Below are positions 1 to 39,390 of a stretch of 39,390 nt of DNA, one piece after another (position 1 is the stretch's first letter; each line of letters starts with the position of its first letter). Under the pieces are notes generated by a model. That model was not told the origin of the DNA, made no database searches, and saw nothing but the letters and a program-made list of their open reading frames with translations. A program made the position numbers and the translations under genes. The stretch is from NCBI GenBank assembly GCA_017882165.1, contig JADGPZ010000010.1, positions 1 to 39,390 on the forward strand, in the 5' to 3' direction. This stretch comes from Candidatus Kapaibacterium sp. Lineage in GTDB: Bacteria > Bacteroidota > Ignavibacteria > Palsa-1295.

Positions 1-2508
1 CGGCTGGATCGCCCGGACTTTGGCCCACCGCGACAGATCTACGGATGGGGAATCGGCGCCGGTCCCGATAGCGCAAACCCCGGATATTACACAGTGGCTG
101 AAGATACTGGCGCCGGAATGCTGACCCACTTCTTCATGACCTCGCGAACGGCAGACTCGCTGACGAGCTACCGGCTCTTCGTCGATGGCAAGCTCCTTCG
201 TCAGGCAGAGCTCGACTCGTTCTACCTGAAGCCTGCGGGATATTTACGCGCACCGCTCAATTGGATCAATGGGGAGGCCCGCCTGTGTGACGTCCCGATT
301 CCTTATCATCGAGGCTTCAAGATTCTCTATAAGACGACCAATCCCTACAATTGGTACGATTACGCCTGGAAGCCGTTACCCGCCGGACTGCAACTCCCCG
401 CAAGCGATCTCGCGTCAAGCGAACTCCGCCTTCAGGAAGATAGCGCACTGACCAACTATCGCGATCCGCGTCAACTGTGGGGCGGCTGGCCGTCGCACGA
501 TACGACATTCGCGATCTCGCTCCGCGCCGGCGATTCCACGACGATCCTCCTGACAGGAGGCGCGATCCTCAGCAAACTCTCGCTGAACCTGGACTCCTAT
601 GACACCACGCTCGACTCGGTCTGGCTCGAAATGTATTGGGACGGTTCACTGCTACCGGCATTCCGCGCGCCGCTTCTTGCACTCTTCGGGCAAAGCTACG
701 ACTTCCGCCCGCTTCACTCGCTTCCGATGGATTTCTCGCAAGACTCTGGGTTCGAGATGCGTCTCCCAATGCCCTTCGCGGTATCCGCTAGAATCGTCTT
801 CCGAAATGCTGGTTCAAAACTCCACCAGCTCCGCGGTGCCCTGAGTGTCCGGCCATCCACGGTCGATCGCACGTCGCTCGGTTACCTCCACACCGCATTC
901 AGTGAGATACTACAGACGAAGTACCACGTGCCACATCACGTTCTCCACCGCGCTGGCAGAGGCCGATACATCGGGCTCCTCATGGGTATTCCAAATCTCC
1001 ATTATGCGCAGGATTTTGAAGGGGATGCGATCTTCGTCATCGATTCCAACCCGGGATACTCATTCCATTACGGTGGCACGGAAGACTATTTTGATGGGGC
1101 GATGTATTTTTCGTTCGGGGAGTTTTCATCACCTTTTGCAGGAACGAGCAACATCTTTGCGAATTACTATCGATTTCACTACCTTGATGCGATGGACTTT
1201 CGCACGTCGTTCGATTTCGATTTTCAACATGGACTCGATAACGACTGCGCCGAGCATTACCGGACCCTCGCCTTTTGGTACGAACAGCACATTCCGTTCT
1301 GGACAGACCGCGACACCGTCCGGCCAGGAGAGGTGTGGCACATCTCCGGTGCCGGCTTTGGCGCAGGCCAACGGATCGGCGTTCGGCTTGATTCGATTGC
1401 CATTGACTCCTTTGGAGTCAAACCCGATGGCTCCTTCGACCGTCTTGTCGCTATTCCAACTCTTCCACCCAGAGCCTACACCTTGATGGTCGGCGGCGTG
1501 GCATACCCCGAACACATCCTTGTTACGCCGTGCGCGACCGTTCAACTGCTTGATGAACAGCGGCCGCTCTTGCTCCAGACGAACGACACGATTCATTTGA
1601 GCGGGGCCGGCTATGTGGAATTCGATTCGCTTGAAGCACGGATGGATGGCATCCGCTGCACCGCAAACCTTCGAAGTGATGCGGGGCACCACTTGAGCGG
1701 GGCGGTCGTCGTTCCCGAACTTGCCGATGGAGGATCGCATACGATCGTCGTTACGGGTCGAGCGAGCGGCCAAGGGGTATGCCCGGAGCTGCTCCCCACC
1801 ACTCGCACACTCACATTGGAGTGCGAGGCAATGACAACCGCGCAGACAAATCCTGGGTGCGGATTTCAAAATAACTGTGGCATTCTGGATTTTGAATGGA
1901 GCAACAATGCAGTCTATTCCTTCCGGCCTGATAGCGCATTGAAGCAACTGACCCTTCGTTTCTCTGTGCCGATTGCCGACACCTACGCGTGTAAAACATA
2001 TCTCACTCGCGGTCCCGTCTTCGGAAATTTTGATGTTGCGATCGATGCCGAGCAGCTTGCACAGTTCGATGGCCACGATGCGGATCGGATCTACCGGCCC
2101 GACTCCCTCGATCTTGGAACAGTCTCGCTCGCGGCTGGCGAGCACACACTGACGTTCAACTATACTGGCCACGATAAGAGTGTGACCGACTCCCTTCTCT
2201 GGGCCGATTGCTTGCGGCTCGTGCCGCTATCGCCGTTCAAAGGTCTTGATTCGATTCCAGCCAAATCGCTCCAGCTTACAATATTCCCCGAACCGGCCAG
2301 CGATCTCATTCATATCCTCGGCATCGCCTCGTCGTCGTTCACCGTCTCGATCTCCGATATTCTTGGAAGGCCTGTCGTCTCGCTCCAGGAACTCTCGCCA
2401 GATGGCTCCGCGACCATCAACACGACTGGGCTTGCCGATGGAGTCTACGTGTTGCACCTCGATGCCGGCTTTCAGCGATACGTCCGGCTATTCCACATTG
2501 TGAAATAA
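1..2508 (+). CDS. Secreted GH172/DUF2961 glycosidase-like protein with T9SS sorting domain (5' end outside window)
   Basis: The frame is open to the left edge, so the true start is missing; the GTG at 94 is only an internal codon. Residues are numbered from that GTG. The first ~360 residues match DUF2961, now glycoside hydrolase family 172 (known members act on alpha-D-fructofuranosides and alpha-D-arabinofuranosides). Visible signatures are GAGMLTHFFMT, LEMYWDG, DFEGDAIF and GGTEDYF. Glu309 (FEGD) and Glu330 (GTED) are 21 residues apart, the same spacing I recall for the catalytic glutamate pair of this family. A beta-sandwich-like middle follows. The last ~75 residues (FPEPASD, then DILGRPV, then GLADGVYVLHL) form a type A T9SS C-terminal sorting domain, which implies export across the outer membrane and anchoring or release at the surface. 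It converges with the kinase gene with 4 bp between stops. The substrate cannot be read from sequence. Confidence 0.85.
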   Translation, partial: RLDRPDFGPPRQIYGWGIGAGPDSANPGYYTVAEDTGAGMLTHFFMTSRTADSLTSYRLFVDGKLLRQAELDSFYLKPAGYLRAPLNWINGEARLCDVPIPYHRGFKILYKTTNPYNWYDYAWKPLPAGLQLPASDLASSELRLQEDSALTNYRDPRQLWGGWPSHDTTFAISLRAGDSTTILLTGGAILSKLSLNLDSYDTTLDSVWLEMYWDGSLLPAFRAPLLALFGQSYDFRPLHSLPMDFSQDSGFEMRLPMPFAVSARIVFRNAGSKLHQLRGALSVRPSTVDRTSLGYLHTAFSEILQTKYHVPHHVLHRAGRGRYIGLLMGIPNLHYAQDFEGDAIFVIDSNPGYSFHYGGTEDYFDGAMYFSFGEFSSPFAGTSNIFANYYRFHYLDAMDFRTSFDFDFQHGLDNDCAEHYRTLAFWYEQHIPFWTDRDTVRPGEVWHISGAGFGAGQRIGVRLDSIAIDSFGVKPDGSFDRLVAIPTLPPRAYTLMVGGVAYPEHILVTPCATVQLLDEQRPLLLQTNDTIHLSGAGYVEFDSLEARMDGIRCTANLRSDAGHHLSGAVVVPELADGGSHTIVVTGRASGQGVCPELLPTTRTLTLECEAMTTAQTNPGCGFQNNCGILDFEWSNNAVYSFRPDSALKQLTLRFSVPIADTYACKTYLTRGPVFGNFDVAIDAEQLAQFDGHDADRIYRPDSLDLGTVSLAAGEHTLTFNYTGHDKSVTDSLLWADCLRLVPLSPFKGLDSIPAKSLQLTIFPEPASDLIHILGIASSSFTVSISDILGRPVVSLQELSPDGSATINTTGLADGVYVLHLDAGFQRYVRLFHIVK

Positions 2509-2512
2509 TCCA

Positions 2513-4150
2513 TTACGCAAATACCGGCATCGTGATCGTAAATCTCGTGCCCTGACCCAATTCGCTCTCGACCGAAATCGTCCCGCCGTGCGCCTCGATG
2601 ATAGACTTCACAATCGCGAGACCAAGCCCGAGCGAGCGGACCGAGTCGTCGTGCGGACCGGTGCGGGCATTGTCAGTGCGATAAAATCTCCGGAAGATCT
2701 TTGGCAAATCCTCCGCCGCGATACCATACCCGGTATCTGCAACACCGAAGCGAACACTCTCATCCGAGCGATGCAGAAACAACGTGACCTTGCCTCCTTT
2801 CGGAGTGTACTTGAATGCGTTGTCGAGCAGGTTCATCACAACTTGATAGAGCCGCGTCGGATCGACGAGGACGCGCGTGTGCCGCGCCGCAGGATCGAGA
2901 TCGCAGGTTAACGTCAGCCCGCGCTCTTCGGCCAGGATCGCGCCGTCCTCGCCGAGCGAGGAGAGGTAATCGTAAAGCACGGTCTCCTCGCGATCGAGCG
3001 CGAGCTGTCGGTCGTCGGCGCGTGAAAGCAGCAAGAGGCCTTCGACGATGCGCTGCATCCGATCCACCTCCTCCATCATGCTCGCCAGCACGTCGCGTGC
3101 TTCCTTCCTTCCAAGCGTCCCGCCTTTTGCGGCAGCCGCTTCCAGGTGCCGCCCCGCCTGCTCAATCTCGCCCTTCATAATGGAGAGCGGCGTCTTCAAC
3201 TCGTGCGATGCGTCGCTGGTGAATTGCGAGACCTGCGCGAACGAACCTTCCAATCGCTCGAACATCAAGTTCAGCGTCTCGGTCAACGTCACCAGCTCGT
3301 GATCGGTCTTGCCGGGCAGCGCGATCCGTTGAGAGAGATTCTTCGCGCCAATCTCGCGCGCCATGGCGGCAATCTGCTCGATGGGCCTGAGTGCCTTCCG
3401 TGCCAGCCACAGTCCGCCCAAAATCGAAATCGCAAGCGCCAGCGGAATGCCGATATAGAACGACGACCGAACGCTCGCAAGACTCTGCTCGATGTCCGTG
3501 ATTGGATACCCGACATAGACATCGAACCGCTCGTTGTGCGCACGCGCAACACGAACCCGGTCGTCGCGGAAGCGGATCGTGCTGTAGGCTGCGGTCGTAT
3601 CCGAACTCACGTGCTCCTGCCGAGGCCGTACGGCCCGCATGATGGTGTCATTTCCCAAATTCGCTGTCCGGAAATACGATTGCTCGTGTGTCCGCCCGGA
3701 GCTGTCGCGCGCAACGCCATAGATCTCGACCAGATTATTTCGTCGGCTCGAGACCGAGCGCTCGACGATTGCGTCCATCGGATCGGCCATGCGCCCACCG
3801 GAATCCTGAAATGACAACTCGGCAAGCACCTGGTCGATGATCTCGCTGACGACCCGATCGGCAAGCTCCGTCCCGCGTGCCGAATCCGGCACTTCCGAGA
3901 TCGCATGATCGACCAAATCTCGAAGCGAACTTGCCGCGTGAAGCTCGCCGTGGATCTGCGCTTCGTGCGGGTTCTCGTTTGCAGGCAGCGTGCTGATCAG
4001 CGTCAGAGTCGTCCGCGCGTCTTCGATCAGCGAGGCATCGAGCGCCTCGAACAGCGACTGCCGAATCTTGTAATACTGAAACAGCCCGATCGTCGAGATC
4101 GTCAGGAAGACGAGGAAGGAGTACCAGAGGATCAGCCGGAGGCGTAGCAT
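2513..4150 (-). CDS. HAMP-domain sensor histidine kinase (orphan)
   Basis: This is a membrane sensor kinase of 545 residues, typical for the CusS/ArlS-like class. A transmembrane helix lies at about 8-27, followed by a ~200-residue periplasmic sensor region and a second helix near 228-250 (IGIPLALAISILGGLWLA). Then come a HAMP linker (RPIEQIAAMAREIGAKN), a HisKA domain with phospho-acceptor His316 in DASHELKTPL, and a HATPase_c domain with N box NLLDNAFKYTPKGG from residue 440, DTGYGIA, and a GLGLAIVK glycine motif. All catalytic motifs are intact. Normally such kinases are co-transcribed with a response regulator; none lies on either side here (convergent glycosidase on one side, ~940 bp of non-coding DNA on the other). 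The signal and target are therefore unknown. Confidence 0.93.
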   Translation of the reverse strand: MLRLRLILWYSFLVFLTISTIGLFQYYKIRQSLFEALDASLIEDARTTLTLISTLPANENPHEAQIHGELHAASSLRDLVDHAISEVPDSARGTELADRVVSEIIDQVLAELSFQDSGGRMADPMDAIVERSVSSRRNNLVEIYGVARDSSGRTHEQSYFRTANLGNDTIMRAVRPRQEHVSSDTTAAYSTIRFRDDRVRVARAHNERFDVYVGYPITDIEQSLASVRSSFYIGIPLALAISILGGLWLARKALRPIEQIAAMAREIGAKNLSQRIALPGKTDHELVTLTETLNLMFERLEGSFAQVSQFTSDASHELKTPLSIMKGEIEQAGRHLEAAAAKGGTLGRKEARDVLASMMEEVDRMQRIVEGLLLLSRADDRQLALDREETVLYDYLSSLGEDGAILAEERGLTLTCDLDPAARHTRVLVDPTRLYQVVMNLLDNAFKYTPKGGKVTLFLHRSDESVRFGVADTGYGIAAEDLPKIFRRFYRTDNARTGPHDDSVRSLGLGLAIVKSIIEAHGGTISVESELGQGTRFTITMPVFA

Positions 4151-4225
4151 TCGAGTTCAACACTCCGGACACGCGAAAAGTCTAAAATTGCGAACCTCCC
4201 CGTGTGTTTGTTCTTTTCATATTCA

Positions 4226-4239
4226 TCCGCCGCGGCGGA
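4226..4239. repeat. 14-bp perfect palindrome TCCGCCGCGGCGGA
   Basis: This 14-nt perfect palindrome is identical to the core of the much longer palindrome at 5004-5049 (positions 5020-5033). It lies about 75 bp upstream of the histidine kinase start. Sharing of the core suggests a dispersed repeat family rather than two independent hairpins. Confidence 0.6.
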
Positions 4240-4301
4240 CCGCCGTATCCAAGCCAATTTCGCGACATCCATTTATAATTCATGTTCCTCGCCATAATGT
4301 C

Positions 4302-4345
4302 ATTCCCGCGGAATGCCTGCCCTCGACCTGATCGGGGGCGGGAAT
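4302..4345. repeat. Inverted repeat with ATTCCCGC / GCGGGAAT arms
   Basis: Arms at 4302-4309 and 4338-4345 are exact reverse complements of 8 bp and enclose a 28-nt loop, which can itself partly pair. The outer sequence resembles the CATTCCCGC-headed intergenic palindromes seen in many bacterial genomes; that resemblance is from memory, not a search. Confidence 0.45.
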
Positions 4346-4858
4346 ACAGGCCCCATACCCGAAGCAAAAACAGGCTAATTCAATTGTCAATGAACGACAA
4401 TCCTTGTGGAGGCGAACCACTCCTTGCTGCCGCGATAGTGTACCCCGAGTTACCGGTCGAACCTACCACCCACAGCGCCGAGTAGCCACCTCTCAGAAAG
4501 GCATTCCCTATTTCACCGGCTGAAGTGATCTCGCGGTTTCTTCAGGAACAAATCTCTCTTAGCGGAGAGAACCCCTTCCACCTATTACAACGCGGTTCGA
4601 GGGTCGCGGTGTTGCAACGACATCATAAAAATATATACTCAGACTCATTTTGTGGATAAGTTTATTTATCTGTCACCCCACATTCATCATTCTTGCTGAC
4701 GCATCTTCCTCCCAAATACATAACGCGCCCCGAGCTTCCCGCTGTTCCCGATCCACAATCTAGACGGTTTTGGGAGTATTTTACACACATGGGCGGCTTG
4801 TAAGGCACCCGCACTCCCGCCGTGCGCGCGGAAGCGCCGTGAAGCCGGCATTGCGTAG

Positions 4859-4877
4859 GGACGTGCCGCGCACGTCC
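4859..4877. repeat. Palindrome with GGACGTGC / GCACGTCC arms
   Basis: An exact 8-bp stem with a 3-nt CGC loop. It is headed by GGGACG, like the 5004-5049 palindrome, which suggests both belong to one GGGACG-type repeat family. Confidence 0.55.
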
Positions 4878-4884
4878 GATCCCC

Positions 4885-4905
4885 CATTCGTCATTCGTAA
4901 TTCAT
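4885..4905. repeat. Heptanucleotide tandem repeat (CATTCGT type)
   Basis: Three consecutive 7-nt units: CATTCGT, CATTCGT, AATTCAT. This is the same kind of 7-nt periodic sequence found inside metG (21460-21513 and 20635-20693). Confidence 0.5.
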
Positions 4906-5003
4906 TTCGTGTCCGATGGGTCATGCGTCGGCAAAAGGCGCACGCCCTCAATGATTTGGAGTTGCGTCCACGGGTGAAGATCGAAGAGACCCCTCAAATA
5001 ATA

Positions 5004-5049
5004 AAGGAGAGGGACGCAATCCGCCGCGGCGGATTGCGTCCCTCTCCTT
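5004..5049 (-). terminator. 46-bp perfect palindrome, probable terminator of the kelch gene
   Basis: Two 23-nt arms are perfectly complementary about the axis 5026/5027, with no loop nucleotides beyond the central GC. On the minus strand it begins 38 nt after the kelch gene stop and is followed by TTTATTATTTGAG, which could serve as the U-rich tail of an intrinsic terminator. It shares a 14-nt core with 4226-4239, so it may equally be a mobile or repetitive element that landed here. Confidence 0.6.
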
Positions 5050-5086
5050 GTTGAACTCTCCTCTCGATGGGTGTTACGTAATTTCG

Positions 5087-6544
5087 TCAGTTCTTCGAAT
5101 AGTAATAGAGGTTCACAGACGGTGTGAAAATTTGATTGTAGTTCTGGGTGCCAAATCTCCCCCCGATCACATAGATCTTGCCGCTCACGGTAGCGCTCGT
5201 CATATCATCTTCCCCGATGGGCAGCACGACGCCCGTGGTCCATGAATCGCTCGCGGGATCGTAAATTTGATTGTTGTTAAAGGTTCCGTTGGCTCCCCCG
5301 ATCACATAGATCTTGCCGCCCACGACCGCACTCGTCATGCTCCATTGCCCGACGGGCAGCGCGGCGCCAGTGGACCACGTATTCGCCACGGGATCGTATA
5401 TTTGATTGTTGTTAAAGGTTCCGTTTTCTCCCCCGATCACGTATATTTTGCCCCCCACCACTGCGCTCGTCATGACATTTTGCCCGAAAGGCAGCGCAAG
5501 ACCCGTGGTCCACAAATTGGTCCCGAAGGTCTGGCTGAAGCCCCAGTCGGTAAATCCGGCATGAGTACCGTTATCCGCGAAGCCTACGATCGCTCCACTC
5601 GGCAGACCAAACGCGCCAGCTTGCCAGGTCGGAGCAGAAGCGCCATTTGAAGTCAGCACTTGCCCGCTCGTGCCGACAGCCGTCGAACCGTATGCGGACG
5701 TGCTTGCTCCGTAAATCACACCGCCCGCAACTGGGGCGGTTGTTGTGCCTGTGCCGCCATGCGCGACGCCGAGGATACCTGAGACATCAGTCTCGCTGAC
5801 GTTCGAGAGGTCGATAGCCCCGCTGACCAGCATCTTACTTGCATTCGACTTGACCGGTTGGCTCGCTCCTAGGCTGTAAACGAACACGCCGGCGCTGCTC
5901 GATCCGAGAAAGGATGTGCCGGTCACGGTCAGCGATCCCGAGATCGTCGTATTGCCTTGCACCGCTCCACCCTTGGCGCCTTCGAGCGAGGTGGCGCCAG
6001 CCTGGAGCAGAAGTGAGTTCGTTGCCGGATCGACGGTGGCATTGATGCCATCGCCAGTAACGAGATTGATGTCTGCACCACGGCCACTGATCCTTTGGCC
6101 GTTCAGAGAAAGCGAGCTGACATAATCGGTGGCCATTTTCTCTTTCGTCACAGAGTTATCCGCGATCGAAAGCGCGAAGGGTGATGATGACAGCGGCGCG
6201 AGCGGCCGCATCTCCTCGGCGGTGCCGATCTGTGTACCGACCCAGAGCGGATGCGACATCACATCACTTGCCGGCAGCGGCTGTGAGCCCGAACCAAGCG
6301 CGAGGTTGAAGACACCGTTCGCGACAACGGCGCGATAGGTGTCCTGCCATACGAGCGTGTGTCCATCCGCATCCGAGTAGAAGCGGACAGTGATCTCGCG
6401 CTCGCCACTGATGGATGTGCCATCAGAGGACGCGATTGCTCCTTGATAGCTAAGCGTTCGGGACTCGTGGGAAGCCTGCTGTGCCTGTACGCTGATAGAT
6501 AGCAGCAAGAGGCAGCAGCCCAAAATGGTGCTGAATCGGGTCAT
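5087..6544 (-). CDS. Secreted ISYQG-module protein with three kelch repeats
   Basis: The 485-residue product starts with a clear signal peptide (MTRFSTILGCCLLLLSISVQAQ). Residues ~28-125 are the module shared with the proteins at 10414 and 25184: a LSYQGAI strand, then VRFYSDADG, then NGVFNLALGSG, then PLWVGTQIG and SPFALSIAD. The middle is a low-complexity, tail-fibre-like region (GGTGTTTAPVAGGVIYG, GQVLTSNGASAPTWQ). The C-terminus has three nearly identical 45-residue kelch units, each with SAVVGGKIYVIGG or close variants, ending in YYYSKN. There is no T9SS sorting domain. Kelch propellers usually need five to seven blades, so three units cannot close a propeller alone. Probable role: cell-surface fibre or adhesin, inferred only. 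Confidence 0.82.
   Translation of the reverse strand: MTRFSTILGCCLLLLSISVQAQQASHESRTLSYQGAIASSDGTSISGEREITVRFYSDADGHTLVWQDTYRAVVANGVFNLALGSGSQPLPASDVMSHPLWVGTQIGTAEEMRPLAPLSSSPFALSIADNSVTKEKMATDYVSSLSLNGQRISGRGADINLVTGDGINATVDPATNSLLLQAGATSLEGAKGGAVQGNTTISGSLTVTGTSFLGSSSAGVFVYSLGASQPVKSNASKMLVSGAIDLSNVSETDVSGILGVAHGGTGTTTAPVAGGVIYGASTSAYGSTAVGTSGQVLTSNGASAPTWQAGAFGLPSGAIVGFADNGTHAGFTDWGFSQTFGTNLWTTGLALPFGQNVMTSAVVGGKIYVIGGENGTFNNNQIYDPVANTWSTGAALPVGQWSMTSAVVGGKIYVIGGANGTFNNNQIYDPASDSWTTGVVLPIGEDDMTSATVSGKIYVIGGRFGTQNYNQIFTPSVNLYYYSKN
5108..5512 (-). repeat. Three 135-bp tandem repeats coding kelch units
   Basis: Three consecutive 135-bp units encode WxTGxxLPxG...GGKIYVIGG...NQIY. The first two are nearly identical at the DNA level (for example, the stretch coding GTFNNNQIYDP), which points to recent expansion or homogenisation; the last unit is the most diverged. 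Confidence 0.8.
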
Positions 6545-6669
6545 AGGTATTAACAGGTTAAGAACCGTGGACGAATGAATCAGTAGGCGCCGTTCGGCAG
6601 AGAGGGATCTGAATCACAGGACTCAAACGCGAAAATGGGGAACCGGCGACAGTCAGGAAGACTGCGTAA

Positions 6670-6677
6670 CAAAGATA
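6670..6677 (-). promoter_or_regulatory. Possible -7 box TATCTTTG for the kelch gene
   Basis: On the minus strand this matches the Bacteroidota TAnnTTTG -7 element, about 126 nt upstream of the kelch gene ATG. No TTG -33 element is found at the expected distance, so the match may be chance. The surrounding TTGTCGTATCTTTG resembles TTGCGTAACTTTG upstream of the related gene at 27409. Confidence 0.3.
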
Positions 6678-6779
6678 CGACAAAACAGCCTCACCCATTT
6701 GAAATGCCTCTCACAGCTATGCGTTCCTTCACATCTAATATGATGCAGCTTGTCTACATGAGATCACCCATGATCTCAC

Positions 6780-8069
6780 TCACGTATACCTCACCCACTT
6801 GGCGATCTCGCTGAGTTTGAATTTCTTGCCGTACATGAGGATACCGACGCGGTAAATCCGCGCGGCGAGCCAGAGGCAGCCGAAGAACGTCCCGATCATG
6901 AGAGCGACCGCAAGCACGATCTGCCACCAGGGCGGCGTCTCGGTAAAGATGCGGGCCAGCATCAGGATCGGCGAGAAGAACGGCACGAGCGAGAGCACCA
7001 CGCTCTTCGTGCTCGATGGACTTTGGATCACGCCTTGCAGCAGCACAAATGGAACGACAAGCAGCATCACGACCGGCATGGACACCTGCTGCACGTCGCT
7101 CGCGGATTCAGCCGTCGAGCCGATCGCCGCATAGAGCGTGGCGTAAATCAGAAATCCCAGAATGAAGAAGAGAATCATGTAAAGAAATAGAAATGGCGAG
7201 ATCGAAGGCAGCACGTCCTGCCCCAGCATTGCACTCGCGGCGGTGAGGCCAAGCGTCGTCAGCAATACCAGCATGATCGCCCACACACCGATCTGGATCA
7301 GTCCCGCACCCGCCACGCCCAGCACCTTCCCGACCAACAGTTGGAACGGTCGCACGCTCGAGGCAATCAGTTCTATCACGCGGCTCGACTTCTCTTCGAT
7401 CACGCTGTTCATGATGATCGTGCCGTACAGGATCATCGTCATATACAGAATAAACGCGGTGATGAAGGCCATGATGACACCGGTGCTGCCGCTATCCTTC
7501 TTCTCGGTGCCGGCTTCCAGCTTCATCGTTTCGACGTGTACGCCCGATTCGACGTTCGATACTACATTCGGATCGATGCCGCGCGAAGTCAACTTCGCAT
7601 CGCGGACGGCGTTGCGATACGAATCTTTCAGGTATGAGACTGCCGTAAAATCGCTCGGATTGTGGAGCTTGATCTGCGCAGTGCTCGCGCTGTCGGTGAT
7701 GGCATTCGCGGGAATCGTCATATATCCCGTGAGCACTTTGGCTTCGACCAATCTGCCGAGAGAATCCATCGCGTTCGGCCCCGGCGAAACAATATCGAGC
7801 AATACTTTTGATTGGAGCGCGGATGCCACCCTAGCAAAGACATTAGTGGCGGTATCGTTCACACTGGCCTTCATCGACTGGGCCAAGCGACCGGTGCTAT
7901 CGATGATAGCCAGGTGCCGTATGTCACCCGTGTTCGTCGATGCGAAGTAGGCTGGAACCACGACGATCGCGCCCATCAGCAGCGGGCCGATCAGCGTCAT
8001 AATGATGAAGGCGCGCGAGCGGACCTTCTGCAAGAATTCGTGCTTCAGGACGATGAGAGTCTTATTCAT
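6780..8069 (-). CDS. ABC-2 type transporter permease (NatB/YhaP-like)
   Basis: The membrane subunit of an ABC exporter. I chose the ATG at 8069 (MNKTLIVLKHEF) rather than the far upstream start at 8162, because it lies just after the ATPase stop and removes a non-conserved extension; the product is 429 residues. One N-terminal helix (IIMTLIGPLLMGAIVVVPAYF) is followed by a ~180-residue extracytoplasmic domain and then five or six helices (MAFITAFILYMTMILYGTII, LIQIGVWAIMLVLLTTLGL and others) with the cytoplasmic motif NSVIEEKSSRVIELIASSVRP typical of NatB/YhaP permeases. Its start is 5 nt from the ATPase stop, so translation is probably coupled. Family members export sodium or other cations or unknown substrates; the substrate is not determinable here. 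Confidence 0.9.
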   Translation of the reverse strand: MNKTLIVLKHEFLQKVRSRAFIIMTLIGPLLMGAIVVVPAYFASTNTGDIRHLAIIDSTGRLAQSMKASVNDTATNVFARVASALQSKVLLDIVSPGPNAMDSLGRLVEAKVLTGYMTIPANAITDSASTAQIKLHNPSDFTAVSYLKDSYRNAVRDAKLTSRGIDPNVVSNVESGVHVETMKLEAGTEKKDSGSTGVIMAFITAFILYMTMILYGTIIMNSVIEEKSSRVIELIASSVRPFQLLVGKVLGVAGAGLIQIGVWAIMLVLLTTLGLTAASAMLGQDVLPSISPFLFLYMILFFILGFLIYATLYAAIGSTAESASDVQQVSMPVVMLLVVPFVLLQGVIQSPSSTKSVVLSLVPFFSPILMLARIFTETPPWWQIVLAVALMIGTFFGCLWLAARIYRVGILMYGKKFKLSEIAKWVRYT

Positions 8070-8074
8070 CAGTA

Positions 8075-9010
8075 TCAGGCTTGAAGAGTTGCGACGACTT
8101 GGGGTTGCTTTGCAATGGCTTCGAGGAACAGCTCCTTGATCGGCGGCTTGACCAACTCCCATTTCTCGATCTCGAGATACTCGGCGACGTGCTTCAGCAA
8201 ATCGCCCGGCTTCTCGCTCGGGCCAACTTCGAGCAGCATTTCATTCGGCGTGTGCTCGAGGATTTTCACGCCCGACTCGCCATAGGTCTTCAGGAAACTC
8301 GCATCGCCCGCGAATCGCATCGCGACGAGCGTGCGGCCCGAGCGCGCTTTCAACTCCAGCACCTTACCGGCGAGGACAATCTTGCCTTCGTTCATCATCG
8401 CGATCTCATCGCAAAGCTGCTCGACCTGCTCCATCCGGTGCGTGGAGAGAATGATCGTCTTGCCTTTGTCGCGCAGTTCGAGCAGGACTTCGTTGATGAG
8501 TTCGGCATTTACCGGATCGAGTCCGGAGAGCGGTTCGTCGAGTACGAGCAGCGCGGGATCGTGAAGCAGTGTCAAGATAAATTGCACCTTCTGCTGCATG
8601 CCTTTCGAGAGATCGGATGTCTTCTTCTTCTCCCACGATTTGATCTCGAAGCGGCCAAGCCAGTAGTCGATCGCCGATGCGAGCGCACGCGACTCCATCC
8701 CTTTGAGCGAGCCGAGATATTCGAGCTGCGCGCGCACCGTGAGCTTCCGGTACAGCCCGCGCTCCTCAGGCATATAGCCGATCTGGTTCTGGTGGTCCTC
8801 GTGCTGCGTTTCGCCGAAGAGCCGGATCGTGCCGCTGTCCGGCATCGTAATGCCGGTGATCATGCGGATTGTGGAGGTCTTCCCGGCGCCGTTCGGACCG
8901 AGCAAGCCGAAGATACTTCCCGGCTGCACATCGAAGGACACCGCGTTCACGGCGCGCTGCCGGCCATACGTCTTCGTGACGTTCTCAAGAGACAAAACTG
9001 GTGTGGGCAT
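8075..9010 (-). CDS. ABC transporter ATP-binding protein (NatA/YhaQ-like)
   Basis: The 311-residue ATPase powers the permease encoded directly downstream. Motifs are intact: Walker A GPNGAGKT (38-45), signature LSKGMQQ (134-140), Walker B LLVLDEP (154-160) with D-loop SGLDP, and switch histidine in LSTHRMEQ. Residues ~220-311 form the C-terminal DUF4162-like extension seen in the YhaQ/NatA group, which supports pairing with a NatB-type permease. A good promoter lies immediately upstream (9039-9067), overlapping the end of the helicase gene, so the two ABC genes probably form their own transcription unit. Confidence 0.93.
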   Translation of the reverse strand: MPTPVLSLENVTKTYGRQRAVNAVSFDVQPGSIFGLLGPNGAGKTSTIRMITGITMPDSGTIRLFGETQHEDHQNQIGYMPEERGLYRKLTVRAQLEYLGSLKGMESRALASAIDYWLGRFEIKSWEKKKTSDLSKGMQQKVQFILTLLHDPALLVLDEPLSGLDPVNAELINEVLLELRDKGKTIILSTHRMEQVEQLCDEIAMMNEGKIVLAGKVLELKARSGRTLVAMRFAGDASFLKTYGESGVKILEHTPNEMLLEVGPSEKPGDLLKHVAEYLEIEKWELVKPPIKELFLEAIAKQPQVVATLQA

Positions 9011-9038
9011 AAATTGGCGAAGAATGAACTTTAGAATT

Positions 9039-9067
9039 CAAATATACGCATTCGCGGACACGCTCAA
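9039..9067 (-). promoter_or_regulatory. Bacteroidota-type promoter of the ABC-2 exporter genes
   Basis: On the minus strand there is TTG (9067-9065), an 18-nt spacer, then TATATTTG (9046-9039), an exact TAnnTTTG -7 box. Transcription would start near 9032, about 22 nt before the ATPase ATG. The -33 TTG overlaps the stop codon of the helicase gene. It is the cleanest promoter match in the window. Confidence 0.6.
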
Positions 9068-10335
9068 CGGCGTGACCAGCCCTTAAGCCGGCGGCGTTCG
9101 GCGGTGGACATCTCGATGGGCGGCGGCGGGGCGTAGCCTTCGATGGTGCTGCGCGGAATCTGAGTGTCGATCCGCTTTTCGATTTCGCGCATGAGCGGCT
9201 CCTCTTCGGGACTGACGAGCGTGATCGCGATGCCGGTCTTCTCGGCGCGAGCGGTGCGGCCCACACGGTGGACGTAGTCGTCCGGGGACATCGGCGGCTC
9301 ATAGTTGATGACATGACTAATGTCGTCGATGTCGAGTCCGCGGCTGGCGACATCGGTCGCGACGAGCGTATCGAACTTGCGGCTCTTGAAGTTGGCGAGC
9401 GCCTTGGTGCGGTCGGCTTGCGTGAGATCGGAGTGGAGCTTGGTCACGTTGACGCCGGCATGATCGAGCACATGCGCGACGCGGTCGGCATCGTGCTTGG
9501 TGCGGGTGAAGATGAGCGTGAGCGGTGGCACTGCCGCGTCCCGCTCTAAACCTTGCAAGAGCTTGAGCAGTAGTTCCGGCTTCTTCAGCCGCATGACGGA
9601 GTAGACCTGCTGCGTCACGCCTTCGGCCGGCTTGCGGCGCCCGCCGACTTCGACGAGCGTTGGGTCGTTGGTGAGGCGGCGCTCCAACTCCTCGATCTCA
9701 TGCGAGAGCGTGGCACTGAACATAAGGGTCTGCCGGTCGCGCGGGACCTGCGCGGTGATGCGCTTGATCTGCGGCAGGAATCCCATGTCGAGCATCCGGT
9801 CGGCTTCGTCGAGCACGAGGAATTCGACCGAGGCAACGGAGACGACGCGCTGTCCGAGTAGGTCGTTCAACCGGCCGGGCGTGGCGATCAGGATGTCGCA
9901 GCCTTTATCAATCTCGCGCTCCTGCTGCCGTTGCCCGACGCCGCCATAGATGACGACGGACCGTAACTTCGTGCCTTGCGCGAAGCTGACTGTGGCCTCG
10001 TGGACTTGCACGGCAAGCTCGCGCGTGGGCTCGAGCACAAGCACGCGGGGCCGTTCGCGATTATTCTGCCGAGGCGAGCAGAGCAGCGAGTCGATGAGGG
10101 GCAGCATAAAGGCCGCCGTTTTGCCCGTGCCAGTCTGCGCGATGCCGATCACGTCGTGCCCTTCGAGGATGAGTGGAATCGCTTCGCGCTGGACCGGGGT
10201 CGGCGTGGTGTAGCCGATCGCTGCGACTCGCTCGCAAAGCTCTGGGATGAGGCCCAGATCGAAAAACGGGTTGTGTTCCACTGGTGGTGCCGCGCTCGGC
10301 TGCGCGCTATGCGGCTGTGAGAGAGTTCTATGCAT
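9064..10335 (-). CDS. DEAD-box ATP-dependent RNA helicase (RhlE-like)
   Basis: A 423-residue cytoplasmic RNA helicase that unwinds RNA duplexes in ribosome assembly, mRNA turnover or cold adaptation. The family motifs are in order: Q motif with [11 protein letters not shown] (44-54), motif I AQTGTGKT (66-73), Ia PTRELA (103-108), Ib TPGR (152-155), II DEAD (176-179), III SAT (207-209), then IV-VI in the second RecA domain including [10 protein letters not shown] and [13 protein letters not shown]. The C-terminal tail is short and only moderately basic (ending [10 protein letters not shown]), as in compact RhlE-type proteins. Its 5' end is head-to-head with the plus-strand ISYQG gene. The subtype call RhlE rests on overall resemblance, not on an alignment. 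Confidence 0.93.
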
Positions 10336-10348
10336 CGTCTCGATTTTT

Positions 10349-10400
10349 TTGTGACGGGGCGCGAATCGTGTTATTTTCGTAGCAAGATTCTCCTACGAAA
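10349..10400 (+). promoter_or_regulatory. Probable promoter and 8-bp inverted repeat before the 10414 gene
   Basis: TTG (10349-10351), a 20-nt spacer and TATTTTCG (10372-10379) resemble the Bacteroidota TTG/TAnnTTTG promoter with one mismatch in the -7 box. An exact inverted repeat, TTTCGTAG (10375-10382) and CTACGAAA (10393-10400), overlaps the -7 box and the expected start site, so it could be an operator or a 5'-UTR hairpin. The ATG follows 14 nt later. Confidence 0.42.
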
Positions 10401-10413
10401 TTCCCATACGAAC

Positions 10414-11922
10414 ATGAAGCGCCCACTCGCAATCGTTCTTCTTGCCATCGCTCTAACACCGCGAGCGGCACTTTTCGCTCAGATTCCAAGGACTATTTCG
10501 TACCAGGGCGTGCTGGCCACCAAGGGGGGCGCGCCGCTCCCGGACGGGCAGCATCTCCTGATTGCCGCGCTCTACGGCACCCGAACCGGCAAAGTCGTGC
10601 TTTACAGCAAGCAGGATACCGTCATTTCGAAGAACGGCTACTTCGACATGCTGCTCGATTCCATACCGGAGAGCGTGACTTTCGACCGCCCGATGTGGCT
10701 CGGCCTGTCGATTGATGGTGCAAACGAGATCGCCACGCGCTCGCCGCTAACGGCGGCCCCTTATGCGCTGAATACCAGCGGCGGCACGGTTTCGACAGTG
10801 ACGTCCAGCGACCAGAGTGTCACGATCACGAATCCATCTGGCCCCACGGTCGATCTTTCGGTTTCGCCGGACACAGCAAGTTGGTCGAGCCTTCCCGGCA
10901 AGCCGTCCACATTTCCGCCTGGCGGTTCAGCCGGCGGCGATTTGACCGGGAGCTATCCGAATCCAACGCTGACATCATCCGGCGTGGCGTCAGGCACTTA
11001 CACGAATGCGACCGTGACGGTCGATAGCAAGGGACGAGTCACATCGGCTTCGAATGGTTCGGGAGGAGTAGGATCATTGACATTGCCATATTTGGGCTTA
11101 ACAAACAGAGATACCGCATTCGAAGTGAAGACGACTGCGACCACCGGAATCGCGGTGCTCGGCGAAACGAATTCCAACGATAGCTATAGTGGGGCAACGA
11201 GCGCCGCCGTGTTTGGCAAAAACCTCAATTCAAACACCAGTGCCTCGGGCGTGTTCGGAGTTTTGGGTCACGTTTCAAATTCAGCGGCTCATGCTGCTGG
11301 CGTCTACGGGATCAACGGCTCCGCAGTTGGCGGGGATGGCGTCATAGGCAGCGGGTACATTGGGGTCTTTGGGATCTCTTCAGCCGTTGGCGGCATCGGA
11401 GTCTATGGCTCCGCGGCCTCAGCGAGCGCGAACGGGCAGGTGGGTGTCATGGGGGTCGCATCGAACTGGTCGTCTTACGCAGGATACTTCAACGGATTCA
11501 GCGATACCTCGAAAGGGATCTTTGTTAAGGGAACACAGACCGCAACCGGCTTAAAATCCGCGCTCGTCCCGGTCGGCAACGGATGGCGGATGCTCTACTG
11601 CGAGGAAGCGGCGGAGGTTTATTTCAATGACTACGGCTCGGCGAACCTGGTCGGTGGCCGTGCTCATGTAGAACTCGATCCGACGTTCCTTGCAACGGTC
11701 ACGGTCGACTCGGCGAATCCGATGCGCGTCTTCGTGCAGATGAATTCGGATATCAGCGGCGTGTATGTCGTCAAGGGGCTGACGGGCTTTGATGTAATTG
11801 AGAACGGCGGCGCGCACTCGAGTGGCGCGTTTGATTATCGTGTTGTCGCCAAGCGTAAGGGCTATGAAAGTGTCCGGATGGAATCCGCTACGCCGCCGCC
11901 TGTGACGACTCCTTCGAGATAG
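10414..11922 (+). CDS. Secreted ISYQG-module surface protein
   Basis: I chose the ATG at 10414 because it begins a signal peptide ([23 protein letters not shown]); the upstream in-frame start at 10330 would overlap the helicase gene. The product is 502 residues. Residues ~26-125 are the shared module ([46 protein letters not shown]). A tail-fibre-like [17 protein letters not shown] repeat follows, then a glycine/alanine-rich region with GVYG/GVFG-type short repeats. The last ~110 residues ([37 protein letters not shown]) form a C-terminal module I recall from surface proteins of several phyla. No T9SS tail is seen. Likely a surface fibre or adhesin; inferred. Confidence 0.82.
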
Positions 11923-11964
11923 ATTCAGTTTCGTGCAGTATCCCACTTGACAATCAAATTCCCT

Positions 11965-12447
11965 ATGTACACATTCTTTGTGATTCTTCATATCCTAAGC
12001 GCCGGAGTAATTATTGGCCTTGCAACGATGTCCATCATTCTTTCCGCCATGAGGAAGAAGGCCAAGGGCAAAGTCGGAGAGCTGACGGCGATTCATTCCG
12101 AAGCGATCATTGGCCCCATCATGGCGAACATCGGGAGCAATGGGCTTCTGTTCAGTGGCGTGGTGCTCACGCTGATGAAGTACTCGTTCTTTCCTTTCTC
12201 CAGCGAACTATGGCTGGCATTGAAGCAATCCATTTTCGTATTCATTCTCATTCTCTCCTTTACGGTGCTGAAGCCACTCGGCACTAAGGTGCTGAACATG
12301 GTGAACGCGGAACTTGTGGATCCGAATGCGGAGAACGGCGCGAGTATCGCGTTGCGCGCACTCGTCAACAAACAGTATGCGATGACACTCTTCGTCATCG
12401 TGCTGGCGCTCGTTGCCGTTGCACTCGGAGAGGCGGGCTATCTGTGA
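11965..12447 (+). CDS. Small integral membrane protein, four predicted helices
   Basis: I prefer the ATG at 11965 (MYTFFVILHILSAG) over the upstream TTG at 11947. The 160-residue protein has hydrophobic segments at about 4-27, 56-78, 89-113 and 138-158, separated by a basic loop (RKKAKGKVGELTAIHSEA) and a polar loop (NAELVDPNAENGASIA). The pattern resembles DUF2269/DUF2214-like membrane proteins with a conserved histidine in the first helix, but I cannot assign it firmly. It starts 42 nt after the preceding surface-protein gene and could be co-transcribed with it. Function unknown. Confidence 0.75.
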   Translation: MYTFFVILHILSAGVIIGLATMSIILSAMRKKAKGKVGELTAIHSEAIIGPIMANIGSNGLLFSGVVLTLMKYSFFPFSSELWLALKQSIFVFILILSFTVLKPLGTKVLNMVNAELVDPNAENGASIALRALVNKQYAMTLFVIVLALVAVALGEAGYL

Positions 12448-12484
12448 TGTGGGTCACACCAAAGGTGCTAACGGGACAATAGAC

Positions 12485-12581
12485 GTCTGAACCACGATTT
12501 CAAGAGATTTCTGAGACTTCAATGATGGGATGTTGGTTCTATCGGATAATCTTCGAAATCTCTTAGAATCACGGTTCTGAC
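12485..12581. repeat. 97-bp imperfect inverted-repeat element
   Basis: The left arm 12489-12511 and right arm 12555-12577 pair at 19 of 23 positions, including 10 consecutive bp at the inner end; the pairing extends outward, after one mismatch, to 12485/12581. The outer sequence GAACCACGATTT...ATCACGGTTC and the internal GATT/AATC spacing resemble a hairpin repeat family I recall from many environmental genomes. It lies just before the start codon at 12597, so it would be transcribed in the 5' leader of that gene or act as a terminator of the upstream gene. Confidence 0.6.
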
Positions 12582-12596
12582 AGTAATTCTTAATCC

Positions 12597-14549
12597 ATGA
12601 GACGGTCCTTCCTGCTCCTCATAAGTATATTCAGCCTCGCATTTGCCTCGCACCTGCGCGCTCAGAATAATGTCGGCTCGCTCGTGCTGGACTCGGCATT
12701 CCATCCGCTCGGGGCGGCTCCCGGCAAGTATGAGTTCGACTTTGAGGGCGCCGGATACGATGGCGCCGGAAGTGAGGTGACCTGCTATTTTGCAAGCCGG
12801 TTTTCCACGCACCTGCTCGCCGGAGGAAAGATCGGGACCGCTACGCAGAACACCACCCATTTCGGGCTGGCTCACTACGATGTCTATGGCAATCCGTGGC
12901 CTGGTTTTGGGACGAATGGCAGAGCTGATCTGAGCTGGAGCGGCAACGATTATCCGCTCCAGCTTCTGCTGATGCCGGATAACAGCATTCTTGCTGCGGG
13001 CGCTTGTTCCCGAGACACCGGCAAGTCAGTCAGCCCCTTCCAACCGACGGTCTATCGGATCAAAGCGAATGGGACTCCGGATTCTCTCTTCCATACGAAT
13101 GGACGTTTCGTCATTTGGGATGCTGGCGCCGAGGCCGGTGAGCTTACAAATATCGATACCTTGCGAGTCGGTGGTGTGCAACGCTTTGTCGCGATGGGCC
13201 ATACCTACAGCTCGCTTGTTGGCGACAGTACTTGGTTCTATGCCGCGTGGTTCACATCGTTGGGGGTTCTGGATTCTAACTTCGGAACAAATGGCACAAC
13301 AAAGCTTCGCGGGGTGGGAGTCTACCAAGCACGAGGATATCACCTTCCTGATGGCCGCTACTTGTTCATCGGCCGGTCATCGACCGATTCGTCGATAGTG
13401 CTCTGCCGTCTGGATACAAATGGCCGACCCGACTCAACATTCGGAGTTAACGGATTGCTGAAGACAGGCGTGCTGATCCGCACTCCGGCTGTGTCGACTT
13501 ACTCAAAGGACAACCATCTGTACGTTGTCGGCTCCCTCACAGATACGTCGAGCCATGTGCCGTTCGCACTCTTTCGCTTCAGCAAGGATGGAGTACTCGA
13601 TCTGGCGTACGGCAAGAACGGCTTTGTCAGCGACCCAATCTTTACCCTGTTTGTGCCACATGGGATTACTGTCTCGAACGATGGCAGTCTTCTCATCGCT
13701 GGGGAAACGAACGAGGCGCTTTCGAAGAGCGCGGCCGTCAAGTTCTTCTCTCGCGGGATTGTTGACTCCTCATTTGGCGTCAACGGCCTGTGCAAGCTCG
13801 ATGCCGACTTCGGCACGCGAAGAAACTATATTATTGGATTTGTCCCGGTCGGGAAGCTGGATGGTCCGCCCACGCTGAGTCACTTCGTCGGGATTGGCAA
13901 TTCCTTCCCCTCGGCGTTCCAAAACAATTTCCTGATAGCCCGTTATTCTCAGATCCCGCTCCTCAGGCAAAGCGTAATGACGCTAAACTTTGGCGCTGCC
14001 GATACGGGTTCGAGCGGCTCGGAGTCCCTCACGATCACGAATATCGATTCCATCGCGCACCTTATCGATTCTGCCTCTACCCTTGGCTCGCTGGTGTTTG
14101 CGGTCACCTCGCCGAAGACGGCTACGACACTCGCACCGGGCAAAAGTATGACGATCACCGTTGGATATCACCCCCATGATGTGAGAGGAGATAGCACGCG
14201 CATGTTTGTTTACGATCACAGTGGGTTGGTTGTGGTCGTCGCCCTCTATGGGGTGGGAGTCGCCAGTGGAGCGTCCGTAGCCACCCAGAACCGGGCATCC
14301 AGCGTGCTTAGCCTTTCTCCGAATCCGGCCTCATCGCAAATTCAGTTCGCGATTCCGGGAGAGACCATCCGGCAACTCACCATCCTCGATGCGCTGGGCC
14401 GAGTCGTCCGCGCGATTGACATGGTGCGATCACCCTCCGGCGCGAGCGCATTCTCTCTCGATGTCGCAGCGATGCCGAGTGGCGTCTACTTCTGCACCGT
14501 CGAGACAAATGCGGGAGTGCGTTCCGCGCGATTCACGGTCGCGCACTAA
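12597..14549 (+). CDS. Secreted delta-60-repeat protein with ASH domain and T9SS sorting domain
   Basis: The 650-residue protein begins with a signal peptide (MRRSFLLLISIFSLAFASHLRAQ). Residues ~25-450 contain several delta-60 repeats, recognisable by units such as FGTNG..., LPDGRYLFIG... and LDTNGRPDSTFGVNG, which form a beta-propeller-like fold. At about 455-555 is an ASH/choice-of-anchor D domain (LNFGAADTGSSGSESLTITN, then LAPGKSMTITVGYHP). The last ~80 residues (LSPNPASSQIQFAIPG, ILDALGRVVRAI, MPSGVYFCTVET) are a type A T9SS sorting domain. It should be exported through the T9SS and displayed or released. No enzymatic motif was seen. It converges with the next gene with one nucleotide between stops. 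Confidence 0.88.
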   Translation: MRRSFLLLISIFSLAFASHLRAQNNVGSLVLDSAFHPLGAAPGKYEFDFEGAGYDGAGSEVTCYFASRFSTHLLAGGKIGTATQNTTHFGLAHYDVYGNPWPGFGTNGRADLSWSGNDYPLQLLLMPDNSILAAGACSRDTGKSVSPFQPTVYRIKANGTPDSLFHTNGRFVIWDAGAEAGELTNIDTLRVGGVQRFVAMGHTYSSLVGDSTWFYAAWFTSLGVLDSNFGTNGTTKLRGVGVYQARGYHLPDGRYLFIGRSSTDSSIVLCRLDTNGRPDSTFGVNGLLKTGVLIRTPAVSTYSKDNHLYVVGSLTDTSSHVPFALFRFSKDGVLDLAYGKNGFVSDPIFTLFVPHGITVSNDGSLLIAGETNEALSKSAAVKFFSRGIVDSSFGVNGLCKLDADFGTRRNYIIGFVPVGKLDGPPTLSHFVGIGNSFPSAFQNNFLIARYSQIPLLRQSVMTLNFGAADTGSSGSESLTITNIDSIAHLIDSASTLGSLVFAVTSPKTATTLAPGKSMTITVGYHPHDVRGDSTRMFVYDHSGLVVVVALYGVGVASGASVATQNRASSVLSLSPNPASSQIQFAIPGETIRQLTILDALGRVVRAIDMVRSPSGASAFSLDVAAMPSGVYFCTVETNAGVRSARFTVAH

Positions 14550-14550
14550 G

Positions 14551-16623
14551 CTACCGAGTCTGGACGATCTTCAGCTCTCCGAGCGGCACACTGCCGGCAA
14601 CGATCCGCACGATCATCGGGCCGGAGTGCTCGGGAAGTGTGAGTAGGATCGTGTGCGCTCCCGCACTCAGCGCGCCAACATCCTGTGCGCCGATCAGGAC
14701 ACCGGCGGCGTTATAGAACTTGATCTGAACCTCACTCAAATTTGTCCGGCTCGAAATGAAGAGCGATGGACTCTCATTCGCCGGGTTCGGATAGATTTGC
14801 AGTCGGTTGATGAGATCGCTTGTTTGGACGGTGCTTTGGTTATTGGAAACCGCTGCGCCAACTCCATTCAAGGTCACCCGCAATGTATCTTGATGCGATG
14901 CGACAGTCCGCGATGCGAAAATAGAAAGTGTTGCACTCGCTTGACCCACTGTGACCGGATGGAATGCGATAGCGACTGACGCTGAGGCTCCGGACGCGAT
15001 CTTCGACGGCGTGACAGGAGACGAAATAACAAACTCTGGCGAGCCACTGATTACAACTGAATCCACCATGGCGCTATTGGATGGCTGTCGGTGCGAGCTA
15101 TCCAGGGCAAGAGAGATGCTAAGCGACCGCTCAGAACTGCTGCCGGAATCGATCTTCCCAAAGTCAAGCAGCGGAAGACTGAGCGACAACTGCGGTACTG
15201 CTACTCCCCGCCAACGGATGATGATCTTGCTCTGGCGTGATACATGCGAGGCCGTATCTTCGACTGTGCAGAATAAAGTGTCAGCGTAAGTCTGCACCTT
15301 GTCGGCGCATAATCGAACACGAATTTTCACCCAGTAGTCCGGGTAAATTGTGAACGGGGCACCAATCCTAAAGATTGAAGTATCTGAACCGATGATGGAA
15401 TCGAACGTAATCCTAAGGGCGACGGCTCCGGTATCCAAAAGGAATATTGCCGTGTCGAAGCACATTCCGCTGTCGATCAACTTATTGGTGACTGTAGCGA
15501 AAAAGAAGCCGGTCGTATCTCTTGTAACATTCCGCTTGTAGTACACCGCCGAATACCCATCCCGATGATCGACCCAAATCACATGTGTCTTTGAATTCCC
15601 GACAGCGACAAACGGGCTGCCCGGCTTCGACGACTGGCTCACTAACGTGTCGACAGCGTCCCATGAGGCACCGCCATCGCCAGAATGTTGGTAGTATACA
15701 CCACCGCTGAAGAGAAACCAGACCATGCACAAGTCAGCGCCGCTGCGAGCGGTCACGGGATACGCCTCCGTATTGTTGCCGCCGGCATGGGTCATTTGTT
15801 TCGAACTGCCCCAGGTCGCGCCAAAATTTGTGGACTGCTTAAAGTAAATCTCGAAGTTGCCGGTCTGCCGGTCACCATATGCGAGATCGACGTTCGCGCC
15901 CGTGGCGCAAAGAATTGGGAAGTAACAGGAGGCCGTGGTCTGCGTCAATTGTGTTTCGGAACCCCACGTCACCCCATTATCGGTCGAGCGACGATACCAT
16001 GATTGCATGACGCCCGTCCGGTCGTCGTTCCACGCCATGTGAACGCAGCCGTTTGCGGCCGCGATCGTCGGATCTTCCGAGCGGCCCGCCGCATTCGAAA
16101 TCTGCACGACCGGATCCCACGTCGCGCCGTTATCCATCGAGCGGCGAAACCAGACCTCGGAATTGCCCGGCACATTACTATTGAGCGCGACAAACACCTT
16201 CGCGCCGGAGCACGTAACAGTCGGCCACCAATAGTAGTATCCGAGTGAGACAGGCGGCTGCCACGTCTGGCCGCCATCGGTGGACTGCATGTACCACGAA
16301 GTGCTGTCCTTGCGATAAACGAAATGCACATAGCCGCCCGAAGCGGCGATCGCAGGAAAGTCCGAGGCTACATTAACAATGACAGAATTCGGACTCCACG
16401 TCGCGCCGCCGTCATACGAATGCGTGTGATACATGAAGTGGTTGCTCGCGTCATTCCACACAACATAGACGCAGTCCCCACTCACTGCAAGGCAGTGGCC
16501 CATGTTCTCGTTGAGCACGCAACTCGTGTCGGCCGTCGAGAGCTTTTGGTCGGATGACCATTGAGCCGACGATGCAATCGGAAGTGCTACGAGCAGAAGC
16601 AGGACTCTCAGAAAAGACATCAT
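14551..16623 (-). CDS. Secreted Asp-box (BNR) propeller protein with T9SS sorting domain
   Basis: The start at 16623 (MMSFLRVLLLLVALPIASSAQ) gives a proper signal peptide; the frame extends 45 codons upstream but without one. The product is 690 residues. Six Asp-box motifs of SxDxGxTW type (SYDGGATW, STDGGQTW, SMDNGATW, STDNGVTW, STNFGATW, SGDGGASW) form a sialidase-like propeller in the first ~370 residues. I see no clear sialidase arginine triad or RIP motif, so enzyme activity is unsupported. Two ASH-like beta-sandwich domains follow (second one: LDFGKIDSGSSSERSLSI). The C-terminus (IYPNPANESPSLFISS, FYNAAGVLIG) is a T9SS sorting domain similar to those of the two paralogs downstream. Confidence 0.87.
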   Translation of the reverse strand: MMSFLRVLLLLVALPIASSAQWSSDQKLSTADTSCVLNENMGHCLAVSGDCVYVVWNDASNHFMYHTHSYDGGATWSPNSVIVNVASDFPAIAASGGYVHFVYRKDSTSWYMQSTDGGQTWQPPVSLGYYYWWPTVTCSGAKVFVALNSNVPGNSEVWFRRSMDNGATWDPVVQISNAAGRSEDPTIAAANGCVHMAWNDDRTGVMQSWYRRSTDNGVTWGSETQLTQTTASCYFPILCATGANVDLAYGDRQTGNFEIYFKQSTNFGATWGSSKQMTHAGGNNTEAYPVTARSGADLCMVWFLFSGGVYYQHSGDGGASWDAVDTLVSQSSKPGSPFVAVGNSKTHVIWVDHRDGYSAVYYKRNVTRDTTGFFFATVTNKLIDSGMCFDTAIFLLDTGAVALRITFDSIIGSDTSIFRIGAPFTIYPDYWVKIRVRLCADKVQTYADTLFCTVEDTASHVSRQSKIIIRWRGVAVPQLSLSLPLLDFGKIDSGSSSERSLSISLALDSSHRQPSNSAMVDSVVISGSPEFVISSPVTPSKIASGASASVAIAFHPVTVGQASATLSIFASRTVASHQDTLRVTLNGVGAAVSNNQSTVQTSDLINRLQIYPNPANESPSLFISSRTNLSEVQIKFYNAAGVLIGAQDVGALSAGAHTILLTLPEHSGPMIVRIVAGSVPLGELKIVQTR

Positions 16624-16958
16624 GACTGTGAGTGTTGGTTTGTCACCTAAGAACATCACTAACCCTGAAAGCTCACAAGACGTTTTCCATAAGCATGAGT
16701 GCTGCGCGAGCGTTTGTGCTTCATGAACAATGCCGTTTCCACGCCAGAATCGAGACACCGCAAATTTTTTTGATTTCCGATTTATGTTTGGAGTTCATGA
16801 ATAAACTTCGGTGAGACAAAGCGCGCTATTTTTGGATAGGTGCCCATAACAGTAGGTAGTATAACTCCGAACCGGACGAATTGTTACATGAAAAACTCAA
16901 GTTTTCTTTGCGCCTGCCAGGCGCGCCTCCCGGTTGCGCCGTCGGGTACGCCGCTCCC
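16624..16958. other. Intergenic region with weak hairpins
   Basis: 335 bp between two minus-strand genes. It should carry the terminator of the 16959 gene and the promoter of the Asp-box gene. On the minus strand, a GC hairpin (GCGCC arms near 16910-16925) is followed by AAAACTTGAGTTTT (16905-16892), a second small hairpin ending in T residues; together they may terminate transcription. No exact TAnnTTTG was found on the minus strand. No gene seen. Confidence 0.4.
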
Positions 16959-18989
16959 TCAGTGACTCACAGCAATGCCGACAGTCCCAATCACCGCGCC
17001 TCCCGCTGTGATCCGGACAAACGCCATGCCGTCCATCGAAGGCAGCGTAATTGGGATCTCATGCTCTCCCTCGCTCAGATGGCCGACATCCTGAGTGCGA
17101 ACCAGCCGCGCGGCGGCATCGTAGAGGCGAAGCGTGACGGCTTCCAGATCGGAAGCGGCGATGAAGCGAAGTGTGGTGTGATCGGCGGCAGGATTAGGCT
17201 CGATAGTTAGGTGCGTGCTGAGTGCAGGCGAAGGATCCACCGATTGGGGGGCTTCTCCGGCGCCGAAAAGTGTCACCCAGTATACAGCATACTGATCCTC
17301 ATCAGTTGCAATCGTTAGTGTTGCCGAGTAGGATTGTGCTTGCGTTGGGTTGAACCGAACCCGAATCCTACCATGCCCACCCGTAGCGAGATCGTGAAGC
17401 GATGTGTCGAGAAGTTGAAAGCCTGACCCTTTGAGTGTGTAGCTCAAGATCTTAATATCGCTGGTACTGGTGTTCGCAATAGTCAAATCTTTGTCGGAGG
17501 TCGAGTTGACGGAAACAGGGTAAAAATACATGAGCACCGGGCAGCTTAGGGCAGCTCTCAGTGTGTCTCCAAACATCGCAAGACTTGTAGGACAACAGAA
17601 ATCGATCACGTCAGCACCGTAGCTATGCTCATAGTCATCAGTGTAATCGATAAAAGTGATTTCATTGAAGATAATCTGGTCTCTAAAGTTGAAGCTCGAT
17701 CGCGAGTAACTTAAGTTCTTCAAATAGACCTCGGCACTCAGCGCGTCAACGTTCCAATAGCCTCGCTCTTTGAGGTCAAACGAGAGAACGACATGATTCA
17801 CTGTATCGAGGGTCATGTTGAGCCAGAGCATATCGGTTGGGTAGTCTCCCTTTAGGAGGAGCCAACCCGTAGAATCGACGCGAAGGATGTCCGCGCGCGT
17901 GAAGAACTGCTGAGAACTTGGGAATCTCGATGAAAAGAGTGAATCGGCGCTTGGAAGTCTCGTATATTGATGCCGGGTTTCCTGGCCGCCGAATTGCGAC
18001 CATCCATATCCCGAGTAATTTCCGAATGCACTGTACTTGATCCATATCGTATCCGGAAACGGCCAAAGCATCGGGTCAATGCCTTTTGCGGTGCCAGTCA
18101 GCACGGTAGCATACACGTTCGAAAAGGCTTCATCTGTCACTACCTGAAGCGTATCGGTGTACTGTTGATCGTATCGAGGTGCAAAGCGAATGACGATTCT
18201 TCCGCTATCGAATGGAGCGATGGTGTGTAAGTTAGAGTCCACAAGAGAAAATCCATCGTCTGGAGTCGTGAATCCATACCGAAGAATATGCAACGGGATA
18301 TTGTTTGCGTTTCGGAATACGATCGCAGAATCCTTGTGACCTCCCGCAACACCAACTCCAAAATCGACCGTGTCTGGTGGCCGGAATGTGCATGCGAGAT
18401 GCTGCCCGAAAATATCGAGGGTCGGATTCCCACCGGGAGATTCAAGATTGCTGACCGCTGACCATTGACTCGGGAACCCAATAGTGCGTCCGTAGCGAAG
18501 GATGGACACATGACGATTGAAATCGCTATCCGGCGAGTGAATGCCAAGCGAATCATAGATGAGGTCGCTCATCTTTAGATCACAACTTCCCAAGGCGCTT
18601 GGAGCGTCGTTAATCTCCGAATGATATGTGAGCGAAGTAATGTGGTGCCTCAGGGTGTCTAGTTCGAGCACAAGGACTGCCTCAATTGCATACCCATGCA
18701 GCGCGAAGTGCCAGCCCAGCGAGTCCACAAATGAAATCTCATCGCGCGTCAGCGTCCACGCGTATCCGGGGCGAGTTGGAGATCCGGGCCCTGCTGGCTC
18801 ATATATAGTGCCTGTGGCCGGTTGATTTGGCGGCCAATTGCCGGTGTAGCTGATGCTGCCGGGCAGTGTGAAGGAAAAATTAATCGGTACCCGAAACGGC
18901 CACTGCGTCGAGTCGATCACACTGGCGATGCTTCGGCCGGGAAGTGCCGAAGCGAGGAGAAGACCAGCGATGAGGAGCTTGAACTTCAC
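16959..18989 (-). CDS. T9SS-secreted ASH-domain protein (paralog A, two-module)
   Basis: I chose the GTG at 18989, which gives a compact signal peptide (MKFKLLIAGLLLASALPG); a GTG seven codons upstream at 19010 is also possible. The product has 676 residues (683 from the alternative start). It contains two copies of a module that starts with WPF and continues into a beta-rich region and an ASH domain (VDFGVGVAGGHKDSAIVFRN; then DLTIANTSTSDIKILSYTLK). The C-terminus (LTIEPNPAADHTTLRF, LYDAAARLVRTQDVG, FVRITAGG) is a T9SS sorting domain. It is a tandem paralog of the gene at 19067-20260: leader, signal peptide and sorting domain are nearly the same, while the middle is diverged. Function unknown; a secreted or surface-anchored structural protein is likely. 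Confidence 0.85.
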   Translation of the reverse strand: MKFKLLIAGLLLASALPGRSIASVIDSTQWPFRVPINFSFTLPGSISYTGNWPPNQPATGTIYEPAGPGSPTRPGYAWTLTRDEISFVDSLGWHFALHGYAIEAVLVLELDTLRHHITSLTYHSEINDAPSALGSCDLKMSDLIYDSLGIHSPDSDFNRHVSILRYGRTIGFPSQWSAVSNLESPGGNPTLDIFGQHLACTFRPPDTVDFGVGVAGGHKDSAIVFRNANNIPLHILRYGFTTPDDGFSLVDSNLHTIAPFDSGRIVIRFAPRYDQQYTDTLQVVTDEAFSNVYATVLTGTAKGIDPMLWPFPDTIWIKYSAFGNYSGYGWSQFGGQETRHQYTRLPSADSLFSSRFPSSQQFFTRADILRVDSTGWLLLKGDYPTDMLWLNMTLDTVNHVVLSFDLKERGYWNVDALSAEVYLKNLSYSRSSFNFRDQIIFNEITFIDYTDDYEHSYGADVIDFCCPTSLAMFGDTLRAALSCPVLMYFYPVSVNSTSDKDLTIANTSTSDIKILSYTLKGSGFQLLDTSLHDLATGGHGRIRVRFNPTQAQSYSATLTIATDEDQYAVYWVTLFGAGEAPQSVDPSPALSTHLTIEPNPAADHTTLRFIAASDLEAVTLRLYDAAARLVRTQDVGHLSEGEHEIPITLPSMDGMAFVRITAGGAVIGTVGIAVSH

Positions 18990-19052
18990 AGCGAATGGAA
19001 ACGCGAGCACGCGCTATTCGTTCGCAGGGCAGCGAGGATTGACCTAACGCAC
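18894..19052 (-). repeat. Duplicated 5' block of paralog A (copy of 20165-20323)
   Basis: About 159 bp aligns without gaps to 20165-20323 with only about six differences. It covers the first ~25 codons, the leader, and at its outer edge GTGCGTTAG, which corresponds to the last codons and stop of metG (GTGCGGTAG) in the other copy. Confidence 0.85.
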
Positions 19053-19066
19053 GAACAACGCTCACG

Positions 19067-20260
19067 TCATTGGACGACGATTTTCAAATTTCCGACAGCC
19101 CTTTCGCCAGCGGTAACACGGGCAAGATAGATGCCCGATGTGCTGGGAAGTTCAATCGGAATCTCATTCAGTCCCGCACTCAGATGACCGAACGACTTGC
19201 TCACAACAAGCCGGGCGGCGGCATCGTAGATGCGAAGCGTGACGGCTTCCAGATTGGAAGCGGCGGTGATGCGAAGGGTGGCGTGGTCGGTGGTGGGATT
19301 CGGTGATACTTGAATGAGACTCTCTAATCCTAATCCGGGCGCAACAGATTGCAGCGGCTGCACAGAACCGGTCAGGCTAATCGCGTAAGAATTGGTGACC
19401 TCTTGATCCGTCACAATCTTGATCGTGTCAAAATAGGTTTGCCGCTTCGTTGGCAAGAATCGAATCGTAATTGTCCCGCTATCCTGCGCTGGAATGGAAT
19501 GAAGAGTCGTGTCTTGGAGGAAGAAGCCGCTGTCGTGATTCAAAAGATCATATGCAAGAACAGTGAGTACCGTATCGCTGAAGTTATGGATAGCAAACGT
19601 AGAATCACGATTCATATTGAGAATAAGTGGGCCAAAGTCAAGGAGTGATAGAGTCTGAAAACCCGGTACTAACGTCTTTCCAAAGATAGAGAGGCCCGTG
19701 ATGCAACAGAACGTCTCCTTCGTTTCGCTCTTGCTGGTTTGGTAATCGGAAGAGTAATAAGTCGAGACGAAGTGGCGCCACAAATCATTGTTTGTGAAAT
19801 CAATCGCATTCTTGTTGTAAGATAAATTTGATAAGACCAGATCGTAATAGTTGTTGTATTGAAAATGGAGAAACCATTCGTGAAAAAAGAACTTCACAAT
19901 CTCATGCTTATTAGTATCCAGCACGAGATCAAGTGATGCGGAACTCGCAATATTGCTTTTACTCAGATGCCAGCCACTCGAATCGATCGACTTAAGGTCG
20001 TTCAATGAGAATGTTGTTATCGTGTATGGCGAAAGAAATGCTAACGGTGTCTCACTGTTCCAGTGCGTCCATGTGCTATCAATCGGAGAGCCGCCTTGAA
20101 CACTTTGACTGAGGTGGGTCGTAAATCTTCCGCTGAGCGTATAAGTAATTGATATTGTATCCGGAAACGGCCACTGCGTCGAGTCAATCACACCGGCGAA
20201 GCTTCGGCCGGGAAGTGCCGAAGCGAGGAGAAGACCAGCGATGAGGAGCTTGAACTTCAC
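19067..20260 (-). CDS. T9SS-secreted ASH-domain protein (paralog B, one-module)
   Basis: The GTG at 20260 starts the same signal peptide as paralog A (MKFKLLIAGLLLASALPG, then RSFAG); a GTG at 20281 is the alternative start. The product has 397 residues (404 from the alternative start) and one module: WPFPDTISITYTLSG, a beta-rich stretch, CCITGLSIFGKTL, and an ASH domain (LLDFGPLILNMNRDSTFAIH, then QDSGTITIRFLP). The T9SS sorting domain follows (IQVSPNPTTDHATLRI, IYDAAARLVVSKSFG, GIYLARVTAG). The two-module paralog A looks like a module-duplicated version. The gene begins 54 nt after the metG stop on the same strand, so it may be read from the metG promoter. Confidence 0.85.
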   Translation of the reverse strand: MKFKLLIAGLLLASALPGRSFAGVIDSTQWPFPDTISITYTLSGRFTTHLSQSVQGGSPIDSTWTHWNSETPLAFLSPYTITTFSLNDLKSIDSSGWHLSKSNIASSASLDLVLDTNKHEIVKFFFHEWFLHFQYNNYYDLVLSNLSYNKNAIDFTNNDLWRHFVSTYYSSDYQTSKSETKETFCCITGLSIFGKTLVPGFQTLSLLDFGPLILNMNRDSTFAIHNFSDTVLTVLAYDLLNHDSGFFLQDTTLHSIPAQDSGTITIRFLPTKRQTYFDTIKIVTDQEVTNSYAISLTGSVQPLQSVAPGLGLESLIQVSPNPTTDHATLRITAASNLEAVTLRIYDAAARLVVSKSFGHLSAGLNEIPIELPSTSGIYLARVTAGERAVGNLKIVVQ

Positions 20261-20323
20261 AGCGAATGGAAACGCGAGCACACGCCATTCGTTCGCAGGG
20301 CAGCGAGGATTGACCTACCGCAC
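20165..20323 (-). repeat. Duplicated 5' block of paralog B, including the metG stop
   Basis: Partner of 18894-19052. Here the block runs from the end of metG (last two sense codons and TAG) through the leader and signal peptide. Because this copy makes sense as metG tail plus intergenic leader, it is probably the source of the duplication. Confidence 0.85.
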
Positions 20324-22477
20324 CTCGAGTCCATCAGGACTGGCCCATTCCGGCGCTACCAGCGATACAACGCCGTTCTCATCGTTCACCGCCAGCAGCA
20401 TTCCGTTCGACTCCTGCCCCATCAGCTTCGCCGGCTTCAGGTTCGCAACGACGACGATCATCTTGCCGACTAATTGTTCCGGTGTGTACTTCTCGCCAAT
20501 ACCGGCAACGATCTGGCGTTTCTCATCGCCCAAAGAGATTTGGAGCTTGATCAGCTTCTTCGATTTCGGCACGCGCTCGGCTTCGAGAATGAGCGCCGTG
20601 CGGAGCTTGATCTTCTTAAAGTCGTCGATGGAGATGAGTGCTGAGTGCTCTGGCGCAACCATGGTTGCACCAGAAGTGCTGAGTGCTGAGTCCGCGTGGT
20701 GGGCGCCGACCCCGGCGCCCACAGCATCGACTTTGGCTGCCATCGTTTCTAATCGCTTCACTTCTTCAGCCACGGTTTCGTCCTCGATTTTGTGGAATAG
20801 AATTTCAATCGGACCAAGCACGACCTGTCCGTGGAGCTTCGGCTCGTGCGCGTTGTCCCAGTTTTCTTCGGAGCCATCGCTTCCGAGTGTCGAAAGAATT
20901 CGCTTTGAGGCATCGGGCGTGATCGGGGCGAAGTAAATCGCAAGCGCGCGCAGGGCTTCGAGGCATGAACGAATGACTTTCGCGGCTTCCTCTTTATCGG
21001 ACTTGATCAGCTTCCACGGCTCGGCGTCGTTGAAGTATTTATTTGCCGAGCGGGCCAAGTCCATCGTTTCGCTGGTTGCTTCGCGCAAGCGGAATCGCTC
21101 GTAGAGATCGGCAATGTCCTTCGCGCGCATTCCGAATCCGGCGAGTAGAGCATTCCCTGCTACATCGAGTTCTTTGCGGTTGCCCATGATCTTGTTCTCG
21201 AAGTGCTTCGAGGCAAATGTCAGCACGCGGTTCGCGAAATTTCCGAAGATGTCGGCCAGCTCATTGTTCACATGCGCCTGAAACTCGCGCCACGTGAAGT
21301 CAGAGTCCTTCTGCTCCGGCAGCATCGTCGCAATCGCATAGCGGATCACATCCGCCGGATACCGTTCGAGCATCTCGTGCAGTTCGATGATCCACCCACG
21401 CGATTTCGAAAGTTTCTGCGATTCGAGATTCATAAACTCGTTCGCGGGGACGTTATCGGGAAGGATGAAGGAGCTTTCGAAGGATGAAGGATGAGGGATG
21501 AGGGATGAAGGATTGCTTCCCGCACCAGCTTTGGCTGCATTGTATGCCATCAGCATTGCCGGGAAGAGAATGGTGTGGAAGACGATATTATCCTTTCCCA
21601 AAAATGCGACCCAGCGTGTGTTCTCATCCTGCCACCATGTCTGCCAATCGGGAGGGTGTGCTTCCTTAGTTGCGCTGATGTATCCAATCGGCGCGTCGAA
21701 CCATACGTAAAGCACTTTGCCCTCGGCGCCTTCGAGCGGCACGGGAATGCCCCAGGTGAGATCGCGCGTGATGGGACGGTCCTGCAATCCGGCCTTCAGC
21801 CAGCTTCGTGCGCCTTGCAGGACGTTGTCCTTCCAATCGCGGCGGTGACTCTCGACGTAGTCCTCAAGCTGATTTTGAAATCGGGAGAGCGCGAAATACC
21901 AATGCTTCGTCGCTCGCAGGACGGGCTTTGTGCCACTCACCTTCGAGCGCGGCTCGATCAGTTCGGTTTGATCCAGGTACGTGCCGCATCGTTCGCATTG
22001 GTCGCCGCGCGCGTTTGGATTCGAACAGACCGGACACGTCCCCTCGACGTATCGATCCGGCAGGAACATCTTCGCCTCTTCATCATAGAGTTGCGGTACT
22101 TCTCTCGGGATGAGATACCCGCCATCATGCACCGTCAGGAAGAATTGCTGCGCCGTCTCGCGGTGCGTTGCGCTCGAAGTGCGTCCGTAATAGTCAAACG
22201 AGATTCCGAGCTTCTCGAACGATGCCTTGTTCAGCGTATGATTCCGGTCGATGATGACCTGTGGCGTGACGCCTTCTTTCTCGGCGGAGATGGTGATCGC
22301 CGCGCCAAGCTCATCGGAACCGCAGATGAAGAGGATTTCTTCGCCCCTCAATCGCTTGAACCGGGCGTAAAGATCGGCCGGAAGGTAGCAGCCGGCCAGG
22401 TGCCCGACGTGTGATGGGGCATTGACATACGGCAGCGCCGCAGTAATGAGGGTGCGCTTGAAATCTGGCATAGGCAA
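20315..22477 (-). CDS. metG: Methionyl-tRNA synthetase with C-terminal tRNA-binding domain
   Basis: The enzyme charges tRNA-Met with methionine for translation. The 720-residue product is long but typical of the zinc-containing type with a C-terminal EMAP/Trbp111-like domain. Visible motifs: HIGH-type signature HVGH (23-26), zinc knuckle cysteines 148, 151, 161 and 164, and KMSKS-type KLSKS (355-359). An alpha-helical anticodon-binding domain follows, and residues ~616-720 (IDDFKKIKLRTALILEAERV, then ANLKPAKLMGQESNGMLLA) form the tRNA-binding OB fold. Two in-frame insertions coded by repeats are odd: ~18 residues (SNPSSLIPHPSSFESSF, about 322-340) within the catalytic half just before KLSKS, and ~30 residues (586-615) in the linker before the OB fold. 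Both look tolerated, since the frame and all motifs are intact. Confidence 0.96.
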   Translation of the reverse strand: MPMPDFKRTLITAALPYVNAPSHVGHLAGCYLPADLYARFKRLRGEEILFICGSDELGAAITISAEKEGVTPQVIIDRNHTLNKASFEKLGISFDYYGRTSSATHRETAQQFFLTVHDGGYLIPREVPQLYDEEAKMFLPDRYVEGTCPVCSNPNARGDQCERCGTYLDQTELIEPRSKVSGTKPVLRATKHWYFALSRFQNQLEDYVESHRRDWKDNVLQGARSWLKAGLQDRPITRDLTWGIPVPLEGAEGKVLYVWFDAPIGYISATKEAHPPDWQTWWQDENTRWVAFLGKDNIVFHTILFPAMLMAYNAAKAGAGSNPSSLIPHPSSFESSFILPDNVPANEFMNLESQKLSKSRGWIIELHEMLERYPADVIRYAIATMLPEQKDSDFTWREFQAHVNNELADIFGNFANRVLTFASKHFENKIMGNRKELDVAGNALLAGFGMRAKDIADLYERFRLREATSETMDLARSANKYFNDAEPWKLIKSDKEEAAKVIRSCLEALRALAIYFAPITPDASKRILSTLGSDGSEENWDNAHEPKLHGQVVLGPIEILFHKIEDETVAEEVKRLETMAAKVDAVGAGVGAHHADSALSTSGATMVAPEHSALISIDDFKKIKLRTALILEAERVPKSKKLIKLQISLGDEKRQIVAGIGEKYTPEQLVGKMIVVVANLKPAKLMGQESNGMLLAVNDENGVVSLVAPEWASPDGLEVR
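20635..20722 (-). repeat. Composite repeat insertion inside metG (linker)
   Basis: In order: two TGAGTGC heptads (20635-20648), a 26-bp palindrome with one mismatched pair (20649-20674, centre CCATGG), three more heptads (GAAGTGC, TGAGTGC, TGAGTCC, 20673-20693), then an exact 10-bp hairpin GTGGGCGCCG/CGGCGCCCAC with ACCC loop (20699-20722). It codes for about 30 low-complexity residues between the anticodon-binding domain and the C-terminal tRNA-binding domain of MetG. Confidence 0.8.
21460..21513 (-). repeat. Heptanucleotide tandem repeat inside metG (catalytic domain)
   Basis: On the plus strand: GAAGGAT, GAAGGAG, a 5-nt interruption, then GAAGGAT, GAAGGAT, GAGGGAT, GAGGGAT, GAAGGAT. Read on the minus strand it codes SNPSSLIPHPSSFESSF. 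It lies between the FPAMLMAYN and LPDNVPANEF segments that normally sit close together in MetG. Confidence 0.85.
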
Positions 22478-22564
22478 TGCCTAACACAGAACGACGGCCA
22501 TAGGGCACCCGCCGAAAGGGAAAATTTTCCTGTAACTTTTAGCTCACAAAAGCATTATACTATC

Positions 22565-23137
22565 ATGAAGCCTTACATCCCATTTCTGTTCCTGCTGGCC
22601 GCATGCGCGCCGACATCCCCAAATCCTTCGACCGACTTCCTGAATTCGAACGCGGAGTGGTCCGGTAATGTCTCGGCGCTCTATGCGCTCACATCGGTCG
22701 GCTCCGGCACAGGGATCGAGGTCAAGTGGCGAGACTCGACAGAACAAGTCCACAAGCTGAGTGATTATCAGGGTAAGCCCGTCGTTCTCGCCTTCGGTCT
22801 GACGACCGACGCTTTCTCAGATCAGCAATTTGCCGCGCTCGATTCAGTGCGAACCGAGATGGGCGATAGCGTCCGCACCATCGCGATTGCCAATGATCCA
22901 AGCGGATTCCGCACGGTCTCGATCTATGCGTCGTCGCATCACCGCACAAGTCAATTCATCTCGGACTCCACCGAGCGCGTGGAGATCCAATTTGCGCAGG
23001 CCGTCGGGCCAACCTACTATCGAACGGAATCCTTCGTGCTCGGTCTGAATGGCACGGTTGTCAGTGGAAGCTTCACGCCGGGCGCTTCGACGAAGGACTC
23101 CCTCGAATACTACGCGCGCAAGGCATACCATCCCTGA
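22565..23137 (+). CDS. Lipoprotein with thioredoxin-like fold lacking the redox cysteines
   Basis: The 190-residue protein has a lipoprotein signal peptide with lipobox LAAC (Cys14), so it should be membrane-anchored on the periplasmic side. Residues ~60-175 follow the layout of Sco1/AhpC-TSA-type thioredoxin folds (KLSDYQGKPVVLAFGLTTDAF, QQFAALDSVRTEMGDSVRTIAI, SFVLGLNGTVV). Where a CxxC redox motif would stand, the sequence is TTDAF; apart from the lipobox cysteine there is no cysteine in the mature part. A thiol-redox role is therefore unlikely; a binding or chaperone role is possible. It is divergent from metG and converges with the next gene (4 bp between stops). Confidence 0.75.
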   Translation: MKPYIPFLFLLAACAPTSPNPSTDFLNSNAEWSGNVSALYALTSVGSGTGIEVKWRDSTEQVHKLSDYQGKPVVLAFGLTTDAFSDQQFAALDSVRTEMGDSVRTIAIANDPSGFRTVSIYASSHHRTSQFISDSTERVEIQFAQAVGPTYYRTESFVLGLNGTVVSGSFTPGASTKDSLEYYARKAYHP

Positions 23138-23141
23138 ACCA

Positions 23142-23390
23142 TCACCACTCGCGGTGTTGCTGCTCCTCCCAGACGTGCTTGAGCACGCTTCCGCGCGCCC
23201 GCTCGACATCATCTCGTTTCTTCGCACGTAGCTTCAGCGCGGCATAGGCCGCGATCAGCATTGGTATTAATGCCGCAGCCAGCAGCAACGTAAAGAACAG
23301 CCCGACCTTGCCCGCAAACACACCGAGCGCGGCGAGCACCACGAGGATGAGGACTGCCGCAAGTGACGCGCCGAGAAGTTTGGTTGCCAT
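23142..23390 (-). CDS. Small two-helix membrane protein, hypothetical
   Basis: The product has 82 residues. Two hydrophobic segments (about 7-27 and 29-51) are followed by a basic, helical cytoplasmic tail (LRAKKRDDVERARGSVLKHVWEEQQ). I do not recognise a family. It sits next to yidD on the same strand, 46 bp downstream of it, with an 8-nt tandem repeat just upstream of its start. Function unknown. Confidence 0.65.
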   Translation of the reverse strand: MATKLLGASLAAVLILVVLAALGVFAGKVGLFFTLLLAAALIPMLIAAYAALKLRAKKRDDVERARGSVLKHVWEEQQHREW

Positions 23391-23392
23391 AC

Positions 23393-23424
23393 TTGAAGTC
23401 TGAAGTGCTGAAGTGCTAAGGTGC
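23393..23424. repeat. Octanucleotide tandem repeat TGAAGTGC
   Basis: Four 8-nt units, TTGAAGTC, TGAAGTGC, TGAAGTGC, TAAGGTGC, lie between yidD and the small membrane protein gene. The AGTGCTGA sequence is shared with the heptads inside metG at 20635-20693. Confidence 0.55.
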
Positions 23425-23436
23425 TGTGACTGGGGG

Positions 23437-23673
23437 CTATGGTACCGGATCGAAGCCGCCCTTGTGGAGAGGGTGGCACTTTCCGATGCGTTTTACGGCA
23501 AGCCAGCCACCGGCAAATATTCCATGCCGCTGGATGGCCTGCACGGCGTACTCCGAGCAGGTCGGATAAAACCGGCACGACGGCGGAAACAGCGGCGAAA
23601 TGAGGCGCTGGTAAATGCGAATAAGGAAAATGAATACGGTCTTGATGGACTGAATAGGCCAAAACCGGCTCAA
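23437..23673 (-). CDS. yidD: YidD, membrane protein insertion efficiency factor
   Basis: The 78-residue protein matches YidD along its whole length: amphipathic N-terminus ([20 protein letters not shown]), the [15 protein letters not shown] core, [19 protein letters not shown] and a short tail. YidD helps YidC insert proteins into the inner membrane and acts at its cytoplasmic face. The only usable start is TTG at 23673, since no ATG or GTG lies between the upstream in-frame stop and the conserved region. Usually yidD lies between rnpA and yidC; here it is separated from them and diverges from the lysine aminotransferase gene, with 47 bp between the starts. Confidence 0.92.
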
Positions 23674-23720
23674 AAGTGCCGTGAGACCTTATTCTCGCCG
23701 AGTTTTGTTTGGAAACTACT

Positions 23721-25130
23721 ATGAAAGCCTCCCAGCTAACCGAAAGCAAACCCACGACGAACGGCTTCTCTTCCCCGAAGAGCACCAAGTTCGAGCCAAT
23801 CAGCATTGCTCCTGACAAAGTCCATGAGACCCTGAACCGGCACATGCTGGCCGATGGGTTGGATCTCGTCGTCGATCTTGAACGCTCGCGCGGCTCGTGG
23901 ATCGAAGACGCCCGAAGCGGCAAGCGATTCCTCGACTTCTTTACGTTCTTTGGTTCAAGTCCGATCGGCCTGAACCATCCAAAAATGTTCGAGCCGGGGT
24001 TTCAGGAGAAACTTCGACGCGCGGCGGTCAACAAACCGTCCAGTTCGGATGCCTACACGGTGGAGATGGCCGAATTCGTTGAGACCTTTTCGCGGCTGGC
24101 AATGCCTGAGTATATGCCGCACGCCTTCTTCATCGAGGGTGGTGCGCTCGCGGTCGAGAATGCGATCAAGACGGCGTTCGATTGGAAGGTGCGTAAGAAT
24201 TTCATTCGCGGCTACACCGCCGAACGCGGCAGGATGGTTATGCACTTCCGATACGCATTTCATGGGCGCTCGGGGTACACCATGTCGCTGACGAACACCG
24301 ACCCGAACAAGACAATCTATTTTCCAAAGTTCAAAGACTGGCCACGCATCGACTCGCCGTTTTTACACTTCCCACTGACCGAAGCAACTCGCGAGCAAGC
24401 CAGCAAGGATGAAGCGCGCGCCGTACAACAGATGAAGGAAGCCTTCATCAATAATCCTGACGACATCGCGGCGATTATTATCGAGCCGATTCAGGCCGAA
24501 GGTGGCGACCATCATTTTTCACCAGCATTCTTCCGCTCCCTGCGCGAACTGGCGGACGAAAACGACGCCATGCTCATCTTCGATGAGGTGCAAACCGGCA
24601 TCGGACTGACCGGCAAGATGTGGGCGCACGAGCACTTCGTGCAGCCCGATCTCATGAGCTTCGGCAAGAAGACCCAGGTCTGCGGGTTCTTGTCGTCGAA
24701 GCGGGTCGATGAAGTGTTCGACAACGTATTCGAGCGGTCGAGCAGGATCAATTCGACCTTCGGCGGCAACTTGGTCGACATGCTGCGCTGCCAGCGGTAT
24801 CTCGAAATCATCACGGAGGAGCAACTCGTCGAGCACGCCCGAATCGAAGGCGAATTCCTGCTCGAAGAGGTTGAGAAACTTGCGATGGAATTCCCCGAGC
24901 TTGTCTCCGAGGCCCGCGGTCGCGGTCTCATGTGCGCGTTCGATCTCGCGGAAGCGCAAATGCGCGATCTTCTGAAAGCGAAGTGCTTCGAAGAGGGGCT
25001 GATCCTGATCGGCGCCGGCGACCGCTCGATCCGCTTCCGTCCGCCGCTGAATATCACACGCGACGAACTGACCGTCGGCCTTAATATCATACGGGAACAG
25101 CTCAAAGAGTTGAGCGTCAGGGATTACTAA
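23721..25130 (+). CDS. lat: L-lysine 6-transaminase (lysine epsilon-aminotransferase)
   Basis: A class III PLP-dependent aminotransferase of 469 residues that moves the epsilon-amino group of lysine to 2-oxoglutarate, giving aminoadipate semialdehyde and glutamate. I chose the ATG at 23721 over an in-frame TTG at 23709. Diagnostic segments of the LAT subgroup are visible: FLDFFTFFGSSPIGLNHPK, FIEGGALAVENAIKTAFDWK, HFRYAFHGRSGYTMSLTNT, IIIEPIQAEGGDHHF, IFDEVQTGIGLTGKMW and SFGKKTQVCGF; one lysine of the KK pair (316/317) carries PLP. The family is used in lysine breakdown, in beta-lactam precursor supply, and in stationary-phase metabolism of mycobacteria. No other lysine-pathway gene is in the window, so the pathway context is open. 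Confidence 0.92.
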   Translation: MKASQLTESKPTTNGFSSPKSTKFEPISIAPDKVHETLNRHMLADGLDLVVDLERSRGSWIEDARSGKRFLDFFTFFGSSPIGLNHPKMFEPGFQEKLRRAAVNKPSSSDAYTVEMAEFVETFSRLAMPEYMPHAFFIEGGALAVENAIKTAFDWKVRKNFIRGYTAERGRMVMHFRYAFHGRSGYTMSLTNTDPNKTIYFPKFKDWPRIDSPFLHFPLTEATREQASKDEARAVQQMKEAFINNPDDIAAIIIEPIQAEGGDHHFSPAFFRSLRELADENDAMLIFDEVQTGIGLTGKMWAHEHFVQPDLMSFGKKTQVCGFLSSKRVDEVFDNVFERSSRINSTFGGNLVDMLRCQRYLEIITEEQLVEHARIEGEFLLEEVEKLAMEFPELVSEARGRGLMCAFDLAEAQMRDLLKAKCFEEGLILIGAGDRSIRFRPPLNITRDELTVGLNIIREQLKELSVRDY

Positions 25131-25158
25131 AAGAAAAGCCCACGATTGCTCCTGGCCG

Positions 25159-25175
25159 TTCGAGTATCCCTCGAA
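25159..25175. terminator. Possible bidirectional terminator hairpin
   Basis: TTCGAG (25159-25164), a 5-nt loop and CTCGAA (25170-25175) form a short hairpin between the convergent lysine aminotransferase and fibre-protein genes. There is no clear T-run on either side, so support is weak. Confidence 0.3.
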
Positions 25176-25183
25176 TCCGTCTC

Positions 25184-27409
25184 CTATTTTCTCGCGGCGA
25201 CGCCATTGACCTTTAGCTCAATCGCCGATAGCCGCACCTGCAACAGGGCGTTCGCTTTCCGCAATTCTTCGATCGTCTGCTCTTGCTCCTGGACGGCCTT
25301 CACTAATGGCGTGATGAGATCGCCGTACCGGAGATGATAGAGATCGTGCTCGTTCGCCGGACGCTCGACTCCGCTGAAGTTGTAGCCGGCATCTTTCGCC
25401 GCCTGCTCGACTTCCTGCGCCAGGAACCCGCTATAGACGATCTTCTCGACATCGTGTTTGCCGGGATACTCGGGCATATCGCGCTCGCCGGTGATTGCCC
25501 TCTCCTTGGCAAGATTCAGGCGATACGTAATTGGTCGCAACCGAAGGATAAATGGCAGTCCGCTGACATCCTCGGTAATGTCATCCTTTACGCGCGCATC
25601 GCTCAACGCGGAAATACTCTGAACATTACACTGGAGAGAGGTAATGTTGAGATTTCCCAGCACAATGGTGTTGCTTCCGGTCACAGTCGCCCCATAGCCG
25701 AGCGCGGTTACATTGGAAAAGCTGTATGAGTTAACGTCTGCGCTATATCCAATCGCAGTGTTATAACTTCCTGTCGTGTTGGTCCAGAGTGCACCACTAC
25801 CAATCGCAGTGTTATTATTTCCTGTCGTGTTGGAAGCGAGCGCCCGGAACCCACTGGCGGTGTTGCTGTTTCCCGTGGTGTTGAACTTGAGTGCCCGGAC
25901 TCCACTGGCGACATTGTCGTATCCCGTCGTGTTGGAAGTGAGTGCCTCGACTCCACTGGCGACATTAGATTGTCCCGTCGTGTTGGAATAGAGCGCGTAA
26001 CCGCCGAAAGCCGTATTCTCGTAACCGGATGTATTGAAATAGAGTGCATCGGCACCGGTGGCCGTATTGGAGAAGCCCGTCGTGTTGGCAAAGAGCGCAA
26101 GATAGCCGCTCGCGGTGTTATTCGCACCCGTTGTGTTCCGATAGAGCGATTGTTGGCCGCTGGCCGTATTGTTCATTCCAGTGGTGTTAAAAGCGAGAGC
26201 TTGATTGCCACTGGCGGTATTCGCGTTTCCCGTCGTGTTGGAATAGAGCGCCCAGAGCCCACTGGCCGTGTTCCCATTTCCCGTCGTGTTGGAATAGAGC
26301 GCATCGACCCCGCTCGCGGTATTGTAGTATCCCGTCGTGTTGGAAAGGAGAGCATTGAGCCCACTGGCCATATTCAGGTAGCCCGTCGTGTTGGAAAAGA
26401 GCGTGCTATCGCCGAGAGCCGTATTCCCATAGCCGGATGTGTTTGAAAAGAGCGCCTTGAACCCTATGGCGGAGTTGCCGTATCCCGTATTGCTCCCCAG
26501 TATCCCGAACCCAAAACCGGTATTCGTGCCGCTGCTTCCGATCTGGATTAACCCTGACTGGATATTATTCGCCCGAAATTGCAGGTCATTCGCGTCCGTC
26601 GTACCGATAAAGTCGGTGCCCGGTGTCGTGCCACTATTTCCAGCAAGCGACCATCCGGCCGAACCGGATGCGGGCGTCTGCCATCCGGATCCGCCGGAGC
26701 CGTTCGCCGTAAGGATCTGTCCGTTCGTTGCCAAACCGGAGCCGATCTTGCTACTCGTGACCGCACCATCGGCGATCATTCCATTCTTGATGCCGCTATT
26801 CTGCACGTTGATCGTAGCCGTGGCAGCACTGACAATCGATAAGGCACCGTCCGTATTCTGGATACTTGTGATGGTGCCACCACTGCCACCCGACGCGTTG
26901 ATGGTAATCGTCCCGTTCGGGTTCGCATTAACAGAGGCCCCATTGGCGCCTTGCAACGTGAGGGTGCCGCTCAGTCCGTTGACCGAGGTTACCGCGTTGA
27001 TCCCGTTGAGTGCGACCGACCGCGCGAAACTCGCCGTGTCCGCGAAGAAGGCCGAAGCCACGTCCACAAGCCGGGAGCGTGGCGTGAGTTCCGCCGAGCC
27101 ATCGACTTGCACGCCGAGCCAATGAGGACTCCCTGCTGTAAAGGCGAGCGGCGAGAGGTTACTGACCTTGCCGATGAGCACATCGAACACGCCATTCGTA
27201 AACGTGACGGTCTGCGTCTCAGTGAAGATTGCCGTGCCGCCGCTCGCTGTCATGTAGAGACTCATGGTCAGCGAGTGCGGCCCGCTGAGCGCGGCACCAT
27301 TCGTGATGGTGCCTTGATAGGAGATCATGCGCTGGGCATCCGCGCCCGATGCCAAAAACAGCGTCAGAAAGATACTGGTCAGTAGGGAAACACGGAAAGA
27401 TGGATGCAT
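25184..27409 (-). CDS. Self-cleaving surface fibre protein: ISYQG module, 17-residue repeats, S74 chaperone
   Basis: I chose the ATG at 27409 because it begins a signal peptide (MHPSFRVSLLTSIFLTLFLASGADAQ); the frame extends 30 codons upstream. The product is 741 residues. Order: ISYQG module (~27-130; MISYQGTITNG, NGVFDVLIGK, PHWLGVQVDG), a spacer with tail-fibre-like motifs (GQILTANGSGGSGWQTP), fourteen full 17-residue repeats of NTASGxxALYSNTTGxx plus one degenerate unit, then a peptidase S74 domain from SDARVKDDI (Ser603, Lys608) with SGFLAQEVEQAAK and a terminal coiled coil (VKAVQEQEQTIEELRKANAL). In phage tailspikes this domain trimerises the fibre and cuts itself off before the serine. 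A trimeric, self-processed surface adhesin or fibre is inferred. Confidence 0.88.
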   Translation of the reverse strand: MHPSFRVSLLTSIFLTLFLASGADAQRMISYQGTITNGAALSGPHSLTMSLYMTASGGTAIFTETQTVTFTNGVFDVLIGKVSNLSPLAFTAGSPHWLGVQVDGSAELTPRSRLVDVASAFFADTASFARSVALNGINAVTSVNGLSGTLTLQGANGASVNANPNGTITINASGGSGGTITSIQNTDGALSIVSAATATINVQNSGIKNGMIADGAVTSSKIGSGLATNGQILTANGSGGSGWQTPASGSAGWSLAGNSGTTPGTDFIGTTDANDLQFRANNIQSGLIQIGSSGTNTGFGFGILGSNTGYGNSAIGFKALFSNTSGYGNTALGDSTLFSNTTGYLNMASGLNALLSNTTGYYNTASGVDALYSNTTGNGNTASGLWALYSNTTGNANTASGNQALAFNTTGMNNTASGQQSLYRNTTGANNTASGYLALFANTTGFSNTATGADALYFNTSGYENTAFGGYALYSNTTGQSNVASGVEALTSNTTGYDNVASGVRALKFNTTGNSNTASGFRALASNTTGNNNTAIGSGALWTNTTGSYNTAIGYSADVNSYSFSNVTALGYGATVTGSNTIVLGNLNITSLQCNVQSISALSDARVKDDITEDVSGLPFILRLRPITYRLNLAKERAITGERDMPEYPGKHDVEKIVYSGFLAQEVEQAAKDAGYNFSGVERPANEHDLYHLRYGDLITPLVKAVQEQEQTIEELRKANALLQVRLSAIELKVNGVAARK
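25712..26476 (-). repeat. Fifteen 51-bp tandem repeats in the fibre gene
   Basis: The block is 765 bp, an exact multiple of 51. Fourteen units code the 17-residue pattern N(T/V)ASGxxAL(Y/F)xNTTGxx; the fifteenth (NTAIGYSADVNSYSFSN) is degenerate. The pattern resembles the beta-roll head repeats of trimeric autotransporter adhesins. Unit-to-unit DNA similarity is high (recurrent ...CCCGTCGTGTTGGAA... on the plus strand), so the copy number may vary between strains. Confidence 0.9.
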
Positions 27410-27757
27410 AACATACCTGCTGGATTGTGGGAAATGGAAAAACCATCCACCTTTGCGCGGATACCCCGAATCCGACCCATTCCGGTATGGAACCGGCACT
27501 ATCGCGGATCGAGATGCCGCAACGAGACGGACGACGACGGATGATCTCCAGTCCTATTGGGGATTATCCGAACAGGTATGAGTAACCTGCTACCACAAAG
27601 TTACGCAACTTTTTCGGGCCTACGGCGAAAGTGGAAGTCTGATGGACTATTGTGGAATTCCTCGCGTTCCTTTTGTTAACCGACTCGGATATTTCTAACG
27701 TCAAGATAACAACCCAACTTGCCAGCACCACATTCGCCCGATGATTACTCCGCCTGG
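27410..27757. other. Intergenic region between divergent genes
   Basis: 348 bp separates the fibre gene (-) from the unknown gene (+). A possible -7 box TAACTTTG on the minus strand is listed separately. For the plus-strand gene I see no convincing TTG/TAnnTTTG pair. An in-frame TTG start at 27719 would shorten this region by 39 bp. Nothing else was recognised. Confidence 0.5.
27596..27603 (-). promoter_or_regulatory. Possible -7 box TAACTTTG for the fibre gene
   Basis: Exact TAnnTTTG match on the minus strand, in the context TTGCGTAACTTTG. It lies about 187 nt upstream of the chosen ATG, so the leader would be long. No TTG is found at the usual -33 distance. Confidence 0.3.
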
Positions 27758-28837
27758 ATGCGCATTCGGCTTCCAGAATTGAACAAGACGATCGATACCG
27801 GCGAGAGAGAATCTCTCGAAATAGTGGCAGTAGAATCGATCCTTGCCTGTCAAGTAATCAATCGTGATTGCCCGAACGAGCGCGAGCGATTCACATACAT
27901 CTCGATGATCCACAGCTCGCTCTTTCGGCATCAGCGGGCGGTGCCATCAAAAGCTTTGGAATCCGCATTGAGGGATGTCGAATCGCTGATGATCCTGCTC
28001 GCTGCGTCACTCGGTGTCGAAACCCGGTTTCTTGCTGTGTTCTATCTGCTTCACAATCCAGAGGTAGATGGTCTTCACGCACAATTCCTTCCCGGCAAGG
28101 ATGAAGCCGACTTTGCAGGAGCCAACCGGTTAGGGATGCAGCTCTTCCAGCGAGCGGCGCTTGGGTTGCTGGAAGCGTACAAGCAACTTTGCGCCGGTCC
28201 CGCAACACGGGAGGTTGTCGATCTTCTGAGTGGCGCGGCAAAGGATTTCTCTCAAATCGTGGAGGTGAACCGCGAGTTAGGCAGAACGCTCGACCGCGAC
28301 CAATTCCGCGCCTTGACGGAGTATTTCCAAAATGTTGTTGTCCAGGGACGAGACTTGCGTGGCGTGAATGCCGGCGATCAGCCGTGGTCGTACATTATTG
28401 ATTTGCTCCTCGGAGTCGATCTCAAGCATGTCTTCGAAGTGGCCTTTGACCGGAAGTATCCGCCTGAGGTCCTGACGGTCGCGGATGCCATCATTTACGA
28501 GTTCAATCACGGCGATTATCTGAAGCGCGGGTATCTTTTGCCGGAAGACTACACGAAGTTGGAAGAGACTGAGGCGGCAATTGCAAACGGCCAAGCCAGT
28601 CTTCCGAATGCGATTCGAGGCGACAATCGCGAACTTCTGAACGCTATGCGGAGTGCGATTGAATCATACCTCATGACCTCGAACACTCATCTTGGGCTGG
28701 CGAAGAAATACGTCCCGGTCGACTCCCAGACTCATGTCCAAATTGGCTCATCTGGTACAAATATCCAAAAGTTCTTGAAAGATGGGCTGATCGACGAGCG
28801 GGCGAGGGTGCTGGCTGATCTCGAGCATAGCACATAA
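27758..28837 (+). CDS. Unrecognised soluble, mostly helical protein
   Basis: I do not recognise a family. The ATG at 27758 gives 359 residues; a TTG at 27719 would add 13. There is no signal peptide or membrane helix, and the composition (many Leu, Glu, Ala, Arg) suggests a cytoplasmic alpha-helical protein. Segments with conserved-looking character are EVVDLLSGAAKDFSQIVEVN, DQPWSYIIDLLLGVDLKHVF and the C-terminal part after SLPNAIRGDNRELLNAMRSA with HLGLAKKYVPVDSQ. It stands alone on the plus strand, 160 bp before the ABC exporter gene; codon use is like that of its neighbours. Coding is supported by length and by the absence of a better overlapping frame. Confidence 0.7.
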   Translation: MRIRLPELNKTIDTGERESLEIVAVESILACQVINRDCPNERERFTYISMIHSSLFRHQRAVPSKALESALRDVESLMILLAASLGVETRFLAVFYLLHNPEVDGLHAQFLPGKDEADFAGANRLGMQLFQRAALGLLEAYKQLCAGPATREVVDLLSGAAKDFSQIVEVNRELGRTLDRDQFRALTEYFQNVVVQGRDLRGVNAGDQPWSYIIDLLLGVDLKHVFEVAFDRKYPPEVLTVADAIIYEFNHGDYLKRGYLLPEDYTKLEETEAAIANGQASLPNAIRGDNRELLNAMRSAIESYLMTSNTHLGLAKKYVPVDSQTHVQIGSSGTNIQKFLKDGLIDERARVLADLEHST

Positions 28838-28956
28838 GAGACTCAAGCCATGCAAAGGGCCAATTCTGAGTCCTTTTCGTCCCTTCGGTCCATCTCATCC
28901 CTTCCGCTCTTCTCACCCGCGGAAACCCTACACTAAAATATTCGTTGAAACGTGGA

Positions 28957-28976
28957 GTGGATGAGCGATCATCCAC
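28957..28976 (+). promoter_or_regulatory. Perfect 8-bp hairpin with GCGA tetraloop in the ABC exporter leader
   Basis: GTGGATGA and TCATCCAC pair exactly around GCGA, a GNRA-type tetraloop. The stem ends 21 nt before the exporter ATG, close enough to affect ribosome access if transcribed. There is no T-run after it, so it is not a terminator. Confidence 0.4.
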
Positions 28977-28997
28977 GGTCGTCGTCGCAACATACTT

Positions 28998-30827
28998 ATG
29001 AAACTACTATTACGATATCTTCGCGGATACCGCAAACTCGTCGCGCTCACGCTCGGGCTGGCGGCGATCAATACGCTCTTCTCGCTCGTCGATCCGATGC
29101 TTTTCGCTCGGATTCTCGACAATTATGTCAAGAAATTCCAAGAGCTTTCTTCCTCCGAGTTTTTTGGCGGCGTCGGGCCACTCATTCTGCTCATGATGGG
29201 AGCCGCGTTCGTCTCGCGCGTGGCAAAGAATTTTCAAGACTACTACACCAACGTTCTGACGCAACGCCTCGGCGTCCAAATATATAGCGAGGGTGTCGAG
29301 CACTCCCTCAATCTGCCGTATCAGGTCTTCGAAGACCAGCGAAGCGGCGAGACGCTCGGCAAGCTACAGAAGGTCAGACTTGACACAGAACGTGTGATCC
29401 AGTCGGCAGTGGGATTTGTATTCACCACGCTCATCGGTGTACTCTTCGTCATTGGTTACTCGTTCTACGTCCACTGGAGCATCGTGCCAGCCTACTTCTT
29501 CGGTATGGCGGTCATTGGCTACATGAGTTGGGTGCTGGGAAAGAAGATCAAGACGATTCAAAAGAAGATCGTCGCGCAAACGACCGCGCTTGCCGGATCG
29601 ACGACCGAATCCCTTCGCAATATCGAGCTCGTGAAGAGCCTCGGTCTTGCCGAGCAGGAGATTAAACGATTGAACTCCACGACCGAGAAGATCCTGCTCC
29701 TCGAACTCGAAAAGGTGAAATACATCCGTCGTCTGAGCTTCATACAGGGCACAGTTGTGAACGGATTGCGTAATGGCATCCTGTTCCTGATGCTCTACCT
29801 CGTGTTCACGCAGGCCATCTCCTACGGGCAGTTCTTCGCGCTCTATATTTACTCATTCTTCATCTTCAGCCCATTGCAGGAGCTTGGCAACATCATCAAC
29901 ACATTCCGCGAAGCCGAAGCGTCGCTGAATATCTTCGAGGACTTGCTGAAGACTCCAATCGAGCGCAAGCCCGCAAACCCGGCAGCGATTGGGACGATTC
30001 AGTCGCTCACATTCGATGATGTTTCCTTCAAGCATCTCTCGTCATCGAACTTCGCGCTCACGAACATTTCGTTTGAGACGCGGCGTGGCGAAACGATCGC
30101 ATTCGTCGGCCCATCCGGCGCGGGCAAGACAACGCTTGTGAAGCTCTTGGTCGGACTCTATCCGCCGCAAGCGGGCCGTGTCCTCTACAATGGCATTTCC
30201 GGCACCGACATCGACTTCGACGAACTGCGCGAGCGGATTGGGATGGTTACGCAGGACACGCAACTCTTCAGCGGCACGATCCGCGAGAACTTGCTCTTTG
30301 TCCGACCCGGTGCGACGGATGCTGAGTGTATGGATGTCCTGAACAAGGCCGCGTGTCAAGGCTTGCTTGCCCGAGCCACGCAAGGATTGGACACGGTCAT
30401 TGGTGAAGGTGGCGTCAAAGTCTCGGGCGGTGAGAAGCAGAGGCTTTCTATTGCTCGATCGCTGCTCCGGCAACCGAATTTGCTCGTCTTCGATGAAGCA
30501 ACATCGTCGCTCGACTCTTTGACCGAAGAAGAGATCACCGAGACGATCCGCGAAGTATCGAGCCGCACCGATCTCATCACGATCATGATCGCGCACCGGC
30601 TCTCGACCGTGATGCATGCCGACCGAATCTTCGTCCTCGAACAGGGCCAGATCATCGAGTCTGGCCGGCACGAGGACTTGCTCGCGCTCAAAGGTCTCTA
30701 CTATGCGATGTGGCGCCAGCAAATCGGCGAACGGGTCAGGCCACTTGCGCCGGCCGCAACCGTCGTGACGGAGAATGGCAAGCTCGCGACGAAGACAATT
30801 ACTTCGACAAAAGCACAAGCCGTATAG
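28998..30827 (+). CDS. ABC transporter, fused permease/ATPase exporter (MsbA-like)
   Basis: The 609-residue half-transporter has six predicted transmembrane helices in the first ~310 residues (for example LVALTLGLAAINTLFSLV and VGFVFTTLIGVLFVIGYSFY), then a nucleotide-binding domain: Walker A GPSGAGKT (371-378), Q-loop in VTQDTQLFSG, signature VSGGEKQ (475-481), Walker B LLVFDEATSSLD, and switch histidine in IMIAHRLSTV. It should work as a homodimer exporting lipids, drugs or peptides across the inner membrane; the substrate cannot be told. The ~30-residue tail after the ATPase domain is alanine/threonine-rich and not conserved in the family. The gene stands alone and ends 6 bp from the convergent fibronectin-III gene. 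Confidence 0.94.
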   Translation: MKLLLRYLRGYRKLVALTLGLAAINTLFSLVDPMLFARILDNYVKKFQELSSSEFFGGVGPLILLMMGAAFVSRVAKNFQDYYTNVLTQRLGVQIYSEGVEHSLNLPYQVFEDQRSGETLGKLQKVRLDTERVIQSAVGFVFTTLIGVLFVIGYSFYVHWSIVPAYFFGMAVIGYMSWVLGKKIKTIQKKIVAQTTALAGSTTESLRNIELVKSLGLAEQEIKRLNSTTEKILLLELEKVKYIRRLSFIQGTVVNGLRNGILFLMLYLVFTQAISYGQFFALYIYSFFIFSPLQELGNIINTFREAEASLNIFEDLLKTPIERKPANPAAIGTIQSLTFDDVSFKHLSSSNFALTNISFETRRGETIAFVGPSGAGKTTLVKLLVGLYPPQAGRVLYNGISGTDIDFDELRERIGMVTQDTQLFSGTIRENLLFVRPGATDAECMDVLNKAACQGLLARATQGLDTVIGEGGVKVSGGEKQRLSIARSLLRQPNLLVFDEATSSLDSLTEEEITETIREVSSRTDLITIMIAHRLSTVMHADRIFVLEQGQIIESGRHEDLLALKGLYYAMWRQQIGERVRPLAPAATVVTENGKLATKTITSTKAQAV

Positions 30828-30833
30828 AACACC

Positions 30834-32966
30834 TCAGCGCGCCGTGACGCTGACCCGTATGCTAAGTCTCGATTCCGTGCCATTCGCATCGAACGCCTTG
30901 ATCGCATACGTATAGGAGGCCTCGCGCGTCACAACATGGTCAACGAACTGGCTTGCGCCATCCGCGATGGTTGTGTACTGCTCCACCGGCTTATCTCCCA
31001 TCCCGCGATAAAGGATTAGTCGCAACGGGTTGATCGAAGGGTTTGTCCATGTCAGTTGCATCGCACGGCCACTATCAATTGCGACGACACGGAGATCGCG
31101 GACGCCATCGATGAGCGAACGGCGATACGGCCTTGCTGTCACTGTTCCCGAGAACTTCGAGTGATTGCCGGTCGTGTCGATCGCCTGCATCGCGTATTCG
31201 TATGCCGTGTTCTGCGTGACTTTGGTATCGGTGGCGCGCTTGGCGGCCGCGTTCATTTCACTCGCTGTCATCCATGCACCGGAGCCTTCACGGCGCAGCA
31301 GCACTTGGGTGCGAACATCTTTGCTCGAAGATGGGATGAAGTCGATTGTCACACTGGTGTCGGTAACAGTCGCGCCCGTAATGACTGGTGGCACCGGCGG
31401 AATAATATCCGGCCTCGGCACAGCGAGAATCGCGGAAAGGGGCGACTCGTTGTAATTCCGGTCGAGCGCGAGGGCGCGGTAATAGACAAACGGCGTGAGC
31501 GAGACGAGCGTGACGGTATCGCTGTACGTTGTTCGGCGCGCTTCCGGTACTTCAGGATCGACATAGGATTCCTGAATCGCGGAGAACTCGTGCTCGGGCG
31601 CATTCGCGCGCAGCAGGCGGTAGCCCATCAGGTCGCGCTCTGTGTTGCCTTTCAGCTTCAGTGTGACGATGCCATTCGTATCCATCGTGCCGCTAAGCCA
31701 TGTCGGCGCGATAGGTGGCGTCGTATCCATCAGCGGCGCATAGGCGGGAAAGGAGCGGCTCATGTTTCGCGCCGTGTCGAACGCCTCGATCACATAGTAG
31801 TTATGAACGGTGTCGGAGAAATGTGTGTCGGTAAATGTTCGGGTGCTTGGCGGAAGCGTCTGCGAAATTGGATCGAACTTACCAGAATCACTCTCGCCGC
31901 GCAAGACGCGAAATCCTTTGAGATCTCCGGCGACCGGTTCGGCCATTTCCCATGTGACCTCTATCGCGTGGTCCGAAATCTGTTTCGGATTGCTGATGAG
32001 CGGCATCCCCGGCGGCGTGAGATCGCGGCCCATGGCGTGCGCTTCGCCAACGACTTCCAGATCGGCAAACGAAGTCGTTCCGGCAATCCGATAGATGTAT
32101 GGACGATAATTGATAATTGTTGTGTCGAGGTAACTCTCGCTGTCGGTCGCCTTCAATGCCGATTGCCGAATCGTAATCAGCGGATACCGATTCAGCCGTT
32201 TGAACGTCTTGCCACCATCTTCGCTGCGGCTCACGATGTAGGAGCCAAGCTTCGGCGACGCCGGCCAGTTGAGCGAGATTGTGCGGTCACCTTCGACGGG
32301 CGTAATCGTCTTCCGCGAGAGCGCTTTGTCGTAAGGGACGTTCTCAATCGTAATGCTCCCGCTATCGGCATGATAGATCGCGAGCTGCCGTGCAAGGCGA
32401 ACACGATAGGTGTAGCGCACACCTCGCTGGACATTGTGATCCACGAAGCGAAGGCCGAGACCTTCGGCAGCTTCCGCGTCGCGGTCGGCGGCGATAAGCG
32501 CGAAGCTTCGGCTCATGTCGAGCGAAGCTTGCTTCTGGCTGATTTCTTTCTCGTCCTCGATGCCTGACTGCAATGCCACGCCAGCCTGTGTGGAATCGTA
32601 CAACAGGCTGTATGCGATCTGCGTGTAGTCAATGGCTGAATCCTCGGTCGTAGATGCCTCTCGTGGTGTCAGAAACTTCACCCACCGCTCGCGTGGCCAC
32701 GGCTTGATCAGTGTTCCAATTTGCGAGAAGCTCTTCTCCCCTGCCACCGACCGCTCGATTACGTAGCCGGACTCGTTCGCGCCGAGCCACAACGCCGTGT
32801 TCGATGGCCCCCAGCGGATAATGATGGAGTCGCCCATCGCCCGCGCCGTCACGCCAATATGCGCCGCTAACGGATCGCCCTCAGCCTCTGCTTGCGCATG
32901 AGCAATGGGAACGCGCGCGAGTGAGAAAACAAGTAGCGCGAATAAAATCAGATAAGATTGTTTCAT
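30834..32966 (-). CDS. Secreted fibronectin type III repeat protein
   Basis: The 710-residue product has a signal peptide (MKQSYLILFALLVFSLARVPIAHAQ). Most of it consists of about six fibronectin-III-like units, recognisable by G-Y-x-I/V-x-R strands (SGYVIERS, GSYIVSRSEDGGKTF, GFRVLRGESDSGKF, GYRLLRANAPEHEF, VLLRREGSG, LILYRGMGD) and YxYxVxAxD ends (YRALALDRNYNESP, YEYAMQAIDTTGNHS, YTYAIKAFDANGTES). No T9SS sorting domain is present. It is the last gene of the three-gene unit, starting 9 bp after the stop of the giant protein gene, so it is most likely co-expressed with it. A scaffold or carbohydrate/protein binding role is inferred; no enzyme domain is seen. Confidence 0.85.
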   Translation of the reverse strand: MKQSYLILFALLVFSLARVPIAHAQAEAEGDPLAAHIGVTARAMGDSIIIRWGPSNTALWLGANESGYVIERSVAGEKSFSQIGTLIKPWPRERWVKFLTPREASTTEDSAIDYTQIAYSLLYDSTQAGVALQSGIEDEKEISQKQASLDMSRSFALIAADRDAEAAEGLGLRFVDHNVQRGVRYTYRVRLARQLAIYHADSGSITIENVPYDKALSRKTITPVEGDRTISLNWPASPKLGSYIVSRSEDGGKTFKRLNRYPLITIRQSALKATDSESYLDTTIINYRPYIYRIAGTTSFADLEVVGEAHAMGRDLTPPGMPLISNPKQISDHAIEVTWEMAEPVAGDLKGFRVLRGESDSGKFDPISQTLPPSTRTFTDTHFSDTVHNYYVIEAFDTARNMSRSFPAYAPLMDTTPPIAPTWLSGTMDTNGIVTLKLKGNTERDLMGYRLLRANAPEHEFSAIQESYVDPEVPEARRTTYSDTVTLVSLTPFVYYRALALDRNYNESPLSAILAVPRPDIIPPVPPVITGATVTDTSVTIDFIPSSSKDVRTQVLLRREGSGAWMTASEMNAAAKRATDTKVTQNTAYEYAMQAIDTTGNHSKFSGTVTARPYRRSLIDGVRDLRVVAIDSGRAMQLTWTNPSINPLRLILYRGMGDKPVEQYTTIADGASQFVDHVVTREASYTYAIKAFDANGTESRLSIRVSVTAR

Positions 32967-32975
32967 AAGCGCGCC

Positions 32976-35900
32976 TTAGTGGAAGTTCAAGTTTTGGTTC
33001 GTTGCGAAGTATGGACCGGACCGCTTCGAAGTATTGAAGTAGGAGGTGCGTACCTGCGTGACGAACGTGTTGTTTCTCTTCTTGGCCTGCACCCATGCAT
33101 TATTCACCAACTCCCAGAGTTGGCCTGTGATGCTGAGTTTGAAGTGCGTCGAGTCTTGCAGTGCCGGGATGGGCGCGTGGTTCATTGGCACCGGCTGGTT
33201 TCCCGGCACGATGCGGTAATATTCATATTGTCCCATCACGTTCGGCTGCGGCATGCAGGCCAGTATGATTTGCGTAGGTGGACCCGGGAGGGCAACCGCA
33301 TGCTGCCCGCCCAATTGGACATTGTATCCTCCCACTTGTCCACCGTGCGGGCCTGGCGGCGGCGGTGCGGGGTCGTTTTGATTGCGGAGGTTCTGGTTAC
33401 CCATGTTGACCGGCGGAATCGGCTGGGGAAGTCCACTCAGCGAGTCGATCTGCACGGTGTAGCGTGCCTGGAAGGTGCGGTACTTCAGCGAGCCATCGGT
33501 CTGACGCTCCTGCACATCGAACGCCTGGTTCGGCGTGAATCCAAAGAGCACGCGCACGGTGCGGTCCGAAGGAATATTTGTCGCGTTATTATCAGGATCG
33601 GCGTTGATGACAAGCGTGCCCGCCTGATCCGCTGCGGCATCTTCCTGCGTGTAGACGACTGCTGGGTCAGCCGGAGGCTGTGGCTCGCATGGTGTGCCAA
33701 CGTCGACATTCACCGTGAAGCTGCCGGAGACAAGCCCATCGAGCACATTGTACGTGCCCGAGGCAAACCCAGTGACCCATGTCGGATTCGGGAATCCCGC
33801 CGTCACCCACGCACCGGCCTTAAATGAGGCAAGCGTGAAATCACATCCGTTCGGATGATTATGATGACAGCACCAAAAACAAGGATCATCCCACGTTCCG
33901 GTCTTCGGAGCGATATGCAGATTCGCCCAACAGTAGCACCACGCCGCGACTCCGCCGTGAATGTACCAGCCGCGCATTCCGATGGGCGAGGTGCCGCCAC
34001 AGGAAACATTGTTGGCATACTTCAGTAGCGAGAGATCGATTTCGAATCCCGCGCCCGCGCCATATTGCAAGTGCAGCCGTCCGCAAAGATCGAAATCCTT
34101 TGTCCCCGTATTGGCTGATACCGAGAGTCCCATCGCGAACCCAGTGCCGGAATGCGCCTGGTTCGAGATCGAGACGTTGGGCGTTGTCCAGACTCCGACG
34201 TTGTGCAACTCGTTGTTCGTGTTATCCATGAATCCGGTCGGCGGGTTGATGTCGTTGCCGAACATGAGATACTCCGAGCAGTTGATCGCATTGAGCACCG
34301 TGATCGTGTTCAGGTGCGTCGGCTCGCCAAGTTTAAAGTACCATTTGTTTTGCTTCGCATCGACGTGAAGGTGCAGCGCAATGTTATTGCCGCGGACTGC
34401 ATCGCCGCTCGCAACCGGATACTTGAATGTGATCGCTGCCGATAGATCGAAAATCTTATCTGGCGGAACATAACTCACAACAGCCGATCCATACACCGGC
34501 GCGTTCGCACGATCTGTCAACTCTGCGGCAGCCCAGACGTTGAGAGCGAACGAGATGCTCGCCAGTCCACCGCTCTGGCTGAACTGGCCGGAGAGTGTCG
34601 CATCGGCATTGAATGTTTTCGGCGTTGGGCTGGTCCCGATCACACCGACCACTTTGAGTCCGAACGAGATCGTATGGTCCGGCGTGTAAGTCGCGCCGGA
34701 TGCCGTGTCGGATGTCGACGCGTTGGCGTTCGCAATCGTCACGGGCGAGATGGCTGGGAAGTTCGCGACATTCATGTGACTCCACGCGCCTAAGCCGCCA
34801 CCATAGAGCGCGAAACCGGTGAAGATCGGAATTCCGGCGGATGGCGGTAGAATAACTTTTGCGTCAACATACCAGTAACGGAACGTCGTGTTGTTGTTTT
34901 GGTATGCCGTCGAGCCAAACTGCAATCGAGAGGTGATCTGAAGCTTGATCGAGTTGAATGTGGCCTGGATCGTTCCTTTATAGCCCGTGCCATAGGTGGG
35001 GTCTCCGCTATAAAGATGGACGCTTCCATCCAAAGTCACTGCCGCAAGGTGCGCATAAATCGAAATGTCGCTCACCGTCATGCCCTTGTATGCGGGTACG
35101 AACTTGCCATTCGGTTTCGAGATTGCACCAATCACCTCCATCGTCGCCTTGCCGCCGATCTTGTTTTGGTCGAGATTGACGATGACCGTGAATTGCAGTC
35201 CACCTCGCAGTATTTCACCAGGCTGCTTCGTCTCACTGACGTAGCCAATCTTATCGATCGTAATTGGGAAGCCGTGCATCGACTTCGACGGGCTGGCAAA
35301 GGCCCACGTGCCCGGACTAAAGTTGAACACGTTCGAACTCACGTCGTAGCCCATCGTGAGATCCTCGAAGGACATCCCCATCGTCACATCTTTAACCGGC
35401 CCGATGTTCGCGTGCGCCCACTCGAAATCACCGGAGAGGTCCAGATCGAATCGAGTCGAGCCATTGATCTTGAGAGAGAGCGTGGACGTGGGCGCGAGCG
35501 TGAAGGTAGCATCGTGCCAGAGCTTCGCCGTGATTGGTCCGGAAGGATACAGCGCGAAGGTAAAGCCGCTATCCGAGCTGAAGAGTGCTTTGTAGTTGAT
35601 CGCGTTCGGCTCCGTGGTATCCGTCACCGGCAAAACGATGCGGCCCAGGATGGCCGCTTCCGTGACCGATCCATTCAGCAGGATGAGTCTCGCGGTGTCG
35701 ATACTCGCGCCGAGATTCGAGACATTCAACCTCGGGAAATTCAGAATATTGTCAGCGCGGATGGTCCCCGTCAGGCCATCATGATTCAGAATCAGGTTCG
35801 CTGTGCTGATATTAATCTTCTGATTCGGATTGTCGAACGAGCGAAGTTTGTCCGGCAACGAGAGCATGGCGTACTTGATGTAAAAGCCTCGGAACGTCAT

Positions 35901-37961
35901 GTCCGAATCGCCGGAGCAGTTATCCGGAAAGACGATGCCGGTCGGATTGCGGGTGTCGGAGTGATCGTAAGCCATCTGGCTAACATTCAGCTCCGCGCCA
36001 TTGGTGTGGGCGATGGTGCAAGACCCAAGCGTCGCGTTGATGATCCAGTCATTCCAATCCGTTATGACGGTGCTGAAGAGCGAGTGGACTCGCTTCGTCG
36101 GATCGGGATCGGGCAGCGGCACGAGCCACGAACGTGGATAGGCAACATCGATCGCAACCGAAAGCTGCCGGAAGCCATCGCAATCCCACTCGACAAACGT
36201 CCCGCTCGTCGTGTCCATCGCTTTGATGGTGATGACGTAAGTATTGCTTGGATTGATGTTGCCCGTGATCACCTGATCTTCGAGCAAGCCAAGCTTGCCA
36301 GCAGTCGTCTTCGGGCCAGACGGTGTGCATGGCACATCCTCTGCTTTGAATCCGAGCGTATCATTCGCGTCTGGAATGGGAAACGCTGCAACGGCCACCA
36401 GTTCGGCGCCCGTCGGTGTGAACTTCATCTCCGAAATCGCAACCGTGTAGCCCTTGAGATTATTGATGCCGAGCGGCAGCTTCAGCGGCGTGTTCGTCGC
36501 ATTCGCAACTTGTGTGTTCAAATCGAGATTGCCGACCTGCTTCGAGAAGTTCGCGTGGAGCCAGGTATTCAGCTTCTTGACGAGCGACTTTGTCCACGAG
36601 ATATTGCCGACAATATTCAGTCCCCATTTTTTGGGAAGCGCGTCGGGCGTGGCTTCGAGTTGCGTGGTCACTTCGCCGGCATAGACGCGATTGAGCGAAT
36701 CAACACTGAGATTCGTAAACTCGACCGCGATGGGCGTATGCAACCATGTCACGAGAATGGAGCCAGTCCCAACGAGCGTGGTCGTTGTGCCACTCGCGGT
36801 CAGGATCTTCATCGGGAAGGAGCCAACCGTAACCATGCTATCGACGTAGCTCGCGGCGGTGCGCGAGGCTGGACTTGGATTCACAATGACCGGCGGTGGC
36901 GGAGCGTTCGAGCACGCGCTCGCAGGCGGCTGCGGGTTACCAGCGCCAAAATTAACCGGCGGGATAATATGCGGAGCCTCAAAGTTGCCACCAAGCGGTT
37001 GTCCGGGTGATATGGAGTCCTGTCGAGCCAGTAGATGGGGCGCCGGTGGCGGAGGCGGATTCGCTATGCGACCATTCGGTTCACCGCCTCCCATTTGTCT
37101 GCCTCCCGCCATTTGGTTTGTGTCGGCCATCCGATACGCCGGCGGCGTGACCGTGAAGGTAAACGGCTGCGCGTATCCATCGGGATCGCCGACTGGATTG
37201 CCCTGATCGTCGAGCGAGCGGACGGTCCAGATATATTGCGGCACGCGGCCCGGAAGGTCGGTATTCAGTGGCCAGAGGAGTTGTGTCACGCCCGTGACTG
37301 TGCTGTTCAGAATCGGTTGATTGCCGCGATAGGCTTGCATCGGCTGCTGACCGGGCATGACTTCAAACACGAGAACTTGGTACCGCACGCCGTACGGCGG
37401 CTGCGGCGAGAGTGCCGTCCAGCGCAGCGTTGGCCGCTGCGATTGCGTCAGCGCGGATTGATCGAGTGGCAGTAGGAGCGACGGAACTTGATACGATGTG
37501 AGGAAAAACGGCTTGCATATTTCCGTGCCGATCAGGCTCTGCGAGCCGGCAGGATTGAGGATGTCCACGCAAAAGCTGTAATTACCTCCCGGAAGCTGGC
37601 CTGTTTGCACGGCGGTGGTGCGTGCGGTGCCGAGGAAGTCGACGTAGTTGAACGGGATCATGTCCTCGGCATTCCATGTCGAGACGCCCGGCGGGAATGT
37701 CAAGACCGTCATGTTCGCCGTTTTCGTTCGCGCCACCACGTTTCCATCCTTGCTCACTTCAACCTTAAATTTGCCCTGAGTGCTCGCACCCGTGTTCGTC
37801 ACCACAATCGTCGCCGTTGCCTGACGGCGTGCCCAGTTTGCAAGATAGGGATCGGGGCGCGGCGAGACGGTCAGAACCGCGCGAAGCGTTTGAGCATCCG
37901 CGCCGAACGACACTAAGAAGAGACATGCGAGTGCTGCCGCAAGAGTGACGATCCGTTTCAT
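32976..37961 (-). CDS. Giant secreted protein with TANFOR-like N-terminus (1661 residues)
   Basis: I chose the ATG at 37961, which begins a clear signal peptide (MKRIVTLAAALACLFLVSFGADAQ) and lies 20 bp after the upstream gene's stop; the open frame extends 50 codons further. Residues ~25-155 (LRAVLTVSPRPDPYLANWA, VVTNTGAST, LPGGNYSFCVDILNP, EICKPFFLTSY) resemble the TANFOR domain of Bacteroidota surface proteins. A fibronectin/Ig-like unit (~160-270) and a proline-rich stretch (~285-360) follow. Then come about 1000 residues of beta-strand-rich sequence with repeated lipocalin- or barrel-like strand patterns that I cannot assign. A Cys/His cluster lies near residues 1339-1373, and a second proline-rich linker precedes the C-terminal domain. 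There is no T9SS sorting domain. Function unknown. Confidence 0.85.
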   Translation of the reverse strand: MKRIVTLAAALACLFLVSFGADAQTLRAVLTVSPRPDPYLANWARRQATATIVVTNTGASTQGKFKVEVSKDGNVVARTKTANMTVLTFPPGVSTWNAEDMIPFNYVDFLGTARTTAVQTGQLPGGNYSFCVDILNPAGSQSLIGTEICKPFFLTSYQVPSLLLPLDQSALTQSQRPTLRWTALSPQPPYGVRYQVLVFEVMPGQQPMQAYRGNQPILNSTVTGVTQLLWPLNTDLPGRVPQYIWTVRSLDDQGNPVGDPDGYAQPFTFTVTPPAYRMADTNQMAGGRQMGGGEPNGRIANPPPPPAPHLLARQDSISPGQPLGGNFEAPHIIPPVNFGAGNPQPPASACSNAPPPPVIVNPSPASRTAASYVDSMVTVGSFPMKILTASGTTTTLVGTGSILVTWLHTPIAVEFTNLSVDSLNRVYAGEVTTQLEATPDALPKKWGLNIVGNISWTKSLVKKLNTWLHANFSKQVGNLDLNTQVANATNTPLKLPLGINNLKGYTVAISEMKFTPTGAELVAVAAFPIPDANDTLGFKAEDVPCTPSGPKTTAGKLGLLEDQVITGNINPSNTYVITIKAMDTTSGTFVEWDCDGFRQLSVAIDVAYPRSWLVPLPDPDPTKRVHSLFSTVITDWNDWIINATLGSCTIAHTNGAELNVSQMAYDHSDTRNPTGIVFPDNCSGDSDMTFRGFYIKYAMLSLPDKLRSFDNPNQKINISTANLILNHDGLTGTIRADNILNFPRLNVSNLGASIDTARLILLNGSVTEAAILGRIVLPVTDTTEPNAINYKALFSSDSGFTFALYPSGPITAKLWHDATFTLAPTSTLSLKINGSTRFDLDLSGDFEWAHANIGPVKDVTMGMSFEDLTMGYDVSSNVFNFSPGTWAFASPSKSMHGFPITIDKIGYVSETKQPGEILRGGLQFTVIVNLDQNKIGGKATMEVIGAISKPNGKFVPAYKGMTVSDISIYAHLAAVTLDGSVHLYSGDPTYGTGYKGTIQATFNSIKLQITSRLQFGSTAYQNNNTTFRYWYVDAKVILPPSAGIPIFTGFALYGGGLGAWSHMNVANFPAISPVTIANANASTSDTASGATYTPDHTISFGLKVVGVIGTSPTPKTFNADATLSGQFSQSGGLASISFALNVWAAAELTDRANAPVYGSAVVSYVPPDKIFDLSAAITFKYPVASGDAVRGNNIALHLHVDAKQNKWYFKLGEPTHLNTITVLNAINCSEYLMFGNDINPPTGFMDNTNNELHNVGVWTTPNVSISNQAHSGTGFAMGLSVSANTGTKDFDLCGRLHLQYGAGAGFEIDLSLLKYANNVSCGGTSPIGMRGWYIHGGVAAWCYCWANLHIAPKTGTWDDPCFWCCHHNHPNGCDFTLASFKAGAWVTAGFPNPTWVTGFASGTYNVLDGLVSGSFTVNVDVGTPCEPQPPADPAVVYTQEDAAADQAGTLVINADPDNNATNIPSDRTVRVLFGFTPNQAFDVQERQTDGSLKYRTFQARYTVQIDSLSGLPQPIPPVNMGNQNLRNQNDPAPPPPGPHGGQVGGYNVQLGGQHAVALPGPPTQIILACMPQPNVMGQYEYYRIVPGNQPVPMNHAPIPALQDSTHFKLSITGQLWELVNNAWVQAKKRNNTFVTQVRTSYFNTSKRSGPYFATNQNLNFH

Positions 37962-37981
37962 AAGTGTCCCTTTCCCTTGTG

Positions 37982-39390
37982 TTAGAATTGTGCTCCGATC
38001 GAAGACTCGATTAGCGATTCGCGGAATGATTCGCCCGGCCTCGTTCCGCCATACGTAAATCCGGTGGTCGTGCCGGTAATCCGTAGCGTGAGTTGCTTTG
38101 CAATCTGCCATTTCAGGCCAATGCGGAGTTGCCGTTGGATGTCGGGGCTGAATGTTGTACTTGACGTCACAGTCGCGCCTTCGGAATAGGTCCCCTGCAC
38201 CATCGGCGTAAGTTTGCTCTCCAGAAGCGAGTAGTCCATCTCGAGTGTGATCGAATTGATAGTCAGGTCACCAGTCGCAGGAAGATGGTTGAGCAGGTTC
38301 GACGCGATGAGTGTCGTAGATAGTGGGATGGCCGTCCAGGACGCTGAGTATAATGCCTGGATATTCCGCGTGTTGTTCGAAGCCAGCGCGCCGGTAACCG
38401 TGTTGTAATCGTTAAACTCATCGAGCGAGAAGGTCGCGCTGATGCTGTGTGTGCCAGAACTGCCGGTAAGCACATAAGTCGGTGTGACCGAAAAGGAGTT
38501 TGCGACGCTTTGAATCTTGAGCGTGTCGTTCGTCTCGGAATTCCGGACGCCAAAGTTTGCGAACTGCCCGCTGATCGAGAACTTGTCGCTGAATGTCGCA
38601 AGCGCCGTTGCAGAACCAATGATTTGCGTTGAGGTCGCGGCCTTCGTCTGGCTCAGATTATTCACGCGATACCCGAGCGAAGTATTGAGCGCAAGGCCAC
38701 CATCGAAGAGCGCAATGCGCGGCGCGACGAGGAATTCCAGCCGGTCGGGTGTGAGAAATGGATAGCCGGGCGTGACGAATCCCGCGCCGATATACTTGCC
38801 GCTCGTCTTGATGCCCCACGTCTTATTCTTCCAGTCGATTGCAAGCGTTCCGGCAACATCAGCGCGGGTTGAAATTCGTTGTGCCAGAATGGATGATGGC
38901 AGGATTCCTCCAAGGTCGGCGGGCGCTGCATTGACATCCATTGTGAAACCGGAGACGGCAGCTTCGCCCGTAAGTCGCAGTGGATCAGCAATCTGCACGG
39001 CGAAGTTCGCGCTTGCGAGCGCACCTTCCTGCGGAACGGGGAAGGTCGAATCGTTCAAGGGCCGTGCGATCGAACTGGGATCGTCCTTCATCCGAACGAA
39101 ATTGAGTGCGAAGCAACTGGAATCGGGATTGCCAAAGCCGATCTTCGCCATGTAGAGCGTTCGCGCGTATGCGCCTTTGATGCCATGCGCGGAATCCGGC
39201 TCGATGGCGCGCTGCGCGATACCGGTGGATGCCGCCAGTTCGAACTTGCCGGGCGTGAGATCGAAGCCGCCGCCGAAGATTTGCTGGTCGCCCGTCGATA
39301 GCTCGGAGTACATCGGTGTGTGCGTGCCAATATATGCTTTCGCCCATCCGATCTTCGGCGAGATGTTGATGAAGCCGAGATTGTTCAGCG
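37982..39390 (-). CDS. Outer-membrane beta-barrel-like protein (5' end outside window)
   Basis: The frame is open through the right edge; the ATG at 39313 is internal, and the 25 codons before it (FINISPKIGWAKAYIGTH) continue the same pattern. The ~470 visible residues are alternating hydrophobic strands such as IFGGGFDLTPGKFELAAS, WGIKTSGKYIGAGFVTPGYP and LALNTSLGYRVNNLS, and the protein ends in an aromatic C-terminal strand (IESSIGAQF), as in outer-membrane barrels. It resembles a Bacteroidota family with the motif YS(E/K)xxxGxxxFGAGxxLxPGxF that I recall near large TANFOR-type genes. It is the first gene seen of the three-gene unit and might be a secretion or anchoring barrel for the giant protein; that role is inferred. 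Confidence 0.78.
   Translation of the reverse strand, partial: LNNLGFINISPKIGWAKAYIGTHTPMYSELSTGDQQIFGGGFDLTPGKFELAASTGIAQRAIEPDSAHGIKGAYARTLYMAKIGFGNPDSSCFALNFVRMKDDPSSIARPLNDSTFPVPQEGALASANFAVQIADPLRLTGEAAVSGFTMDVNAAPADLGGILPSSILAQRISTRADVAGTLAIDWKNKTWGIKTSGKYIGAGFVTPGYPFLTPDRLEFLVAPRIALFDGGLALNTSLGYRVNNLSQTKAATSTQIIGSATALATFSDKFSISGQFANFGVRNSETNDTLKIQSVANSFSVTPTYVLTGSSGTHSISATFSLDEFNDYNTVTGALASNNTRNIQALYSASWTAIPLSTTLIASNLLNHLPATGDLTINSITLEMDYSLLESKLTPMVQGTYSEGATVTSSTTFSPDIQRQLRIGLKWQIAKQLTLRITGTTTGFTYGGTRPGESFRESLIESSIGAQF

What the first reader, a model, noticed from the sequence alone, without database searches (positions are those of the whole stretch)
30834..39390. Three-gene surface unit: outer-membrane barrel, 1661-residue TANFOR-like protein, fibronectin-III protein
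The three genes are on one strand with gaps of 20 and 9 bp. All have export features, but none of the visible C-termini has a T9SS sorting domain, unlike five other secreted proteins here. The order barrel, giant, scaffold suggests a dedicated export or display system whose function is not described to my knowledge. It is the strongest candidate for an unnoticed system in the window.
Basis: partly seen in the sequence, partly recalled or inferred. Interest (0 to 1): 0.72.

Follow-up and report, generated by a model that had tools for sequence, protein, structure and literature searches.

The report
Outer-membrane barrel, giant and Fn3 operon
Three neighbouring genes make an outer-membrane pore-like barrel, a giant secreted protein and a fibronectin-type scaffold; the trio is kept together across much of its bacterial phylum and looks like the core of a surface machine of which only the giant's relatives (TANFOR toxins) have been described so far.

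Summary
In detail: three minus-strand genes with 20- and 9-bp gaps (the barrel is cut by the contig end). It is a real, widespread operon. Of 50 giants with the same ~1050-residue core, 42 have the Fn3 gene, 38 the barrel and 33 both in the same operon, in about 20 genera and 13 families, including Chitinophagaceae. The giant's N-terminal ~260 residues are a divergent TANFOR domain: the window copy does not hit TIGR02542, but full-length relatives do (to 1e-10). TANFOR proteins were described in 2020 as polymorphic toxins with Fn3 and T9SS neighbours, so 'undescribed' is only partly right. This giant carries no recognisable toxin, no immunity gene follows it, and its C-terminal tail is conserved. 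Barrel, core and scaffold match no Pfam, NCBIfam or PDB family that would name them. In three families the TANFOR domain is fused directly to the barrel, so the barrel is probably its cognate outer-membrane partner. Some relatives encode core and TANFOR protein separately. I read this as a toxin-free display platform that works like, but is not, PorP/SprF with type B CTD proteins. Export route and structure remain open: both AlphaFold models failed.

The parts
37982..39388 (-). Outer-membrane beta-barrel protein, N-terminus cut by the contig end (468 of about 600 aa)
   Evidence: frame; family of 44; amphipathic alternation, C-terminal Phe; only weak, mostly barrel-type hits
32976..37961 (-). 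Giant secreted protein, 1661 aa: signal peptide, giN (divergent TANFOR), linker, core (giC), conserved tail
37890..37961 (-). Sec signal peptide of the giant (no lipobox)
   Evidence: read directly from the translation
37122..37889 (-). giN: two Ig-like domains, residues 25-280, divergent TANFOR; the part found fused to the barrel in L152, L153 and L165
   Evidence: most conserved part of the giant (93/91% to G001, dN/dS about 0.05)
33672..36896 (-). giC core, residues about 356-1430, all-beta, strongly amphipathic; a separate gene in some relatives (L146, L147)
32979..33671 (-). C-terminal tail (giCt), Ig-like; shared with Chitinophagaceae L032 and Balneolaceae L031
30834..32966 (-). Secreted protein of tandem fibronectin type III domains, 710 aa, no sorting domain

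Best explanation
The three genes encode one envelope complex: an outer-membrane barrel that binds the N-terminal giN (TANFOR-type) domain of the giant, the giant itself, and an Fn3 scaffold. All three cross the inner membrane by Sec (read from signal peptides; for the barrel from its relatives). The barrel then acts as the cognate outer-membrane receptor or anchor for giN and holds the giant at, and probably on the outside of, the outer membrane, with the Fn3 protein as extracellular scaffold (inferred). The same platform carries interchangeable cargo: the core fused to giN as here, other long beta-rich regions, or, in flavobacteria-like loci, a separate TANFOR protein followed by a small gene without a signal peptide. 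The window version is a toxin-free display form. It works like the PorP/SprF barrel with its adjacent type B CTD giant, but with an N-terminal barrel-binding domain instead of a C-terminal one. Shown: operon, conservation, fusion, cargo switching, no CTD, no recognisable toxin. Inferred: direct binding, surface location, export route (most likely the T9SS SprA translocon, since no genome sampled has the barrel without SprA).
For: Operon kept: 33 of 50 core giants have both partners on the same strand within 400 bp, only 3 have neither (maps). Starting instead from barrels without a core giant, 10 of 14 have a giN gene beside them. giN and barrel occur as one protein in L152, L153 and L165, from three families, one clade. 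giN is the most conserved part of the giant and has a conserved Cys pair. Barrel tree: core and non-core cargo interleave, at least 13 changes. In L146/L147 core and giN are separate genes of the same operon. No CTD in the window proteins and no toxin family in 54 giant C-termini. SprA in 33 of 33 core-positive and 131 of 131 barrel-positive genomes against 228 of 296 overall. Analogy: PorP/SprF pairs (PMC9143113, PMC12618676).
Against: No structure: both AlphaFold models are unusable (pLDDT 28 and 31), so binding and even the number of strands are untested. The fusion seems to have one origin, not three. An N-terminal domain on a barrel normally lies in the periplasm, which could mean that giN, or the whole giant, stays in the periplasm. 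The SprA correlation is confounded by phylogeny: most of the SprA-negative genomes that were listed belong to one family. Four of the 14 extra barrels have no giN gene nearby.
Confidence: 0.5

Rival explanations
1. It is a TANFOR polymorphic toxin locus: the giant is a toxin whose C-terminus is an unrecognised toxin domain.
For: giN is a divergent TANFOR domain, the class named as toxins in PMC7073777; flavobacteria-like relatives have the TANFOR giant followed by a small gene without a signal peptide.
Against: No toxin family in the C-terminus of the window giant or of 53 relatives; the next gene, 9 bp on, is a secreted Fn3 protein, not an immunity-like gene; the C-terminal tail is recognisable from this class to Chitinophagaceae (22-42%), whereas polymorphic toxin tips are exchanged; some core giants end at the core with no tail (L079, L080).
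Confidence: 0.15
2. The barrel is itself the exporter: a two-partner-like route in which giN docks on the periplasmic side and the rest of the giant passes through the barrel, independent of T9SS.
For: Adjacent dedicated barrel; giN-barrel fusions with giN N-terminal, i.e. probably periplasmic; no CTD; N-terminal trafficking domain with variable C-terminus fits this geometry.
Against: No POTRA or other two-partner exporter family in the barrels; no barrel found without SprA in the genome; core and Fn3 would be folded cargo of great length.
Confidence: 0.2
3. It is a surface sensor: the barrel passes a signal from the giant across the outer membrane, as its relatives in FecR/CHASE2-cyclase operons probably do.
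For: Divergent relatives of the barrel sit next to CHASE2-cyclase genes in 5 of 5 loci sampled, with FecR found in 3, and pair with giN/Fn3-like proteins in 3; homology confirmed with a profile of window-type barrels only, none of 285 decoys matching.
Against: The cyclase-type barrels form their own clade and no recurrent FecR or cyclase gene was found near window-type operons; the own genome shows no second barrel hit.
Confidence: 0.1

Closest known systems
TANFOR-domain polymorphic toxins of Bacteroidetes (Jana et al. 2020, PMC7073777; TIGR02542)
   Same: Large Sec-exported protein with a TANFOR-type N-terminus, Fn3-rich neighbour, genome with T9SS; flavobacteria-like relatives of this operon reproduce the published neighbourhood (Fn3, SprB-repeat CTD protein, TANFOR giant).
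   Different: Window giant does not hit TIGR02542, has no recognisable toxin, no immunity gene and no CTD neighbour in the operon; it is fused to a core module, and comes with a barrel that is not among the enriched neighbours listed in the 2020 paper.
PorP/SprF barrels with their adjacent type B CTD giants (T9SS; PMC9143113, PMC12618676)
   Same: A dedicated outer-membrane barrel encoded beside a giant secreted protein, probably its anchor or shuttle.
   Different: No PorP/SprF family match in 44 barrels, no CTD on the giant; the link here is an N-terminal domain.
FecR - CHASE2 signalling operons (e.g. Burkholderia, PMC5192318)
   Same: A divergent clade of the barrel family lies in FecR / CHASE2-cyclase operons.
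   Different: The published operon has a histidine kinase and no barrel; the window operon has neither FecR nor CHASE2.

Membership tests
TANFOR polymorphic toxins | TIGR02542 match over the curated cut-off of 67 bits | tested here: not met
   No hit in the window giant at E<=1; relatives that share the core reach 41-43 bits, below cut-off; homology is transitive only.
TANFOR polymorphic toxins | C-terminal toxin domain | tested here: not met
   Pfam on the last 650 residues of the window giant: none; none in 53 relatives; NCBIfam none. An unknown toxin fold cannot be excluded.
TANFOR polymorphic toxins | Immunity gene downstream | tested here: not met
   Next gene is the secreted Fn3 protein, 9 bp on.
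TANFOR polymorphic toxins | Sec signal peptide and Fn3-domain neighbour in a T9SS genome | tested here: met
   Signal peptide by inspection; Fn3 neighbour; SprA in G000 and at least 150 CTD matches.
PorP/SprF barrel with type B CTD substrate | Barrel matches the PorP/SprF family | tested here: not met
   44 barrels against NCBIfam and Pfam at E<=0.01: no PorP/SprF.
PorP/SprF barrel with type B CTD substrate | CTD at the giant's C-terminus | tested here: not met
   No CTD family at E<=1.
Two-partner secretion (TpsA/TpsB) | POTRA domains and ShlB-type barrel; TPS domain on the exoprotein | tested here: not met
   No such Pfam family in barrel or giant; the window barrel's own N-terminus is missing, relatives were used.
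Outer-membrane beta-barrel | Closed barrel structure | tested here: inconclusive
   Sequence signs are positive, the AlphaFold model is unusable.

The most novel reading that the evidence does not exclude
The barrel is the missing outer-membrane receptor of the TANFOR N-terminal domain: one phylum-wide barrel family recognises this N-terminal signal and exports or displays giant cargo (toxins in some species, structural or adhesive giants in others), defining a second, N-terminal targeting route beside the CTD route; a side branch of the same barrels reports to CHASE2 cyclases.
Probability: 0.3. Interest if true: 0.82.

Novelty: new variant of a known kind. Interest (0 to 1): 0.58.

Why it matters
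How TANFOR proteins leave the cell is open; the 2020 paper could only suggest T9SS. This operon offers a specific candidate, an adjacent barrel that is fused to the TANFOR-type domain in some species, and makes the question testable with one deletion. It also shows that most of the apparatus (barrel, core, scaffold) belongs to families absent from Pfam and NCBIfam although it is common in the phylum.

Tried and rejected
Structure prediction of barrel and core: pLDDT 28 and 31 because only two or three sequences were allowed in the alignment; no fold search was run on such models. Viral contigs hold no relative of the core. Profile search of core, giN and barrel against the PDB: nothing usable; the Fn3 protein hits only generic Fn3 chains. 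The exoglucanase and MXAN_2561 hits of the Fn3 protein are far below cut-off and reflect Fn3 domains. Promoter and terminator patterns are at chance level; no Rfam match. Considered three independent giN-barrel fusions: rejected, the three form one clade.

Full report
Observation. The window is a complete contig, so the barrel lacks its N-terminus; the nearest orthologue, in a genome of the same genus (G001), has a frame of 598 residues. Giant and Fn3 protein start with plain Sec signal peptides. None of the three matches a T9SS sorting domain at E<=1. The genome is rich in T9SS substrates (at least 150 matches to TIGR04183) and encodes SprA.

Is it a unit? Relatives were sought with each protein separately, then with a profile of the giant's core over 296 genomes of the phylum. 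Regions around the giants were fetched and mapped (maps). Of 50 giants with the core, 42 have the Fn3 gene, 38 the barrel and 33 both on the same strand within 400 bp; three have neither. The usual order is barrel, giant, Fn3; some families have giant, Fn3, barrel (L078, L079, L080, L032). Distribution is patchy: of seven genomes of the window's genus only two have it, and around the fetched G001 copy no flanking gene matches a window flank as an orthologue, so it behaves as an accessory locus.

What the giant is. It has a signal peptide, a ~260-residue N-terminal region of two Ig-like domains (giN) with a conserved Cys pair, a variable linker, a ~1050-residue core (alignment A1) and a ~230-residue tail. 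TIGR02542 (TANFOR) does not hit the window giant, but it hits the same region of giants that share the core, for instance G032 at 1e-10, G023 at 3e-10 and G041 at 5e-10, all below the 67-bit cut-off. giN is therefore a divergent TANFOR domain. TANFOR proteins are described in one paper of the library (PMC7073777) as polymorphic toxins of Bacteroidetes, most with a Sec signal, in neighbourhoods enriched in Fn3, SprB repeats and CTDs. Loci here from flavobacteria-like genomes reproduce that picture: Fn3 protein, SprB-repeat CTD protein, TANFOR giant, then a small gene without a signal peptide (L103; similar parts in L141, L142). In L146 and L147 the core stands alone as a ~1100-residue gene between barrel and Fn3, and the TANFOR giant follows as a separate gene. 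In the window both are one chain.

Is it a toxin? Pfam finds no toxin family in the last 650 residues of the window giant or of 53 relatives. The tail is recognisable in Chitinophagaceae and Balneolaceae, and no immunity-like gene follows. This version is most likely not a toxin; an unknown fold remains possible.

The barrel. 44 relatives share the terminal Phe (30 of 44) and a strong alternation of hydrophobic residues (z = 4.9 against shuffles), with about 22 candidate strands in the truncated window copy; weak database hits are nearly all outer-membrane or porin-type barrels. No PorP/SprF or POTRA match. In L152, L153 and L165 one protein carries signal peptide, giN and barrel in that order; L152 and L153 have in addition a separate giN-core giant and Fn3 gene in the same operon. 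The three fusions form one clade, drawn from three families. Among 14 barrels fetched outside the core loci, 10 have a giN protein next to them. On the barrel tree core and non-core cargo interleave (at least 13 changes), so the barrel is the constant and the cargo the variable part.

Mechanism. The best reading is that giN is the domain by which the giant is held by its barrel. Which side of the membrane this happens on is not known. The PorP/SprF analogy (PMC9143113, PMC12618676) suggests the outside, with T9SS as exporter; the order giN-barrel in the fusions suggests the periplasmic side, which would fit passage through the barrel. All 131 barrel-positive genomes are SprA-positive against 228 of 296 overall (the lists were compared by eye), but most of the SprA-negative genomes that were listed belong to one family, so this is weak evidence.

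Limits. The two structure predictions failed for lack of alignment depth. Taxon names of most genomes are withheld; 'flavobacteria-like' is a description of gene content, not a name given by a tool. The counts of loci are not corrected for relatedness beyond naming genera and families.

Noticed in passing
L161 1628-4042, L162 1645-4164, L163 2015-4744, L164 1425-3821, L166 1723-4491: Divergent relatives of the window barrel (800-920 aa, Ig-like N-terminus) lie next to CHASE2 + adenylate/guanylate cyclase genes in 5 of 5 loci, with a FecR gene found in 3 and giN/Fn3-like genes upstream in 3; often one such barrel per genome. No paper found that links a barrel to FecR/CHASE2.
   Followed up: partly
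L152 1-2353, L153 1357-4407, L165 1623-4310: Natural giN-barrel fusions; L152 and L153 carry an insert of short tandem repeats (ISKDKLKGETEDETTG; KKISPGTREGDT..) between the two Ig domains of giN.
   Followed up: partly
L142 11276-11782, L103 12954-13733, L146 18068-18784: Small proteins without signal peptide directly after TANFOR giants in other families, candidates for immunity proteins of unrecognised toxins.
   Followed up: no
L144 10197-12653, L142 17608-19500: Barrels of flavobacteria-like genomes carry an extra ~250-residue, probably helical C-terminal region, which could reach into the periplasm.
   Followed up: no
L032 18767-19600, L062 10963-11865, L177 10697-11566: Stand-alone giN proteins of 277-300 aa encoded beside the barrel.
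   Followed up: no
window 25184-27499: 771-aa protein with an endosialidase-chaperone domain (Peptidase_S74, Pfam 7.8e-8), two genes away from the operon.
   Followed up: no
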